A stretch of DNA of 64,000 nucleotides. Source: Haloarcula japonica DSM 6131 (lineage in GTDB: Archaea > Halobacteriota > Halobacteria > Halobacteriales > Haloarculaceae). The notes beneath the pieces are model-generated. The model was not told the DNA's origin, searched no databases, and worked only from the letters and a program-made list of their open reading frames with translations. The DNA lies in NCBI RefSeq assembly GCF_000336635.1, contig NZ_AOLY01000007.1, positions 123,413 through 187,412 of the forward strand, read 5' to 3'. The position numbers and the translations under genes were made by a program. Positions 1 through 64,000 of the stretch are shown one piece after another (position 1 is the stretch's first letter; each line of letters starts with the position of its first letter).

Positions 1-146
1 GTTCCGGGACCCGAACATACGAACCCGTTGCGACTGACAGCGCTTAGAGTTTTCCGCACGGGCAACAGTTCCCCGTTCCGGGCCACACGTTTATTCACCC
101 GCCGCCATTACACAGGGTATCGGCTATTCGGAGCCAGGGACACTGA

Positions 147-1727
147 ATGAAGCCACCAGAGACACTCGCTCACTCGACGTTGGACACGCTACCCATCAAT
201 ATCGCTGTCCTCGACGACGAGGGGACGATCCTGTTCACCAACCGCGCTTGGCGGGAGTTCGCGGGCGACGAGGACGGGGAGATGGAGGGGACGAACTACT
301 TCGCGACGACCGACGTCGACGCCGACGAGTACGCCGGGCAGGCGCTTGGCGGCATCGAGTCGGTCATCGACGGTGAGCAGGACCTGTTCACGATGGAGTA
401 CCCGTGTCACTCCCCGGAGGAGAAGCAGTGGTTTCTGATGCGGGTCGCACCGCTGCCCGACGACGAGGCCGGGAGCGCGGTCGTCGCACACATCGACATC
501 ACCCAGCGGAAGCTCGCCGAACTGGCGGCCGAGCGACGGAGCGAGGAACTCAAAGCCGAGCGCCAGAACCTCAAACAGCTCGTCGACCGGGTCGACGGCC
601 TGCTGAAGGCGGTGATGGGCGATGTGCTGACCGTCGACTCGCGCGAGGCGATCCAACAGACCGTCTGTGATCGGCTGGCCGCGGTCGACTCCTACCAGTT
701 CGCCTGGGTGTCCGAACTGGACCTGCGCGACGAGACGCTGTCGTCGACGGCGCTCTCTGCTGACCACCCGACAACGCTGTCCATCCCGCTGGACGCTGAC
801 GATCCGGTCGCGGAGGCAGCCCGCACTGAAGAGATGCAGGTCGTGACCGGTGACATCGACGAGCAACACAGCCGACTCGCCGACTCCGAGGTCGCGTCGG
901 TCGCGGCAGTCCCGCTCGTCTCCGGCGAATCGCTGTACGGCGTTCTCACCGTCTACGCCGACAGCGACGACGTGTTCGACCCCCGTGAACAGGCCGTGCT
1001 CGGGACCATCGGTCGGGCGACCGCAGCGGCCATCGACGCCCGCGAGACCAGCCGGCTGCTGACCGCCGACAACGTCACCGAACTCGAACTCCAGGTCACC
1101 GACCCAGAGGTGTTCTACATCGACGTGGCGAGCGAACTCGGCTGCTCGATGGAGTACGGTGGGAGCGTCCCCGACGGTGAGGAGACGGTAATGTTCTTCC
1201 TCGTCGAGACGGAGGACCCCTCGGCGGTCTGTGCCGTCGCCGCCGACCACCCGCAGGTATCGGGCGTTTCGCATGTCTCGACGGCCGACTCGTCGGCGCT
1301 GTTCGAGTTTACCGTCTCGGACCCGCCGGTCGTTTCGGTCGTCGCCGACCGCGGGGCCCAGACGGGCGACATTCTGGTCGAACCGGGGAAGTCGACAGTC
1401 ACTGTCACGCTCCCGGCGTCGATGGAGACCCGAAGCGTGGTCGAGCAGGTCCGCAACCGGTATCCGGAGACGGAACTGCTCTCCGTACGAGAACGGGACG
1501 AACCGCCAGTCTCCCGGCAGGCGTTTGTCGCAAACGTCGAAGAGCGGTTGACCAACCGCCAGCTAACGGCGCTCCGGAAGGGGTTTCTCGGTGGTTTCTT
1601 CGACTGGCCACGCGACGTCTCCGGCGAGCAATTGGCTGAATCGATGGACATCTGTCCGTCGACGTTCCACCAGCACCTCCGTGCGGGTGAGCGAAAGCTA
1701 CTGGAAGAAGTGTTCGAAAACTGGTAA
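147..1727 (+). CDS. bat: Bat-like PAS/GAF/HTH-10 transcriptional regulator
   Basis: Probable bacterio-opsin activator type sensor-regulator, expected to act in the cytoplasm on genes for retinal proteins and carotenoids. An N-terminal PAS-like domain (about residues 13-125) is followed by a charged coiled-coil segment, a GAF-like domain (about 155-300), a linker, and a C-terminal HTH-10 domain from about residue 468 (LTNRQLTAL onward) to the end at 526. This is the architecture of Halobacterium Bat. It lies upstream of and in the same direction as phytoene synthase, lycopene cyclase and a Brp/Blh enzyme, which supports a role in retinal synthesis control. The 146 bases ahead of it hold an AT-rich element (tttatt near 90) that could be a TATA box. 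The exact targets are inferred. Confidence 0.85.
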   Translation: MKPPETLAHSTLDTLPINIAVLDDEGTILFTNRAWREFAGDEDGEMEGTNYFATTDVDADEYAGQALGGIESVIDGEQDLFTMEYPCHSPEEKQWFLMRVAPLPDDEAGSAVVAHIDITQRKLAELAAERRSEELKAERQNLKQLVDRVDGLLKAVMGDVLTVDSREAIQQTVCDRLAAVDSYQFAWVSELDLRDETLSSTALSADHPTTLSIPLDADDPVAEAARTEEMQVVTGDIDEQHSRLADSEVASVAAVPLVSGESLYGVLTVYADSDDVFDPREQAVLGTIGRATAAAIDARETSRLLTADNVTELELQVTDPEVFYIDVASELGCSMEYGGSVPDGEETVMFFLVETEDPSAVCAVAADHPQVSGVSHVSTADSSALFEFTVSDPPVVSVVADRGAQTGDILVEPGKSTVTVTLPASMETRSVVEQVRNRYPETELLSVRERDEPPVSRQAFVANVEERLTNRQLTALRKGFLGGFFDWPRDVSGEQLAESMDICPSTFHQHLRAGERKLLEEVFENW

Positions 1728-1982
1728 CCAGTGCTTGCGAAACCCTACGCCTGCGGCGGACTCCTGGTGCGATCCCCGAAGCAGTTTGGTAGTCCGCTTA
1801 TCCCGATAACAACCGTATATACGTGTAGTGACACCGAACCAGTGTCCTATCTGTCGTCAGCGAACGGACAGGACACGCCGCCCCGTGATAGCGGTGCAAC
1901 CACGGGCCGACCGGACCAGTACGCACAGCCTCCCGACAAGCGCGCGACGCACCGTCCGCCAATGACTGCCCGATAGCTTTCA

Positions 1983-2954
1983 ATGCACTCCGATAACATC
2001 CAAACCAGCAAATCGATACAACAGGAAACCGGACGGACGTTCCACCTCGCGACGCGTCTGCTTCCGGAGCGTATCCGCCACCCGACGTACGTCATGTACG
2101 CGTTCTTCCGGGTTGCGGACGAGGTCGTCGACCAGACGGACGGGCCGCCGCCGACCGTCCAGCATGAGCAACTGGAGGTGATTCGTGAGGCCGCGCTCGG
2201 GAACATCGACCCGGCCGAGACCGACCACGAGGCGGTCATGGCGGCGTTTCAGGACCTGGCCGAGCGCCACGACATCTCCGAGGAGACGATCAACGTCTTC
2301 ATCGACGCGATGGAGATGGACATCGCACAGGCCCGCTACGAGACGTTCGAAGACCTCCGTGAGTACATGGGCGGCTCCGCTGTCGCTGTCGGCCACATGA
2401 TGACGGAGGTGATGGACCCGCCACAGAAGGAAGAGGCCCTGCCCCACGCGACGGCGTTGGCTGAGGCGTTCCAGCTATCGAACTTCCTGCGAGACGTTCG
2501 TGAGGACATCCACGACTACGGCCGGGTGTATCTCCCACAGGAGACGCTCGACCGCCACGGCGTCACCGAGGAGCAACTGGCCGACGCCGAGGTCGACGAC
2601 GCCTTCCGCGCCGTGATGCAGGAGGAACTGGCCCGGACCGACGAACTGTACCGCGAGGGCGTCGCCGGTATCCGATACCTCCCGGAGGACTGCCAGTTCG
2701 GCGTGCTACTGGCCGCGGTCCTGTACGCCGACCACCACCGGCTCATCCGCGACCGTGGCTACGACGTGCTGACGGAGACGCCAGAACTCACTCGTCGCCG
2801 CCGGCTGTGGTTGCTTGCCCGTACGTGGTGGCACTGGCGGCGCAACGGCGACCCCGAAGCGACGTTCTACACCGTGAGCGCTGTCTCCGAGCGTGGCCCC
2901 GGTGAGACGCCGACAGACACTCACAGCCACGGGCAGCCCACGTGGCGTGGATGA
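1983..2954 (+). CDS. crtB: Phytoene synthase
   Basis: Condenses two geranylgeranyl diphosphates to phytoene, the first committed step to C40 carotenoids, and here also toward beta-carotene and retinal. Both aspartate-rich substrate/Mg2+ motifs are present: DEVVD at residues 46-50 and DVRED at 171-175, the latter followed by the family's HDYGRVYLP. The 323-residue length fits squalene/phytoene synthases. The gene is separated from bat by 255 bases carrying a possible TATA (tatata, about 1816-1821), which is far from the start codon, so the transcript either has a long leader or uses another promoter. Lycopene cyclase follows 48 bases downstream. Confidence 0.93.
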   Translation: MHSDNIQTSKSIQQETGRTFHLATRLLPERIRHPTYVMYAFFRVADEVVDQTDGPPPTVQHEQLEVIREAALGNIDPAETDHEAVMAAFQDLAERHDISEETINVFIDAMEMDIAQARYETFEDLREYMGGSAVAVGHMMTEVMDPPQKEEALPHATALAEAFQLSNFLRDVREDIHDYGRVYLPQETLDRHGVTEEQLADAEVDDAFRAVMQEELARTDELYREGVAGIRYLPEDCQFGVLLAAVLYADHHRLIRDRGYDVLTETPELTRRRRLWLLARTWWHWRRNGDPEATFYTVSAVSERGPGETPTDTHSHGQPTWRG

Positions 2955-3002
2955 CAGCCACGCACCGGATATCGTTTTCGACCACCTGTCGTATCTGAAC
3001 TA

Positions 3003-3728
3003 ATGGTGCCCACGCTCACGTATCTCCAGTTCCACGCCCTGTTCGTGGTGCCGGTCGTGGCCGGGCTGGCGCTGACGGCCACCTACCGCCTCGGGAGCCG
3101 CCGGGACGTACTCACAGGAACGGTAATCCTCGCAGGACTGGCCCTCGTCTACACGACGCCGTGGGACGGCGCACTCATCCGACGCGGCGTCTGGTGGTAC
3201 GGCGACGGCACCGTGCTGGCACGGTTCTGGTCGATTCCCCTCGGCGAGTACCTCTTTTTCATCCTGCAGACCGCGATGGTCGGGCTGTGGGTGGCCCGGT
3301 TTCGGATAGACACGGAGCGCCCGCTGGCGACGCCGATACGAACGCGGCTCGTCGGGTTCGGCGCTGCGCTCGTTGTCGTTCTGTCCGGCCTCGCGCTCCT
3401 GCGCTCCGATTCGGGGCTGTACCTCGGGTCCCTGCTGGTCTGGAGCGGCCCGATTCTCGCCATTCAGTGGCTGTTCGGGTGGCACTTCCTCGTCGGCGAG
3501 TGGCGGGCAGTGAGCGTTGCGACACTGGTCCCAACGGCCTATCTCTGTGGTATCGACAGCGTCGCCATCCGACTCGGTGTCTGGACCCTCTCGAAACAGT
3601 ACACGACCGGCTACACGATTCCCCTGCTCGACCTGCCAATCGAAGAAGCGGTCTTCTTCCTGCTGACGACGCTGTTCGTCGTCCAGGGGGTCGTGTTATA
3701 CGTCTGGCTCGTCGACAGATGGGAATGA
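3003..3728 (+). CDS. crtY: Lycopene beta-cyclase, CrtYc/CrtYd fused type
   Basis: Integral membrane cyclase converting lycopene to beta-carotene. It is very hydrophobic, with about seven membrane segments in 241 residues. It carries two copies of the family motif P-x-E/EE-x-x-FF: IPLGEYLFF at 78-86 and LPIEEAVFF at 211-219. These mark the two half-repeats that are separate polypeptides in some actinobacteria and fused in haloarchaea. The stop codon overlaps the start of the next gene (ATGA), so the two are probably translationally coupled. Confidence 0.9.
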   Translation: MVPTLTYLQFHALFVVPVVAGLALTATYRLGSRRDVLTGTVILAGLALVYTTPWDGALIRRGVWWYGDGTVLARFWSIPLGEYLFFILQTAMVGLWVARFRIDTERPLATPIRTRLVGFGAALVVVLSGLALLRSDSGLYLGSLLVWSGPILAIQWLFGWHFLVGEWRAVSVATLVPTAYLCGIDSVAIRLGVWTLSKQYTTGYTIPLLDLPIEEAVFFLLTTLFVVQGVVLYVWLVDRWE

Positions 3729-4759
3729 GCCACCGTAGCACCGTTTCGCCGTCGGCTCGTGCGACCCTCTCCCGCGTCGCGTTGGTCCCCGGCTGGGTCG
3801 CCAGCGTCACCGTCGTCGCTCCGTTCCTCGCCGGGGTCTCGATACCACCGGCGCTCCAGTACGTTCCGCTGGTCGTCAGCGCCGTCCTGCTCGGCCTCCC
3901 CCACGGCGCGGTTGACCACCTCGCGGTCGCACGCACTCGTGGCGAGCGACCGGATTGGCAAGCCATCGCTCGAATCTTCGCCCTCTATGGCGTCGTCGGC
4001 GGAGCTTACGCTGTCGCCTGGTTCCTTGCGCCTGCGGCGGCCTTTGTCCTGTTCATCGCGGTGACGTGGTTCCACTGGGGCCAGGGCGACCTGTACGCCC
4101 TGCTCGCGCTGGCCGACGCCGACTATCTCCGGTCGCTCCCACAGCGAGTCGGCACCGTCCTCGTCCGCGGCGGCCTGCCGATGCTGGTCCCGCTACTCGC
4201 GTTCCCGGCGTGGTACCGCCGCGTCGCAACCGACCTCGTCTCGCTGTTCGCGCCCGACGCCGCGGCCGCTATCGGCTGGGCGTTCCGGACAGACGTGCGA
4301 ACCGCGCTCGCAATCGCCTACGGCGCGCTCGTCGCGGCGACGCTGGCCGTCGGACTTGCCCGCGCCGACGCCCGCCGGCCGTGGCTCCTCGACGCTGGCG
4401 AGACGCTGGGCTTACTCGCGTACTTCGTCCTCGTTCCGCCGGTACTCGCCATCGGCGTCTACTTCTGTCTGTGGCACTCGCTGCGTCATGTCGCCCGCCT
4501 CCTCCTGGTCGATGACGACGCCACTGCCGCGCTCGAAAACCGCGACCCAACAACCGCCCTGTCGCGGTTCGCCCGCGACGCCGCGCCGCTGACTGCCGTT
4601 TCGCTCGCCCTGCTCGGCGGACTCTACTTCCTGGTTCCGAATCCGCCCGGAACGGTCCCCGAGTGGGTCGCGCTGTACCTGGTGTTCATTGCCGTCGTCA
4701 CGCTCCCCCACGTCCTCGTCGTCAGTATCATGGACCGCGAACAGGGCGTCTGGGTGTAG
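3725..4759 (+). CDS. blh: Brp/Blh family beta-carotene 15,15'-dioxygenase
   Basis: Membrane-embedded enzyme that cleaves beta-carotene to two molecules of retinal, the chromophore of rhodopsins. It has 344 residues, many membrane segments, and the expected iron-ligand histidine motifs: HGAVDH at residues 60-65, WFHWGQGD around 115-122, LWHSLRH in the last third, and a late LPH. The open frame extends upstream through the cyclase gene, but homology begins at the ATG overlapping the cyclase stop, so 3725 is chosen (an in-frame ATG at 3719 is possible). With crtB, crtY and bat it makes a complete GGPP-to-retinal tail apart from phytoene desaturation. Confidence 0.9.
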   Translation: MSHRSTVSPSARATLSRVALVPGWVASVTVVAPFLAGVSIPPALQYVPLVVSAVLLGLPHGAVDHLAVARTRGERPDWQAIARIFALYGVVGGAYAVAWFLAPAAAFVLFIAVTWFHWGQGDLYALLALADADYLRSLPQRVGTVLVRGGLPMLVPLLAFPAWYRRVATDLVSLFAPDAAAAIGWAFRTDVRTALAIAYGALVAATLAVGLARADARRPWLLDAGETLGLLAYFVLVPPVLAIGVYFCLWHSLRHVARLLLVDDDATAALENRDPTTALSRFARDAAPLTAVSLALLGGLYFLVPNPPGTVPEWVALYLVFIAVVTLPHVLVVSIMDREQGVWV

Positions 4760-4785
4760 CCTCCCGACGGCCGTCCTCGTTGGAG

Positions 4786-5049
4786 TCACGTGAAAAGCAT
4801 GAGTAGCGTTCCGGAAACCGCGAGTACCGCGCCGAGCGCACTGACCATCGCGACCCGCGTTTCCACGTCCGACTCTGCGCCGGTCACGAGGCTGTAGACG
4901 CTCACGACAGCTAGGAGCGCTCCACCGACTGCTGCGGCCGCTCCAGCGACAACGCTAACACCGTTGGCCTGGGTCGTGACGTACCCATTGAGACCCAGCG
5001 AGACGCCGACAAGCAGTAACGAGAGGTGGTGGAGTCGCGCCGCATCCAT
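4786..5049 (-). CDS. Small integral membrane protein, unknown
   Basis: An 87-residue protein made almost entirely of three predicted membrane helices separated by short loops; an acidic loop (ESDVE) precedes the last helix. It is convergent with the Brp/Blh gene. I recognise no family. The membrane-like composition and normal haloarchaeal codon use support a real gene. Confidence 0.55.
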   Translation of the reverse strand: MDAARLHHLSLLLVGVSLGLNGYVTTQANGVSVVAGAAAAVGGALLAVVSVYSLVTGAESDVETRVAMVSALGAVLAVSGTLLMLFT

Positions 5050-5227
5050 ACGTCCGGGTGATACTGCTGTGAGAAGAGTGTTCTGATCCGACAGGAAAGA
5101 CCCGGTGACTGGGATAGAGCTGTTCCTTTTCCAAATCTGTGGCTAGGGTGTCCAGTCCTGCCGGACCCACCACTCTTCGGAATGTGCTTCCAGCCGCAAA
5201 ATATCGGATAGAACTGCTACGTCGGCC

Positions 5228-5818
5228 TTACTTGCCCTTGCCGCGGTTGCTTCGAAGCGACGGGCGGGTCTTTTCGCTGCCCTTGCCCTTACCGCCGAGA
5301 CCGCGGTTGCGGCGGCCGGCACCGGTCAGACCGCGGAAGACGCGGTCAGCCTGGTCGTTGGCACAGATCCACGACAGGTCGTCGTCGTTCTGGATGGCCG
5401 GGTGGTTCGGGTCGATGAGGATGATTTCGTGCCACTTCTGGCGGCCGTCCTGACCGACGGAGTAGCTGTTGAGCACGCGCAGGTTCGGGAAGGTGCGGGA
5501 GGCGCGTTCCTCGGCGACGCGCTGGATGTCCTTCCGGCGGGTGATGCGCGTGACGCCCTGGCGCTTGGACCGGCGACCGGCCTTGTGTCGGCGCTTGCGT
5601 GCGCTGCCCTTGCGGACGGAGACGCGAGCGACAATAACGCCCTGTTTCGCCTTGTAACCCTGCGAGCGGGCCTTGTCGAGGCGGGTCGGGCGCTCGATGC
5701 GCTCGACGGCCCCTTCGTTGCGCCATTCCTGCTGGCGCTGCCACTGTAGTTCTGCGAGCTGTCCGTCGCCTGGGTTCTTCCAGGCATCTCGAATGTACGA
5801 ATATGCGCTTCGTGCCAT
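5228..5818 (-). CDS. rpl15e: 50S ribosomal protein L15e
   Basis: Large-subunit protein of the archaeal/eukaryotic ribosome. The start MARSAYSYIRDAWK, the basic RRHKAGRRSKRQG segment and the C-terminal glycine/arginine-rich tail are typical of L15e. The length of 196 residues fits the archaeal family. It stands alone on the minus strand, divergent from the AOR gene across a 260-base gap that must contain both promoters. Confidence 0.96.
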   Translation of the reverse strand: MARSAYSYIRDAWKNPGDGQLAELQWQRQQEWRNEGAVERIERPTRLDKARSQGYKAKQGVIVARVSVRKGSARKRRHKAGRRSKRQGVTRITRRKDIQRVAEERASRTFPNLRVLNSYSVGQDGRQKWHEIILIDPNHPAIQNDDDLSWICANDQADRVFRGLTGAGRRNRGLGGKGKGSEKTRPSLRSNRGKGK

Positions 5819-6078
5819 ATGTATTCACCACGGGCGTTGCGTGGTTCAAGTCGCGCTCGGCGCGACTCACATCCCGACCTGCACACGCAGGTGCCCGCTG
5901 GTGCCCGTCGTCCAGCGAGTTACTCCGGAGTTTGCCGTTCGGACTCTTAAGCGGTTCGGACCGGACTTAGGGATGGGACCCAGTCACGAAGGCCCAGTGA
6001 TCGCTGAAACCGTCAGATATCTGTATTTTAGCAACACAAACCGTTAACTTGTTCGCGGCCAGAGAGTCACGTATTACC

Positions 6079-8025
6079 ATGACAGACCTTGGTGGCTTTC
6101 AGGACCACGTGGCACGAATCGACCTTGGGGACGGTGACGTAGCCTACGAAGGTATCGACGAGGAAGACGCAAAGAAGTATATCGGCGCACGTGGGCTCGG
6201 CGTGAAATACGTCTTCGACCAGGGGCCGGACGTTGACCCGCTCGGGCCGGAGAACCTGCTAGCGTTCATGAACGGGCCGCTGACGGGAACACAGGTGACG
6301 ATGAGCGGCCGTATCGCCATCTGTACGAAGTCGCCGCTGACGGGGACCGTCACTGATTCCCACCACGGCGGCTGGTCCGGAGCACGGCTGAAGTGGTCGG
6401 GCTTCGACGGACTGCTGTTCGAAGGGCAGGCCGACGAGCCGGTGTATGCACTCGTCGAAGACGGTGAGGTGGAACTGCGCGATGCAGCCCATCTCTGGGG
6501 GCAGGGCGTCCACGACACTATCGATGACCTCGAAGAAGAGATCGAGGGCGGCTCGCTGGGCAAGAACCTTTCCGTGATGGCCATCGGCCAAGGTGGTGAG
6601 AACGAGGTCAAATACGCCTGTATCGTCAACGAGGACGACCGCGCGTCGGGCCGCGGTGGCACCGGTTGCGTGATGGGCAATAAGAACCTCAAAGCCGTCG
6701 TCGTCAAGTCCAGCACGCGGATGCCCAAGCCGAAGGATCAGGAGACGTTCCAGGAGGGCCACAAGCAGGCGATGCAGGTCATTCAGGAGTCCGACGTGAC
6801 CGCGCCCAACGAGGGCGGGCTCTCGATGTACGGCACCAACGTCCTGATGAACCTCACCGAGGAGATGGACGGTCTCCCGACGAAGAACGCGAAGTACTCC
6901 TCGACGCGGTCGTACTCGGAGGCCGAGGGCGATGGCGAGCGCATCATCGATTCGGAGAACGTCTCGGGCGAGAACGTCCGGGAGAACATCCTGGTCGACG
7001 AGCCGACCTGTCACTCCTGTCCGGTCGCCTGCAAGAAGGAAGTCGAGGTGCAGGCGATGCACAAGGGCGAGGAGATGAACGTCCGCACCGAATCCTACGA
7101 GTACGAGTCCGCGTGGGCACTGGGGCCGAACTCCGGCCACGTCGAGCGCGACAAGATCGCCGTGATGCTCGACCGGTGTAACGACGTCGGCGTCGACACC
7201 ATCGACGTGGGCAACACCATGGCGATGGCGATGGAGATGACCGAGGAGGGCAAGTTCGACGACCTCGGCGACGGAATCGATTGGGGCGACGCCGACACGA
7301 TGATCGACATGATCGACATGATCGCCACCCGCGAAACGGAACTCGCGGACCACCTTGCCGAGGGGCCGGACCATCTCGCCGAGGCGTTCGACGCCCACAC
7401 CAACTCCCTCGCGGTCAAGGGCCAGACGATGGCGGCCTACGACCCGCGCTGTATGAAGGGGATGGCAATCGGCTATGCGACCTCGAACCGCGGGGCGTGT
7501 CACCTGCGCGGGTACACGCCGGCAGCCGAGATTCTCGGTATCCCGGAAAAAGTCGACCCGCGAGAGTGGGAGGGCAAAGGCGAGCTGTGTGCCACCTTCC
7601 AGGACCTGCACGCGATCAGCGACTCCTTCGACATCTGCAAGTTCAACGCCTTCGCAGAGGGTATCGAGGAGTACGTCCTGCAGTACAACGGCATGACGGG
7701 ACTGGACGTGAGCGAGGAGGAACTGATGGAAGCCGGCGAACGCATCTACAACCTCGAACGGTACTACAACAACCTCGCCGGTTTCGACGGGTCCGACGAC
7801 GACTTGCCAAACCGGTTCGTCGAGGGCGACGAACACGCGATGCCGGCCCAGGGCGGTTCCGAGGGCGAACTCGCGGAGCTCTCGAAGATGAAAGACGAGT
7901 ACTACGAGGTGCGTGACTGGGAGAACGGCGTCGTCACCGATGAGAAACTCGACGAACTGGGCATCGATATCGGCCCCGGAACCGGCGTCAACTCCGGCGG
8001 CGCAGCGGCACCGAGCGACGACTGA
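6079..8025 (+). CDS. Aldehyde:ferredoxin oxidoreductase family protein (AOR-1)
   Basis: Tungsten- or molybdenum-bispyranopterin enzyme that oxidises aldehydes (substrate unknown) with ferredoxin as acceptor. The N-terminal pterin-binding region is clear (GARGLGVKYVFD; GPLTGTQVTMSGR; KSPLTGT), and the [4Fe-4S] ligands are present as Cys311-x2-Cys314-x3-Cys318 plus Cys520 in DICKF. The 648-residue length is slightly above the usual 600-620. The start is set at the ATG at 6079; an upstream in-frame TTG at 6049 is less likely. It is followed by small genes that appear to serve pterin or sulfur chemistry, so this is a functional neighbourhood. Confidence 0.9.
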   Translation: MTDLGGFQDHVARIDLGDGDVAYEGIDEEDAKKYIGARGLGVKYVFDQGPDVDPLGPENLLAFMNGPLTGTQVTMSGRIAICTKSPLTGTVTDSHHGGWSGARLKWSGFDGLLFEGQADEPVYALVEDGEVELRDAAHLWGQGVHDTIDDLEEEIEGGSLGKNLSVMAIGQGGENEVKYACIVNEDDRASGRGGTGCVMGNKNLKAVVVKSSTRMPKPKDQETFQEGHKQAMQVIQESDVTAPNEGGLSMYGTNVLMNLTEEMDGLPTKNAKYSSTRSYSEAEGDGERIIDSENVSGENVRENILVDEPTCHSCPVACKKEVEVQAMHKGEEMNVRTESYEYESAWALGPNSGHVERDKIAVMLDRCNDVGVDTIDVGNTMAMAMEMTEEGKFDDLGDGIDWGDADTMIDMIDMIATRETELADHLAEGPDHLAEAFDAHTNSLAVKGQTMAAYDPRCMKGMAIGYATSNRGACHLRGYTPAAEILGIPEKVDPREWEGKGELCATFQDLHAISDSFDICKFNAFAEGIEEYVLQYNGMTGLDVSEEELMEAGERIYNLERYYNNLAGFDGSDDDLPNRFVEGDEHAMPAQGGSEGELAELSKMKDEYYEVRDWENGVVTDEKLDELGIDIGPGTGVNSGGAAAPSDD

Positions 8026-8061
8026 GACAGCGCCAGCCGCCGAACACATTTCAGTTCTCTA

Positions 8062-8427
8062 ATGCGCAAGGAAGATATCGACGACTTCGAATTCCAGGTA
8101 GAGTCCCGACTGACCAGCCACGGTGTTTACGTCACCGACTTCACTGACGAGGGCGATACGTATCGGCTCACCTACGAGTCGATTTCGGCCGACGAGGCGG
8201 CTGTCATCCCCCACCGAGAGATCGGCCGCGTCATCAACGTCTTCCGGGACCTCCACGCCGACGACTGGTCGGGGGTCGACATCGAGGCGACGGTGACTGA
8301 CCTCGAAGACACCGAACTCGGCGAGTGGTCGGTCGACAGCGAGTGGATTGACGACCTCGAAAACGGCGACCTCTCGGAGACGGCGTTTTCCCAGCGCGTG
8401 CTGGAGACGATTACGGTGCGGAGCTGA
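8062..8427 (+). CDS. Conserved haloarchaeal protein, unknown
   Basis: Acidic 121-residue protein, 36 bases downstream of AOR-1 and on the same strand, so probably cotranscribed. No cysteines or recognisable motif are visible; it looks like a small alpha/beta domain. Its 3' end overlaps the convergent gene at 8411 by 17 bases. Function unknown; context suggests a link to AOR-1. Confidence 0.6.
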   Translation: MRKEDIDDFEFQVESRLTSHGVYVTDFTDEGDTYRLTYESISADEAAVIPHREIGRVINVFRDLHADDWSGVDIEATVTDLEDTELGEWSVDSEWIDDLENGDLSETAFSQRVLETITVRS

Positions 8428-8779
8428 CCGCCAGCACGTCCCTGATTTCCAGCGTCATCTCGAACTCCTCGCTTCTGTCCAGCCGCCGCCCGTCGCGCTC
8501 GAACTGGGCGGCGTGGGCCCGCCGCACCGCGTCCTGTTCGCGGTCGCTCAGTCCGAGTTCTGTGCCGATACTGTCCCAGTGGCCCGACTCGGCACAGACG
8601 TAATCTGCCTCTCTGGGGCCGCTGATGCGCTCGTACTCCCTGCCGTAGGTCTCCCGGTTCGCTTGGAGATACGTCTGGGCCCGTTCGAGTAGCTCCGGGA
8701 GCTGGTCGAGTGGGATGCTCGCACGGGTGCCGGCCAGCAGGACGATCTGTCCCTCGATTGGGTACGATGACTCAGTCAT
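8411..8779 (-). CDS. Conserved haloarchaeal protein, unknown
   Basis: A 122-residue acidic, probably helical protein with segments such as LPELLERAQTYLQANRETYG and a single mid-protein cysteine. It overlaps the end of the convergent gene before it by 17 bases and lies 10 bases downstream of the MoaD-related gene on the same strand, so those two are probably one operon. No family recognised. Confidence 0.6.
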   Translation of the reverse strand: MTESSYPIEGQIVLLAGTRASIPLDQLPELLERAQTYLQANRETYGREYERISGPREADYVCAESGHWDSIGTELGLSDREQDAVRRAHAAQFERDGRRLDRSEEFEMTLEIRDVLAVSSAP

Positions 8780-8789
8780 CGCGTCCCGG

Positions 8790-9044
8790 TCAGCCGCCCG
8801 CCCGCATCGCCTTCTGTGCGAACTTCTCGATGAGCGGCTCCAGCGTCTCCGGCTCGCCGTCGAACTCGATGGTCACCTCGTTGAGTTGGAGACTCGGGCC
8901 GATGGCGACCTTCTCCTCTGAAAGTGTCGCCGCCCAACCGTCGCCTTCGACGGTCGCTTCGCCGCGTTGCTCGCCGCCGAGGTTCTCCAGATACCCGATA
9001 GCGGCTCGAACCGAGATGCCGCGAAAACTCCGTTCACGCTCCAT
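8790..9044 (-). CDS. Probable MoaD-related C-terminal-domain protein (DUF1952-like)
   Basis: An 84-residue protein with the pattern ISVRAAIGYLENLG near the N-terminus and a C-terminal VTIEFDGEPETLEPLIEKF...MRAGG. I recall this layout from the DUF1952 family, which in other prokaryotes forms the C-terminal half of MoaD-related molybdopterin proteins; this identification is from memory. The diglycine end is real but may not be a conjugation tail. The start is set at MERERS (9044); an upstream ATG at 9089 would add 15 atypical residues. Proximity to AOR-1 and two beta-grasp proteins supports a cofactor role. Confidence 0.6.
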   Translation of the reverse strand: MERERSFRGISVRAAIGYLENLGGEQRGEATVEGDGWAATLSEEKVAIGPSLQLNEVTIEFDGEPETLEPLIEKFAQKAMRAGG

Positions 9045-9147
9045 CGTGTGGTCGTTACGGGTGTGGTCGTCTAAACCTATCGGCGGCACTGCGCCGTTCT
9101 ACCACACCCGCGCTATCCCGAATGGGTGCTACCCCCCGAGGGGTGCG

Positions 9148-9516
9148 CTACCCCGGCCGGATACCGTCGTCGACGATGCGGGCGTTCCGCTCGCGGTTGA
9201 TGCGTTCGTCTAAGTCCTCATGGTCGTATATCTGGGAGATGATGGCGGCGTGGAGGTCGCGCCAGGCCATCGCGTAGATGGGTGACTGGCCCCAGGCCCG
9301 GAGTTCGACGACGTACTCGTCGTAGGCCTCCCACCGACTCTCGAACTGTTCGATGTGGTCGACGACGGCGCTGGCCGGTTCCCCAGAGTTGAGAGCGGCG
9401 TTGAGCTCCCGCTCCCAGCCGCCGACGGCCTGTTGCATGTCGCGTTTCGTGTCCTCGCTGTCCGCCGGCAGCGAGTCGACAATCCCGGACGGAATCCCCA
9501 GTTCGATATCGTCCAT
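9148..9516 (-). CDS. Conserved haloarchaeal protein, unknown
   Basis: A 122-residue, largely helical acidic protein beginning MDDIELGIPSGIVDSLPAD (an upstream ATG at 9540 is possible). It is rich in Trp and Glu, and no catalytic motif is visible. It is divergent from the MoaD-like gene at 9608, so the 91 bases between them should hold both promoters. Function unknown; included in the AOR neighbourhood by position only. Confidence 0.6.
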   Translation of the reverse strand: MDDIELGIPSGIVDSLPADSEDTKRDMQQAVGGWERELNAALNSGEPASAVVDHIEQFESRWEAYDEYVVELRAWGQSPIYAMAWRDLHAAIISQIYDHEDLDERINRERNARIVDDGIRPG

Positions 9517-9607
9517 ATCGCCACACAGAGTTCGGTGCAAATAAACCCCAGCGATGGGCGAACATGTTCGTCTCTACTGATTTGTAGGGGCGGAGTGTAG
9601 TGCGCGT

Positions 9608-10009
9608 ATGAGCAGTGAGACACTGGAACGGCAGGCGTCGGATCCGGACCTGACCACTGTCGAGGTCAGGTGCACCGGCCACGTTCGCCGGGTCGTCGGC
9701 GAACCGTCGCTGTCATACACGTTCGAGGGGGACACGCTACGTGACTTCCTCGATGCGTTCTTCCGGGAGTACGACGTGAGCGAAATGCTCATCGCGGAAA
9801 CCGAGGCCGACGCCACCACTGATGGCTGGGCCCCGGAGATGGCGGACCTCCCGGGCGACTGGGCGAAAAACCCCGAAGGCGAGCAGACCAGATGCTACGC
9901 GCGAGTTGCGGTCAACGGTGAGTTCAACGAACACCTCGACGGACTGGACACGGAACTGGAAGCCGGCGACCGCGTCGGATTGATGTTCCCGTTCATCTTC
10001 TGTTGCTAA
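9608..10009 (+). CDS. MoaD/ThiS-like beta-grasp protein without diglycine tail
   Basis: A 133-residue protein with the beta-grasp signature of MoaD/ThiS proteins: an opening strand (TVEVRCTGHVRRVVG), a TLRDFLDAFF helix, and a late VAVNGEFNEHLDGLDTELEAGDRVGLMFPF segment that matches the end of MoaD. Where MoaD, ThiS and SAMPs end in Gly-Gly this protein ends in Phe-Cys-Cys. An insert around residues 60-95 makes it longer than a typical MoaD. It cannot be thiocarboxylated or conjugated by the usual chemistry; a dithiol role or partner-binding role is possible. It lies back to back with a true diglycine homologue. Confidence 0.75.
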   Translation: MSSETLERQASDPDLTTVEVRCTGHVRRVVGEPSLSYTFEGDTLRDFLDAFFREYDVSEMLIAETEADATTDGWAPEMADLPGDWAKNPEGEQTRCYARVAVNGEFNEHLDGLDTELEAGDRVGLMFPFIFCC

Positions 10010-10033
10010 TTTGGGCGTCGATTTCGGCAGGAC

Positions 10034-10306
10034 TTACCCCCCGGCAACTGGCGGGAACACACTGAGTTCGTCCCCGTCCTCCAGCGCAGTCTCCAGCCCG
10101 TCGAGATGCGTTATGTCTGTCCCGTTCCGGAGGATTGTCAGGTACTCCCGCAGGTCGCCGTCCTCGAACAGGTCCATCTCGGTGAATTCCTCTGAGAGCT
10201 GTCGGAGCACGTCACCCGCCTGCAGATCGCTTTCGTACTCACGGTGAACCGTTTTCTGCCCGACGGCTTCCCGGAAATTGGCGAAAAACCGCAGCTCGAT
10301 TTGCAT
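10034..10306 (-). CDS. SAMP/MoaD-type ubiquitin-like small modifier protein
   Basis: A 90-residue beta-grasp protein ending in VFPPVAGG, the diglycine tail used for adenylation by the E1-like UbaA and for sulfur transfer or isopeptide conjugation in haloarchaea. The segment LTILRNGTDITHLDG plus the PPVAGG end looks closest, from memory, to Haloferax SAMP3, which acts in molybdopterin synthase regulation and protein modification. It ends 24 bases from the end of the diglycine-less paralogue, convergently. Exact SAMP subtype is not certain. Confidence 0.85.
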   Translation of the reverse strand: MQIELRFFANFREAVGQKTVHREYESDLQAGDVLRQLSEEFTEMDLFEDGDLREYLTILRNGTDITHLDGLETALEDGDELSVFPPVAGG

Positions 10307-10458
10307 ACCGCAGGGTTGGCGGTCGAGCGGCTTAAATCACAGCGCTCGGACCGAATACCTCGAACGAGCAACGGGTTCATTCGTTGTATTCCATCTATCA
10401 TGGACCTCGAATTCCTATTCGATGGGAACGACTTCGGCCCGTTTTAGCGTCCCAGTCC

Positions 10459-11433
10459 ATGACTCCGAATATGGAACGTGTGGTCGCAAGCGATGACCCG
10501 ATGATAGATGTCGACCGACTGCGAGCGGAACTCGATGCTGATGTCGTCGTCGCGGAAACCGACGATGAGGACGCGCTCCGGGATGCTGCTGCCGGGGCAG
10601 CGGGGCTCGTCGTGGACGTAAACACGCCGGTCACCGCTGCGGTGCTCGACGCGCTGGACGACCTCAAAATCGTCGCGCGAGCGGGCGTCGGCATCGACAA
10701 CATCGACGTGTCCGCGGCGGCGGACAACGGTGTGACCGTCACGAACGTCCCCGAGTACTGTACCGATGAGGTCGCCACCCACACGGTGACGCTACTGCTG
10801 GATTGCGTTCGGACGCTCACGGCCTACGACCGCGACGTTCGCGACGGTGGCTGGGGCTGGGAGCGGACCCGCCCGGTACATCGCGTCCGTGGCCAGACGC
10901 TGGGTCTCGTCTCCTTCGGCCCCATCGCACGGCGAGTACGCGACCAACTGCGGGGCTTTGACCTCGATGTGATCGCCTACGACCCCTACGTCGACGCTGA
11001 GGAGATGGCCGAAGCCGATGTCGAGAAGGTCACGCTCGAGAGGCTGTACGAGCGGGCTGACTACGTCTCCCTCCACGCACCGCTGACCGAGGAGACGGCG
11101 GAGATGATAGACGCCGACGCGCTCGCGGCAATGCGTGACCAGGCAATCCTCGTCAACACCGGCCGCGGCGGCCTAGTCGACGAGGGAGCGCTCCGGGCGG
11201 CGCTTGCGGACGGAACGATTGCGGCCGCCGGTCTCGATGTTCTGGCCGAGGAACCACCGACGGCGGACCACCCGTTGGTCGGCCTTGACAACTGTATTGT
11301 CACGCCCCACGCGGCGTGGTACTCCGAGGAAGCCCGCGACGACCTGAACGCCGCCGTCGCCGCGAACGTCAGGGCCGCGCTGGCCGGCGAGACGCCGCCG
11401 AACCGGATCGACCCGGAGACGGACTGGCTGTAA
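10459..11433 (+). CDS. D-isomer-specific 2-hydroxyacid dehydrogenase (CtBP-like)
   Basis: NAD(P)-dependent 2-hydroxyacid dehydrogenase of about 324 residues. It carries the family motifs ARAGVGIDNID, a Rossmann segment starting QTLGLVSFGPIARRV (Gly-x-Gly altered to SFGPIA), VSLHAPLTEET, VNTGRGGLVDE and TPHAAWYSEEA with the catalytic His. The order and the WER-rich segment after the second domain resemble the C-terminal-binding-protein-like subgroup rather than SerA, since no ACT domain follows. Start 10459 (or 10471); the upstream reading frame is not conserved in character. The substrate cannot be read from sequence. Confidence 0.85.
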   Translation: MTPNMERVVASDDPMIDVDRLRAELDADVVVAETDDEDALRDAAAGAAGLVVDVNTPVTAAVLDALDDLKIVARAGVGIDNIDVSAAADNGVTVTNVPEYCTDEVATHTVTLLLDCVRTLTAYDRDVRDGGWGWERTRPVHRVRGQTLGLVSFGPIARRVRDQLRGFDLDVIAYDPYVDAEEMAEADVEKVTLERLYERADYVSLHAPLTEETAEMIDADALAAMRDQAILVNTGRGGLVDEGALRAALADGTIAAAGLDVLAEEPPTADHPLVGLDNCIVTPHAAWYSEEARDDLNAAVAANVRAALAGETPPNRIDPETDWL

Positions 11434-11498
11434 ATATACGGCCGGTTTTGGCCGCTAACACCGTTGAAACGGCTGCCGGTGAGTGGCGCTACCTCAAC

Positions 11499-11900
11499 TC
11501 AGCATCTGAGGAATTCCCGACGCTGGTCGCCGAGCGCGCTCTGGCCGGTCCCTGCCGTCTTGATGTCACGAGCGAGGTTCGAGAGATATGCTTGTAGACC
11601 AGGGTCACAGGTCCCGAATCCTCTGGCCTGGCGGTAATCACACCAGAGCGCGACCGGCAACAGCGGAGCTGCGAACAGTCCAGACAGCGTGACGCCCAAC
11701 TGGAACGGGTGACCAGCCGGGACGGCAAGCCACGCGGCGGCCACGACCGCCCAGAACACCACTCCGTAGACGACGGTGTGTCGCCAGTTGTGTGTCGGTA
11801 GTTCATATCCGCGAATACGTGACGGCGAGTCGTCCGGGGTGTCGCCAGTGACCGCTCTGCCGGACGAGTCGCCAGTAGATGGAGAGACAGGACACGACAT
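11499..11900 (-). CDS. Two-helix membrane protein, unknown
   Basis: About 133 residues: a polar N-terminus, then two hydrophobic segments (VVYGVVFWAVVAAAWLAVP and LGVTLSGLFAAPLLPVALW), then a polar C-terminus with DPGLQAYLSNLARDI. It is divergent from the HTH-10 regulator at 11996 across 95 bases that contain a palindromic box, so it may be that regulator's target. The start at 11900 is preferred to 11981, because the longer version would read through the palindrome and the facing promoter. Confidence 0.6.
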   Translation of the reverse strand: MSCPVSPSTGDSSGRAVTGDTPDDSPSRIRGYELPTHNWRHTVVYGVVFWAVVAAAWLAVPAGHPFQLGVTLSGLFAAPLLPVALWCDYRQARGFGTCDPGLQAYLSNLARDIKTAGTGQSALGDQRREFLRC

Positions 11901-11936
11901 ACTCCTTCGAAAGCGTGCTTCGATAATGACGGCTTG

Positions 11937-11952
11937 TTTGGCATACGCCGAA
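11937..11952. promoter_or_regulatory. Palindromic box TTTGGCATACGCCGAA
   Basis: Near-perfect 16-bp inverted repeat between two divergent genes, just upstream of a TATA-like gtataag on the plus strand. The same box (TTYGGCRTAYGCCRAA) recurs at 12930-12945 ahead of the tfb gene. It is a candidate operator, possibly for the adjacent HTH-10 protein. Confidence 0.55.
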
Positions 11953-11995
11953 CGAGACAGTGCGTATAAGCCACTCGACACGCAATGGGGTGTAC

Positions 11996-12781
11996 ATGCG
12001 AGAGTTCATTTTCACTATCGACTACGAACGGAACGTCGACCCCGTCATGGACGTGTTCATCGACTATCCGGAAACCCATTCCCGGACTATCGCGTGCAAC
12101 GTCACACGGGACGGGATGTGGCGGCTCGAACGCGTCGCCGGTCCGGAGACCGCCCTCGAACAACTGGACGACGTGTACGACGACCCGGTCCAGTGTACCG
12201 AGTGTATCGGGACCCGTAACTGCAAGACTGACTGGACTTACGAGGTCATCGGCTCGGACCCCGGAGTTCGGACAGTGTACAGCTATCGGTCGGAAGCCGG
12301 CGACTGCCACTCGATTCCGCGGCTGGCCATCGACCACGTTGGCCGCGGCGTCCTCGTCGAGACCGAGCGCCGCGGGAGCCGGTGTGAGTGGCGGTTGCTC
12401 CTCTGTAGCGACGCCGGCGTCGACGGGCTGTTCGAGGAGATGGAATCCGAGCTCCGCGAGGGGCTCACCGTCGAGTTCCGGCAGCTCAGCTCGCCGTCGT
12501 ACTGGGTCGACGAGGCCGTGACGCTGGCGGAGCTCCCGCCCGAGCAACAGGCCGCCGTCGAGGCCGCCGTCGAACACGGCTACTATCGGACGCCGCGAGA
12601 CACCTCGCTCACCGAACTCGCAGAGACCCTCGACGTGTCGCGGTCGACGCTCCAGTACCGCCTCCAGCGGGCCGAAGCGTGGATCGTCCGGTCGTTCGTC
12701 ACGCGGTCGATGGGGCCTGTCCAGGCCGACGAAGACGTCGCCGAGGGCGGCCGCCTCCGTATCGGTCGCTCGGGCGTGTAG
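11996..12781 (+). CDS. HTH-10 family transcriptional regulator with four-cysteine sensor motif
   Basis: A 261-residue bacterio-opsin-activator family protein. The N-terminal two thirds form the Bat-type sensor domain and contain Cys67-x2-Cys70-x5-Cys76 and Cys104. The C-terminal HTH-10 domain runs from about LAELPPEQQAAVEAAVEHG, with the recognition part DVSRSTLQYRLQRAEAWI. The cysteine spacing is exactly repeated in the paralogue at 32700, which suggests a metal or redox sensor. The first ATG in frame is at 11960; 11996 (MREFIFTIDYE) is chosen because of the TATA-like element just before it. A palindromic box upstream and another 149 bases downstream suggest autoregulation and control of neighbours. 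Confidence 0.8.
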   Translation: MREFIFTIDYERNVDPVMDVFIDYPETHSRTIACNVTRDGMWRLERVAGPETALEQLDDVYDDPVQCTECIGTRNCKTDWTYEVIGSDPGVRTVYSYRSEAGDCHSIPRLAIDHVGRGVLVETERRGSRCEWRLLLCSDAGVDGLFEEMESELREGLTVEFRQLSSPSYWVDEAVTLAELPPEQQAAVEAAVEHGYYRTPRDTSLTELAETLDVSRSTLQYRLQRAEAWIVRSFVTRSMGPVQADEDVAEGGRLRIGRSGV

Positions 12782-12929
12782 TCGCTGGCATCGCATTCTG
12801 TCACCAGAACCGAGCCGAACTGCGCTATCCGCACACTGGCGCGTAGCGGCTCAGAACGAGGGAATAGCGGGAGGTGAGTCGTGCGCTGTGGGACGCTGAA
12901 CGTGACACACAGCTACCGATTTTCCGAAG

Positions 12930-12945
12930 TTCGGCATATGCCAAA
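12930..12945. promoter_or_regulatory. Palindromic box TTCGGCATATGCCAAA upstream of tfb
   Basis: A 16-bp inverted repeat matching the box at 11937-11952 at 14 of 16 positions and continuing with the same ACGAG flank. It lies 75 bases ahead of the chosen tfb start and after the HTH-10 gene, so a regulator binding both boxes would link the three genes. Confidence 0.55.
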
Positions 12946-13020
12946 CGAGTCGTCATGGGGGATGCACCCCTACAATTGGGTACGAACGCGGGCGTCCCCA
13001 CGCGCTCGCAGAGGCACACT

Positions 13021-14040
13021 ATGACGACACGCAGCATCTACTCCCCCGACGAACGCGGTGACAGTGTGGACGAACAGGCCGAGTCCGAGGCGAGCACCGG
13101 CCACGCCTGCCCGGACTGTGGCGGGAGCCTCGTCACCGACGACAGTCGCGGCGAGACCGTCTGCGAGTCGTGTGGTCTCGTCGTCGACGAGGACGAGATC
13201 GACCACGGCCCGGAGTGGCGGGCCTTCGACAGCCAGGAACGGGACAACAAGCGCCGCGTCGGCGCGCCGACGACCGAGATGAAACACGACAAGGGCCTCT
13301 CGACCAACATCGGCTGGCAGAACAAGGACGCCTACGGCAACTCCCTGTCGACGCGCCAGCGCGAGAAGATGCAGCGCCTGCGCACCTGGGACGAGCGGTT
13401 CCGTACCCGCGACCACGCCGAGCGCAACCTCAAGCAGGCCCTTGGCGAAATCGACCGGATGGGCAGCGCCCTCGGCGTCCCCGAGAGCGCCCGCGAGACG
13501 GCCAGCGTCATCTACCGCCGCGCGCTCGACGAGGGGATGCTACCCGGCCGCTCCATCGAAGGGATGGCGACCGCCGCGCTGTACGCCGCCGTCAGGCAGG
13601 CGAACCTTCCCCAGACCCTCGACGACATGGCCGTCGTCAGCCGTGTCGACGAGATGGAGTTCACCCGCGCGTACCGCTATCTCAACCGCGAACTCTCGCT
13701 GCAGGTCGGCCCGCCGGACCCCGCAACCTATCTCAGCAAGTTCGTCTCCGAACTCGACGCCGACGACGCCCTCGAACGCCAGGCCCGCGCGCTCATCGAA
13801 GCGGGGAAAGAAGCGAACGTCCACAGCGGCAAGAGCCCCGTCGGCCTCGCCGCCGCGGCCATCTACGCCGCCGGCCTGCTGCTCGGCGAGGAGATGACAC
13901 AGGAGACCGTCAGCGAGGCCACCGACATCAGCACCGTCACCATCCGTGAGCGCTACCGCGAACTGCTGGAAGCCGAAGCGGAACTCGACGACAGCGCCGT
14001 CGACGCGGCGAGTGGTCCCGAATCCGGTGCAAGCGCCTAA
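13021..14040 (+). CDS. tfb: Transcription initiation factor IIB (TFB)
   Basis: Archaeal general factor that binds TBP, the BRE and RNA polymerase. The 339 residues hold an N-terminal zinc ribbon (Cys30, Cys33, Cys48, Cys51), a B-reader/linker region with the conserved GAPTTEMKHDKGLSTNIGW, and two cyclin repeats (about 135-225 and 230-320). Haloarchaea carry several TFB paralogues that act like alternative sigma factors; which one this is cannot be told here. The open frame extends to 12874, but the start at 13021 gives the normal TFB N-terminus. Confidence 0.95.
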   Translation: MTTRSIYSPDERGDSVDEQAESEASTGHACPDCGGSLVTDDSRGETVCESCGLVVDEDEIDHGPEWRAFDSQERDNKRRVGAPTTEMKHDKGLSTNIGWQNKDAYGNSLSTRQREKMQRLRTWDERFRTRDHAERNLKQALGEIDRMGSALGVPESARETASVIYRRALDEGMLPGRSIEGMATAALYAAVRQANLPQTLDDMAVVSRVDEMEFTRAYRYLNRELSLQVGPPDPATYLSKFVSELDADDALERQARALIEAGKEANVHSGKSPVGLAAAAIYAAGLLLGEEMTQETVSEATDISTVTIRERYRELLEAEAELDDSAVDAASGPESGASA

Positions 14041-14062
14041 CTACGGCGCGCTGTTTTTCTTC

Positions 14063-14857
14063 TTAGCTCCGCTGTCCTTCGAACCCCTCCAGCCACCCAC
14101 GCACGGCGCTCTGTATCGCGCCGGTCGTACTTCCGACGTGCAGTATCTGGTACCCCGACTCGGCCTTCTCGTTCACGTCGTCCATCCCGAAACCGAGGCC
14201 GCCGACGGTGACGTCCGCTTCCACCGCCGCCGAGCGGACCGTCTCCACCGCGTCCTGTACTTCCGGATGGTCGATCTCGCCCGGATGGCCGAGCGACACC
14301 GAGAGGTCGAACGGGCCGATGAACACGAAGCCCAGTTCGGGCACGTCCAGAATCGCGTCGATGTTCTCGACCGCCTCCTTCGTTTCGATTGTCGTCCCGA
14401 TCAGTGTCTCATCATCCGCGGCCTCGATGTAGTTCTCACCGAGCCCCCAGCGGCGGGCCCGGGGCGCGGCCAGCCCCCGGTCGCCGGGCTCGCCGTCGTA
14501 CCGGAACCGACCGGACCTGACCGCTTCGCGGACCTCCTCGGCGTTCTCGACCCGCGGGAGGAAAACGTTCTTCATCCCCAGGTCCAGGGCCTTCCGAACT
14601 AGCGTCGGCGACGTGTCCGGCAACCGAACCAGGAGCTCCGTTCCGGTCCCGTCGGCGGCCCGCAGGAGGTTCTCGACGGTCGCCGCGTCCCACGGGTCCG
14701 GTCCGCCGTGTTCGAAATCGAGCCAGATGAAGTCGACGCCGAGGTCCCCGTAGAACTCGACCAGCGTCGGGCTGTAGGTGTTGTCGAGGACGCCCAGCGC
14801 GACGCCGCCGCCGTCGACTGTCTTGCGGAGTCCGTTCGTTGGCAGTGGTTCGGCCAT
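14063..14857 (-). CDS. HpcH/HpaI family aldolase
   Basis: Metal-dependent class II pyruvate aldolase family, which cleaves 4-hydroxy-2-oxo acids such as 2,4-dihydroxyhept-2-enedioate. The 264 residues contain the marker strands DFIWLDFEHGG, the MKNVFLPRVENAEEV segment that carries a metal-binding acid, and FVFIGPFDLSVSLGHPGE. The actual substrate is unknown, since no other aromatic catabolic gene is adjacent. It is convergent with tfb. Confidence 0.85.
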   Translation of the reverse strand: MAEPLPTNGLRKTVDGGGVALGVLDNTYSPTLVEFYGDLGVDFIWLDFEHGGPDPWDAATVENLLRAADGTGTELLVRLPDTSPTLVRKALDLGMKNVFLPRVENAEEVREAVRSGRFRYDGEPGDRGLAAPRARRWGLGENYIEAADDETLIGTTIETKEAVENIDAILDVPELGFVFIGPFDLSVSLGHPGEIDHPEVQDAVETVRSAAVEADVTVGGLGFGMDDVNEKAESGYQILHVGSTTGAIQSAVRGWLEGFEGQRS

Positions 14858-14929
14858 ATCAGGCCAGTGCTGTGCGATACCAATAAACGTAGTGCGGAAG
14901 TAGTTGGCCGTCGTTACTGCCCGGCTTCC

Positions 14930-15256
14930 TTACTGTCCCGGCAGCGGGCAGAGGCTCGCGGTCAGGACGGCGACTCCGTCGGTGTGATTGTGCGCGCCGT
15001 GGGCCTGCCCGCGCTCGTTCAGGACGACGCCCGGCGCAGTGATGACTTCCTCAGTGTCGTCCTGCTGGACCGTCACCTCACCACGGACGACGTGGAACAC
15101 GTTCGTTGCCCCGTCGTGTTCGTGCGGGTCGATAGTCGCGTCCGGCCCCAGCGCGAACGCTTTCACCAGCACGTCGTCGGTCACTGCCAGTTCACCGTCG
15201 ATAACTTCGCCTGCTTCCGGTTCGGCGTCGAACTCGGATAATCGGTCGAGTGTCAT
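14930..15256 (-). CDS. Small cupin-domain protein
   Basis: A 108-residue single cupin barrel. Motif 1 appears as PHEHDGATNVFHVVRGEVTV, with the His/Glu metal ligands, and motif 2 as LNERGQAHGAHNHTDGVAVL. It probably binds a metal, but the ligand or reaction is unknown. It lies 72 bases upstream of the aldolase gene on the same strand, and a joint transcript is possible. Confidence 0.8.
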   Translation of the reverse strand: MTLDRLSEFDAEPEAGEVIDGELAVTDDVLVKAFALGPDATIDPHEHDGATNVFHVVRGEVTVQQDDTEEVITAPGVVLNERGQAHGAHNHTDGVAVLTASLCPLPGQ

Positions 15257-15299
15257 ACCGGCACGTGGGCCGGCGCTTCCTTAGCCGTTCGGTTGCTAA

Positions 15300-15598
15300 G
15301 AAAATCGGTCCCTGTTTGTGGTTCTTGAAGGCGTGTATTGTCTAACAGCCAGAAAGCCCCCGATACGCTCCAGTTCCGTGGCTCGCTACGCTCCTCGGTC
15401 ATTGCACTCCCTGCGGTGCTTACATCGCCGGGGTTCCCGGAGCGTGGGTGGTCGGCTCTGCCGACCACCACATAACGTGGCGGCTCCGCCGCCACGCTGT
15501 CGGCCCCTTTCAGTCCCATCCATGTCGGCTGGCCAAACAGCTACGAGGCTTTCTGATTGTTTGTCCACTCGCTCCTTCGAGTGAGTACCGACTATCTC
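15300..15598. repeat. Structured intergenic repeat-like region
   Basis: No gene is visible in this 343-base gap. It contains two near-perfect hairpins in tandem: GGTGGTCGGC/GCCGACCACC (15447-15469, loop TCT) and CGTGGCGGC/GCCGCCACG (15476-15496, loop TCC). A looser pairing links gcccccgatacgctcc (about 15356) and the ggagcgtggg near 15440. The clustered small hairpins look like REP-type or transposon-end sequence. From memory similar stretches recur between genes in haloarchaea, which cannot be checked here. Confidence 0.5.
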
Positions 15599-15599
15599 A

Positions 15600-16328
15600 T
15601 CAATCCGCTAGCCGGAACGCGAGATTGTACATCGTCCCGGTTCGCTCGGAGCCGATAGCCGCGACCAAATCTTCAGCCATCGCAGTCAGTGGCTCACCCA
15701 CTACGTCGGGAAGCCGGTCAGCGTACCCACGCACCACCTCCGCGTGGGCGTCCAGGTGTGCCCCGGTCCAGGGCACAGGGTCAAGCAAGGTCTTCTTTCG
15801 CTCGACAGTCCAGCCGTGCTCGGCGAACACCGCGGCCAGCACAGCGGGCGGGTAGAAGGTCAGCGCCGGCCGACCGTCGACCACCCGCGCGGCGGCGTTC
15901 TCCAGCGTGAACAGCCGGTTAACGGCCGCACCGGACGGCGGCACCCCGTAGTCGTCGACGACGAGGCGGCTGTCGGGCTTTGCGACCCGCGTTAGCTCGG
16001 CCGCGATAGGGTCCAGTTCAACCGGTGGCAGGACGTTACACAGCCCGTGGGCGGTGACGAGGTCGACGCCGTCGGTCGCAAGCGGCGTCGCTCGGAGGTC
16101 AGCCTCGATGACGACCAGCCGGTCGGCGTTCCCGTCGCCGACGCGCTCCCGGACCGTCACGGCGTGGTCGGCGTCGTTCGTCACCGCGTACACCCGCTCT
16201 GCGCCCGCGGCCAGCAGTCCAGCCGTCGTGTTCCCGACACCGGCCCCGGCTTCGAGACAGACCCGCCCCTCGACCTGCTGGTCGGCGAGGGCGGCCGTCA
16301 CCGTCTCCGGAACGTCGTCCACGCTCAT
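15600..16328 (-). CDS. SAM-dependent methyltransferase
   Basis: A 242-residue class I methyltransferase. The SAM-binding glycine motif is CLEAGAGVGNTTAGLLAAGA, followed by the acidic end of strand 2 and a motif-IV-like region DGVDLVTAHGLCNVLP. The substrate is not evident. The start codon lies at the edge of an 80-base inverted repeat that fills the gap to the aldo-keto reductase gene upstream on the same strand. Confidence 0.8.
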   Translation of the reverse strand: MSVDDVPETVTAALADQQVEGRVCLEAGAGVGNTTAGLLAAGAERVYAVTNDADHAVTVRERVGDGNADRLVVIEADLRATPLATDGVDLVTAHGLCNVLPPVELDPIAAELTRVAKPDSRLVVDDYGVPPSGAAVNRLFTLENAAARVVDGRPALTFYPPAVLAAVFAEHGWTVERKKTLLDPVPWTGAHLDAHAEVVRGYADRLPDVVGEPLTAMAEDLVAAIGSERTGTMYNLAFRLAD

Positions 16329-16406
16329 ACTGTTGGCTGTAGCTTTGTGAAGATATTCACCACCCTATGGTGGTGAAATTTTCCAATGGCTTACAGCCGA
16401 CAGTAT
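16327..16406. repeat. 80-bp imperfect inverted repeat (long hairpin)
   Basis: The arms begin atactgttggctgta and end ttacagccgacagtat, and the centre is ttcaccacc-ctat-ggtggtgaa, a perfect 9-bp stem with a 4-base loop. The whole element exactly spans the gap between the stop of the aldo-keto reductase and the start of the methyltransferase on the minus strand. It may be a small non-autonomous element or an RNA hairpin controlling the downstream gene. Confidence 0.7.
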
Positions 16407-17290
16407 CAGTGGTGCAGTTGCTCGGGCACCGGGCTGTCATCGTGTCGCGCTTCCTCGATGACCGCGCGCTGCCGGGCCTCGTCCATCCCCTCCGAGCGGC
16501 TAGCGGCGTCGAGTACCATCGCCACGAGCTTCGGGTCGCCGGGGCTGACGACTGTGTCGAGCCCCTGGGCGGCGGCGAAGTCGAACCGCTCGCGGACGGT
16601 TTCCGGCGTGTCGACCGGTTCGTACCAGTTCGCGTACGGCCGGTCGGCCTCGGCCAGTTCGTCGGTCGGCGGCCACGAGCCCTTCGCGAACGCCTTGATG
16701 CCCAGCGTACCGATGCCCTCCGACTCACAGCGTTCCAGCACGGCCTCGTAGTCGTACTCGCCGTCGTTCTTGCCGGCGACGACGGGGTTGAGCGGGAACA
16801 TCACCGTCTCCAGGTCGTCGATGCGGTCGATGGCGTCCAGAATGAGTTCGGGGTTGCCGTGGCTCGTCAGCCCGATGTGGTCGATTTTCCCCGCCGCCTT
16901 CGCCTCGTGTATCGCGTCCAGCGCGCCGCCGTCGGCGGTGATGGTGTCCAGTTCGTCCTCGTACTCCAGGCCGTGGATCTGGTAGAGGTCGATGGTGTCG
17001 ATGCCGAGGCGGTCAAGCGACCGGTCGATTTTCCGCGCCGCGCCCTCGTACTCGCGTTTCTGGGTCTTACAGCTCAGGAAGATGTCGTCGCGGTACTGCC
17101 GGAGTTTCGGCCCCAGTTTCAGCTCCGCGTCGCCGTACGTCGGTGCCACGTCGAAGTGGTTGACGCCGTGGTCCAACACGAGTTCGACCAGCTGGTTCGC
17201 CCCCTCCTGTTCGAGCCAGTTGAGTGCGATCGAACCGAACGTCAGCACCGTGCTCTCCTGTCCAGTGTCGCCCAGCGCTCGGGTCTCCAT
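16406..17290 (-). CDS. Aldo/keto reductase family protein
   Basis: NAD(P)H-dependent oxidoreductase with a TIM barrel, 294 residues. The catalytic tetrad can be placed: Asp in NHFDVAPTYGDAEL, with the Tyr four residues on, Lys in LSCKTQKRE, and His in DLYQIHGLEY. The C-terminal part is compatible with NADP binding. It looks like the short-chain subgroup (AKR with the GD(T/P)GQES start). Substrate unknown. Confidence 0.85.
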   Translation of the reverse strand: METRALGDTGQESTVLTFGSIALNWLEQEGANQLVELVLDHGVNHFDVAPTYGDAELKLGPKLRQYRDDIFLSCKTQKREYEGAARKIDRSLDRLGIDTIDLYQIHGLEYEDELDTITADGGALDAIHEAKAAGKIDHIGLTSHGNPELILDAIDRIDDLETVMFPLNPVVAGKNDGEYDYEAVLERCESEGIGTLGIKAFAKGSWPPTDELAEADRPYANWYEPVDTPETVRERFDFAAAQGLDTVVSPGDPKLVAMVLDAASRSEGMDEARQRAVIEEARHDDSPVPEQLHH

Positions 17291-17416
17291 ACCGACTCCA
17301 CGTCCCGGAGACCAATAACCGTTGGTCGCTGCCGTTTCAATCGGCCTGGATGCCGGACCGCGAGGGAATTCGCCGGCCGGGGTTTATTACTCTCTCAGTC
17401 CGAACGGGCTGTATAG

Positions 17417-18376
17417 ATGTTTGGGAGAGAACAACTGTTCTCGGCGATGACGGCGTCGTACGTGATCGCGGTCACGCTCGCCCTCGTCATCGCCGCGATA
17501 TTCGCGCCGGTCATCTGGAACGGCGTGCCAAGCGGCGGCGACGACGATCCGAGCGTCGCCGTCATCACCCTTCGCGGCGGTACAACCGACGCTAACGTCA
17601 ACGCGGTCAAACAGGACCTCCGCGAAGCACGAACCAACGAATCAATCGAGGCAGTCGTCCTCCGGGTCGACAGCCCCGGCGGGCCGGTCGACTCAAGCGA
17701 GGAGTTCTACCTCGCGGTAAACCGGACCGCCAGTGAGATGCCCGTCGTCGCCTACGTTGAAGGCACGGCCGCCTCGGGCGGGTACTACGGCATTACGCCG
17801 GCCGACGAGATCGTGGTCAAGCCGAGTTCGACCGTCGGCAGTATCGGCGTCATCGTTCAGGCCCCGTTGAGCCTCATCGAGCAGGTCGAACAACAAGGCG
17901 AGACGTTCGTCCGCTCGGGGCCGGACAAGGCCCAGATAAGCAAAGACAGTCTCCGCGAGGACATCGAAGTGCTCCAGCGGTCTTTCGTCGGGACGGTCAT
18001 GCGTCACCGGGGCGAGCAACTGACCGTCTCTCGCGAGGAAGTCGCCAACGGCGGCACGTACCTCGGCGCACAGGCGACCCAGAACGGTTTCGCCGACCGG
18101 ATCGGCGACACCGAACTGGCCATCGAACGGGCCGCCGCGCTCTCAGACGACATCGAGGGTGACCAGTACGACGTGACCTACCAGGGCAGTGGCGGTGCCA
18201 ATTTCAACGTCATCATCGTTCCTGCCGGCGCTGAGACCGTCCAGGGTGCGAACAACGTGACGTACCTCGTCCACCCCGACGACAGCGAGACGACGTTCCG
18301 GGAACCGGTGAGGTACTACGCCGTCTGGGGAATCCCCGCTGAGGACAACAATGCAACGGTGATCCGCAATGACTGA
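17417..18376 (+). CDS. sppA: Signal peptide peptidase SppA (S49 family)
   Basis: Membrane-anchored serine protease that degrades signal peptides. One N-terminal membrane helix (about 10-33) is followed by an extracellular or periplasmic-side S49 domain. Catalytic Ser120 lies in GTAASGGYY and Lys171 in SGPDKAQ; the spacing of 51 residues agrees with that of archaeal SppA (Ser162/Lys214 in Thermococcus, from memory). The 319-residue length is that of the archaeal half-size form. The last codons overlap the next gene by 8 bases. Confidence 0.9.
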   Translation: MFGREQLFSAMTASYVIAVTLALVIAAIFAPVIWNGVPSGGDDDPSVAVITLRGGTTDANVNAVKQDLREARTNESIEAVVLRVDSPGGPVDSSEEFYLAVNRTASEMPVVAYVEGTAASGGYYGITPADEIVVKPSSTVGSIGVIVQAPLSLIEQVEQQGETFVRSGPDKAQISKDSLREDIEVLQRSFVGTVMRHRGEQLTVSREEVANGGTYLGAQATQNGFADRIGDTELAIERAAALSDDIEGDQYDVTYQGSGGANFNVIIVPAGAETVQGANNVTYLVHPDDSETTFREPVRYYAVWGIPAEDNNATVIRND

Positions 18377-19421
18377 GGGCCGTATCGTCAAGCCGCTGGC
18401 CGTGTTTATCGTCGTTCTCGTGATGATACTGGGCGGCACGTTCCTTCTCGCAGTCGCCAGTCCGGGGTCGTCGGGGCCGCCGGACGGCCAGTCTATCGAC
18501 GGTCAATCGCCGTCACAGTACCAGCCAGACGCTGTCAATGCGCCTATCGACCCAGAAGAGGGGGAGATTTCGGTCGACACCGACACGAGCGACAAGCGAA
18601 TACTCGTCGACACGAGCCACGGCAATCAGGTGTCTGAATCCGAACTCGAACCGATCACCGAGGCGGTGTTCGAGGCGGGCCACACCGTCGAGTACGGCAC
18701 GTCCGGCACCGCCTCGTTCGCCGATTCGCTCGGCCAGTACGACGGTGTACTCATCGTCCAGCCGCTCGGCAGCTATTCACAGGAGGAACGCGACGCGCTC
18801 CAAGAGTACACGGACGACGGCGGGCGTGTCGTCATCCTCGCCGAACCGACACAGACCCGACTTTCGACCGGCTTCACCCAGTCGACGACGACAGTGTCGT
18901 TCGGGGCCAACAACGCCACCGAGCGCTACGGCGTCCGGATGGGTGCCGAACAGTTGTACAACGTCGATGACACGGCCAACGACAACAACTTCAAAGCCAT
19001 CTACGCATCCCCGAGCGACGACGGGGAACTGACCGACGGTATCGAGACGATTACGTTCGACACCGCCGGCTACGCGGTGGTGAACGGCGACGCCGAGACG
19101 AAGTTCACCGCCGCCGAGGGCACCCGGACGCTGGAGACGCGCCGCACCGGCACGTACGCGACAGTCGTTCGCAACGACAACATGGTGTTCGTCACTGACT
19201 CGACGTTCATACGCAGCTCCGAGATATACGACGCCGACAACGAGGTGTTCATCGGGAACCTGCTTTCGTTCCTGCTCGACGGCGAGGCACCCGATCCGGG
19301 CGGTGGTGCGACCCCAGATCCCGGATTCAGGACTGGCGGTGATACTTCAACTCCGACCGAAACACCACCGGAACCGACCCCCGACCCGACTCCGACACCC
19401 ACTCCCCCGAGCGGGTCCTGA
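18369..19421 (+). CDS. DUF4350-type exported membrane-anchored protein
   Basis: A 350-residue protein with one N-terminal transmembrane helix, then an extracytoplasmic Rossmann-like domain with RILVDTSHGNQVSESEL, YDGVLIVQPLGSYSQEERDAL and GGRVVILAEPTQ segments, as in DUF4350 proteins. The tail is a Pro/Thr-rich low-complexity stalk (TPTETPPEPTPDPTPTP), usual for haloarchaeal surface proteins. It overlaps sppA by 8 bases, so the two are cotranscribed; a joint role in surface protein processing is only inference. Confidence 0.75.
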   Translation: MTEGRIVKPLAVFIVVLVMILGGTFLLAVASPGSSGPPDGQSIDGQSPSQYQPDAVNAPIDPEEGEISVDTDTSDKRILVDTSHGNQVSESELEPITEAVFEAGHTVEYGTSGTASFADSLGQYDGVLIVQPLGSYSQEERDALQEYTDDGGRVVILAEPTQTRLSTGFTQSTTTVSFGANNATERYGVRMGAEQLYNVDDTANDNNFKAIYASPSDDGELTDGIETITFDTAGYAVVNGDAETKFTAAEGTRTLETRRTGTYATVVRNDNMVFVTDSTFIRSSEIYDADNEVFIGNLLSFLLDGEAPDPGGGATPDPGFRTGGDTSTPTETPPEPTPDPTPTPTPPSGS

Positions 19422-19435
19422 GCCGGACTGCTCGG

Positions 19436-19959
19436 ACCGCTATTGGTCGCGTCTTCACTGATTGCTATGCTGACCGCCGTCTCGCTGTACAGGCCACGTT
19501 CGGCAGCGTCGGCGACGAGAGTTCCATCGTCGTCTGTGCCCGACGACACCATGTCTGGTTCGTAGGCACCGTCTTCCACTTCCTGTACATCGACCCGTTT
19601 CCACGACTTTGCGAGCCAGGGATAGACAGTCCCCGCCGCGTCCTGTGTGATACTGCTTTCATACACGAGTCCATTGACCTTCCCGGACGGCGAATTAGTG
19701 CTGTAAGCCGGGTCAAAGGAATCGATGCCGGCACCGAGGCCGAACCGGAGGGGCCACCCTCCTGTATCTCGTTGATATCGACTTCGACGCGTTCACGGAC
19801 TGGATCGGAACCTCCACCGTCGCCACTGTTACCGTCTCCGTCGGTGTTACACCCGGTAAGTACGGTCAGTGTAGCCGTACCCGTCGCCTGAAGCAACCAT
19901 CGGCGCGACACTATCGGCGTTCCGCTGATATCTACATCTTGAGACCTGAGCACAGCCAT
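19436..19959 (-). pseudogene. Broken ABC-type solute-binding lipoprotein gene
   Basis: Starts with a Tat signal and lipobox (SRRWLLQATG...LTGC), then loses frame near 19752, where one base appears missing in a run of C. Reading on in the next frame restores LRFGLGAGIDSFDPAYSTNS and VYESSITQDAAGTVYPWLAKSW, the N-terminal pattern of oligopeptide-type (family 5) ABC binding proteins. The product then stops making sense around 19440, so only about a quarter of a normal 550-residue protein remains. No permease or ATPase genes are next to it. It is therefore a decayed remnant. Confidence 0.75.
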
Positions 19960-20089
19960 AGAGGGGTAATGTCCGTGTTACTGTTCGACATGCTTATACT
20001 GAATCCTGATTGCAGGAATTACAATCAAACTCAGCCACACAGTCGCCCATGTCACAATCGATAAGAGCATACATCGTTGAGGAATAATC

Positions 20090-21751
20090 ATGATACAGTC
20101 AGCGGGGCCGCTTCTGACGGTTGACCTGACGGCCGGTGAAACCCACACCGAGGAAATTGACGGCATCCTCGAACAGTATCTCGGTGGCCGCGGCGTCGGG
20201 ACACGGCTAGCCCACGAGCGGATTCCGTTCGACGTGGACCCGCTCGGAGCGGAGAACCGACTGGTGTTCTCCACCGGGCCGATGCAGGCCGCACAGACGA
20301 GCTTCACCGGCCGGATGAACTGCACCGGCGTCTCGCCGCTGACTGACGGGCTGCTCTCCTCGAACGCTGGCGGGTTCATGTCCCGGAACTTCGCTGATAC
20401 CGGGTACAGCGCCGTCGAGCTCGTCGGCGAGAGCGACGAACTCGTTATCGTCCATGTACGGGACGACAGTGTCGAATTCGAGGCTGTACCCGATCTCACT
20501 GGTGCGACTGTCCCCGAGACACTGGACTACTTGGAGGCCGAACACGGTATCGAGTCGGACCAGACGGCGGTCATCGGCCCGGCCGGCGAGAACGCGGTCC
20601 GGTTCGCGTCCATCATGACGAGCGCGGAGCGGGCCTTCGGCCGCGGGGGCCTCGGTGCGGTCATGGGCGCGAAAAACGTCAAGGGAATCACGTTTGCGGG
20701 CGATTCCCCGCCGGACATCGATATCCCGGCCATGCAGATGGATATCCACCGCGAGGCCGCGACGGCGGACCACATCATGAAACGGCAGGGAACCGTCTCG
20801 GTGATGGACTTGGCGAACGAGGTCAACGGGCTCCCGTCATACTACTTCTCCGAGCAGTCCTTCGCGGGCGTGGAAGGTATCAACGGCGACGCCGTCGAAT
20901 CGAAGAAGTACAAGAAGGGGACCTGCTCGGCGTGTGCCTTCGCCTGCAAACTCCCGACGCGGGACGAGGAGCGCGGTGTCGAAACCGAAGGCCCCGAGTT
21001 CGAGGTGGCGATGGCGTTCGGCTCGAATTCTGGCGTCGACGACATCGTGGACGTGATGCAGTCCAACGAACTCTGTGACCGCCTCGGGATGGATGCCATC
21101 TCCGCCGGCAATACGGTCGCGGCCTACCTCGACAGCGAGGGCGCTTTTGGCGATACCGAGTTGATTCACGAGACTGTCGAGCAGATCGCCCACCGCGAAG
21201 GTGTCGGCGACACGCTGGCGGAAGGTATCGACCGCTGTCACGACGACCTCGGCGTCGAGAACTGGACGGTCAAGGGGATGGATTTCGCCGCCCACGAGGG
21301 CCGGGTCCTCCACGGCCAAGGGCTCTCCTACGCTGTCGCCAACCGCGGCGCGGACCACATGTACGCGACGTTCTACTCTGTCGAGTACCCGCTCGTCCCC
21401 GACGATCAGGCGGTTGCTCCGGAGGGAACGCTCGGAAAAGCCGACGTGCTGGTCGAGCGGGAGAACCTGATGGCGCTGAACGACAGCGGCGTCGTCTGCA
21501 AGTTCTCCCGGGACTTCATGACGCCCGAGCGCTACGAACAGCTCTTCGATGCCGACTTCGAGGACCTGCTGGCCGTTGGCGCTCGCACTGTGACGCTCGA
21601 ACGCCACTTCAACAACCAGCGCGGCTTCGACCGGGCAGACGACGCGCTCCCATACGAACTCCCATCGTTCGAGGCAGCGCTCGACGAATACTACGACGCA
21701 CGCAGCTGGTCCGACGATGGCACCGTCCCCGAGAGTACACTGCCGGTCTAA
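20090..21751 (+). CDS. Aldehyde:ferredoxin oxidoreductase family protein (AOR-2)
   Basis: Second tungsto/molybdopterin AOR-like enzyme in the window. It has 553 residues, shorter than AOR-1 (648), with the pterin region GGRGVGTRLAHERI, GPMQAAQTSFTGRM and RGGLGAVMGAKNVKG. The [4Fe-4S] ligands are Cys279-x2-Cys282-x3-Cys286 and Cys470 (VVCKF). The shorter length and different sequence suggest a different aldehyde substrate. A NifU-like gene is convergent 27 bases away. The gap to the broken lipoprotein gene upstream must hold its promoter. Confidence 0.9.
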   Translation: MIQSAGPLLTVDLTAGETHTEEIDGILEQYLGGRGVGTRLAHERIPFDVDPLGAENRLVFSTGPMQAAQTSFTGRMNCTGVSPLTDGLLSSNAGGFMSRNFADTGYSAVELVGESDELVIVHVRDDSVEFEAVPDLTGATVPETLDYLEAEHGIESDQTAVIGPAGENAVRFASIMTSAERAFGRGGLGAVMGAKNVKGITFAGDSPPDIDIPAMQMDIHREAATADHIMKRQGTVSVMDLANEVNGLPSYYFSEQSFAGVEGINGDAVESKKYKKGTCSACAFACKLPTRDEERGVETEGPEFEVAMAFGSNSGVDDIVDVMQSNELCDRLGMDAISAGNTVAAYLDSEGAFGDTELIHETVEQIAHREGVGDTLAEGIDRCHDDLGVENWTVKGMDFAAHEGRVLHGQGLSYAVANRGADHMYATFYSVEYPLVPDDQAVAPEGTLGKADVLVERENLMALNDSGVVCKFSRDFMTPERYEQLFDADFEDLLAVGARTVTLERHFNNQRGFDRADDALPYELPSFEAALDEYYDARSWSDDGTVPESTLPV

Positions 21752-21778
21752 TTCTCGCCCTGGAATCCTATCAGAGAG

Positions 21779-22174
21779 CTACGTGGCTCCGTCCACACAC
21801 TGGCGGCAGCCCGGCCGGTCCATCGATTTCCCCTCGACGACGAACGCTGTCCGGTGTGAATAAACTGCGTCGCGGTCAGTATCGGGACAAATGCCGGCAG
21901 TGACGATCTGGATACGAGCGGCGCGCGACCCGCCGGATCGGACAACTTCGACGGCTTCGATCCCGTCGACACTTTCGGGGAGTCGCTGCTCGATTGCCTT
22001 CATCGTCATCGGAGCGATGCCACACCCCGAACACGCACCGTCGATGGCGACGGTGGCCGTGCCTTCGCTCTCGTCGATACTGCGGCCCTCGAAGTTGCCG
22101 CCGTGTTGCTGGATCTGTGAGACGTTGTTGCTCAAGTAGTTGCGCGCCTGTCGTTCGAGTCCTTCTGCGCTCAT
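21779..22174 (-). CDS. NifU C-terminal-domain (Nfu-like) iron-sulfur scaffold protein
   Basis: A 131-residue protein with the Nfu signature: IDGACSGCGIAPMTMKAIEQRL (CxxC ligand pair) followed by GIEAVEVV. Nfu proteins carry and deliver Fe-S clusters. After the Nfu domain there is an unusual tail of about 50 residues with three more cysteines (two in GCRQC). The start at MSAEGLERQ is chosen because a TATA-like tattta on the minus strand lies about 28 bases upstream. AOR-2 next door is an Fe-S enzyme, so a delivery role is plausible but not shown. Confidence 0.82.
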   Translation of the reverse strand: MSAEGLERQARNYLSNNVSQIQQHGGNFEGRSIDESEGTATVAIDGACSGCGIAPMTMKAIEQRLPESVDGIEAVEVVRSGGSRAARIQIVTAGICPDTDRDAVYSHRTAFVVEGKSMDRPGCRQCVDGAT

Positions 22175-22214
22175 GACAGCTCTACCCACACACCATCATA
22201 TCATAAATACTACC

Positions 22215-22233
22215 ATTTTGGGGGGCCCAAAAT
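22215..22233. promoter_or_regulatory. Inverted repeat ATTTTGGG-N3-CCCAAAAT upstream of Nfu gene
   Basis: A perfect 8-bp inverted repeat with a 3-base spacer, just upstream of the TATA-like element of the NifU-like gene. It is a strong operator candidate for iron or oxidative-stress control of that gene. Confidence 0.5.
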
Positions 22234-22336
22234 ACTGTTTTTCGGCGGCTAAAAGTCCATATCTTGGGAATACATATTTTTACCATACGCATTCTGTTAC
22301 TTTTTCGCACCACCTAAAACAGGGGAGGCAGTCCGT

Positions 22337-22759
22337 TCAGACGGCGTCCTCATCGGCGGGGCTCGAACCTGAACCGGTTGCCTCCTCTGGTCCCGCCGCT
22401 CCAGCATCACAGGGGAGCGTAGCCGCCAGTCGCTCGGCGATCATCGGACTGACCAGACCGGCCAGTTCCATCGCTTCCGTCTCGTGGTCGTCGAGATCTA
22501 GCACCCCCCGGAAGAACCACGAAACGGTCACGTACGTCTCGTGTAACTCTGTGGCTTCCTCGCGTCCCGATTCGGTCAGCGTCACCCCCTCGTAGGGCTC
22601 GTAGGAGACGAGATCGTCTTCGGCGAGTCGCTGACACATCTCCGTCACCGCTGCTGGAGACCGGTCGAGCATCTCCCCTAACTCTCCCGGCGCGACTGGC
22701 GGGTCGTCCCGGTGCTGTGCGATGTAGATTGCCAGCAGATACTCCGGTGCCGTGGTCAT
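22337..22759 (-). CDS. DtxR/MntR-family transcriptional regulator
   Basis: A 140-residue protein with the winged-helix start TTAPEYLLAIYI, GELGEMLDRSPAAVTEMCQRLAEDDLV and LTESGREEATELHETYVTVSWFF, as in DtxR/MntR/SirR proteins. The dimerisation region (LDLDDHETEAMELAGLVSPMIAERL) is present, but the usual Cys-Glu-His metal ligands are not visible there. No C-terminal SH3 domain is present; a short acidic tail ends the protein. It is the last of three overlapping ORFs preceded by two TTAGG-N4-CCTAA boxes, so it probably regulates its own operon. Confidence 0.85.
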   Translation of the reverse strand: MTTAPEYLLAIYIAQHRDDPPVAPGELGEMLDRSPAAVTEMCQRLAEDDLVSYEPYEGVTLTESGREEATELHETYVTVSWFFRGVLDLDDHETEAMELAGLVSPMIAERLAATLPCDAGAAGPEEATGSGSSPADEDAV

Positions 22760-22938
22760 CGCTCCGCCGAATCCGTCCCGTCCCCGCCGCTTGCTGCGGG
22801 CGTACCGGCCGTCGACTCTCCTGTCGACCGCTGACCGGTCCTGAAGATCACCGCGTAGGCCCCAGCCAACAGTCGAGTGCGCGACCGTTGCGGGCGTTTA
22901 TCTATCTCCGATATCCCGCTATCGCTGTCGCCACTCAT
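22756..22938 (-). CDS. Small unknown ORF overlapping the DtxR-family gene
   Basis: A 60-residue reading frame starting MSGDSDSGISEIDK, with basic mid-section RLLAGAYAVIFRTG and a Ser/Gly-rich tail. Its stop overlaps the DtxR-family start (ATGA), and its own ATG touches the stop of the ORF before it, so coupled translation is likely. No family recognised; it could be an operon leader product. Confidence 0.35.
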   Translation of the reverse strand: MSGDSDSGISEIDKRPQRSRTRLLAGAYAVIFRTGQRSTGESTAGTPAASGGDGTDSAER

Positions 22939-23141
22939 CAGGCAGACGCCCCCCGATAGTGTCGGCAGAGCACGGGCGGTCGAGCAACTGATCGCCGTTG
23001 GGACCTCGGGATATGGCCCGCAGTGCACGCCGACACCACGTGATGGTGTCTGTAGTCCTTGACGATACGAAACCGCTCGCCATCGATTCCTCCGTGGGTC
23101 TCCCCCGCTTGTGCCCCGCACGCAGTACCGTCGCCTGCCAT
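22938..23141 (-). CDS. Small unknown ORF at head of DtxR-family operon
   Basis: A 67-residue frame (MAGDGTACGAQAGETHGG...) beginning just downstream of the paired DtxR-like boxes and TATA element. It is rich in His and Cys (DYRHHHVVSAC) and could bind metal. It overlaps the next ORF at a TGATG junction. No homology recognised. The strongest support is position: promoter directly upstream and tight coupling downstream. Confidence 0.35.
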   Translation of the reverse strand: MAGDGTACGAQAGETHGGIDGERFRIVKDYRHHHVVSACTAGHIPRSQRRSVARPPVLCRHYRGASA

Positions 23142-23146
23142 ATGTT

Positions 23147-23196
23147 TTAGGCCGCCCTAATAATATAAAACGTCTGCGGTTTTTAGGACTGCCTAA
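23147..23196. promoter_or_regulatory. Paired TTAGG-N4-CCTAA boxes around a TATA element
   Basis: Two inverted repeats, TTAGGCCGCCCTAA at 23147-23160 and TTAGGACTGCCTAA at 23183-23196, share the same half-sites and 4-base spacer, and lie on either side of taatataaaa (23161-23170). The half-site TTAGG/CCTAA is that of DtxR-family operators. They lie directly upstream of the three-ORF operon ending in a DtxR-family gene. Confidence 0.7.
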
Positions 23197-23437
23197 TCCA
23201 ATCTGCGAAGTCGGTACACGGGATGGCCGAATCCGCTGTCCGGCGAAGTGAGTCCGTCGCGTGGTACTCGCCTCACTACCGGGAACACACCCTTCCGTCA
23301 CTGCTGTCCCGAATCGGCCCGTTCAGTCTGTTTTGGCGATTTGATATCGCATCATATGATTTATCAGATTCGCAATCGGCCAAGCTCCGACTCGTCCGTG
23401 AACAGCCAACAGAAGGTGAGTAGCGGCTAAAACGTCG

Positions 23438-24346
23438 CTATTCGGTAAACTCGGTAATAGAATCGAACGCGTCGGTCGCCAGCCGTTCGGCGACTGCATC
23501 TCTGTCTACGTCGCTGATTTCCTGTGGGTATTTTCGCTCGAAGTAACTCACGATGTTCTCGACATCGCGAGTTAGCAGCTCTCGGGCGTTTTCGTGGTCG
23601 GTCGGGACGGCCTGGGGCCAGTCGAAGACGACGACGCCCTCGTTCGTGACGAAGACGTTGTACTCGCTCATGTCCGCGTGGACGTACCCCTCACGGTAGG
23701 CCGTCTGCATCTCTTCGAGTACGAGATCCAGAATCGGCAGTACCTGTTCCGGTTCGAGTTTCGTTCGGGAGAGCTCGACGCCGTCTATCTTCTCCATGAC
23801 AATCGCATGGCGGTTCGTGTCGATTGGCTGTGGGACCGACACGTCCGGATACAGCGTTTCAAGAGCATCGTACTCCCGCTCGGCGGCCTTCCGGGCGGTG
23901 TAGAGCCAGGAGACGTGGTCGCGGTCGGCGGTGTACTCCCGTTCTTTCATCACTTCGCGGAAATTGGTGTACCCTTCGCGGTGGTATTTGAGTGCTACCG
24001 GTTTGTACGACTGGGCCTCGTACACGTCGCTTTCCTTGCCTACACCCAGCGGCGACCCGACTCCTTCGATAGTGTCGCGCTCGGCAAAGGTATGTAGCGC
24101 AAGCGTATCGTACCCCTCGAAAGTGAGTTTGAAACCCTCGTACTGGATGGTCTTGCGTTCGACCAGTCCCCGGTCCGCACATCGGTCGAGCCGATAGTCA
24201 ACATCTTCCGTCGTCAGCCGGGAGAACTCGGTCAACTTCTCGCAGGCGACGTACTCCGAGAACCGCATCCCCTGTTCGACGCCGGAAAGCAGATGGAAGT
24301 CCTCGGGTTCCAGCTCCGCCATCACTGAAGCCACGTTCTGGACCAT
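23438..24346 (-). CDS. rio2: RIO2-type atypical serine/threonine kinase
   Basis: Conserved archaeal/eukaryotic kinase/ATPase that acts in small ribosomal subunit maturation. An N-terminal winged-helix domain (about 1-90) precedes the kinase core. It has the RIO P-loop GVGKESDVYEA, the catalytic loop VHADMSEYNVFV and the metal-binding VVFDWPQAV. The length of 302 residues is that of archaeal Rio2. It stands alone, with no adjacent gene on the same strand upstream for more than 600 bases. Confidence 0.93.
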   Translation of the reverse strand: MVQNVASVMAELEPEDFHLLSGVEQGMRFSEYVACEKLTEFSRLTTEDVDYRLDRCADRGLVERKTIQYEGFKLTFEGYDTLALHTFAERDTIEGVGSPLGVGKESDVYEAQSYKPVALKYHREGYTNFREVMKEREYTADRDHVSWLYTARKAAEREYDALETLYPDVSVPQPIDTNRHAIVMEKIDGVELSRTKLEPEQVLPILDLVLEEMQTAYREGYVHADMSEYNVFVTNEGVVVFDWPQAVPTDHENARELLTRDVENIVSYFERKYPQEISDVDRDAVAERLATDAFDSITEFTE

Positions 24347-24995
24347 TAGGGTTCTCTACTGGGCCAACTGGTAAAAGGCCGACGCGTTCGGTAAATGGCA
24401 TTAATAAATTAGTGATCGCTATACGAAATCTCATCTCAGCTTCATCGCTGTTCGGTTTGCAATCGGACTGTCGATGTGCAGATCAGTACCGGGCGAGCGG
24501 GGCTGTTCTGTGGGGTGTCCAGTATAGTCTTGTACGGCCGCCCTGAACCGAGTAGATTCAAACACAGCGCGCTCGTAAGAGGGCGCGGACTCTCTCGTGC
24601 AGATATACCAGCTCCAGTGTTAGGTATCTAACCACTCCGACACGGACGTGGTTCGCGACCGCAACAGTGTCTGAGACAATATCCTGCCGAGTAGGGAATA
24701 CTTTAACCCACATGAGTACATGTTCACAGAATAGTATTATCGGTCGCCTATCACTGCTGTACTACCGTTTCTGTAGCTCAAGCTACGACTGAGTACTCGA
24801 GAATGGGGGCTCCGAACGGTTGCAGTCCCCTTTATCTGAACTGTATCTGAAAAGGATCGCGAGTTACACATCAGTCTGCAAATACAATCCTAACCTCGGT
24901 AGCTGTATATGTAATGCGAACAACGGCTGTCTTCAGCTACTGCATATGTTCTAAATTAGTCTATACTTTTGGCCACCTGAACACGAACAAACCGT
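24347..24995. other. 649-base region without recognised gene
   Basis: AT-richer than the rest of the window. Small palindromic pieces occur (for example ttaggtatctaa near 24620), but no RNA gene and no coherent reading frame are visible. It must contain the promoters of rio2 (minus) and the membrane protein at 24996 (plus). Confidence 0.5.
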
Positions 24996-26381
24996 GTGAG
25001 CAGACGAAATAAAGACCAACTCAGAGATCTGCTTCGCTCGCTTACCCTCCATCCCCACGATAGACGACTCGCGTTTCCAGTGTTGTTCGCCGTCGGCACA
25101 CAGCTGTATTTTTTCCTGACAATCACACTCAGTACCCCTCGACCACCCATGGCACCCGACGCCGGGATCTTCGAGCATCTCGGCTGGTATCTGACACGCG
25201 GCGGTCGGCTGTACGTCGACGCCTGGGAACCGAAGTTGCCGCTGTCCTACGAGACGACCGGGATACTGGCATTGCTATCCGGTGGTGATATGTATCGCCT
25301 CCATCTTCTCAGCGTGGTGCTGATGAGTGGTGCACTGTGTGCGATCGTCGGACTCGTTGTGATACTCGTCTACGATGTCACCGGCGATGATCTCGTTGCG
25401 CCGCTGGCTGGCCTCTCGATGTTTCTGTTACCGGGGTTTGCCGTCCGTCCGGCGTATGGGTTCAAAGCGAAATATCTCCTCGTTCTCTGTGGGTTACTGG
25501 CGATATATCTGTACACGCGTGGCTACCCGGCACTGAGCGGTGTGGCTGCGGCAGCCAGCGTGGGATACTGGCAGGCTGGGGTCATCTTCCCACTGATTGT
25601 GGTCGGGTTAGCGATTCAACAGCGCGACACGCGGGCGCTTGAGCGTGTTGTCGCCGGCGGCCTCGGGTTTACCGTCGTTATGTTGATGCCGGTGTTTCTC
25701 CTCTGGCATTCAGCCTCGGAGATGGTCGTTCAGGTTCTCTTCGTACCGTTACAGACGGAGGAACACGCGTCGTTGCTCGCTCGGTTCGTCGCCGGTGTCG
25801 TCCACTTCAAATGGGCGTCACCGTTCGTCTTGCTCGGAGGGCTCGGCCTCGCTCACACCGCTCGATGCTGTTTCACCGAGCGTGACGGCGTTGTCGGGCG
25901 CACCGACTGGTGGATTCCGGTCGGCGCAGCGTGGTTCGCGTTTCTGATACTGTTCGTCGATTTCGAAACTGGCGGCTACACTGACCTCATTCCGGGGCTC
26001 GCGTTCGTCGCAATCGGTATCGGCATGATCGCGACGGTGCTTCGCGACCGACAACAGGCGCAGTATCTCGGCGTCATCCTTTCGCTGGTTCTCATCGTGA
26101 ACGTCGCCTTCCTCGGGAGCGTCGGTGTTGTTTTCACACCCGTTGAGACGCCGGGACCGGTGCCGATGTCGGACCTCGAAACCCACGATCTCCCAGCGGC
26201 CTATGACGAGGCCGAACCAGTACCCGACGTCCGGTACATCTACTGGCAACAGATCGAGCCGTCGACGTGTCACTATCGGCTCTCGGTGATGGAGTTGCGG
26301 TGGCTTGACCGAGTCGACTCGTCGGTAGACAGTCGCTGCCTCGACTTCGGGACCGCCAGAGCCCGACTCGGGAACGGGTAG
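24996..26381 (+). CDS. Polytopic membrane protein, possibly GT-C glycosyltransferase (DolP-mannose type)
   Basis: A 461-residue protein with about ten membrane helices. The early loop PDAGIFEHLGWYLTRGGRLYVDAWEPKLPL, with its acidic residue close to the membrane, is the pattern of GT-C glycosyltransferases using dolichol-phosphate sugars. An extracytoplasmic C-terminal portion (about 385-461) has paired cysteines. In haloarchaea such proteins complete surface N-glycans. The GTG start at 24996 is uncertain, since it is preceded by a short AT-rich stretch. Confidence 0.6.
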   Translation: MSRRNKDQLRDLLRSLTLHPHDRRLAFPVLFAVGTQLYFFLTITLSTPRPPMAPDAGIFEHLGWYLTRGGRLYVDAWEPKLPLSYETTGILALLSGGDMYRLHLLSVVLMSGALCAIVGLVVILVYDVTGDDLVAPLAGLSMFLLPGFAVRPAYGFKAKYLLVLCGLLAIYLYTRGYPALSGVAAAASVGYWQAGVIFPLIVVGLAIQQRDTRALERVVAGGLGFTVVMLMPVFLLWHSASEMVVQVLFVPLQTEEHASLLARFVAGVVHFKWASPFVLLGGLGLAHTARCCFTERDGVVGRTDWWIPVGAAWFAFLILFVDFETGGYTDLIPGLAFVAIGIGMIATVLRDRQQAQYLGVILSLVLIVNVAFLGSVGVVFTPVETPGPVPMSDLETHDLPAAYDEAEPVPDVRYIYWQQIEPSTCHYRLSVMELRWLDRVDSSVDSRCLDFGTARARLGNG

Positions 26382-26385
26382 CCAG

Positions 26386-27570
26386 TTACGACTCCGTGGA
26401 GTCGTAGTCGGAGAGTGATGTTTGCGTCGTTTCGACTGAGCCCGTAATGATGTAGGGGACGATAATCCGGAAGAACTGAGCCGCAAGGACCAGCAGGATC
26501 GGACCCAGGAAGATGCCGTAGAAGCCAAACGCAATAGGGCCGAGGATGTATGCGAACATCAGCAGGCCGACGTGGGTCAGATCGCCGCTGACGTACGGGC
26601 GAATCAGGAAATCCGGGATGGTATCGACGACAACCAGCGTGACCACGAGGAAGAGGACAACCCAGGCTAGGGCCGCCGTCTGTCCCATGATGACTGCGGA
26701 GACCGCAAGCAGCGCAGCGACGGGCAGATAGACGATTTTCATCCCAACCACGGGAATGAGGCTACCGATGCCAGTGAGTGCGCCGACGAGCGGTGCAAAC
26801 GGAACCTGTACTGATCCGGGAGCGACCAGATTGTACAGCGAGAACACGAAAATCCCGATAACGTCCGTCACCAGTGCGTTCAGGATGTTCCCGAAGAGAA
26901 TCGAGGACAGTTCCTCGTCAACCGCCGCCGTGTACTTGCGAAGGACACCCGACCCGTCAAAGGTGTCGAGGAACCAGCCGACAAGCCGTGGTCCGTCGGT
27001 AAGCAGGTAGTACGTTCCGGCAAACATGATGAACACGCGCAGCAGTAGCGACGTAAGCATGCTCACGGAGCCGATGAGCGTATCGGAGACTCGTCCCAGC
27101 CATGACTGGACTGTCGCGTTTTGCAACAGGCTGACCACCTCATTCGGCCCCATCGCCAGCACCTCTGAGAAGCCGAGGTCGGCGAGTGGCCCCGGCAGCG
27201 AGCCACCTTGAAGCTCCTGAAACTGTGAGAGGTACACCGCGCCCAAGCCACCCTCGCCGAAGAACGACTGTAACTCGGGGACAATGAGGACGATCGTGTA
27301 GCCGACTAGAAGCACGAACGGCAACAGGAAGAAGAAAATCGTGGCCGCCGCATGGACCTGCTTCTGGTAGGGGACGGCCCGATTCAGGAACGATTCGGGT
27401 AGCGGGAGCCGCCCGAGCCGTCGATAAATCGGTCGGCTGGCGTAGTACAGAAAGACGGTAAACACGAGCGTCGGAAGGAACTGGGACAGGACGAGCCCGA
27501 CCACGAGGAGGAGTGCTACGCCCGCGAGGGCAAAGAGGGCGCGCCGTCCGAGGTCGGTACTGTATTCCAT
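26386..27570 (-). CDS. AI-2E family transporter (PerM-like)
   Basis: A 394-residue polytopic membrane protein of the AI-2 exporter/DUF20 family. Paired N-terminal helices are followed by a long extracytoplasmic or amphipathic segment around 85-170, then VDEELSSILFGNILNALVTDVIGIFVFSLYN, and a final block PLVGALTGIGSLIPVVGMKIVYLP...PDFLIRPYVSG. These are the family's best-conserved regions. The transported substrate is unknown. It ends 4 bases from the stop of the gene at 24996, so the two are convergent. Confidence 0.85.
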   Translation of the reverse strand: MEYSTDLGRRALFALAGVALLLVVGLVLSQFLPTLVFTVFLYYASRPIYRRLGRLPLPESFLNRAVPYQKQVHAAATIFFFLLPFVLLVGYTIVLIVPELQSFFGEGGLGAVYLSQFQELQGGSLPGPLADLGFSEVLAMGPNEVVSLLQNATVQSWLGRVSDTLIGSVSMLTSLLLRVFIMFAGTYYLLTDGPRLVGWFLDTFDGSGVLRKYTAAVDEELSSILFGNILNALVTDVIGIFVFSLYNLVAPGSVQVPFAPLVGALTGIGSLIPVVGMKIVYLPVAALLAVSAVIMGQTAALAWVVLFLVVTLVVVDTIPDFLIRPYVSGDLTHVGLLMFAYILGPIAFGFYGIFLGPILLVLAAQFFRIIVPYIITGSVETTQTSLSDYDSTES

Positions 27571-27674
27571 ATGTTTTCAGTACAACATCTCGATAAAAAA
27601 TAAAACCACCGGTCGGCCCGATGATTTCTAGAGTGGGCGGAGCAAAATAGGCGGCGTCACGCTATCGGCTGTGG

Positions 27675-28094
27675 CTACAGCCCCTCAAACGTCGTTATCG
27701 CCTCCCGCCAGTCTTCGGGAATCGGGCGTGAGGATTCCGTGTCACGATCGTACGTGACGACAGTCGTTTCCCCGGTCGCAGCCACACCATCCTCGGTCCG
27801 GACCTCGTACTCGAAGGGGAAGCTCTTCCCACCCAGACGGGGAACCCGAACGGCAACGGCGACGGAGTCACTGATCTGGACCGGCTGAATGTAATCGACT
27901 TCGAGGTTCGCGATGACCATGCCAGTGCCCGACTCGCTGCCCGAGAGCAGCGCTTCGCCACAGTCGACCACGTCGTGCAGGTAGTCGATGCGAGCCTCCT
28001 CGAAGTAGGTCGCGTACGTCGCGTTGTTGACGTGGCCGTACGTGTCGATGTCCGTGTACCGGACCTCGACGTCCGTCGTGTACTCGAAGCTCAT
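27675..28094 (-). CDS. 4HBT-type hotdog acyl-CoA thioesterase
   Basis: A 139-residue hotdog-fold protein with the 4-hydroxybenzoyl-CoA thioesterase hallmark TDIDTYGHVNNATYATYFEEAR, where the Asp is the usual catalytic residue. Its ATG overlaps the stop of msrA (ATGA), so it is translated from the msrA transcript. The acyl substrate is unknown. Confidence 0.88.
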   Translation of the reverse strand: MSFEYTTDVEVRYTDIDTYGHVNNATYATYFEEARIDYLHDVVDCGEALLSGSESGTGMVIANLEVDYIQPVQISDSVAVAVRVPRLGGKSFPFEYEVRTEDGVAATGETTVVTYDRDTESSRPIPEDWREAITTFEGL

Positions 28095-28615
28095 GCCAGC
28101 AGTTCCGCGTGTTTCTCTTTGAGCTTCTCGATTTTCGGCGGGATGGTCAACTGACAGTAACTCTGGTCCGGGTTCTTCTCGAAGTAGTCTTGATGATACT
28201 CCTCGGCGGGATAGAACGTCTCCAGCGGCTCGACTTCGGTGACGATGTCGCTGTCGTAGCCCGGCTCTATTTCCTCGATGAGGGCTTCGACGGTTTCGCG
28301 CTGGGCCTCGTCGTGGTAGAACACGGCCGAGCGGTACTGCGTCCCAACGTCGTTGCCTTCCCGGTCTTTCGTCGTCGGGGTATGCGTCGTGAAGTGGACC
28401 GCGAGGAGGTCCTCGTAGCTCACCTGGTCCGGGTCGTACGTAATCTGGATACACTCGGCGTGGCCCGTTTCTCCGCGGCAGACCGCCTCGTAGCTGGGGT
28501 CGGCAACGTGGCCGCCGGCGTAGCCCGAAACCACATCGGTCACGCCGTCGATCTGCTTGAACACCGATTCCGTACACCAGAAGCAACCGCCCGCGAATGT
28601 CGCTTGCTCAGTCAT
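28091..28615 (-). CDS. msrA: Peptide methionine-S-sulfoxide reductase MsrA
   Basis: Repairs Met-S-sulfoxide in proteins. The catalytic motif GGCFWCTESVF starts at about residue 8, followed by the family blocks VVSGYAGGHVADPSYEAVC, GHAECIQITYDP and VGTQYRSAVFYHDE. Length 174 residues. The start is at MTEQATFAGG (28615), not at the upstream frame extension. The thioesterase gene follows with a 4-base overlap. Confidence 0.95.
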   Translation of the reverse strand: MTEQATFAGGCFWCTESVFKQIDGVTDVVSGYAGGHVADPSYEAVCRGETGHAECIQITYDPDQVSYEDLLAVHFTTHTPTTKDREGNDVGTQYRSAVFYHDEAQRETVEALIEEIEPGYDSDIVTEVEPLETFYPAEEYHQDYFEKNPDQSYCQLTIPPKIEKLKEKHAELLA

Positions 28616-28679
28616 CACCGGACGTACGTGCCCGGCGTACAAAACTCACTGGCTATGTCCGTTTCAGATAGGTACTGAC

Positions 28680-30317
28680 CTACCGGTCGACCTCTCCCAT
28701 GATGGTGTCCAGACTGCCGATTGTCGCTACGAGGTCGGGGATATATTCACCGCGAGCCATCTCGGACAGCGCCTGAACGTGTGAGAAGGAGGGGCCGCGG
28801 ATCTTGAACCGGGCTGGCTTGTCCGTCCCGTCCGAGCGGATGTAGATGCCGAGTTCGCCCTTCGCGGCCTCAACGGCGCGGTAGATTTCTGTGTCAGGGT
28901 CGGGCCGGAGCGTTCGGGGGACGTTCGCCTGTATCTCGCGGTCGTCCGCGGGCCAGTCCTCCAGCAGGTCGACGCACTGGCCGATGATCTTCGCGGACTC
29001 CTCTACTTCGCGCAGGCGCACGAGCAGGCGCGAGAAGTTATCGCCGCCCTGTTCAGTGACGACCGACCAGTCGAGTTCGTCGTAGTAGCCGTACGGGTCG
29101 TCTCGGCGGAGGTCGTAGTCGACGCCGGAGGCTCGCGCGACCGGGCCGGTACAGCCGTAGGCCTTCGCGGTTTCAGCCGAGAGGTGGCCCGTATCAACTG
29201 TCCGTAGCTGGAGGATCTCGTTGCTGGTGAGCATATCGTGGTACTCCGTGAGCTTGTGGGGTAGATCGTCGAGGAACGCATGGATCTTCTCGAAGAACGC
29301 CTCACGAGGTTCGGGCAGGTCCCAGGCGACCCCGCCCAGCCGCAGGTAGTTGAACATCAGCCGCTGGCCGGTCAGGTCTTCGAGGATGTCCTGGACGAGT
29401 TCGCGGTCCCGAACCCCCCACTGGAAGGTGGCGGTGAACTCCCCGACCACGTCCAGCGCGTAAGTCGCGACCGCGAGCATATGCGAGAGGATGCGTGAGA
29501 GTTCGCCGCCCATCGTTCTGATGACCTGGGCGTACGCCGGCACCTCGATATCGGCGATGTCCTCGGCCGCTCGGGCATAGGCCCACTCGTTCAACAGGCC
29601 GGCCCCGCCCCAGTCCCAGCGGTCCGGATACGGCATGATCTGGTGGCGGTAGGTACCCTGCTGACACATCTGTTCTTCACAGCGGTGGATGTAGCCGATG
29701 TCGGGATCGACGGCCGCCACCTGCTCGCCGTCGAGTTGAGCGTTCAGGTGGAGGACGCCGTGGGTCGAGGGGTGGTGTGGCCCCATGTTGAGGTGCATCG
29801 TCTCCGGCCCCTCACGGCGGTCTTCGAGCAGGCGCTCGTGCTCGCGGAAAGAGACGATCTGTGGCTGGTCCTGATTGTAGTCCCGGCTCAGTGGGTGGCC
29901 CTGCCAGGTCTCGGGCAGGAGAATGCGTCGGAGGTCGGGGTGGTCTTCATACTCGATGCCGACGAGGTCGTAGGCCTCCCGCTCGTGCCACGCCGCCGTC
30001 TGATACACGGGCGCGGCGGATTCGCTGGTTGGAGACTCTCTGGGCGTTGGGACGACGACCGAGAGTTCCTGTGTCGGGTCGTCGTAGCGCCGCAGATGAT
30101 AGATCGTCTCGAACCGGTCGGCGTACTCCTGGGCAGTCACGCAAGCGCAGTGGTCCAGCCCGGCTTCGGTTCGCAGCGTCGAGAGGACGGACTGTACCTC
30201 GTCGGCACGGATGACAACGGCGGGGGCGTTCTCGTGGCGTTCGGTAGAGAGGACGTGGTCGGCGATTGGCTCGATAAGCGGATGGACGTCGTCGGGTCGG
30301 TGGACTGTCTGGGCCAT
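28680..30317 (-). CDS. nuoCD: Orphan NADH-quinone oxidoreductase subunit CD-like protein
   Basis: A 545-residue fusion of the NuoC (30-kDa) domain (about 1-160) and the NuoD (49-kDa) domain (about 170-545), as in haloarchaeal complex I. NuoD blocks are clear: MGPHHPSTHGVLHLNAQLDG with the quinone-site His186, GYIHRCEEQM and CTGPVARASG. Where NuoD normally has DRxDY, with a Tyr that contacts quinone (Tyr87 in Thermus), this protein has DRWDW (Trp236). No other complex I gene is near; the neighbours are msrA and an HTH-10 gene. It is therefore a likely paralogue outside the main nuo operon, with an altered or lost quinone function. Confidence 0.88.
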   Translation of the reverse strand: MAQTVHRPDDVHPLIEPIADHVLSTERHENAPAVVIRADEVQSVLSTLRTEAGLDHCACVTAQEYADRFETIYHLRRYDDPTQELSVVVPTPRESPTSESAAPVYQTAAWHEREAYDLVGIEYEDHPDLRRILLPETWQGHPLSRDYNQDQPQIVSFREHERLLEDRREGPETMHLNMGPHHPSTHGVLHLNAQLDGEQVAAVDPDIGYIHRCEEQMCQQGTYRHQIMPYPDRWDWGGAGLLNEWAYARAAEDIADIEVPAYAQVIRTMGGELSRILSHMLAVATYALDVVGEFTATFQWGVRDRELVQDILEDLTGQRLMFNYLRLGGVAWDLPEPREAFFEKIHAFLDDLPHKLTEYHDMLTSNEILQLRTVDTGHLSAETAKAYGCTGPVARASGVDYDLRRDDPYGYYDELDWSVVTEQGGDNFSRLLVRLREVEESAKIIGQCVDLLEDWPADDREIQANVPRTLRPDPDTEIYRAVEAAKGELGIYIRSDGTDKPARFKIRGPSFSHVQALSEMARGEYIPDLVATIGSLDTIMGEVDR

Positions 30318-30377
30318 TTCAGTGGCCGTCCGTTCGCCGGCTGCCGTCCTCGACCTGTCCCCTCACGCCCGAGGTTA

Positions 30378-30386
30378 TTTTAAATA
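30378..30386 (+). promoter_or_regulatory. TATA box of HTH-10 gene at 30406
   Basis: The element ttttaaata lies 20 bases before the ATG, the normal distance for a leaderless haloarchaeal transcript. It supports the choice of 30406 as the start. Confidence 0.6.
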
Positions 30387-30405
30387 CCTCTGGGAACAGT
30401 CAGGT

Positions 30406-31083
30406 ATGAAGTACGTCACGCTCTCGCTGTGGATGGCCCCCGAGGTCCGCCATCCGATGCACCAGTTCGTCGTTGAGCACGACGGCTACGAGGCGAGCTA
30501 TCTCCTCCGGGGGAACGAGGTCGGAACTGACCTCCAGACGCTGTTGTTCCACGTTGACGGCTTCCCGCCCGAACCTTACCGGGCGGCGCTGGAACAGGCC
30601 GACACCGTCCGGGAGTACGCCATCTCGACGTGTCCCGACGAGACGTTCTACCTCTACGTACAGGATTCGCCGTCGGCGACCGGCCACGACCTCGTCGACG
30701 CACTGACGCGGGCCGGCCTGGTCATCGTCTCGCCGGTGGCCTACCGCGCCGATGGTACGGTCGGGCTCACGCTGGTCGGTCCGGGCGGGACGGTCCAGCA
30801 GGCAGTCGAGACGGTGCCCGACGGTGTCTCCGTCGACGTACGGGAGGTCGGGGAGTACGACAGCCGGCGGCTCGACACCGGGGCGGCGCTCACCGACCGG
30901 CAGTTCGAAGCTGTCGCCGCCGCGGTCGACTGCGGGTACTACGGCGACCCCCGCGAGGGCGGTGTCGACGACGTCGCCGACGAACTGGGCTGTGCTCCCG
31001 GAACTGCTGCCGAACACCTCCGGAAGGCTGAGGCCCATGTGATGGCTGATGTACTCGAACAGCGGCCCGCGTCGGCGGAATAG
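30406..31083 (+). CDS. HTH-10 (bacterio-opsin activator) family regulator
   Basis: A 225-residue regulator. The N-terminal sensor part (about 1-160) is of the type shared by haloarchaeal Bat paralogues and starts MKYVTLSLWMAPEVRHPMHQF. The C-terminal HTH-10 (LTDRQFEAVAAAVDCGYYGDP...ELGCAPGTAAEHLRKAEAHVM) binds DNA. It lacks the four-cysteine motif of the regulators at 11996 and 32700. It is divergent from nuoCD, which could be its target. Confidence 0.82.
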   Translation: MKYVTLSLWMAPEVRHPMHQFVVEHDGYEASYLLRGNEVGTDLQTLLFHVDGFPPEPYRAALEQADTVREYAISTCPDETFYLYVQDSPSATGHDLVDALTRAGLVIVSPVAYRADGTVGLTLVGPGGTVQQAVETVPDGVSVDVREVGEYDSRRLDTGAALTDRQFEAVAAAVDCGYYGDPREGGVDDVADELGCAPGTAAEHLRKAEAHVMADVLEQRPASAE

Positions 31084-31227
31084 TCCGCTCTGTCCGGGAA
31101 CCGCCGGAGCGGCTGACTACCGTGTACCTTCCCGAAAAACTATAAACACCGGAACAGTGCCTCCTAATGCTGGATTGCGAACACACCACAGGGGCCAGCG
31201 ATGGCCCAACTCAGGACGACACTGACT

Positions 31228-31704
31228 ATGGACACAGTAACTATCGACGACGTACCGGTCGAACGGAACCCGATGCAGGTACACGACATCCGCAAGCCCG
31301 TTTCCCGAAAACTCGGGACCGAGCATTTCGCGGCGAACTACTTCGAACTCGAACCCGGTGACTCCTTCTCGGGGAGCCTCCACCGCCACCACGACCAGGA
31401 AGAGGTGTTCTACATCGAACAGGGACAGACCACCTTCGAGGTCGGCCTCGACCGCGAGGAGGTCGACGTTTCGGGCGGCGAACTGATTCGCTTCGAAGCC
31501 GGCGAGTTCCAGCAGGGCTACAATGCCGGCGACGAGCGCGTCATCGGCTGGGCCTTCGGCGCGCCCGGCGCGACTCACGACTGGGACGAGCTAGAATCGA
31601 GAGCGCACTGCTCGGAGTGTGACGAAGAGACGACCCAGAGCGTCGCCCTCGCCGACGGCCGATTCGAACTCACCTGTACCGACTGCGGGAACGTTCAGGG
31701 ATAG
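31228..31704 (+). CDS. Cupin protein with C-terminal zinc ribbon
   Basis: About 158 residues: a cupin barrel, with the metal-ligand motif HRHHDQEEVFYIEQGQTTFEV and a second motif GGELIRFEAGEFQQGYN, is followed by a zinc-ribbon tail with two CxxC pairs (CSEC, CTDC) near residues 128 and 150. A tagged cupin of this kind may act as a sensor or as a DNA/RNA-associated enzyme; nothing shows which. An earlier ATG at 31201 is possible. A TATA-like ctataaac lies at about 31140. Confidence 0.75.
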   Translation: MDTVTIDDVPVERNPMQVHDIRKPVSRKLGTEHFAANYFELEPGDSFSGSLHRHHDQEEVFYIEQGQTTFEVGLDREEVDVSGGELIRFEAGEFQQGYNAGDERVIGWAFGAPGATHDWDELESRAHCSECDEETTQSVALADGRFELTCTDCGNVQG

Positions 31705-31829
31705 GACCTGCGTCTGCCGCTTGTGTGGGTAGAAACAGGCTTTCGGTGGTTTTGCATAAACAACCCCGTCGGTCATTCCAGCGAATGCTAGCCCACAATT
31801 CATATCGCATCGCGCCACGAAGCCCGGGT

Positions 31830-32624
31830 ATGTCACTGGCCGATTTGGAGTGGCGCGTCATCGGCGAGGAAACACGACCCGGACCGATGACGATGGCGCT
31901 GGAAGCGGCCGCTGCCGAAACCGTCGCTGCCGGCGGGCCGGCAACGGTGCGAGTGTACACCTGGCCTGATACGCTGTCGCTGGGCTACGGACAGGACCCC
32001 GACACGATTGACTGGGAAGCGTGTGAACGCGAAGGTATCGGGGTAACGCGACGGCCCACCGGGGGTGGCGCGATCTACCACGACAGCGTGGCGGACATCT
32101 CCTACGGCATCATCGCACCGGCCGAGGCTGTTCCGGGCGACCTGATGGCGTGCTACGAGCAGTTCTGTGGCCCCATCTTGGACGCGTTCGAGCGCATGGG
32201 TGTTGATGCGTCGTTTGCTGACGACGAGCGGTCGGCGGTCCACCAGCCGGCCTGTTACCTGCGACAGCTCCACCCGGCTCACGACATCGTCGGTCCCGAT
32301 GGTCGCAAACTCAGCGGGAACGCGCAGTACCGCCAGAAGGACGCCGTCATCCAGCACGGCTCCCTGTCTGTCTCACTACGGCCTGACCGCCATTGCGGCT
32401 GTTTCACCGCCGACCCCGACTCGGAGCGGTTCACTGGGCGCGTCGGGGCGATAGACGAATACACCGATATCGACCGCGCCGAGGCTGTCGAGACGCTTCG
32501 CTCGACGTTGGCCGAGTGGGTCGGCGCGACCGAGGGCTCGTGGACAGATGACGAACTCTCGCGTGCACGCGAGCACGCGAACGAGAAATATGATGCAGAC
32601 GAGTGGGTTCGACGGTCGCCCTGA
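31830..32624 (+). CDS. lplA: Lipoate-protein ligase A family protein
   Basis: A 264-residue biotin/lipoate ligase-fold enzyme. The motif RRPTGGGAIYHDSVADISYGI is that of LplA, and KLSGNAQYRQKDAVIQHGSLSV carries the catalytic Lys. It attaches lipoate to oxo-acid dehydrogenase E2 or GcvH proteins. The start is put at ATG 31830 since a ttcatatcg element lies about 30 bases before it; the frame extends upstream without family resemblance. Confidence 0.85.
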   Translation: MSLADLEWRVIGEETRPGPMTMALEAAAAETVAAGGPATVRVYTWPDTLSLGYGQDPDTIDWEACEREGIGVTRRPTGGGAIYHDSVADISYGIIAPAEAVPGDLMACYEQFCGPILDAFERMGVDASFADDERSAVHQPACYLRQLHPAHDIVGPDGRKLSGNAQYRQKDAVIQHGSLSVSLRPDRHCGCFTADPDSERFTGRVGAIDEYTDIDRAEAVETLRSTLAEWVGATEGSWTDDELSRAREHANEKYDADEWVRRSP

Positions 32625-32699
32625 CGCTGGCGGAACGGTTCTACGATGACGGGCGTACCGGGCCGTCACGAGCCGCGTACTAACCTGAAATATCGGGGT

Positions 32700-33449
32700 T
32701 CAGAGTGTTTCCTCTATAAACTGCGAGACGATGCGGTCCTCGGCAGTCCGGAGCTGATACTGCACGGTCGACCGGGGTTCGTCCAGTATCGATGCGAGGT
32801 CCTTGACTGAGACTTCCCGCGGCCGCTCGTAGTAGCCGTGGGTCACGGCGGCCTTCAGCACCCGCCACTGCTGGGGCGAGAAGTTCGCCGCGACCCGTTC
32901 GGTCGCCTTCCAGTTTCCGGCACTGGTAATGTGGGTCACTGAGAGTGTAACGCCATCGCGGAGGCTCGATTCGATTTTGTCGTACACCTCGCCGATTGGA
33001 TTGGACCCCGGATAGAGGACGCGCCAGCGGTACTCGTCGCCAGTTCGTCGGGATTCGAAGATGGCCCCTTCACTGACGTACCGGTGAAGGAAACTCGGTA
33101 GCGACTGACAGCCGCTGATTTCACGACGTAACGTGTACACTGTCCGCGACGTCTCCCCGCGGTCCAGCACGTGGTACGTCCGCGTCGTCTCACAGTTCAC
33201 GACGTCGAAACACTCGTTACAGCGGTCTTCGTCCAGAAAGACCTCGTCGAACGCATCCAGAGCCTCGGGCGTCCCTTTCGCGTGGTCCAGCCGCCACATA
33301 TGGTCGTCACCGACGAAGATGGCCGATGACCACACGGAGAGACTTTCGTACTGCCGGAACACGTCCATCAGGCTATCGGCTCCTGCGTCGAACTGCAAGA
33401 CGAACTCGAACTCGCGTGTTTCATCTACTTCGGCCTGTGATTCGGACAT
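32700..33449 (-). CDS. HTH-10 family regulator with four-cysteine sensor motif
   Basis: A 249-residue Bat-type regulator. The N-terminal sensor half carries Cys77-x2-Cys80-x5-Cys86 and Cys114. The spacing (3, 6, 28) is identical to that in the regulator at 11996 (Cys67, 70, 76, 104), and both share MWRLxxxxGxPEAL-like and YTLRRE/YSYRSE stretches. The HTH-10 domain is LAANFSPQQWRVLKAAVTHGYYERPREVSVKDLAS and onward. Targets unknown. It is divergent from the small membrane protein at 33661 over 211 bases. Confidence 0.82.
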   Translation of the reverse strand: MSESQAEVDETREFEFVLQFDAGADSLMDVFRQYESLSVWSSAIFVGDDHMWRLDHAKGTPEALDAFDEVFLDEDRCNECFDVVNCETTRTYHVLDRGETSRTVYTLRREISGCQSLPSFLHRYVSEGAIFESRRTGDEYRWRVLYPGSNPIGEVYDKIESSLRDGVTLSVTHITSAGNWKATERVAANFSPQQWRVLKAAVTHGYYERPREVSVKDLASILDEPRSTVQYQLRTAEDRIVSQFIEETL

Positions 33450-33660
33450 TTGGCTATTACTAATTTAGACCATTCCGCTATAAGTTAATTACTGGCCCAT
33501 CAAGTCCACTCTATCTTTTTAGTTGTCTTTTGATAAGCTACAGTCGTCGATTGACTGTGGGCCGTACGCCTCGAATGGTGGTCTACGGAAGCACGACTAG
33601 AGGACAGTTCTGACAACAGACCAACGTCACTGTTTTGTTGAACCCCAGTCAAGTGATGGC

Positions 33661-33978
33661 ATGGTCTCGTCCCCCGTTGATGACGGCCCTTCCGACACCT
33701 CCACCGACCCCCCGGCAACCGACGGCAGCGCCGCAGCCCTTTCCGAGGAAGAACTGTATGCGATTGTTCGTGTCGCGGCCGAAGACGCGGTGCTCGGCGC
33801 GCTCGGGACGCTCATGCTGGTCGGCATCGGAATCGTGCTGATTGCCACCGGCGCGTCCACACTGCTGGCAGATGTGACACCGGTTTCGCTGCTCGTCTCT
33901 GTCGTCTTCATCGGCTTTGGCGTCTATCTCACTGCATCGAGTCTCGGCGTGATCCCGCCCGCCCGTGAGTGGGTCTGA
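33661..33978 (+). CDS. Small two-helix membrane protein
   Basis: A 105-residue protein: a polar, acidic N-terminal 40 residues ([13 protein letters not shown]...), then two membrane helices ([20 protein letters not shown] and [19 protein letters not shown]) and a short tail. Typical of haloarchaeal DUF-like small membrane proteins. Function unknown. Confidence 0.6.
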
Positions 33979-34018
33979 CTCCGGAACCTCTTTTGTCGGG
34001 CATCACCGACCGGTGTGC

Positions 34019-34852
34019 ATGGTACGAGTCGGGGCACACACCTCTATCGCCGGCGGCGTCTACAACGCCGTCGAGGAACAGGTCGAGTACAGCGGTAACT
34101 GCGGGCAGATCTTCTCGCACTCGCCGCAGGTCTGGCAGGACCCGAACATCGACGACGACGAGGCCGAGCAGTTCCGCGACCTCACAGCTGACCACGGCGT
34201 CGGCCCGTGGGTCATCCACTCGTCGTATCTGGTCAACCTCTGTACGCCCAAAGACGACCTCCGCGAGAAGTCCCTCGATTCGATGCAGAAGGAGGTCGAC
34301 GCCGCCGCGAAGCTGGGCATCGAGTACGTCAATGTCCATCTCGGGGCCCACACCGGTGCGGGCGTCGATGGCGGGCTAGATAACGCGGCAAGTGTCCTCG
34401 ACGACCTCGACATCCCCGAGGGCGTTACCGTACTGGTCGAGTCTGACGCCGGGAGCGGGACGAAGCTCGGCGGCCAGTTCGAGCATCTGGCGACGGTCCG
34501 GGAACGAACCGATCAGGACATCGAGTTCTGTCTCGACACGGCCCACATGTTCGCCGCGGGCTACGACCTCTCAACGCCCGAGGCCGTCGACGAGACGCTT
34601 GCCGAGTTCGACGAAGTCGTCGGGTTCGATGACCTGGCCTGCGTCCACCTCAACGACTCGAAACACGAGTGCGGGACGAACAAGGACGAACACGCCCATA
34701 TCGGCGAGGGCCACATCGGCGAGGACGGGATGCGCGCGTTCGTCAACCACGACGCCATCCGCGACGTGCCGCTGGTGCTCGAAACGCCGACCGAGGACGG
34801 CAGGAGCTTCGCCTGGAACATCGAGCGCGTCAAGGAACTCCGTAGCGAATAG
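34019..34852 (+). CDS. nfo: Endonuclease IV
   Basis: AP endonuclease of base-excision repair. The 277-residue TIM barrel starts [18 protein letters not shown], as in Nfo proteins, and has the zinc ligands in [26 protein letters not shown]-like [40 protein letters not shown] and VLETP. The first ATG in frame is 33965, but family homology starts at MVRVGAH (34019). Confidence 0.95.
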
Positions 34853-34900
34853 GGCCCTTCGACCGCGGTACTTTTGGGGACGACTCGACTCTGAGGAACT

Positions 34901-35692
34901 GTGCGCAGGTTCTCCGCCGACTACCTCGAAACCACCCGCAGGGGGATGTGGGCCGACTCCCGAGCGGCGCTCACTGACCTGCAGTTGGGCGAGTGCGAGC
35001 GCGTCCTCGACGTGGGCTGTGGGACCGGTGAACTGACCCGCGTCCTCCGCGAGGAGACCGACGGAACGGTTGTCGGCCTCGACGCGGACACGGACCTGTT
35101 GGCCGCCGCTGGCGACCCGACCGTCTGCGGGGACGCGACGCGACTCCCCTTTACCGACGACAGCTTTGACCTGGTGGTGTGTCAGGCGCTGCTCATCAAC
35201 CTTCCCGAGCCCGAAGTCGCGGTTCGGGAGTTCGCCCGCGTCGCCACCGACCGGGTGGCCGCCATCGAGCCGAACAACGCCGCCGTCACCGTCGAGTCGA
35301 CCGTCGACGACGAACCCGTACTGGCCCGCCGCGCTCGCCGGCTGTTCCTCGATGGCGTGCGGACGGACGTGACCCTCGGTGGCGACGCCGCCGACGTGTT
35401 CCGCGACGCGGGGCTGGCCGTCGTCTCGACGACGCAGTACGACCAGGAGCAGCGCATCGAGCCGCCCTACGACGACGCGGCGATGGAGGCGGCCCAGCGG
35501 AAAGCAACCGGGTCCGGGCTGGCCCACGACCGCGAGACGATTCTCAACGGCGAGGCGACGCCCGCCGAGTACGACGCCCTCCGCGAGCGCTGGCGGTCAA
35601 TGGGCCGCGATGTGATCGAGCAGATGCAAGACGAGGCCTACGAGCGCCGCGAGACAGTCCCGTTCTTCGTTACTGTCGGCGAGGTTCTGTGA
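34901..35692 (+). CDS. Class I SAM-dependent methyltransferase
   Basis: A 263-residue methyltransferase: motif I RVLDVGCGTGELTRVL, acidic VVGLDADTDLL, motif IV DLVVCQALLINLPEPEV. A GTG start at 34901 is used. The substrate is unknown; the fold resembles methyltransferase-type 11 enzymes. It begins 48 bases after nfo and may be cotranscribed. Confidence 0.82.
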   Translation: MRRFSADYLETTRRGMWADSRAALTDLQLGECERVLDVGCGTGELTRVLREETDGTVVGLDADTDLLAAAGDPTVCGDATRLPFTDDSFDLVVCQALLINLPEPEVAVREFARVATDRVAAIEPNNAAVTVESTVDDEPVLARRARRLFLDGVRTDVTLGGDAADVFRDAGLAVVSTTQYDQEQRIEPPYDDAAMEAAQRKATGSGLAHDRETILNGEATPAEYDALRERWRSMGRDVIEQMQDEAYERRETVPFFVTVGEVL

Positions 35693-36224
35693 CCCGCTCG
35701 CTCCCGGCTTCAGGGAGCAGGTAGCCCGCAAGTCCGTAGACTGCGATGTCCAGCACGCTGGCGAGCAGGCCGACGACGCTGCCGACGACAGCGGCGACAC
35801 CGGCTCCGATGAGCAGGACCAACAGCACCGCTTGGAGGCGGACCCCACCGCTCTGTATTGTCGGGACGAGCACCACCGCGAACAGTCCCAGCAGGAACGC
35901 GACGCCCGCGACACTCCCGGCAGCGGTCCCGTGGAGTGCGAGCGTGCTGACTCCGGCCGAGTCAAGCGACACCCGGCGGTGAATCCATCGGACCGCCAGA
36001 ACGAACAGCGCCCAGAGGTAGCAGAAGACGGCCACGCCGACGAGGGTGTTCAACCCGGCGAGCAGGTCGGCGAGGCCGCCGCTCGCGTGGGCGGCGAGGA
36101 CGCCGAGCAGGACGAACAGGGCAGTGTCGAACGTGGCGAGCGTCCAGGTCACGAGTGACACCGGTCGCGCGTCAGCCCGTTCCGCGCCGTGCGCTGGCTC
36201 GGCTCCACTCGTTCTTTCCGCCAT
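35670..36224 (-). CDS. Four-helix membrane protein, unknown
   Basis: About 184 residues with four membrane helices. The pairs are LATFDTALFVLLGVLAAHASG / LLAGLNTLVGVAVFCYLWALFVLAV and two glycine/alanine-rich helices. An alternative ATG at 36254 would overlap the CopD-like gene by 8 bases, so both genes are probably coupled. The end overlaps the convergent methyltransferase by 23 bases. No family assigned. Confidence 0.6.
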   Translation of the reverse strand: MAERTSGAEPAHGAERADARPVSLVTWTLATFDTALFVLLGVLAAHASGGLADLLAGLNTLVGVAVFCYLWALFVLAVRWIHRRVSLDSAGVSTLALHGTAAGSVAGVAFLLGLFAVVLVPTIQSGGVRLQAVLLVLLIGAGVAAVVGSVVGLLASVLDIAVYGLAGYLLPEAGSERVTEPRRQ

Positions 36225-36246
36225 ACTTTCCCGCACACACTGGTCC

Positions 36247-36678
36247 TCAGCCATGTGCAAGGACCTCCGCGAGGACGACGATGCCCAGCATGACAGCTGC
36301 CGTCGCGCCGTAGGCTCGCGAAAGTGTTCTCCGCAGGGCAGGAGAGAGGTTGTCGAACCTGTTCTCGCGGTCACTGGCCCGAACGAGGAGCAGCGTGCGG
36401 ATGACCGACCCTCCGATGAGGCCAACGACGCCGGCAAGCTTCGCCAGCAGGGTTTGTCCCCAGTCAGTTCCGGGACCCGGCGGCCCGAGCGCGCCAAGGT
36501 TCCCGATGCCGGTGAACACGAGCACGCCGACCCCGGCCCAAAATAGCCATTCAAACTGTCGTGCGGGCGCGAGCGTGGCGATAGCGCCATTTCGATAGCT
36601 GTACCAGAGCACGGTCGTTCCGCCGACGAGGGCCGCCATGGCGAGGACGTGGAGGGTTCGAATCGGGAGGGCTGCCAT
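36247..36678 (-). CDS. CopD-like copper-resistance-domain membrane protein
   Basis: A 143-residue four-helix membrane protein starting MAALPIRTLHVLAMAALVGGTTVLWYSY, with a His in helix 1 and the FEWLFWAGVGVLVFTGIGNLGAL block, as in the CopD domain involved in copper or heme handling. The start is 36678, as the first nine codons of the longer frame are not membrane-like. Substrate is inferred only by family. Confidence 0.65.
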   Translation of the reverse strand: MAALPIRTLHVLAMAALVGGTTVLWYSYRNGAIATLAPARQFEWLFWAGVGVLVFTGIGNLGALGPPGPGTDWGQTLLAKLAGVVGLIGGSVIRTLLLVRASDRENRFDNLSPALRRTLSRAYGATAAVMLGIVVLAEVLAHG

Positions 36679-36716
36679 AGCTGTCGCTTCACCCGCAGGT
36701 CGCAAAGAACATGGGG

Positions 36717-37526
36717 TTAGCTTGACTGATCGATTGTCACCACGCCCTCGCCCGTCGCCACGTTGTACCGTGTCGACGGATCGACGGTCAGGCTGACGAC
36801 GCCGCTGTCGAGGGCATCCGGGCGGTCGAACCGTGCCACCGTCGTTCGAGCGGTGTAGTCGGCAGTGTAGACGCAGGGCCGGGTGTAACAGCCGAAAGCG
36901 TGGATTCCGGTATCAGTCGTCTCGATACGTTTCAGATGGGGCAGTATCGACCCGGATCCCCAGCCGGTCTGGACGACGAGGACGGCCCGGCGCTCGAAGT
37001 CCGTCTCCGAGACGAACGCGTGAATCTCGTCCCCGTCGTCCTCCAGTCGGTCGACATCGCCGGGCCCGGTCAGCAGCGTCGCGTAGAGCTGATTGCCGTT
37101 TCCGCCGCTGTCGTCGCCGGGTGAGAACTGCAGCCCCTCGTCGCGAAACACCGTTCCCCGCGCCGGCCGTTGGTCGAACGCCAGTGACGGCTCGGCCGGC
37201 ATGTTGGCACAGAGGTACAGCGGGTCGTAGTCCTCGTTTTTCTCCTCTCCTGAGCACACGGGCTCCTCGATGTCGTACGGCGGCGCATCGACTCGCTCGA
37301 CACCGGCGGGGAGTCCGCTCGGCGTCTGGGTCGGCGTTCCGTTCTCGGTGTCGGTCGGTGTGCCCCGGTCAGTACCGTTTCGCGGCGTCGGGTGCGTCGG
37401 CGTCGTTGTGCCGCCGTCGCTTCCGCCCGAGCCGTCGCCGCCAGCCTCAGGAGCTAAACAGCCGCCGAGGACGGTCGCCGCGAGGCCGCCGACCAGCCCC
37501 AGTATCTCGCGTCTCGTTCGGTTCAT
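36717..37526 (-). CDS. Exported Tat-type lipoprotein, unknown
   Basis: A 269-residue protein with a twin-arginine-like start (MNRTRREILGLVGG) and lipobox LGGC at about residues 20-23, followed by a Gly/Ser/Thr/Pro-rich spacer and a globular domain. The domain has six cysteines or so (VCSGEE, LCANMP, GCYTRPC), which may form disulfides. It is likely anchored at the outer face of the membrane. The function is unknown. Confidence 0.75.
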   Translation of the reverse strand: MNRTRREILGLVGGLAATVLGGCLAPEAGGDGSGGSDGGTTTPTHPTPRNGTDRGTPTDTENGTPTQTPSGLPAGVERVDAPPYDIEEPVCSGEEKNEDYDPLYLCANMPAEPSLAFDQRPARGTVFRDEGLQFSPGDDSGGNGNQLYATLLTGPGDVDRLEDDGDEIHAFVSETDFERRAVLVVQTGWGSGSILPHLKRIETTDTGIHAFGCYTRPCVYTADYTARTTVARFDRPDALDSGVVSLTVDPSTRYNVATGEGVVTIDQSS

Positions 37527-37756
37527 ACGAGACGGTCCAACCGGCGCGGATGTATCCCTTCTGTACGCTCAAAACCGCGTTGTAGCAGTAGTTGCCAATA
37601 CGGTTTCTTAATTCAGTGATAGCTGTGAAACGCCCGTTCAGTACAGATGCGAACTAACCACCCACTTGTTGTCAGCACGGCCCGGTTCTACGAAAGGACA
37701 GACCGATGATAGCGTGTTCCCAAACAGTTTTCGAACGGGGGGTTGTACGATTTCGT

Positions 37757-38071
37757 ATGGCTACGTCGGAATCACGTGCCCCCGCCGATGTTCCGAATCT
37801 CTACGACGGACTCGCGGTGATTGTCGCGCTCTCCATCCTCGCGTGGGCGTTCCTGTACGCCATACAGCCAATCTTCGGCCTGCTCCTGACAGTCGCCTTC
37901 GGCTCAGCGTACGCGGCTGGCCGTATCGACGACCTCGAACACGCCGTTGTCGTTGCAGGCCTCTGGGGCCTCGTCCTCGTGGCATTCTGGGTTATCGGGA
38001 CGTACCTCGGCGTTGGTGCCGCCGCCATCCTTGCCGTTATCGTGTACGGTCGCTGGCACGGCGTGTGGTAA
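37757..38071 (+). CDS. Small polytopic membrane protein
   Basis: A 104-residue protein with three to four predicted membrane helices (VIVALSILAWAFLYAIQ, FGLLLTVAFGSAYAAG, and two more to the end). The start at 37757 is chosen, as the preceding residues of the longer frame lack coding character. Function unknown. Confidence 0.6.
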   Translation: MATSESRAPADVPNLYDGLAVIVALSILAWAFLYAIQPIFGLLLTVAFGSAYAAGRIDDLEHAVVVAGLWGLVLVAFWVIGTYLGVGAAAILAVIVYGRWHGVW

Positions 38072-38303
38072 ACCCGTATCGGACTCATAATCGATTCACC
38101 ACCCGTCAGTGAACAATCTCTCCGTACCGTTTCGTTCGTATCAATTTCAGGGACTCATCTGAATAAAGAAACCGCGCTAGCAACTACTGGTAGTTGTCAT
38201 GGGCTGTGTTCACGCCCGATGCCCCACCCGACACGATGTCGCACGCCGATAGACCCTTGCGGGACAAGCGGCTACGAACAAACGTCCCGATTCGCGTCTC
38301 CCC

Positions 38304-38462
38304 ATGATACCACCGCTCGTCCGTCGCTGTCCGGAGTGCCGCCACGTGACTTGGAGCCGGCGGTTCACCGCGGTCGACGACGGCAAGAGCGGGTCGCGAC
38401 TCGTCGAATGTCCCGCCTGTGGACATCAGTACCCGACGGTTGACGTGCCCTGGCTACAGTAA
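38304..38462 (+). CDS. 52-residue zinc-ribbon protein
   Basis: A small protein, MIPPLVRRCPECRHVTWS... ending VPWLQ. It has two CxxC pairs (CPEC at 9-12 and CPAC at 36-39) with basic residues between, so a zinc ribbon that could bind nucleic acid or protein. Its codon use is haloarchaeal. Many similar short zinc-finger proteins occur in haloarchaea; function unknown. Confidence 0.6.
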   Translation: MIPPLVRRCPECRHVTWSRRFTAVDDGKSGSRLVECPACGHQYPTVDVPWLQ

Positions 38463-38492
38463 GTCGGCTTGTCAAAGTCAGTGCAGTAACCC

Positions 38493-39143
38493 CTACACCA
38501 CGTCGCCACGAACTGTCGCACCCTCCTGCTGTGCCCGGTACTCTTTGACTGCGTCGGCGGCGTCACCGGCCTCCGTCTCGTCCATCCCGAGCATCGACAG
38601 CGACTGGGTCAGCGTCGGGAAGACGAACTCGTTGTCCCGGAGCTTCTGGAACGCGTCGGGCGACCGTTCGCCGTCGAGCCACAGGCAGGCCCCGCGGGGG
38701 TCAAGAATCTGCTCGTAGTCGTTTCGCATCTTCGCGCCCTTGAGCCGCTGGGTGACGTTGTCCTCGAAGGAGGCGTTACACACTTCCAGATGGACCGGCT
38801 CGTCGTCGTTCAGGAGGTGGGCGGCGAGGCACTTCTCGGGAGCGGCGTGTCCGTTGGCGTTCGCGCGGATGTACTCGGGATGCTCGTCGGCCCACGCGGC
38901 GCGGACGGTCTTGCCGACGCCATCGACGCCGTGACTGCGCTGGAACTCCTCGGCACGCTCCGGCGCGTCCTTGAACAGAATATCCTTCGTGACGTACACG
39001 TCCAGTCGCTCGACCGGGTCCAGTCCGAGCGCCACGTCGCCGTACACCCACACCTCCCGGACCGGGACTGGCATCGTCTCGTCCTCGACTGTGGCGACGA
39101 TTTCTTCGACCCGCTCGACTGCCTCCGGACGGTCCAGACTCAT
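38493..39143 (-). CDS. Conserved haloarchaeal protein (DUF7095-like)
   Basis: A 216-residue soluble protein starting MSLDRPEAVERVEEIVATVEDETMPVPVREVWVYGDVALGLDPVERLDVYVTKD in style; it resembles, from memory, the haloarchaeal DUF7095 family. The GDVALGLDPVERLDVYV stretch is reminiscent of nucleotidyltransferase-fold proteins (G-S/D-x(n)-D-x-D), but the match is weak. Function unknown. Confidence 0.65.
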   Translation of the reverse strand: MSLDRPEAVERVEEIVATVEDETMPVPVREVWVYGDVALGLDPVERLDVYVTKDILFKDAPERAEEFQRSHGVDGVGKTVRAAWADEHPEYIRANANGHAAPEKCLAAHLLNDDEPVHLEVCNASFEDNVTQRLKGAKMRNDYEQILDPRGACLWLDGERSPDAFQKLRDNEFVFPTLTQSLSMLGMDETEAGDAADAVKEYRAQQEGATVRGDVV

Positions 39144-39250
39144 TGCCTGCTCTACTGCTTGCGCGGCCTAAACGCTGACTCTCCGTGCCGATCACGTCGC
39201 GTGTCACCCATGCCGTGCCGGAGTTGCCCATCTATGCCCCGCTGTGGCGG

Positions 39251-40729
39251 TCAGTTCCGCACGTGGTCGGCAGCGATTTCACTCCCTTTGACACAGGCGA
39301 CGGTGCCAAGGCCCGGCCATGTGGTGTCCCCAGCGAGATAGAACCCCTCGACGCCCACGTCCTGTGGAACGGCTCCCTGGTTCGCGTTTGCCGGCGTCTG
39401 CCTGTATCCCCCGACAGCCCCGCGGGGTCTGTTCGTGAACTGCTCGTAAGTAACCGGCGTCGCCATCTCGGAGACGACTGGGTCGGTCCCGAGGTCGGGA
39501 TAGACGGTCCGGCCGCCTGCAAGTAGTCGCTCGCGGGCGGCTGCCTTCTCCTCCTCGTAGGTCGCCTTGTCAAGGCCTTGCCATGGCCCGACTGCACAGT
39601 GTGTGGACAGCATGACTGCCCGGTGGCCTGCCGGTGCGCTCACGTCGTCGCCCGGCGCGGAGACGGAGACGAACATGTTGTTCCCGTTGCCGAGCGGTTC
39701 GTCGTAGGCCCGCAGAATCTGGTGGTGTGTCCGCTCGCGACCGTCGACCTCGGCCGACGGGACGCCGAGAAATAGCACGAGCGCGCTCCCCTCGTGGGCT
39801 TGCAGCATCGAGCAGTATTCGTCGAGTCTGTCGCCGACGACCGTCGGGGCGAGGCTTCTGGTAACGGGAACTGGGACGGTGCTGACGACCTGATCTGCGT
39901 GAATCGGGCCAGCCGCCGAGTCGATACGGAAGTCGCCGCCGGTTCCGGTTACCGACCTGACAGTGCGGCCCGTCTCGATCCGCCCGCCGATGTCCGTGTA
40001 CTGATCGACGAAAGACTCCCAGAATCCGTACATCCCGCCGGTTGCTCGGCCCAGCCCTGTCCGACGGATCGTCATCCCGAGAACCGCGTTCAACAGCGGG
40101 GCGTCGTCGAGCGCGGCATGGACCGTATCCTCGACGAGCATCGAGACGACTGCTCGGAGCGGGCGGTCGTCGTCCACGCCGTGGGCGCACATCGCGTCGG
40201 CCATCGTCCAGCGGAGATATCTGACCAGCGGAAGGTCCCGAAAGCCGACCGCAGTGGCGTTCCGAACGAGGTCGCCGACGCTCTGTATCGGCATCCTGAC
40301 GTCTGTTCTGGTGAGTCGCCAGAGCCGCGCCGAGAGGTCGTCGATGAAGTCGTAGAACTCCAGATGTCGCCTGTCGTCGCCGAGTTTCCTGCGCCGCTCG
40401 GCGTCCCAGTCGGCCTGATCGCGGTACAGCGTCACTGTTCGGTCCGGCAGCCAGACGTCGTAGGCGTCCTGTATGGCCATTGCTGGGGGATCGAAGCCGA
40501 CAGCCGACAACAGCTGGCCGCCGACACCCTCTGGGACGAAATCCACGAGTGTCGTCGCACCGACATCGAACCGGAACCCCGCTCGTTCGTAGTAGCCCGC
40601 ACAGCCACCGACGCTGTGGTGCTGTTCGAGGACGACCGTCGAGTAACCGTCCGCCTGCAATCGCGCGGCCGTGCTCATCCCGGCGACACCACCCCCGATG
40701 ACGGCCACGTCTGCGGACTCAGTTCCCAT
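39251..40729 (-). CDS. CrtI-family FAD-dependent oxidoreductase (carotenoid desaturase-like)
   Basis: A 492-residue flavoprotein. The FAD-binding motif is VAVIGGGVAGMSTAARLQADG, followed by VVLEQHHSVGGCAGYYERAGFRFDVG, and the C-terminal signature GFYLAGDTTWPGLGTVACVKGSEIAADHV. This is the layout of phytoene desaturase/carotenoid isomerase enzymes. It is 35 kb from crtB, so it could supply the missing desaturation step for the retinal branch or act on another C40 substrate; context does not tell. Confidence 0.8.
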   Translation of the reverse strand: MGTESADVAVIGGGVAGMSTAARLQADGYSTVVLEQHHSVGGCAGYYERAGFRFDVGATTLVDFVPEGVGGQLLSAVGFDPPAMAIQDAYDVWLPDRTVTLYRDQADWDAERRRKLGDDRRHLEFYDFIDDLSARLWRLTRTDVRMPIQSVGDLVRNATAVGFRDLPLVRYLRWTMADAMCAHGVDDDRPLRAVVSMLVEDTVHAALDDAPLLNAVLGMTIRRTGLGRATGGMYGFWESFVDQYTDIGGRIETGRTVRSVTGTGGDFRIDSAAGPIHADQVVSTVPVPVTRSLAPTVVGDRLDEYCSMLQAHEGSALVLFLGVPSAEVDGRERTHHQILRAYDEPLGNGNNMFVSVSAPGDDVSAPAGHRAVMLSTHCAVGPWQGLDKATYEEEKAAARERLLAGGRTVYPDLGTDPVVSEMATPVTYEQFTNRPRGAVGGYRQTPANANQGAVPQDVGVEGFYLAGDTTWPGLGTVACVKGSEIAADHVRN

Positions 40730-40899
40730 GGCTCCTCACCTGTGAGAGTATCCCGCACTCAATCGTCGTGGTGAGGACTCTGACCCGTCCGTAGTCATTT
40801 TTCTGATACAAACGCATTACTCTGTCTACATGTGTGGCGGTGAAAATAGTACCTACCGGCAGCCAAACACTCAACTGTCAGTGCAGTGTCCCCGCTGAT

Positions 40900-41925
40900 A
40901 TGTCTGACTGCCGAGCACAGTTCCGGGACCTGGCTGAATGGGCCGACGACTCCTCCCCACTGTACGCCCATCTCTGCCGCGAGGCGGCTGAAGACAGCGA
41001 TATCCTCGATATCGCCGCAACCGTTCCCGAAGGCCGCCAGGCCCCACACCTCCTGCTTGCCGCGGTCCACTATCTGCTTGCCCGAAATCCTAACCATCGG
41101 CTGGCCGAGTACTACCCAAGCATCACCCAGACGGCGCACGACCCCGACGACAAGTGCTTCCCAGCCTTCCACGAGTTCTGTCTCGACCACGCCGACGACA
41201 TCAAGCCGCTCCTGCGGACTAGGCGCACGCAGACGAACGCGGTGCGGCGCAGTGCGGTCCTCTACCCGGCCATCGCACAGGTGGCCCGCGCCGCCGACGG
41301 GCCGCTCGCGCTGGTGGAACTCGGGCCGAGCGCCGGCTTGAACCTGCTGTTCGACCGCTACCGCTACGACTACGACGGGCGCATAGTGGGTAACCGCGAC
41401 TCGCCGATTACCATCGAGAGCAGCGTCCGACATGGCGACCCGCCGCTCCCGGAGACGCCGCCCGCTATCCGCTCCCGGGTCGGTCTCGACCGCAATCCTC
41501 TCGACGTGACCGACGAGGCCGACAGGGACTGGCTCCGCGCACTCGTCTGGCCCGAACACGAGGCGCGGCGCGCCGTGTTAGACGGTGCGCTGACGGTCGC
41601 ACAGAACGACCCACCTGCGCTTATCGCGGGCGATATGCTCGATGATCTGCCGGCGGTACTCGACGAAATTCCGTCCGATGTCCCGGTCTGTGTCGTCAAC
41701 ACGCTCGTACTGTATCAGGTGCCAGCGGACCTGGCCGAGACGCTGACGACAGTGCTCGAAGACCGGATGGCCGAGCGGCCGCTGCACTGGCTCACCGGCC
41801 GGCCGGAACTCTCCGGCGGCGAGTCAGTGGGGCTGGACTGGAAACGCCAGACCGACGATGGCATCGAGACCACCCACCTCATCGACTACGAGCCACACGG
41901 TCTGTGGCTGTCGTGGCGGCCCTGA
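40900..41925 (+). CDS. DUF2332 family protein
   Basis: A 341-residue protein of the DUF2332 family, which has SAM-methyltransferase-like character: a PSAGLNLLFDRYRYDY stretch and LALVELGPSAGLN, plus late VPVCVVNTLVLYQVP. The start is at 40900 (MSDCRAQFRDL); a GTG at 40834 is an option. Activity is not established for the family as I recall it. Confidence 0.75.
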   Translation: MSDCRAQFRDLAEWADDSSPLYAHLCREAAEDSDILDIAATVPEGRQAPHLLLAAVHYLLARNPNHRLAEYYPSITQTAHDPDDKCFPAFHEFCLDHADDIKPLLRTRRTQTNAVRRSAVLYPAIAQVARAADGPLALVELGPSAGLNLLFDRYRYDYDGRIVGNRDSPITIESSVRHGDPPLPETPPAIRSRVGLDRNPLDVTDEADRDWLRALVWPEHEARRAVLDGALTVAQNDPPALIAGDMLDDLPAVLDEIPSDVPVCVVNTLVLYQVPADLAETLTTVLEDRMAERPLHWLTGRPELSGGESVGLDWKRQTDDGIETTHLIDYEPHGLWLSWRP

Positions 41926-42015
41926 GTACACAAACTGATTACCTACGTCGGCAACACTACGGGCGGCTGTTGGGCGTTCAGCCGGGCTTATGTCGCCGCC
42001 GCGGGAACGTCGCGT

Positions 42016-42714
42016 ATGCAGATTCGCGTGTACAACGAGGGGGCTGCCAGAGACTGTCTCTTCGTTCTCGGCTGGGGTAACCGGTGTCGACACCGGAACG
42101 TTCAGTGGCTCATCGATACACTTGCCACGGCGTACCGCGTCCACGCCGTCGAGCTGCCGACACACATCACCGACTACCGGCGGGAGTGGGTCGGTCCGGT
42201 TCAGGAGTACGCTGCCGACCTCGGTGAGTTCGACCTGCTCGGGCACAGCGCGGGCGGACTGACAGCGGCCCACCTCGACGCCGCCGGTATCGGCAACCGA
42301 GTGTACCTGAGCCCCTGGTGGGACAGTGACTTTCCGGTTCCGGGGCCGGTACTCGACGCTATCGCATCGCTTCCGAGTACCAGACCGTTCATCCCTATCG
42401 ATACGCTGGACGCCGACGCTATCGGCGACCTGTCGACGGCCCAGCAGCTCGCGGACGCCCCGTCATCGGTTTCCCCGGCGTTCCTCCGGACGGTGCTACG
42501 GGCACAGCGGTCGCTGCCGCCGGCCCGGGACACCGCCGCGGCGTTTTGCTCACTCACGGACACCGTTGTCGACCCGCGTGCCGTCGGGGAGCGCTTGCCG
42601 GCCGACCGTATCCGGCTGTACGACGGCGGCCACGAACTGTTTTCCTCGAGTGGTCGTGAAGACACCGCTGAGACAGTCATCGACACACTACGGCACGGCC
42701 CCGATGCGCTGTGA
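42016..42714 (+). CDS. Alpha/beta hydrolase-like protein
   Basis: A 232-residue alpha/beta-fold protein with the nucleophile elbow GHSAGG at about residue 75, and a late acid/His pair in DTVVDPRAV...YDGGHELFS. It is probably an esterase or lipase-type hydrolase in the cytoplasm; there is no signal peptide. Substrate unknown. Confidence 0.78.
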   Translation: MQIRVYNEGAARDCLFVLGWGNRCRHRNVQWLIDTLATAYRVHAVELPTHITDYRREWVGPVQEYAADLGEFDLLGHSAGGLTAAHLDAAGIGNRVYLSPWWDSDFPVPGPVLDAIASLPSTRPFIPIDTLDADAIGDLSTAQQLADAPSSVSPAFLRTVLRAQRSLPPARDTAAAFCSLTDTVVDPRAVGERLPADRIRLYDGGHELFSSSGREDTAETVIDTLRHGPDAL

Positions 42715-42802
42715 GGTGTGGCTGTGACCGATTCGGTGCGATCTGTCCTGTCGGACCCGAGACGAAACCCTCTCACCATTGCGGCCACGACTACTCGTCA
42801 CG

Positions 42803-43798
42803 ATGGAGTGCGACAAATGCGGCGAGAACGCGGTGTTACACGCGGCCTATTCCGGGCTTCACCTCTGTGAGTCTCATCTCTGCCGAGCGGTCACGAAACG
42901 GGTTCGCCGTCGCATCCGCGAGGACGGTCTCGTGTCCGACGACGCCACGGTCGAGGACCCCGAGACGTGGGTCATCGGTCTCTCGGGCGGCAAGGACAGC
43001 GTCGTCCTCACGCAGATTCTGCACGATACGTTCGCCGAGGACCCCCGAATCGAACTGGTCGCGCTCTCTATCCACGAGGGCATCGAGGGCTACCGCGACG
43101 CGAGCCTGGAGGCCTGCGAGGAACTGACCGACGATCTGGGCATCGAACACGTCACCGTCTCCTACGCCGACGAGTTCGGCGTCCAGATGGACGACGTGGT
43201 CGAGGACGACCCCGAAGGGATGGCCGCCTGTGCCTATTGTGGCGTGTTCCGCCGGGACCTCCTCTCGAAGTACGCCGAGGAACTCGACGCGGATAAACTG
43301 TTGACCGGTCACAACCTCGACGACGAGGCTGAGACAGCGCTGATGAACTTCCTCGAAGGCGACATCTCACAGATCGCCAAGCACTTCGAGGCCTCACTGG
43401 GTCCGTTCGATTCATCTGCCGACGCGCCCACGGAGCAGACGCGCGAGGCGCAGGACCACCACATCCCACGGGCGAAGCCGCTCCGTGACATCCCGGAGAA
43501 GGAGGTCGCGCTGTACGCCCGCTTCCAGGATCTCCCGGCGCACATCACCGAGTGCCCCCACGCCGAGGAGGCCTACCGCGGCGAGATACAGGAGCTCATG
43601 CTCGGACTGGAAGAGAACCACCCCGGCACACGACACTCAATTATGGCCGGCTACGAGAAGCTCGCGGCGCTGGCCGCCGACACCTACGGCGGCGAGAACG
43701 GCGACACCGACTACGGTGAGTGCGACAACTGCGGCTCGCCGACCGCGCGGGACCTCTGCCGGAAGTGCAATCTGTTGGACGCGCTGGAAGCGGTCTAA
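42803..43798 (+). CDS. ncsA: NcsA/Ncs6-type tRNA uridine 34 2-thiolation enzyme
   Basis: Adenylates the wobble uridine for sulfur transfer in tRNA thiolation; in haloarchaea the sulfur is carried by SAMP2 after UbaA activation. Features are N-terminal CDKC (with a CESHLC pair), PP-loop SGGKDSVVL at about 61-69, CAYCGVFRR catalytic cysteine region, and a C-terminal zinc ribbon with CDNC and CRKC. The 331-residue length agrees. Start at 42803 (MECDKCGENAV). The SAMP-like gene at 10034 belongs to the same sulfur-relay chemistry, though not the same SAMP necessarily. Confidence 0.92.
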   Translation: MECDKCGENAVLHAAYSGLHLCESHLCRAVTKRVRRRIREDGLVSDDATVEDPETWVIGLSGGKDSVVLTQILHDTFAEDPRIELVALSIHEGIEGYRDASLEACEELTDDLGIEHVTVSYADEFGVQMDDVVEDDPEGMAACAYCGVFRRDLLSKYAEELDADKLLTGHNLDDEAETALMNFLEGDISQIAKHFEASLGPFDSSADAPTEQTREAQDHHIPRAKPLRDIPEKEVALYARFQDLPAHITECPHAEEAYRGEIQELMLGLEENHPGTRHSIMAGYEKLAALAADTYGGENGDTDYGECDNCGSPTARDLCRKCNLLDALEAV

Positions 43799-43878
43799 CC
43801 GAAGTCTCGTTTTCAGATATTGCTGCGTAACAGCGTCGCTTGCGGCCGTAGAAACCGAAAGAAGAATCGCAGACGTCG

Positions 43879-45117
43879 CTACTTGTTCGTCCGGATGACG
43901 TCGAGTCCGTTGTTCTTCTCGCGCTGGTCCTGCCCGCCGTCGGTCTCGCTGTAGCCGGTGGTTCGACCGCCGCTGTTCTGACTCCCGCTGTTCGGGGCGG
44001 GGCTGTCGAAGCTTTCGACGTTGTCGGACGCGTCGAAGGACGTGTCGTCGCCGACTTCCTGAATCGCCTCGCGGGACTTGTTGGCCTGCTTCTGGGTCGT
44101 CGGACCGAGCACCTGCGCGGACTGGACGCCGGTCATGATCGCCATGACCCGCACCTTGCCCTTGTACTCTTCCTGAATCCGCGCGCCCCAGATGACGTTG
44201 GCGTCGGCCTCGAGCCGCTCGGTGATGTTCTGTGCGATGCCCTCGGCCTCCTTCAGCGTGAGGTCGGGGCCGCCGGTGATGTGGACCAGACCACCGCTCG
44301 CGCCGCGGTAGTCCACGTCAAGCAGCGGATGGTTCATCGCGTCTTTGACGACCTCCTCGGTCTTGTTCTTGTCCTGGGTCTCGCCGACCAGCATCACCGC
44401 GACGCCGCCCTGGTTCATGATCGATGTCATGTCGGCGTAGTCGAGGTTGATGAGGCTCGGCTGGGTGATGGTCTCGGAGATGCCCTTGACGGTCTCGGCG
44501 ATGATCTGGTCCATCACGGAGAACGCCTTGCCAATAGGCAGGTTCGGGACGTAATCGAGCAGGCGGTTGTTGTCCAGCACGATGATGGAGTCCGCTTCGT
44601 TGCGGAGCTTCTCCAGGCCTTCCTCGGCCTTGACCGTCCGCGCTCGCTCGACGTTGAACGGCGTCGACACCATGCCGACGACGATTGCGCCCTGCTCCTT
44701 GGCGATCTTCGAGACGACGGGGGCGGCACCCGTCCCGGTGCCGCCACCCATACCAGCGGTGACGAACACGAGGTCAGCGTCGCCCAGCACTTCCTTGATA
44801 GTCCCCTGTGCCATCTCCGTGGCGCGCTCGCCCATCGACGGGTCACCGCCGGCCCCGAGGCCGTTGGTGAGGGACTTGCCGACCAGAATCTTCGTGTCGG
44901 CTTCGATCATCTTGAGGTGCTGTTTGTCCGTGTTGATGGCCACGGTGTCAGCGCCCTCGACGCCGATGTTGTACAGGCGGTTGACCGTATTGTTGCCCGC
45001 GCCACCACAGCCGACGATGACGATGCGCGGGTCTCCGAACCCGTCGACGTCTTCGTCGGACATCTTCTTCTGTTCTTGCTCGTCGCGTTCGAGGGCCTCG
45101 TTGACGATATCCTGCAT
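43879..45117 (-). CDS. ftsZ: Cell division protein FtsZ (FtsZ2-type)
   Basis: Tubulin-like GTPase of the division ring. The GTP-binding GGGTGTG is at residues 124-130, with an early [17 protein letters not shown] and the T7 loop region LINLDYADM. The 412 residues end in a Ser/Gln-rich tail and [10 protein letters not shown]. The MQDIV start and the RHH neighbours are, from memory, those of haloarchaeal FtsZ2. A 58-residue RHH gene lies just 2 bases upstream, so both are in one transcript that starts with a structured leader. Confidence 0.94.
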
Positions 45118-45119
45118 CG

Positions 45120-45296
45120 TTACACCTTGGCCCAGGACCGCTTCTTTTCGGAGGCTTGCTCGGAGCCTTCCTCGGCGAGCATCTCCCGCACCGCCGAGCG
45201 AATCGCTTCGCTCCGATTGGGGTACTCGCCCGTCTCGACCATCTGTTCGACCTCTTCAATCTGCTGCTTCGGAATCCGTAGTGTCACACGCTCCAT
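45120..45296 (-). CDS. Ribbon-helix-helix (CopG-type) protein upstream of ftsZ
   Basis: A 58-residue protein: a basic beta-strand [20 protein letters not shown], then [18 protein letters not shown], the standard RHH pattern with the conserved N/S-R-S turn, and a short acidic/basic tail ending RSWAKV. It is only 2 bases ahead of the ftsZ ATG, so it must be coexpressed with it. It is probably a transcription regulator, perhaps of this same operon. Confidence 0.85.
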
Positions 45297-45360
45297 GTTT
45301 GGTAGTTTCCCCTTGGGTAAGACGGCCCGGACGGGGTCCGTTTACGCCCCGCACGAGTGT

Positions 45361-45431
45361 TTACACAGCGAAACCGCAGTACGAGGGCGGCATCCCCTCG
45401 AGTTCGCCGCTGTGTAAGACGACCGTCTTAC
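45361..45431. promoter_or_regulatory. Structured leader of the RHH-ftsZ operon
   Basis: TTACACAGCG (45361-45370) and CGCTGTGTAA (45408-45417) form a perfect 10-bp inverted repeat, with an internal stem CGAGGG/CCCTCG. Overlapping its edge is GTAAGACG-AC-CGTCTTAC (45414-45431). The likely minus-strand TATA elements (ttttaata near 45458 or tttattc near 45441) lie further upstream, so the structure would be transcribed as a leader of about 115-135 bases. GTTTAC motifs lie at 45340, 45359 and 45492 and as GTAAAC at 45522. Confidence 0.55.
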
Positions 45432-45533
45432 GCAGAATAAACCACTGACCCTGATGTATTAAAACTTACGGGCAGTGTCATACACTTTCCCGTTTACGGC
45501 GCCTGGGGGCGTGTATCGCGTGTAAACGCCAAC

Positions 45534-46160
45534 TTAGGTCTGATCAAGCACATCCGCCGCAGGTGTTCGTCTCCCACAACCCGGGCAGAATCCCCAGTCC
45601 GACCGGAGCTCATCGCCGCAGTCACAGAACACCCGGCGGGATGCCTTCTCACCGCAGTTCGGGCAGTAAACGTGGTCAGAACCCAAGTTTTCACCACATT
45701 GTGCGCACGTCTTACGTTCCTCCGTCTCGGCTCTGTCCCGTGTTTCCGTCTCTGTCTTACGCCCGCTCGTATCAGACGTTTGACTTTCGCCGTGGGACCG
45801 TCCGCCCTCAGTACTCGTACCTCGGTCAGCGGTGCGCCGTCGTTCGGTTTCGGCGTCCGCTGCCCCTGCGCTTACGCCGTCTAACGAGATGTTTACGTTG
45901 ACATCCTGCGGTTGCGAGGGTGGGCGTTGCGTCTGCAGTCGGTCGGCGATGATGCTGTCGACGCGTTCTTCGATGAGTTCGTCGATCGTCTCGGCGTCGG
46001 TCACTGACTCTGACGACGACGACGATGGTTCCGACGCTGACGGTGACGTGTCCCCGAGATACTCCCGGAGTGCTTCACGCATGACCTCGCTCTTCGAGGC
46101 GTCGAACGCCTCGAGTTGGTCGATGAGGTCATCATCAGCACGGAACGTTATCTTACTCAT
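45534..46160 (-). CDS. RHH and double zinc-ribbon protein
   Basis: A 208-residue protein. An N-terminal ribbon-helix-helix domain (about 1-40; ITFRADDDLIDQLEAFDASKSEVMREALREYL) is followed by a disordered Ser/Thr/Glu-rich linker and a C-terminal double zinc ribbon with four cysteine pairs (CAQC, CPNC, CDC, CPGC). Similar genes lie near ftsZ2 in other haloarchaea (from memory). It is probably a DNA-binding regulator or a division accessory factor. Confidence 0.8.
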   Translation of the reverse strand: MSKITFRADDDLIDQLEAFDASKSEVMREALREYLGDTSPSASEPSSSSSESVTDAETIDELIEERVDSIIADRLQTQRPPSQPQDVNVNISLDGVSAGAADAETERRRTADRGTSTEGGRSHGESQTSDTSGRKTETETRDRAETEERKTCAQCGENLGSDHVYCPNCGEKASRRVFCDCGDELRSDWGFCPGCGRRTPAADVLDQT

Positions 46161-46426
46161 CGGGCTCGATGAAGGTATTATACAGGCTGGTATTTTAATC
46201 TTCCCGCGCTGTCTGACGCCCGTCAGCTACCGGCATGACGTGATACATCTCTGCTCGGTCGAACACCGTTCAGAGACCGTTCCGATCCGACTCTCGGAAA
46301 TCGGAACGCGGGGTCAGACGTGTCTGACACCAGCTGGTGTGTCACTCCGCGTCGTGTGACCGTTCGGCGAACCCTCCGCGAATAACAACCCTTAAGTCCG
46401 GACGGCGGGGTATTTTCGGGTGTCGA

Positions 46427-46500
46427 CCGCCCTTAGCTCAGACTGGTAGAGCAGTCGACTGTAGATCGACTTGTCCCCCGTTCAAATCGGGGAGGGCGGA
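46427..46500 (+). tRNA. tRNA-Tyr (GTA anticodon)
   Basis: A 74-base cloverleaf without intron. The acceptor stem CCGCCCT pairs with AGGGCGG, and the last base is discriminator A. The anticodon stem GTCGA/TCGAC encloses loop CTGTAGA with anticodon GTA, and the T-arm is CCCCG/CGGGG around TTCAAAT. A C1-G72 pair is the archaeal tRNA-Tyr identity mark. CCA is not encoded. Confidence 0.96.
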
Positions 46501-46636
46501 CTTGGTTTTCAGTTGGTCTCGAGTGAATGTGAACAGAATTTGGTCCACCGTGTGACCTCGGACAGCGGAGCTCCGTGAGACAATCCTGTTCCAGCAGATT
46601 CGTGAAATAAAACTCCTGAGTCGACTCAGTATAGCG

Positions 46637-47818
46637 TCAGAATCGCTCGCTCATCGCTGCCAGCCCGGCGTCTACGTCCACGGCTGCACCCTGCTCACCG
46701 AGCGCGTTGCCCAGCGCCGCGAGCAGGTAGCTGACGTTCTGCCGGCGGGCCGAATGGCCCATACAGCCGATGCGCCAGATATCGCCTTCTAGCGCGCCCA
46801 GTCCGCTGGCGATTTCGAGGTCGTACTCGTCCAGTAGGTGCTGGATGACTGCACTGTCATCGACGCCGTCGGGCACACGGACCGTGTTCAGGCTCGGGAG
46901 CCAGCAGTCGTCGGGGGCGTTCATCTCCAGTCCCATGCCCTCGACGCCGGCTTTCAGCGCGCCAGCGACGCGCAGGTGGCGGTCCCAGCGCTCTTCGATG
47001 CCTTCCTCGGCGACGAGTCGCAGCGCCTCACGGAGCGCGTAGACGTTCGTGATCGGGGCCGTGTGGTGATAGGCGCGTTCGTCGCCCCAGTACCCCTCCA
47101 GCAGCGAGATGTCCAGATACCACGAGCAGGCCTCGGACTCGCGGGAGAGGACTTTGTCCATCGCGTCGTCGTTGAGTGTGAGCGGGCTCGCGCCCGGCGG
47201 ACAGGAGAGGCATTTCTGTGGGCCGGAGTAGGCCACGTCGATGCCCCACTCGTCGACGCGGAGTTCGACGCCGCCGAGCGAGGTCACGCTGTCTGCGATG
47301 ACCAGTGCGTCGTTCGCGTGGGCAATGTCAGTGAGCTCGGGCACCGACGGCTGGAGGACGCCGGTGCTGGTCTCGGCGTGGACGAACCCGAACACGTCCG
47401 GGCTGTGTTCGTCGAAGGCGTCTTCGACAGCCGCCGGGTCGAGCGGCTGGCCCCAGGGGGCGTCGACAGTGACAACCTCGCCGCCCGCGCGCTCGGCCAT
47501 GCTTGCCATCCGGCCACCGAAGTAGCCGTTCGTTGGGACAAGCATCGTATCGCCCGGTTCGACGACGTTTCCGATGGCCGCCTCCATCGCCGCGGATCCG
47601 GTCCCAGAGACCGGAATCGTCCACTTGTTGTCCGTCCGGAACGTGTACCGGAGGAGGTCCTGAACCTCGTCCATAATTTCGATGAACGAAGGGTCGAGAT
47701 GGCCGACCAGCGGCGTACTCATGGCCTTGAGCACGCGCGGATGTACGTCGCTCGGACCGGGTCCCATCAGCGTCCGGTCCGGTGGTGACAGCTCTCCGAC
47801 AGCAGGTACCTCATCCAT
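46637..47818 (-). CDS. Class V aminotransferase (alanine-glyoxylate/serine-pyruvate type)
   Basis: PLP enzyme of about 393 residues. It shows LMGPGPSDVHPRVLKAM, the PLP-binding SGTGSAAMEAAI, ADSVTSLGGVELRVDEWGID and the Schiff-base Lys in SGPQKCLSCPPG. This is the SPT/AGT group that moves amino groups from serine or alanine to glyoxylate or pyruvate. The start at 47818 (MDEVPAVGEL) is preferred; 47845 is possible. Confidence 0.88.
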   Translation of the reverse strand: MDEVPAVGELSPPDRTLMGPGPSDVHPRVLKAMSTPLVGHLDPSFIEIMDEVQDLLRYTFRTDNKWTIPVSGTGSAAMEAAIGNVVEPGDTMLVPTNGYFGGRMASMAERAGGEVVTVDAPWGQPLDPAAVEDAFDEHSPDVFGFVHAETSTGVLQPSVPELTDIAHANDALVIADSVTSLGGVELRVDEWGIDVAYSGPQKCLSCPPGASPLTLNDDAMDKVLSRESEACSWYLDISLLEGYWGDERAYHHTAPITNVYALREALRLVAEEGIEERWDRHLRVAGALKAGVEGMGLEMNAPDDCWLPSLNTVRVPDGVDDSAVIQHLLDEYDLEIASGLGALEGDIWRIGCMGHSARRQNVSYLLAALGNALGEQGAAVDVDAGLAAMSERF

Positions 47819-48077
47819 ATCGTCTGTTACCCGGTGACTGGGCATTAAAATCCGCGGTCACGACTCTCTGGTCAGGCCGGGGTTGGCTTCACAACTTCGC
47901 CGGGACGACACTTCTCCCGTTCGAAAAACCACCGTTTAAAGACGCTTTTGTGTTGCCAGTCGCCGGTGGACACCACCCTCTCCCATAATCGTAACCGCAA
48001 GACGGTGCCGATATGAGGCGCGTGAACGATCTACCCTGTTTTTATCATCGTACTGCGAAGGTAGCGTGTGGTCGTCG

Positions 48078-48227
48078 ATGGGATTGTTCGATACCGCTGC
48101 GTCCCCTGGGGAGGAACCGAGACGCCGGTACACCTGTCTGGTGTGCCAGGCGTCGTTCGACGTTCAGTACCACTCGTGTCCGGACTGCGGTGCGTACGAC
48201 ATCCGCCGGACGAAGTGGCTCACGTAG
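48078..48227 (+). CDS. 49-residue zinc-finger protein
   Basis: A short protein MGLFDTAASPGEEPRRRY..., with CLVC at 20-23 and CPDC at 34-37, arranged as one rubredoxin-like or zinc-ribbon knuckle pair, ending RRTKWLT. It is a common haloarchaeal small-protein type. Function unknown. Confidence 0.6.
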   Translation: MGLFDTAASPGEEPRRRYTCLVCQASFDVQYHSCPDCGAYDIRRTKWLT

Positions 48228-48348
48228 CCCCCGGCGTCCACGCTGGCACGTCCACCGGACTGCCTGCTATCGGGCTACACTGCCCTTTTTGTTGAGGGTG
48301 TTGCCGCGTACCACAGCCACCAAGTGACCGCCGACGGTACGGCTGTAC

Positions 48349-49338
48349 GTGAACCGACGACAGTTAGGTACGACGGGGTATGACGTGACAGATGTCGGAC
48401 TGGGAACCTGGAACATCGGCGGTGACTGGGGCGACGTCTCCGAGGAGGAGGGTCGCGAGACAATCCGGACTGCGCTCGATGCGGGCATCGACTTCATCGA
48501 CACCGCCGACGTGTACGGCGACGGCTTCAGCGAGCAGCGCATCGCCGAAGTGCTCGACGAACGCGAGGTCCGTGACGAGGTGACCGTCGCGACGAAGGCC
48601 GGCCGCCGGCTCGACCCCCACACGGCCGAGCGCTACAACTACGACAACCTCTCGGAACACGTCGACCGCTCGCGGGAGTACCTCGGGGCCGACACGCTCG
48701 AACTCCTGCAACTGCACTGTCCGCCGACGGACGCCTACTACCAGCCGGAGACGTTCGACGCGCTGGCGCGGCTGCGAGACGAGGGGAAAGTCGCTCACTG
48801 CGGCGTCAGCGTCGAACGCGTCGAGGAGGCGCTGAAAGCCATCGAGTACCCGGAGGTAGAGACAGTCCAGATAATCTTCAACATGTTCCGCCAGCGGCCC
48901 GCGGAGCGGTTCTTCGAGGAGGCCAAGCGCCGCGACGTCGGCGTCATCGTCCGCGTCCCGCTGGCCTCCGGGCTCCTGACCGGCAAGCTCTCCCGGGACA
49001 TGGAGTTCCCCGAGAACGACCACCGGAACTTCAACATCGAGGGCGAGGCCTTCGACCGCGGCGAGACCTTCGCCGGCCTCCCGGTCGATGCCGGCTTCGA
49101 CGCTGTCGAGGAACTCCACGGGCATGTCCCCGAGCGGATGACGATGGCACAGATGGCGCTGCGCTGGATCCTGGATCACGACGCGGTGTCGACTGTCATC
49201 CCCGGCTCGACGAACCCGGACCACGTTCAGGCGAACGCAGCGGTCAGCGAGATGGCCCCGCTCTCGAATCAGGTCCACGGCGCGGTGCGTGACATCTACG
49301 AGGAGTACGTTTTCGACGACGTCCACCATCGCTGGTAG
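48349..49338 (+). CDS. Aldo/keto reductase
   Basis: A 329-residue NAD(P)H-dependent aldo-keto reductase. Catalytic residues lie in FIDTADVYGDGFSE (Asp and Tyr), VATKAGR (Lys) and LLQLHCPP (His). It is longer than the AKR at 16406 and belongs to a different subgroup, with strong similarity in layout to AKR11/12-type enzymes. A GTG start is used at 48349. Confidence 0.88.
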   Translation: MNRRQLGTTGYDVTDVGLGTWNIGGDWGDVSEEEGRETIRTALDAGIDFIDTADVYGDGFSEQRIAEVLDEREVRDEVTVATKAGRRLDPHTAERYNYDNLSEHVDRSREYLGADTLELLQLHCPPTDAYYQPETFDALARLRDEGKVAHCGVSVERVEEALKAIEYPEVETVQIIFNMFRQRPAERFFEEAKRRDVGVIVRVPLASGLLTGKLSRDMEFPENDHRNFNIEGEAFDRGETFAGLPVDAGFDAVEELHGHVPERMTMAQMALRWILDHDAVSTVIPGSTNPDHVQANAAVSEMAPLSNQVHGAVRDIYEEYVFDDVHHRW

Positions 49339-49723
49339 TCGCCGCTCCGCTAACCTTCCAGTCTGCAGACACTTTTCACAGCAGTAGAGAACGACTGAAG
49401 CAGTGACGTCAATCACAGAAATCAATCGGGGACACCGCCAGCGTACACGAATTCATATATCGTATCTGATTATTCTGGTCGGTGAAAACATATGAATGCA
49501 GACAGTTATTGCCTGTTGTCGTATCAGAATACGGGAAAGAGTCAGACAGCTATCGGACTCTGTGTCCCACACCGGAACTGCCCATCGGTCCTCGGCGGAC
49601 GCCGGGTCCCGTGCCTGCTATCGCAGGCGGGCGTTCTATTCCCGTGGCTCGCGACCTACGTACTGTGAGTCCCACACAGCTATCGGTCACAGTCCACATC
49701 ACCGGAACGCACCACCGACACGG
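49339..49723. other. 385-base region without recognised gene
   Basis: No RNA gene or clear motif is seen. It includes an AT-rich part (around 49450-49500, tcatatatcgtatctgat) that could hold a promoter for the YihY/BrkB gene, and a GC-rich part that extends its frame without membrane character. Confidence 0.45.
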
Positions 49724-50482
49724 ATGAGTGGTATCGCAACCGGCCGCGAGATCGTCCGGACGGTCCGCGCCGAGAACGTTCCGTTCATGGCGGCCAGTAT
49801 CGCCTACTACGCGATTGCCTCTATCGTACCGCTGCTCGCGCTCGCTCTCGCCGTGCTCTCCACGGTCGGAGGGACTGCGACGCTGCTGAATCTGCTTCAG
49901 TCGGTCCTCGCCGAGAACGGACAGGCGATTCTGACGGAACTGCTCGAGAACACGCGCGGCCACGGTGCTACCGGAACCCTGAGCCTGTTGTTCGTGGTCT
50001 GGAGCGGCAGCAAGGTGTTCCGCGGTCTCACCATCGCCTTTACCGAGGTGTACGGCGAGGTCACCGAGATCTCGCTGCCGGCCCAGTTCGCCCGCAGCGC
50101 GGTCGTGATGGGAGTGCTCTTCGGGGCTGTCGTCCTGCTGTCGGCCACCAGCGTCGCGCTCACGTACGTTCAGCTTCAGATCCCCTATCCGACGCTCGTC
50201 GGCAACCTCGCCGCGTTTGTCGCGGTCGCGGTCGCGTTCGTCCCGATATACTACGTTCTGCCGCCGGTCGAGACCTCACTCACCCACGTCGTGCCGGGCA
50301 CGCTGGTAGCCGCGGTGGGCTGGATCACCATCCAGATCGGGTTCTTCTACTACGCGGGCGCTGCCAGTCGGTACGCGGCCTACGGCTACCTCGGGGCACT
50401 GCTCCTGTTCGTTACGGCCCTGTACTTGGCCGCCATCGTGTTGCTGGTCGGTGTCGTCGTCAACGCGACGCTGGACTGGTAG
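49724..50482 (+). CDS. YihY/virulence-factor BrkB family membrane protein
   Basis: A 252-residue protein with six membrane helices. The YihY pattern is seen in ENVPFMAASIAYYAIASIVPLLAL, LFVVWSGSKVFRGL and YGYLGALLLFVTALYLAAIVLLVGVVVNA. Function unknown in archaea; family members are sometimes misnamed RNase BN. The start is at ATG 49724, where the membrane topology begins. Confidence 0.85.
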   Translation: MSGIATGREIVRTVRAENVPFMAASIAYYAIASIVPLLALALAVLSTVGGTATLLNLLQSVLAENGQAILTELLENTRGHGATGTLSLLFVVWSGSKVFRGLTIAFTEVYGEVTEISLPAQFARSAVVMGVLFGAVVLLSATSVALTYVQLQIPYPTLVGNLAAFVAVAVAFVPIYYVLPPVETSLTHVVPGTLVAAVGWITIQIGFFYYAGAASRYAAYGYLGALLLFVTALYLAAIVLLVGVVVNATLDW

Positions 50483-50569
50483 CGCCGGTGCTCTCCCCCG
50501 ACACACGCCGAGTCTTGCACTAGCAGGCAGTAGCTACCTGCTGGTCCCACCACTCTCTCCAGTCGTCAC

Positions 50570-50932
50570 ATGAGTGATTCACCGTCACTGCGGCCCCGGG
50601 TCGCCGGGCGTCTGCAGTCCGGCGCTGAGGCGGCGATCAAACGACCGGTCAAAGAGGCTGTCCGGGAGGCGATCTCGGACAGGGCGCAGAACGGGGACGC
50701 AAACGACAACCCCGAGACGGACGCGTCCGCGCCTGCGTCGCGACGCATCGAAGTGGACCCCGCGGACATCGGCGACGCTGACGAGTCGGCGTCGGCCTCG
50801 GACACCACACAGACGAGGGCGCGCTCGCGGATCCGGAACCGGCTCCGATCCCGCCGAACGCTGACGCTCGGGCTGGTCGCGCTCGGTGCCTACCTCGCCC
50901 GTCGCCGCCGGTCGTCGACGGGGAACGAGTAA
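50570..50932 (+). CDS. Acidic/basic small protein with C-terminal hydrophobic segment
   Basis: A 120-residue protein: helical N-terminus (LQSGAEAAIKRPVKEAVREAI), a disordered acidic mid-section, a basic Arg-rich stretch (RARSRIRNRLRSRR) and a short hydrophobic LTLGLVALGAYLARRRR. It may be tail-anchored. No family recognised. Confidence 0.5.
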   Translation: MSDSPSLRPRVAGRLQSGAEAAIKRPVKEAVREAISDRAQNGDANDNPETDASAPASRRIEVDPADIGDADESASASDTTQTRARSRIRNRLRSRRTLTLGLVALGAYLARRRRSSTGNE

Positions 50933-50951
50933 CGCCGACGGCGACGGCCCC

Positions 50952-51611
50952 TCAGTCGAAGCCGTCGAAGTCCACGAACAGCACGTCCTCGACGAGGGCA
51001 TCGGTGGCGCGTCTGACCCGCTCTGAGGCCGCCTGGTGTGTGATGCCAAGCTCGTCGGCGAGCTCCGCCAGGCTCACCTCGCGGGGCACCTCGAAGTAGC
51101 CCCGTTCGGACGCCTCGGCGAGGATCTCGTACTGGGCGGACGTGAGCCCGTAGCGGCCCGCCGGGTCCTCGTCGAGTTCCCGTATCGACGACACCTCGAA
51201 CGAGAGGTTGTGCTCCGCACAGAAGTCGTGGGTCCGGGAGAACAGCGACCGGCGCGGATACAGCACACGGAGTTTCCAGACGGTCCCCTGACCCACCGCA
51301 TCGAGGATCGTCGCCTCCGAGTTGGTGAGCATCTGTACGATGAGGTCGACGTGGTCGACCCACTCCATCCGGAACAGCCACTCGTCCTCAAAGTCGCCCA
51401 GCAGTTCGACGTTGTCGACGGTCGGGTCCGCTTCGAGCGTCTGCTCGATGTCCTCGCGCTGACTCCCGCGGACCCACAGCATCGGCATGAGTGCGTCATC
51501 ACCGCTCGTGACGATCCGCTCGATTTCGAACTGCAGCTCCGGTAACTGTTCCAGCGAGTGATTGAGCGCCAGGTCGCTGGCGGGCACTGTCCCGGAGACG
51601 ATGGTGGGCAT
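50952..51611 (-). CDS. HTH-10 family transcriptional regulator
   Basis: A 219-residue Bat-type regulator starting MPTIVSGTVPASDLALNHSLEQLPELQFEIERIV, typical of this haloarchaeal subgroup. The HTH-10 DNA-binding part is YGLTSAQYEILAEASERGYFEVPREVSLAELADELGITHQAASERVRRA. It has no four-cysteine motif. It is divergent from a small PRC-like gene over about 140 bases. Confidence 0.82.
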   Translation of the reverse strand: MPTIVSGTVPASDLALNHSLEQLPELQFEIERIVTSGDDALMPMLWVRGSQREDIEQTLEADPTVDNVELLGDFEDEWLFRMEWVDHVDLIVQMLTNSEATILDAVGQGTVWKLRVLYPRRSLFSRTHDFCAEHNLSFEVSSIRELDEDPAGRYGLTSAQYEILAEASERGYFEVPREVSLAELADELGITHQAASERVRRATDALVEDVLFVDFDGFD

Positions 51612-51753
51612 GGATACCCGATCTGGGAGCGGCGTGTTGGTATGTCTTTTCGTTGACCTATCAGGCTTCGAAGTAACTCGGCTGTCTCCCGCTCCGACGG
51701 CTGCGTGTGCAAGCACGTCGGTGATGCCCGTCCCGCCGGTAGCGACGACTGCA

Positions 51754-52002
51754 ATGTCTACGATCCAACTGACCGACGACGACGTCGGCAAGACAGTCGT
51801 CACGAGCACCGGCGACGAGGTCGGTATCGTCAGCGGATACAGATACGGCACCGCATACGTCGACCCGGACCCCGGGCTGAAAACGACGGTCATGACGACG
51901 CTCGGCTGGGACGACATCGACGACGACGACGGCTACCCGCTCCAGGCCGACACCGTCGACACGATCACCGAGGACCAGATCCGTCTCAGTTCGGGCGTGT
52001 AA
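51754..52002 (+). CDS. Small PRC-barrel-like protein
   Basis: An 82-residue protein of repeated beta character: IQLTDDDVGKTVVTSTGDEVGIVSGYRYGTAYVDPDPG, followed by the acidic end IDDDDGYPLQADTVDTI. The GDEVGxVxGxxxGxxYVDPDPG pattern is that of PRC-barrel proteins. Function unknown. Confidence 0.6.
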   Translation: MSTIQLTDDDVGKTVVTSTGDEVGIVSGYRYGTAYVDPDPGLKTTVMTTLGWDDIDDDDGYPLQADTVDTITEDQIRLSSGV

Positions 52003-52117
52003 GTGACCTGCGGCCAGAGTCGGGGGTACCGTACTGCAACTGCCTTCTCGCGTCCGGTACTGAACAGCGAGGCGGAGGCGGACGTCGCGCCGCCCGTCCG
52101 CAGTCGTTGACCCGCCG

Positions 52118-52465
52118 TTACTTGACCATCGATTCGCAGGCCTCGGCACACTCCGAGAGGACCTCCGCGCAGGCACGGCAGTGGTCATGATCGTGCTGCC
52201 GACACTCCTCGGCGCACTGCCGACAGACCGTCGCACAGAGTCCGGCCAGGGCCTCTCGGTGGGCGGACCCCCGCGCGAGGAGCTTGCAGTGGAGGGAGGC
52301 GACGTCAGTCACATCACGGCAGTGGCGGACACACTCGGTCATGCCGTCGAGTCCCGCACACTCGTCGGCACACCACTCGCACACTTCGACTGCGTGCCGA
52401 CACAGCTCTAGGCACTCGCGTTCGCGCTCGCTCAGATGCGCTGCGTCGGTGAGGGGTTGTGACAT
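52118..52465 (-). CDS. Four-helix-bundle copper-binding protein (DUF326 type)
   Basis: A 115-residue cysteine-rich protein. It has repeats of Cys-x3-Cys and similar spacings: CLELCRHAVEVCEWCADEC, ECVRHCRD, CATVCRQCAEECRQH and CRACAEVLSECAEAC. This is the DUF326 four-helix-bundle copper-storage-like pattern. The longer frame upstream lacks this pattern, so the start is put at 52465. Confidence 0.85.
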   Translation of the reverse strand: MSQPLTDAAHLSERERECLELCRHAVEVCEWCADECAGLDGMTECVRHCRDVTDVASLHCKLLARGSAHREALAGLCATVCRQCAEECRQHDHDHCRACAEVLSECAEACESMVK

Positions 52466-53008
52466 TGCGGGTTCTGCTACCGCCTGTTCATCCACGAGCC
52501 TGTAGCTTGCATGCGAAAGTCGGCCCGTCAGCTTCGGGAAATTTGCTCTCACAGCCCGTCTCGGACTGCCCTCGCGCTTCGACGGTCCGGTTCGGGACCT
52601 GCAGCTATCGGACGTATCGAGGACCAATGCCGGGTGAGCAAACCCGGCGTAAAACCGTCCCGCACAGGGGAGCAGGGGACGGTGGGCGTCGGGAGAGTAC
52701 GAGCACGCAGCGTGCTCGCATACGGTCCTCCGTGCTATCCGATATTTGTTATACAGCTCTTTACCCGGCGACAGTCGACAGCCTAGTCAGCAGGTGAGGG
52801 CTAGCAAACGTCGTTCGCACCGGACAGAGGGGCGACGCCGTTGACCGTCACTCCCGCGGTTCGGCGGCTGTTCCGGCAGTTACCTGTCGGTCGGTACTAT
52901 CCCTTTGTCCGCACTAGCCAGCCGCTACTGCACGGGGACGCATCTGGATCCGTACGTGAGCTACTGCGCTCTCTTCACTCGAACGACCTCGGCCCGCGGG
53001 AGGGGACC
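52466..53008. other. 543-base region with three consecutive hairpins
   Basis: No coding frame is convincing. Between about 52627 and 52718 there are three stem-loops in a row: GCCGGGT/ACCCGGC, ACCGTCCC/GGGACGGT and GAGCACG/CGTGCTC. A non-coding RNA, terminator array or mobile-element end would all fit. An AT-rich stretch follows (gatatttgttatacagctcttta, near 52740), which could be a promoter. Confidence 0.5.
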
Positions 53009-53344
53009 TTACTCCTCAGTGGTGAGTTTCGGACCGGGTTTCCAGGTGTTGCCTTCGAGGACAACGAGGTCGTAGCGTTCGAGTACTTGGAGCGTATCGA
53101 CGACCGCCTGGGCGTCGAAGGAGACGGCCATATCCTCGGGCAGTTGCTGGGCGATTGCGCTGCGTGTCCCGCCGTCCATCCGGACCACGGTGTCCAGCAA
53201 CTGCTCGAGGTCGTCGAGCAGCGAGACGAGCGACGTTGACCCCTCGTCCTCTGTCGCCAGTTTCGACATGACTTCGTCGTAATTTCCCGATATCTCCATC
53301 GATACGGACACAGTTTCGTCTTCGAGGTCTTCTTCGTCTCCCAT
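53009..53344 (-). CDS. Conserved haloarchaeal small protein, unknown
   Basis: About 111 residues starting MGDEEDLEDETVSVSMEISG. It has a central helical stretch (SLLDDLEQLLDTVVRMDGG) and a C-terminal part VVDTLQVLERYDLVVLEGNTWKPG that looks like a winged-helix fragment. No further family recognised. Confidence 0.55.
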   Translation of the reverse strand: MGDEEDLEDETVSVSMEISGNYDEVMSKLATEDEGSTSLVSLLDDLEQLLDTVVRMDGGTRSAIAQQLPEDMAVSFDAQAVVDTLQVLERYDLVVLEGNTWKPGPKLTTEE

Positions 53345-54120
53345 GGGACCAGATATGTGCACACTTATAGAAATATGTTTCTATATTCCGGACAACGTGT
53401 GTATCTTTCGCGTGTTTCTCCGCAAAACCGCTATCGCTGTATGTTTCCATATTGGGGAATACGGTGGTGGAAATACAGCCTTCAATATTTTATCATCTCA
53501 TAATGGGGGTAGAATCAGATATATACAGACATAACTACCAAAACCGAAAATAAAGTAGCCGAACTTCAACATGCAAATCTGAATGTAATACCGTTTATGG
53601 ATTTCTGCAACTATCTATCCTGTGTCGCCAGCTGTCGCTCTTCGTGTGGTTGTTTCAATAAACAGAACGATACCGATAGCTTCGCTGTAGGGCGACCGGA
53701 CGCGCGGAATTTAGCCCGACACTACAGGGCCCAGTTCAACTGGATACCGGCTTAGCGGCCCAGTATAGACGTCCAATCGGGCTGACAGTCGCTCGTACTG
53801 CCGACTACTGGATAACAAAAGTACGGCTATTATCCTTCCTGGTCCAAGTCTCATGAAATCGAACGGACAGGCCGTGAGAGTCCGACTGTGGTGGACTCCG
53901 GCAATCATTCCAATATACGGAACTCAGCGCCCAGACAGTTCCAGTCAGAGACGACAGCCCCTGGGAGAGTGACGGTCGCAACAGTGGTTATCTGTGTAGC
54001 AGACTTGTGTCATCTGCGACTGTTATCGAGTCGGTCAGCGGTCCGATTCCAGTTCACAGGAAACACCCGTATGATGGCGCACGGCCAAATCTATATTTGG
54101 GTGGCTGTCACACAATGTGT
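53345..54120. other. 776-base AT-richer region without recognised gene
   Basis: Markedly AT-rich for this genome (for example ttcaatattttatcatctcataatggg near 53490). No gene, tRNA or obvious repeat is seen. It must hold the promoter of the minus-strand gene at 53009 and of the acyl-CoA dehydrogenase at 54121; a TATA-like ctatattt lies at about 54090. Confidence 0.5.
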
Positions 54121-55260
54121 ATGGCGTTTAGCTTAACGGCCGAGCAGACGGCAGTCCGAGAAGCGGTGCGTGAATTCGGCGAGAACGAGATCGAGCCCCT
54201 CGGAGCGGAATGTGACAGGGAGAAACGCTACCCAGCGGAACTGATGGAGCAGGCGGCACAGTACGACCTCATCGCCCCGGAAATCCCCGAGAAGTACGGC
54301 GGTGCGGGGATGGACAGCCTCACGGGCGTCGTCGTCACCGAGGAACTGTGGCGTGCCGACCCGGGCATCGGGAGCGCCATCGGCTCCCGTGGCTTCGGGT
54401 CAAGCATGATTCAGAAGTACGGTGACGAGTGGATGAAAGAGAAGTGGCTGCCGAAGATCACCAGTGGCGAGTCGGCGTGTGCCAGCGCCATCAGCGAACC
54501 CGCCCACGGCTCGAACGTGGCCGGCATCGAGACCTATGCCGAACGCGACGGCGACGGCTGGGTACTCAACGGGCAAAAGATGTGGATTACGAACGGGACC
54601 GTCGCCGACGTGATGGTCGTGATGGCCAAGACTGATCCCGACGCCGGCCACGAGGGCATCAGCGCGTTCCTCGTACCGACAGACACCGACGGCTTGCAGG
54701 CCGAGAAAATCGACAACAAACTCGGTATCCGCGCGTCGGACCTCGCCGAAGTAATTATCGACGACGTTCGCGTGCCCGAGGAGAACCTCGTCGGGGAGGC
54801 GGGCGCTGGCTTCTACCAGTTGATGGACTTCTTCGCGAGCGGGCGGGCGAACGTGGCTGCACAGGCCGTCGGCACTGCACAGGCCGCTATCGACGACTCG
54901 ATCCAGTACGCGAACGAACGCGAGCAGTTCGGCCAGCCGATCAGCGAATTTCAGGCCATCGAACACAAGATCGCGGAGATGGCCACCAACGTCGAGGCCG
55001 CGCGGTCGCTTACGTATCGCGCCGCCAGCGCTATCGATTCGGGCGACCTCGATGTGGCGACAAAGCTGGCCAGCATGGCGAAGTTGTTCGCCAGCGAACA
55101 CGCCGTCGACGTGGCCGACGAGGCGATTCAGGTCCACGGCGGTGCGGGCTACGTCACCGACCACAACGTCGAGCGGTACTACCGCGACGCCCGCATCACC
55201 AAGATCTATGAGGGGACCAGCGAGATCCAGAAGAACATCATCGCCGACCGCGTGCTGTGA
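54121..55260 (+). CDS. Acyl-CoA dehydrogenase (FadE-type)
   Basis: FAD-dependent enzyme that removes two hydrogens from acyl-CoA. The 380 residues have the N-terminal EIPEKYGGAGMDSLTGVV, MID-domain GQKMWITNGTVADVMVVMAKT and C-terminal EAIQVHGGAGYVTDHNVERYYRDARITKIYEGTSEIQK, where the Glu of YEGT is the catalytic base as in medium- and short-chain enzymes. The start at 54121 follows TATA element ctatattt; the reading frame extends upstream to 54007 without resemblance. Confidence 0.92.
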   Translation: MAFSLTAEQTAVREAVREFGENEIEPLGAECDREKRYPAELMEQAAQYDLIAPEIPEKYGGAGMDSLTGVVVTEELWRADPGIGSAIGSRGFGSSMIQKYGDEWMKEKWLPKITSGESACASAISEPAHGSNVAGIETYAERDGDGWVLNGQKMWITNGTVADVMVVMAKTDPDAGHEGISAFLVPTDTDGLQAEKIDNKLGIRASDLAEVIIDDVRVPEENLVGEAGAGFYQLMDFFASGRANVAAQAVGTAQAAIDDSIQYANEREQFGQPISEFQAIEHKIAEMATNVEAARSLTYRAASAIDSGDLDVATKLASMAKLFASEHAVDVADEAIQVHGGAGYVTDHNVERYYRDARITKIYEGTSEIQKNIIADRVL

Positions 55261-55307
55261 GGCCGCGACGGACGGACTGCCGGCGCTGCCGCTGATCCGA
55301 CAGGTGC

Positions 55308-55751
55308 CTACCGTCGGAGCGTCAGGAACTCGGCCGAGAAGACAGCTTCGTCGGCCTGATTCAGCGCGGTGACTTCGGTCCGGACGACGCCCGTCGCAAC
55401 TGGATGGTCCCGCCGTTCCGTGTCGACAATCTCAGCCTCGACGTGAATGGTATCTCCCAAGAACACCGGCTTGATGAACCGAAGCCGGTCGATGCCGTAG
55501 AACGCGACCATGTGCCGCTTTTCGGCCTCGTCGCGGGCCTGCCATAGGAGGCCAGTGACGACCGAAAACACCAGCGCGCCGTGGGCGATACGCTCGCCAT
55601 ACCCCGAGTCGGCCATCCGCTCGGCATTCGTGTGGAGATGATTGAAATCCCCGCTGACACCCGCGAAGTTGACCACGTCGGCCTCGGTGATGGTCCGTCC
55701 CGAGGTGGTGAAGCTATCGCCAACGTCGACTGCGTCGAACTCGCCGGTCAT
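55308..55751 (-). CDS. MaoC-type dehydratase
   Basis: A 147-residue hotdog-fold protein with the MaoC motif FAGVSGDFNHLHTNAERMADSGYGERIAHGALV, in which Asp and His are the (R)-specific enoyl-CoA hydratase pair. It probably hydrates enoyl-CoA within the fatty-acid degradation island or links it to polyhydroxyalkanoate precursors. The start is placed at 55751 (MTGEFDAVDVGD). Confidence 0.85.
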   Translation of the reverse strand: MTGEFDAVDVGDSFTTSGRTITEADVVNFAGVSGDFNHLHTNAERMADSGYGERIAHGALVFSVVTGLLWQARDEAEKRHMVAFYGIDRLRFIKPVFLGDTIHVEAEIVDTERRDHPVATGVVRTEVTALNQADEAVFSAEFLTLRR

Positions 55752-56037
55752 CTTACCGGCCCTCGCAAGCGGCCGTGGAACGGCGCTTCGGTTGCTGGTC
55801 AAGTCGGCACTGCCGCGTTCGTACCCGCCGGTCCCGGGACTGCGGTCCGCTACTGTTGATGGACATACACGTCGGAACCGTGTCCCGCACCGGTGTTAAT
55901 CCTACCGGGGCTCGCCGATCACCCGCGACACCACTACAGGGAGACACAGCGCCGACAGGCTGTTCTGACTGTTCAACTATATTCAACGGAACCCGGCAGA
56001 GAGCGTTCAGGACGTAGCTTTATTGGGGATGCCCGAG

Positions 56038-56838
56038 ATGTCCGATGCGATGGCAAAACCACACACGGAGCGGTTTCGCCTGGAGAATCAGCGGGCGATT
56101 ATCACGGGTGCATCGAGCGGCATCGGCCGGGGAATCGCGGAGGAGTTCGCGGCCGACGGGGCCGACGTGGTTGTCTGTTCGCGCGAGCAGGACAACGTCG
56201 GACCGGTGGCCGACGAAATCAACGACAGCGACCGGCCCGGTGACGCGGTCGCTATCGAATGCGACGTGACAGACCGCGAGGCCGTCGAGGCGCTGGTGGA
56301 AGCGACCGTCGATGAGTTCGGCGGGCTGGACGTGCTCGTGAACAACGCCGGCGCGAGCTTCATGTCCGAGTTCGACGATATCAGCGAGAACGGCTGGAAA
56401 ACCATCGTCGACATCAACCTCCACGGGACCTACCACTGTACGCAGGCGGCCGGAGACGCGCTGGCCGCGGACGGCGGCGGGACGGTCATCAATCTCTCCA
56501 GCGTCGCCGGGGAACAGGGCGCACCGTATATGAGCCACTACGGGGCCGCAAAAGCCGGCGTCAGCAATCTCACGTCGACGCTATCGGCGGAGTGGGCTGA
56601 CCGCGACATCCGCATCAACTGTATCGCGCCGGGCTTCGTCGCCACGCCGGGCGTCGAGTCGCAAATGGGCGTCAGTGCCGACAATATCGACCGCAAGGCT
56701 GTCGAGCGCCGCATCGGCCTCTCGGAGGAGATTGCCGATATCGCGCTGTTCCTCGCCAGTCCGGCATCGTCATACATCGTCGGCCAGACGATCACCGCCG
56801 CTGGCGTCCCACGGCTCGAAGAGACGCCCGATATTTGA
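56038..56838 (+). CDS. Short-chain dehydrogenase/reductase (SDR)
   Basis: A 266-residue classical SDR. The NAD(P) motif GASSGIGRGIAEEFAADGADVV, NNAGASF, and the catalytic Ser (NLSSVAGEQG), Tyr and Lys (YGAAKAG) are present. It may reduce 3-oxoacyl-CoA or an alcohol. Several ATGs lie at the start (56029, 56038, 56050); 56038 is chosen from the spacing to the tttatt element before it. Confidence 0.9.
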   Translation: MSDAMAKPHTERFRLENQRAIITGASSGIGRGIAEEFAADGADVVVCSREQDNVGPVADEINDSDRPGDAVAIECDVTDREAVEALVEATVDEFGGLDVLVNNAGASFMSEFDDISENGWKTIVDINLHGTYHCTQAAGDALAADGGGTVINLSSVAGEQGAPYMSHYGAAKAGVSNLTSTLSAEWADRDIRINCIAPGFVATPGVESQMGVSADNIDRKAVERRIGLSEEIADIALFLASPASSYIVGQTITAAGVPRLEETPDI

Positions 56839-56877
56839 ACGCAGAGAGTCCCAGCAACGACGGTCGGTGCCGCGGCC

Positions 56878-57573
56878 TCACTCTGCGACGCCGAGCCAGT
56901 CCGGTAACTCTCGGAGATCGTCGAGAGCCACATCCACGGCGGGTCCGTCCTCGGCCCCGTAGGCAACCGTCCACAGCCCGGCCCGTGTCCCGCCGTCCAT
57001 ATCGTGTTCGTAGCGGTCACCGATCATCACGGCCTGTCCCGGTTCGACCCCGGCTTTTCCGAGCGCTGTCTCGAACATCGCCGGGTCCGGTTTGGTCCGA
57101 CCGACGGCCTCCGACGCGGTGTACGAATCCATTGCCTCCCAGACGCCGAAGGTCCGCAACAGTTGCTCGCCCTCGCCGGCGTCCACATCGCTGATGACGC
57201 CCTGATGGAGCGGCGCGTCTGCCAGTTCCTCGATGGCCGCGACGGCGTCGGGGTTGGGTTCGACCTGTTCGGTACGGATTTCTCGGAACAGTGCTTCCCA
57301 CTCAGTCTCCTCGGGGCTGACTGTCAGAATCTCATCGACTGCCCGCCGGTAGCCCTCGCGGGCTGGCCGGAAGGCTGTCCCCTCACGCTCGCTGAAGTAC
57401 GTTCCGAGGATGTCCCGCCATCGTTCGAGGGCCGCGTCGGAATCCGCAGCCGCCGGGTACTCCGCACACAGGCGTTCGACAAACTCGCGGTGGGCCGCCC
57501 GGACGGACTCCATCCGGAGGATGACGCCGCCGATGTCCCAGAAGACGGCCTCGACGTCTGGACTCTCGCTCAC
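56878..57573 (-). CDS. HAD-superfamily hydrolase (ACAD10 HAD-like)
   Basis: A 231-residue haloacid dehalogenase-fold phosphatase. Motif I is EAVFWDIGGVILRMESV (the second Asp of DxD is replaced by Gly, as in the epoxide-hydrolase N-terminal/ACAD10 HAD group); motif III includes GRTKPDPAMFETAL and motif IV VMIGDRYEHDMDGG. It is divergent from an ACAD10/11-like gene 167 bases away, and an APH-type kinase lies 3.5 kb further. The GTG start at 57573 is chosen; the ATG at 57636 adds unrelated residues. Confidence 0.85.
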   Translation of the reverse strand: MSESPDVEAVFWDIGGVILRMESVRAAHREFVERLCAEYPAAADSDAALERWRDILGTYFSEREGTAFRPAREGYRRAVDEILTVSPEETEWEALFREIRTEQVEPNPDAVAAIEELADAPLHQGVISDVDAGEGEQLLRTFGVWEAMDSYTASEAVGRTKPDPAMFETALGKAGVEPGQAVMIGDRYEHDMDGGTRAGLWTVAYGAEDGPAVDVALDDLRELPDWLGVAE

Positions 57574-57740
57574 GGCAGCGGCTTGGACTGGCCCGGGTAT
57601 GAAACTACCGCCGACGCTCTGAGTCCGTGGGTGCATCGTGATGGGCGTCCCAGGGCACAGCTCTGAAAAATAAACGACCGACCACTCGTTCGCTGTGCTC
57701 TAACACTTATCATGACGACGTGCGAGGACGAGAATGTGCC

Positions 57741-58958
57741 ATGATATCGTTCACCGATTCCGAGGCCGCGACTGCACTTGCCGAGCGTGCCCGAGCGTTG
57801 ATGGACGAGGTCGTCATCCCGCGGGAGCGAGAACTCGCGGGCGGGACGGCTATCTCCGACGCAACAGTTCGCGACCTCCGCGCTGCCGCACGGGAGTACG
57901 ATGTGTACGCCCCACAAATTCCCGAGGAACACGGCGGGATGGGCTACAATTTCCGGGACGTGTTGCCGACGTTCGAGGAAGCGGGCCGAAGCCTCCTTGG
58001 CCCCATTGCGATGCGCGTCGACGCGCCCGATGAGGGCAATATGCATCTGCTGGAGATGCAAGGGACGGAACTCCAGAAATCGGAGTACCTCGACCCGCTT
58101 GTCGAGGGCGAGCTTCAGTCGGGCTTTGCGATGACCGAACCGATGCAGGGCGCGGGCTCCGACCCGAAGATGATACGCACCACGGCGCAGAAGGACGGCG
58201 ACGAGTGGGTCATCGACGGTCACAAGTGGTGGACAACCGGCGGTGTTGACGCCGACATTCTGCTCGTCTTCGCTCGAACGAACGAGGACGTACACCCGTA
58301 TGAGGGGTGTTCAGTGTTCATCGTCCCGGCCGACGCCGACGGCGTAGACATCGTTCGGAACGTCCCGCACATGGGAAGTCAGGGCGACCCGAAGGGCCAC
58401 GCCGAAATCGAGTTCAACGGCGTTCGCGTCCCCGAGGAGCACCTGCTGGGCGAGGAAGGCAACGGCTTCCAGCACGTCCAGCAACGGCTCGGCCCGGCGC
58501 GGCTCACCCACTGCATGCGTTTCTCGGGGATGGCCGAGCGGGCGCTGTCCATCGCTAAGGCCTACACCACCGAACGGCAGGCCTTCGGCGACTCCGTGGC
58601 GGATAAACAGCACGTCCGCTTTGAAATCGCCGAACAGGAGACACAGATTCAGGCCGCGCGGGCGCTGGTCCGGGCCGCTGCGGACGCCATCGCCGCCGGC
58701 AAGGAAGCCCGCGTCGAGGTGTCGATGAGCAAAGTGTTCGCCGCCCGGGCGACGCAGGACGCCATCGACACTGCAGTCCAGTTCTGTGGCGGCAACGGCA
58801 TCGGCCGGGACCTCCCGCTGGCGGACTTCTACGAACTGGTCAGGACGTTCCGAATCGTTGACGGGGCTGATGAGGTCCACCTGCGGACTATCGCTCGGGA
58901 GGCCTTCGAGGACGTGGACAGCGAGGAACTGGAGCCGGTGCGTCGCTACCGCGAGTAG
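57741..58958 (+). CDS. ACAD10/11-like acyl-CoA dehydrogenase
   Basis: A 405-residue acyl-CoA dehydrogenase-fold protein with the ACAD10/11 hallmarks: APDEGNMHLLEMQGTELQKSEYLDPLVEGEL, MTEPMQGAGSDPKMI and KWWTTGG. The usual catalytic Glu site is replaced by a different acid pattern, RIVDGADEVH, like the ADGPDEVH of ACAD11. Members of this group act on 4-phosphoacyl-CoA made by a linked kinase and eliminate phosphate, giving an enoyl/3-hydroxyacyl-CoA. The kinase and the HAD partner are encoded nearby, so this is likely one pathway. Start 57741; TATA-like taacactt upstream. Confidence 0.9.
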   Translation: MISFTDSEAATALAERARALMDEVVIPRERELAGGTAISDATVRDLRAAAREYDVYAPQIPEEHGGMGYNFRDVLPTFEEAGRSLLGPIAMRVDAPDEGNMHLLEMQGTELQKSEYLDPLVEGELQSGFAMTEPMQGAGSDPKMIRTTAQKDGDEWVIDGHKWWTTGGVDADILLVFARTNEDVHPYEGCSVFIVPADADGVDIVRNVPHMGSQGDPKGHAEIEFNGVRVPEEHLLGEEGNGFQHVQQRLGPARLTHCMRFSGMAERALSIAKAYTTERQAFGDSVADKQHVRFEIAEQETQIQAARALVRAAADAIAAGKEARVEVSMSKVFAARATQDAIDTAVQFCGGNGIGRDLPLADFYELVRTFRIVDGADEVHLRTIAREAFEDVDSEELEPVRRYRE

Positions 58959-58984
58959 GACGGGGCCGTCAGCGGCAACGGTCG

Positions 58985-60946
58985 CTACTCTCCTTCGAAT
59001 TCCGGTTCCCGGTCGGCCGCAAAGGCCGCCGTCCCTTCCGCTACGTCGTCGGTCGTCAGCAGGAGCGCAAATGCCTGGCTCTCCATTTCGAGGCCAGCGT
59101 CGAGGCTCTCGTCGGCTCCTTCGTTCATTACACGCTTGGCCTTCCGCAGGGCAATCGGCGGCCCGGAAACGAGGTCTGCGACGAACTCTTCGACCACGCC
59201 ATCGAACTCGTCGGCGTCGACGGCCCGGTTGATGAGTCCCCAGTCGGCCGCCCGCTCGGCGGAGATGTGCTCGCCGCGGAACACGAGTTCCTTCGCCCGG
59301 GCGTCAGTCAGCATCCGAATCGCGCGCTGTGTCCCACCGCCGCCGGGGAGCAGGCCGAGCGTGATTTCGGGGAAGCCGAATTCCGAGTCGGTCGTCGCCA
59401 GTCGGAGGTCACAGGCAAGGGCGAGTTCCAGCCCCGCGCCGAGACAGTAGCCGTCGATGCGCGCCAGCGTCGGCCGGGGGTACTCGGCGACAGTCGTGAA
59501 CACTTCTGTCGGCTCCGACGTCTGTGCGGGGTCGCGGTCCGCGAAGCCGGAGATGTCGGCCCCGGCGGAGAAGGCGCGGTCGCCGGCCCCTTCGAACACG
59601 ACGGCCCGGACTTTGTCCTCGTCAAGCGACGAAAGCAGATCGACGACCTCGTCCGCGAGGGTTTCGCTGATAGCGTTCATCCGCGACGGGCGGTCGAGTT
59701 CCACTGCCAGCAGGCCATCGTCGTCGAGTTCCCAGTTGATGGTGTGGTAGTCACCCGGGCCGTCGCCGGTGTCGTACTCGTGGAAACCCCGTCCTGCTTC
59801 CGTGCCGGTGTGGCCGGCTTCCACGAGTTCGACGAGGTAATCCGCCGGCTCGTAGCGGTCGTCGCCGTGTTCGTCGTGGAGCTTCCGGAGCTTTTCGAGG
59901 ATGGTGTTGAGGCCGATGTCGTCGGCCCGGCGGCAGGTCCCCTCAGGGAAGCCCGCCCCGAGTCGCATCCCCGTATCGATGGCCTCTGCCGTCGCTACGT
60001 CGTCGCCGACGAGCTTTGCGGCCTCGTTCGCCATCACCGCTTCGACGCGGAGATGGTCGAACCCCTCGGCATCCTCCGGGACGTACTCCGGGCCGTCACC
60101 GTCCTCGTAGTCGTAGTACCCCTTGCGGGTCTTGCGGCCGAGGTTTTCGTTTTCGACTTTCTCCGCCATGATGGGCGGCACCGGTCTCCCGGCCTCCATC
60201 CGGACGTGGTAGCCGATGTCGATGCCGGTCAGGTCGCCGAGTTCGAACGGCCCCATCGGGTAGCCTCGCTCGTGGACCATCGCGGCGTCGGCCTGCCGGA
60301 TGGTTGCCTCGTCCGCAGAAACCATCCAGGCCGGCTCGCTCATGAACGGCCCGAGGACGGAGTTGACGACGAACCCACGCACGTCCTTGCGGACGTAAAT
60401 CGGCGTCTTGCCGAGAGATTCGATGAACTCGTAGCCGCGCTGGGCCGTCTCGTCGGTCGTTGCTTCGCCGTAGATGACCTCGACGAGGTCCATCTTCACC
60501 GGCGGATTGAAGAAGTGCAGGCCCAGTACCGAGTCCGGCCGCTCTGTCGCTGCGGCGATCTCCGTGATAGACAGCGAGGAGCTGTTCGTCGCTAGCAGCG
60601 CCCCATCGGGCGCTGCGGCGTCGACGGACTCGAAGATGTCCTGTTTCACCGAGAGTTGTTCCGGGCCGGCTTCGATGACTAGATCCGCGTCGCTGACTGC
60701 CGCTTCCAGATCGGTCGTCGTCGCGACCCGCGCCGCCACGTCGTCGGGGTCCTCGTCGAGTCGCCCCTTCTCGGCGAGCTTTTCGAGCGACCACTCGATT
60801 TCCTCGTAGCCGTCTTCGACGATGTCCGCCTCGATGTCACGCAGCACGACGTCGTAGCCGGCGATTGCCGTGACCTCGGCGATGCCGTGGCCCATCGTTC
60901 CCGCACCGAGCACTGCAACTGTCGCTATCTCTGCCTGCTCTGCTGG
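58985..60946 (-). CDS. Fused 3-hydroxyacyl-CoA dehydrogenase/enoyl-CoA hydratase
   Basis: A 653-residue bifunctional beta-oxidation enzyme. The N-terminal half is a 3-hydroxyacyl-CoA dehydrogenase (VAVLGAGTMGHGIAEV; catalytic His in GLHFFNPPVKM; VNSVLGPF), and the C-terminal part a crotonase. The crotonase domain keeps both catalytic Glu sites (GAGLELALACD and FPEITLGLLPGGGG), so it should be an active hydratase. The order, dehydrogenase first, is the reverse of bacterial FadB but known in archaea. It is convergent with the ACAD10/11-like gene. Confidence 0.93.
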   Translation of the reverse strand, partial: PAEQAEIATVAVLGAGTMGHGIAEVTAIAGYDVVLRDIEADIVEDGYEEIEWSLEKLAEKGRLDEDPDDVAARVATTTDLEAAVSDADLVIEAGPEQLSVKQDIFESVDAAAPDGALLATNSSSLSITEIAAATERPDSVLGLHFFNPPVKMDLVEVIYGEATTDETAQRGYEFIESLGKTPIYVRKDVRGFVVNSVLGPFMSEPAWMVSADEATIRQADAAMVHERGYPMGPFELGDLTGIDIGYHVRMEAGRPVPPIMAEKVENENLGRKTRKGYYDYEDGDGPEYVPEDAEGFDHLRVEAVMANEAAKLVGDDVATAEAIDTGMRLGAGFPEGTCRRADDIGLNTILEKLRKLHDEHGDDRYEPADYLVELVEAGHTGTEAGRGFHEYDTGDGPGDYHTINWELDDDGLLAVELDRPSRMNAISETLADEVVDLLSSLDEDKVRAVVFEGAGDRAFSAGADISGFADRDPAQTSEPTEVFTTVAEYPRPTLARIDGYCLGAGLELALACDLRLATTDSEFGFPEITLGLLPGGGGTQRAIRMLTDARAKELVFRGEHISAERAADWGLINRAVDADEFDGVVEEFVADLVSGPPIALRKAKRVMNEGADESLDAGLEMESQAFALLLTTDDVAEGTAAFAADREPEFEGE

Positions 60947-61114
60947 CATACGCGTAGTGTCTGCTGCAACACATATCAATCATCCCCCTAGATCCATTTT
61001 GTTTCCTGGTACGACGACGATTATTCCCAGCCAGAAAGTCCCGGCGGGCTGTGTATGGGGTTGATGCCATCTCCCGGGACTTCGACACGCAAATCGGCTC
61101 TTATATCTTCTCTG

Positions 61115-62185
61115 TTAGAGCGGTTCGTCGCCTTCGATAATCCGAATCGCGCGGTCGGCCAGCGCCGGGACGCGGTTCTCCATCAGTGGGTAGAACGGGT
61201 CGTCGGCGTTGCCTTCCAGATAGCGGCGGTAGAACATCTCCCCAAGGGCGGCGAGCTTGTACACGGCGAGCGTCCGATAGAACCGCTCGTGTTCGAACGT
61301 CAGGCCGGTCTGGGATTCCCAGCGGTCGACCAGGTCCGTCCGGGTTGGGTAGCCCGGCGCTTCGATGAACTCCATGGCGAGGTCGGGGATCTCCGGCTCG
61401 GGGTCCTTAGCGTCGCGCCAGTACGAGAGCATCCAGCCGAGGTCCGCCCGTGGGTCGCCCAGCGTCGCCATTTCCCAGTCGAAGACGGCGGCGAGGTCCG
61501 GGTCGTCACCGGGGCCGAACATCACGTTGTCGAGCTTGTAATCGCCGTGAACCAGCGTCTCTGGATGGTCGTCAGGGCACTCGTCCTGAAGCCACGAGCC
61601 GACCCGCTCCAGTTCCGGGACAGTGCGGGATTCGGCCGTCCGCTCGAACGCCCAGGCCAGTTGCTTCCCCCAGCGCGCGACCTGTCGCTTCGCATACCCG
61701 TCCGCGCGGCCGAGGTCGGACAGGCCGACAGCTGACGGATCGACCTCGTGGATAGCCGCGAGGGTGTCCACCAGTTCGGTGCCGACTGCCTCTCGGGCGT
61801 CGTCGTTGGCGAAGCGCGCTGGCTCGTCGTCTCGGATGACGGTCCCCTCGACGCGGGCCATGACGTAGAAATCGCTACCGATGATCGTCTGGTCGTCACA
61901 GGCCGCCACCGTCGGCGGAACCGGGACGGCTGTGTCCTGCAGTGCGTCGATGACGCGATACTCCCGCAACACGTCGTGGGCTGTCTCGGCGGTCTGGCCC
62001 GGCGGGGGCCGCCTGACGACCAATTCTCGGTCGCCCCAGGTGACAAACAGCGTCTCGTTGGAGTGGCCCTGCTCGTGGCGCGCAACGTCGAACGTCTCGA
62101 CCGGGCCTATTTCCCTCGTGAGAAATTTTCCCAGCGCACTTTCGTCGACCAGCCGCTGGTAGTAGTCGCTGCTGTGTTCAGTCAT
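61115..62185 (-). CDS. APH-type phosphotransferase (ACAD10/11 kinase-domain-like)
   Basis: A 356-residue aminoglycoside-phosphotransferase-fold kinase. Pattern: RHEQGHSNETLFV, VVRRPPPGQ, then VIDALQDTAVPVPPTV, FYVMARVEGTVIRD, catalytic LVHGDYKLDNVMFG and metal-binding AVFDWEMATLGDP. This order matches the N-terminal kinase of ACAD11/ACAD10 and bacterial LvaA, which phosphorylate the 4-hydroxyl of 4-hydroxyacyl-CoA. In this window the ACAD and HAD parts are separate genes nearby. Confidence 0.88.
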   Translation of the reverse strand: MTEHSSDYYQRLVDESALGKFLTREIGPVETFDVARHEQGHSNETLFVTWGDRELVVRRPPPGQTAETAHDVLREYRVIDALQDTAVPVPPTVAACDDQTIIGSDFYVMARVEGTVIRDDEPARFANDDAREAVGTELVDTLAAIHEVDPSAVGLSDLGRADGYAKRQVARWGKQLAWAFERTAESRTVPELERVGSWLQDECPDDHPETLVHGDYKLDNVMFGPGDDPDLAAVFDWEMATLGDPRADLGWMLSYWRDAKDPEPEIPDLAMEFIEAPGYPTRTDLVDRWESQTGLTFEHERFYRTLAVYKLAALGEMFYRRYLEGNADDPFYPLMENRVPALADRAIRIIEGDEPL

Positions 62186-62228
62186 GGTCGCTGATTGGGT
62201 TCCGTATCATGAAAAACTGGGGGTCGTG

Positions 62229-63023
62229 TCATCGTCCGACGAACTCCGGCCGGCGGTCGGTCAGGAACGCCTCGACGCCCTCCTCGTGGTCGGCCGTCTC
62301 GAAGACGATGCCCTGGGCCGTTGCCTCGTCGCGCTGGGCGCGGTCGAAGGACTTCTCTAGACCGTCCTGAAGCAGCCGCTTGGAATGCCGGAGGGCAATG
62401 GTTGGCCCATCGGCAATGCGGCTGACAGTCGCCGCGACTTCGGACTCGAACGCCTCGGCGTCGTAGACGTGGTTGAACAGGCCTAGTTCCGCAGCTCGGT
62501 CGGCGTCCAGAATCTCGCCGGTGAACACCAGCTCCTTTGCGACGTTGGTCCCGACAATACGGGGGAGCAGATACGACGTGCCGGCATCGACGCTGAGGCC
62601 GACCTGCCGGAACACGAAGCCGATGCTGGCCGACTCGCTCGCCAGCTGGATGTCACAGGCGATCGCGAGGTTCGCGCCGGCCCCGACGGCCGACCCGTCG
62701 ACCTTCGCGACGGTCGGGACCGGCAGTGCGACGACTCTGGCGATGGTGTCGCGGGTCCGCCGGGCCAGTTCGCTGACGGCGTCGTCGGTCGGGTCGTCGT
62801 TCGTGAGCCGCTCGCTCATTCCCTCGATGTCGCCGCCGGCCGAGAACGACTCGCCAGTGCCTTCGATGACGACACATCGAACATCGGACGCTGTCTCGAT
62901 AGTGTCGAGGTGGCGCTCCAAGGCGTCGTATACGGGCTGTGTGAGTGCGTTCCGCGTTTCCGGTTCGTTCAGCGTCAGCGTGGCGATGCCGTCGTTGATC
63001 GAGAGTAGTACGGACTCGCTCAC
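62229..63023 (-). CDS. Enoyl-CoA hydratase/isomerase family protein
   Basis: A 264-residue crotonase. The oxyanion-hole region ESFSAGGDIEGM and GSAVGAGANLAIACD are present. Both catalytic Glu positions of hydratases are replaced: Asn in GAGANLAIACD and no Glu in GFVFRQVGLSVDAGTSYLLP, with an Asp instead, as in PaaG-type isomerases. It may therefore isomerise double bonds or cleave rather than hydrate. It starts upstream of, and on the same strand as, the APH-type kinase and probably shares its transcript (43-base gap). Confidence 0.88.
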   Translation of the reverse strand: MSESVLLSINDGIATLTLNEPETRNALTQPVYDALERHLDTIETASDVRCVVIEGTGESFSAGGDIEGMSERLTNDDPTDDAVSELARRTRDTIARVVALPVPTVAKVDGSAVGAGANLAIACDIQLASESASIGFVFRQVGLSVDAGTSYLLPRIVGTNVAKELVFTGEILDADRAAELGLFNHVYDAEAFESEVAATVSRIADGPTIALRHSKRLLQDGLEKSFDRAQRDEATAQGIVFETADHEEGVEAFLTDRRPEFVGR

Positions 63024-63194
63024 CGGATATCACTCCGTTGTAGCTGCATGGGGCTGCTTCACACGGTTCTGGTATAAATTTACCGCTGGTTTACAGTTTC
63101 AGACAGCGCTGGGCACACACTGCTGGTGGCACGCCAAGGGCTACGGCAGCTACCAGGGCTAGTTTTAACATATCGGTCTGTGTTGACATGCAGT

Positions 63195-64000
63195 ATGCCA
63201 GGTGGTGCACCACTCAACCTCCGGTCATTCCTGTGGCGTGGCGAGAACGTGTTCCCCGACAGCGAGATCGTCTCGCGGACGCACCAGGGGATTCACCGAT
63301 ACACGATAGCGGAGTACGCCGAACGCGTACGAAAGCTGGCCTCAGCCCTCGAACAGGCAGGCATCGAACGCGGCGACAGAGTTGGGACGTTCGCCTGGAA
63401 CAACCACTGGCATCAGGAGGCCTACTACGGCGTCGCTTGCATGGGCGCACAGGTCCACATGATTAACCTCCTCTTGCCCGATGAGCACATCCAGCACATC
63501 GTAGCCGACGCCGAGGACGAAATTCTCATCGTCGACCCCGTCATGCTAGAAAAGCTCGAAGGGGCGTACGATGAGGAGGCGTTCGCCTCTGTCGAGCAGT
63601 ACATCGTGATGGGCGACACCGTCCCCGAAACGTCGCTGGAGCCAGTCGTCGATTACGAATCGTTCATCGCCGACGGCGACCCCGACTACTCCTTCCCGCA
63701 ACTGCCCGAGGACCAGCCGGCGGGGATGTGCTACACGTCCGGGACAACAGGCAAGCCGAAAGGCGTCGAGTACACCCAAAAGATGTACTGGACACAGGTC
63801 ATGTCGCTGATGACTAGCCAGGCCGGTATCAAGACCGACGACGTGGAACTGACGTACGTTCCGATGTTCCACGTCAGCGGCTGGTGTCGCCCGTTCACGA
63901 CCATCGCTGCCGGAGCCAAGACGGTCCTCCCCGGGCCGAATCCGTCGGCCGAGGATCTAGCAAAGCTCATCGAAGAAGAGGACGTGACCGTCTCCGCAGC
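63195..64000 (+). CDS. Acyl-CoA ligase (AMP-forming), cut by window end
   Basis: The first 268 residues of an AMP-binding acyl-CoA synthetase, running off the end of the window. The ATP-binding motif MCYTSGTTGKPKGVEYT is at about residues 177-193, and VPMFHVSGWC follows. It would activate fatty acids or hydroxy acids to their CoA esters, feeding the island. The ATG at 63195 follows an AT-rich element (agttttaacatatcgg) at the distance of a leaderless promoter. Confidence 0.9.
   Translation, partial: MPGGAPLNLRSFLWRGENVFPDSEIVSRTHQGIHRYTIAEYAERVRKLASALEQAGIERGDRVGTFAWNNHWHQEAYYGVACMGAQVHMINLLLPDEHIQHIVADAEDEILIVDPVMLEKLEGAYDEEAFASVEQYIVMGDTVPETSLEPVVDYESFIADGDPDYSFPQLPEDQPAGMCYTSGTTGKPKGVEYTQKMYWTQVMSLMTSQAGIKTDDVELTYVPMFHVSGWCRPFTTIAAGAKTVLPGPNPSAEDLAKLIEEEDVTVSA

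Follow-up and report, generated by a model that had tools for sequence, protein, structure and literature searches.

Which cis elements control the haloarchaeal operon that encodes an essential division regulator, CdrS, together with FtsZ2, and are they read as DNA, as RNA or as both? This question is raised by the window, a 64,000-nt stretch of the Haloarcula japonica DSM 6131 genome (contig NZ_AOLY01000007.1), for which a structured leader and repeated GTTTAC motifs had been predicted from the letters alone ahead of an RHH-ftsZ operon, as a possible self-regulating circuit. The circuit itself is already known from two reports (Darnell 2020, PMC7439475; mBio 2021, PMC8406309), which describe the same genes, in the same order and operon, as found here. 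CdrL binding upstream of cdrS-ftsZ2, DNA binding by CdrS and a Haloferax cdrS transcript drawn with a 5′ UTR (PMC8406309) are likewise reported there. The apparent novelty lies in the control region, in both its sequence and its structure: text searches of PMC7439475 and PMC8406309 found no CdrL operator sequence, leader structure or cross-species leader analysis, and the open-licence literature searched yielded no previous account of either motif or leader.

Most haloarchaeal mRNAs are leaderless. Since translational control by structured leaders was not typical in a Haloferax transcription start site (TSS) study (PMC4983044), a single-copy leader kept across Halobacteria on the cdrS-ftsZ2 operon is unexpected. 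A comparison of RNA-seq with Ribo-seq data has led to the proposal that the operon is controlled post-transcriptionally in Hbt. salinarum (PMC8303175); the leader is a concrete cis element candidate for such control, and the palindrome at its 5′ end is a defined operator candidate for CdrL or CdrS. The analysis presented here points to a structured 5′ leader RNA on the cdrS-ftsZ2 mRNA throughout the class, one that probably overlaps an RHH DNA operator.

The cdrL-cdrS-ftsZ2 locus

On the minus strand, cdrL is followed by a 237-bp gap, cdrS and ftsZ2 (Table 1), and both this gene order and the family-level protein matches are those that define the cdrL-cdrS-ftsZ2 locus. The two RHH proteins expected in the neighbourhood are thus named by family match: CdrL matches Pfam CdrL_M with 37.4 bits (cut-off 27) in addition to DZR and RHH_1, and CdrS belongs to the NCBIfam equivalog NF058555 TransRegCdrSHalo (119 bits, cut-off 100), with NikR as the second-best NCBIfam family. 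As judged from its sequence, the FtsZ identity of the ftsZ2 product is certain. A tRNA gene lies upstream of cdrL at 46427-46500 (+); a tRNA stands at a comparable distance from cdrL in 7 of the 10 relatives scanned, and synteny is therefore broad. In another genome, near-identical cdrS loci (L069 and L071) are located close to opposite ends of one complete chromosome record (CP132292.1), a duplication that may be an assembly overlap.

Table 1. Features of the cdrL-cdrS-ftsZ2 control region and its genes in the window
Feature	Position	Strand	Description and basis
cdrL	45534..46160	(-)	208 aa; RHH + CdrL middle region + double zinc ribbon; ORF
Box 0, GTATGAC	45477..45483	(-)	Upstream of TATA, ~45 bp before predicted TSS
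TATA-like element TTTTAATA	45457..45464	(-)	Sequence; spacing to box 1
Predicted cdrS-ftsZ2 5′ leader RNA	45297..45434	(-)	Covariance-model match; TSS ~45434 (±3), predicted from TATA position
Box 1, GTAAGAC	45425..45431	(-)	Palindrome left arm; P1 5′ strand
Box 2, GTCTTAC	45414..45420	(-)	Palindrome right arm; P2 5′ strand
P2 stem-loop	45361..45417	(-)	10-bp TTACACAGCG/CGCTGTGTAA with internal hairpin; covariation
Box 3, GTAAAC here	45359..45364	(-)	P2 3′ strand; GTAAGAC in most of class
P3 hairpin region	45324..45358	(-)	Between boxes 3 and 4; own-versus-swapped pairing, constrained folds
Box 4, GTCTTAC	45317..45323	(-)	P1 3′ strand; adjoins ribosome-binding region
SD-like GGGG	45309..45312	(-)	13-16 nt before ATG
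cdrS	45120..45296	(-)	58-aa RHH regulator; ATG at 45296
ftsZ2	43879..45117	(-)	NCBIfam TIGR00065 402.8 bits; Pfam Tubulin + FtsZ_C

A conserved palindrome at a fixed place in the promoter

Between the TATA-like element and the cdrS start codon lies a perfect 10-bp inverted repeat, its arms (45361-45370 and 45408-45417) 37 nt apart, which encloses a GAGGGG/CCCUCG-type stem in the fold and is overlapped by the palindrome GTAAGACGACCGTCTTAC at 45414-45431. All these elements of the original prediction are present at the predicted positions, and the palindrome locus is the sole place with fewer than three mismatches to GTAAGACGACCGTCTTAC in the 4.28-Mb genome.

Of 391 Halobacteria genomes, 380 contain the pattern GTAAGAC-N2..6-GTCTTAC, nearly all of them in single copy, while a reversed control pattern is found about zero times in the same genomes. 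Among 188 distinct cdrS upstream regions, 175 carry the palindrome at one fixed spot. The spacer between the arms is four in 151 of these loci and varies from two to six overall (14% not four), with the centres of boxes 1 and 2 lying 11 bp apart. The first T of the TATA-like element precedes box 1 by 33 or 34 nt in 165/175 loci. The distance from TATA element to transcription start in Archaea is well established, and because of it and of this rigid spacing, we infer a start 2-4 nt before box 1, here at about 45434.

Downstream, 164 of the 175 leaders have an exact box 4 (GTCTTAC; 0.5 expected) and 105 have box 3 as GTAAGAC or GTATGAC (1.6 expected); a GGGG no more than 26 nt from the ATG is present in 90% of leaders. 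Helical phasing of boxes 3 and 4 was considered and rejected, their distances being spread continuously. Upstream of the TATA element, a variant of box 0 exists in 86% of the 175 loci, mostly 52 bp from box 1, compared with 1.3% of shuffled sequences and 2.3% for a control stretch. Because box 0 falls outside the predicted transcript, the box word probably also acts in DNA.

A covariance model of the leader (R1) matches 45299-45434 with 91.2 bits, the single full-length locus in its own genome. In a scan with stricter filters, by which weak variants may be missed, it recognized 50 of 53 Halobacteria, and 242 genomes from elsewhere in Halobacteriota gave no match. Against 4227 Rfam families the leader gave no match, tRNA being the only matches obtained.

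Structure of the leader RNA

The four GTAAGAC/GTCTTAC boxes alternate in orientation and form two nested pairs, box 1 with box 4 (P1) and box 2 with box 3 (P2, which covarying pairs lengthen past its boxes); another hairpin, P3, lies between boxes 3 and 4. The leaders of different species show compensatory base-pair changes, by which a structured cis-regulatory RNA leader is recognized. When pairing within a leader's own sequence was compared with pairing after swapping between dissimilar leaders, the sequence after box 2 and the sequence before box 3 gave z values of about 7-10.6 for P2 (still 5.2 when 17 very dissimilar leaders were used), and the three pairings that served as controls stayed near 0. 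The inner pairs of P1 were also significant in this test, and P3, in which no box is involved, reached z 3.2-5.3; the flanks of boxes 1 and 2 gave no significant pairing. When the 5′ flanks of all four boxes were compared, those of boxes 2 and 3 alone proved more alike than swapped pairs, up to 5-6 nt outside the boxes. Since only these flanks co-evolve, pairing and not a drifting binding motif is indicated, and general operator drift was rejected as their source.

Alignments agree with this picture. In a 40-row alignment, 90.5% of cells are paired, a share that drops to 31-48% when the partner is slid, and there are 50 double-change cells versus 20.8 after shuffling; a 98-row alignment, which was fitted to the model and hence leans towards it, gave 90.6% of cells paired and 123 double-change cells versus 51.5. 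When changes were placed on a 57-protein FtsZ2 tree, the partner base mostly changed the same way: the same-way/other-way means at four P2 sites were 3.0/0.0, 3.3/0.2, 1.5/0.0 and 1.7/0.2 independent pairs, counts too few per single site for significance. RNAalifold on a plain MAFFT alignment recovered P1 alone, because the P2 flanks were misaligned there. The seven core pairs of P1 are invariant; due to this lack of variation, support for P1 consists of its two inner pairs and the conservation of box 4.

Folding energies point in the same direction. The 140-nt leader of this genome folds at z = -3.0, and in 67 dissimilar relatives the mean is -5.0 for the leader versus -0.8 for the region upstream; P1 and P2 together dominate the ensemble in 79% of leaders. 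With respect to strand, the sense fold is more stable in 40/67 leaders (p = 0.051) and G-U versus A-C states number 53 versus 48. These tests lean only weakly to the sense strand, so that a DNA structure instead of an RNA structure keeps some probability. Two other RNA arrangements were rejected: a local hairpin of boxes 1 and 2, which has no flank covariation and makes up 13% of the ensemble, and a four-segment attenuator switch (1:2 plus 3:4), for which 3:4 box pairing averages 10%. In Natrialbales-like leaders (e.g. L177, L179, L180 and L187), one block of the P3 region, GCGTCTGACAGGGGCGCGCC, is strongly conserved and has a GTCTGAC box within it. As a whole, the structured leader foreseen ahead of the RHH-ftsZ2 operon is supported by the TATA-box 1 spacing, the folding energy and the covariation.

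Probable DNA and RNA layers in variant leaders

Some leaders lose one part of the architecture and retain another. Leaders L214, L215 and L216 keep the palindrome, exactly or nearly, and have neither boxes 3 and 4 nor P1. Conversely, L217 and L218 have lost box 2 as GTCTTAC and retain P1, which in L218 bears a covarying extension (GTAAGACAG/CTGTCTTAC). In L173 and L174, box 3 is gone and box 2 is exact, and the P2 stem survives with different sequences, both sides having changed in step. Finally, in L154, L156 and L162, all from one genus, the start site bears direct tandem boxes with a 10-bp spacing (GTATGACTGCGTAAGACGGTGTATGAC and relatives). Separable variants of this sort would be expected from a palindrome that is read as DNA combined with P1 and P2 helices that act as RNA. 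As a separate observation, L214-L216, which represent two families (f9 and f11), share another hairpin directly after the palindrome, of the GCGTGTGAC...GTCACGCG type, with compensatory differences.

These variants bear on two simpler explanations. The first is a pure DNA operator array, in which all boxes would bind CdrL (or CdrS) and RNA complementarity would be a by-product of inverted repeats. It accommodates box 0 upstream of the TATA element, the CdrL ChIP peak at the locus, the invariant palindrome arms, the tandem 10-bp boxes of L154/L156/L162 and the box 0-box 1 (52 bp) and box-centre (11 bp) distances, which are near whole helical turns. It is nevertheless rather unlikely, given that co-variation of the flanks of boxes 2 and 3, reaching up to 5-6 nt outward, is confined to these two, that P3 pairs covary with no box involved, that L173/L174 retain the P2 stem despite the loss of box 3 and that the palindrome is kept where CdrL is undetectable. 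The second explanation, also unlikely, is an RNA element only (a riboswitch or protein-binding leader), with a palindrome that arises because P1 and P2 share a sequence and with no operator at the start site. The covariation, the independence of the palindrome from CdrL and the variable arm spacer, whose range of 2-6 is odd for a rigid DNA operator, would suit it; however, box 0 lies outside the transcript, L214-L216 have the palindrome without P1, L173/L174 have box 2 without box 3, and ChIP records a DNA-binding event at the cdrS-ftsZ2 promoter.

Candidate binders and proposed mechanism

RHH control of the locus, part of the original prediction, is already published. In Hbt. salinarum, a single reproducible CdrL ChIP peak is reported in the genome, located upstream of cdrS-ftsZ2 (PMC7439475). 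In Hfx. volcanii, CdrS is described as an essential RHH regulator and transcription factor with 18 ChIP sites, ftsZ1 included, and its own promoter is absent among these 18 sites (PMC8406309). With CdrL as the published binder and CdrS ChIP in Haloferax lacking the own promoter, self-regulation is unproven.

CdrS is present in nearly every genome searched and CdrL has been lost in several. Although every sequenced member has been described as encoding it, CdrL could not be detected in G035, G046, G062, G059, G287, G077, G333 and G133, all of them near-complete Halobacteria genomes, which returned weak zinc-ribbon matches only. All eight keep the exact palindrome, and CdrL as its sole user was rejected on this ground. 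At CdrS-target ftsZ1 promoters the sequence GTCAGAC-N4-GTCAGAC is found, with the same 11-bp spacing as in the cdrS palindrome; in this genome the ftsZ1 site and the palindrome have an identical inner GACGNNCGTC core and differ in their outer bases. Because of this common spacing and core, CdrS or another RHH protein could serve as the palindrome reader.

According to the favoured combination of leader RNA and overlapping operator, an RHH dimer pair would bind the box 1/box 2 palindrome together with box 0 and block initiation at the start predicted 2-4 nt before box 1, the binder being presumably CdrL where present and CdrS or another RHH protein where CdrL is lost. Once the leader is transcribed, P1, whose end is 13-26 nt short of the ATG, would close it immediately next to the SD-like GGGG and the start codon, and its opening and closing may tune ribosome access and translation, or decay and stability, of the operon mRNA. 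Both layers would jointly set the levels of CdrS and FtsZ2. A bolder extension, in which one regulator (CdrL via its zinc ribbons, or CdrS) binds both the promoter and its own nascent mRNA, with P1/P2 helices mimicking the operator in a two-level FtsZ2 feedback across all Halobacteria, is improbable.

Also improbable is the same architecture with CdrS as the main user of the palindrome, an arrangement in which CdrS would repress its own operon from the start site and CdrL would be secondary: near-universal CdrS among the genomes searched, set beside the losses of CdrL, and the 11-bp skeleton and identical core at ftsZ1 speak for it, yet the CdrS promoter is missing from the CdrS sites reported in Hfx. 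volcanii and it is CdrL that marks the cdrS-ftsZ2 promoter in Hbt. salinarum.

That the GTTTAC repeats themselves are operators of the neighbouring RHH proteins, as originally proposed, is very improbable: the four GTTTAC/GTAAAC copies (45340, 45359, 45492 and 45522) do cluster within 188 bp (190 had been given), and the genus average is 2.7 for each upstream region, but it falls to 0.8 elsewhere, the lack of conservation that had been named beforehand as an argument against operators, the conserved box being GTAAGAC/GTCTTAC, one copy is the genus variant of RNA box 3, and across the window the hexamer is not enriched (15 seen versus 11.3 expected), only its local clustering being unusual.

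Relation to known systems and related sites

Operators of the NikR/Arc/CopG type likewise consist of two half-sites with about one helical turn between centres, with a short GTNNNAC box; here the box sequence differs, the arms also form RNA helices and the operator is a candidate. L7Ae kink-turn leaders of archaeal mRNAs (PMC5539422, PMC6298567) are similar in that a leader structure is proposed for translation control by protein binding, but gene and RNA architecture differ. Cis-regulatory leader families of Rfam share with the present leader a conserved covarying structure in the 5′ leader of one gene, although none of them matches it.

Boxes of related sequence occur at other promoters. In L222-L224, L232, L235, L240, L242 and L243, the ftsZ1 promoter has GTCAGAC or GTCTGAC boxes repeated at an 11-bp spacing immediately before the BRE/TATA region, and these repeats are likely the sequence of the CdrS ChIP motif. 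At L253:1490-1530 (G000:C37:345506), a row of three tandem boxes, GTCCGAC-N4-GTCAGAC-N4-GTCATGC, directly precedes a TATA-like element, ahead of a bactofilin-type-looking ORF that is divergent from a lipoprotein-like ORF and possibly related to the CdrS target HVO_1611.
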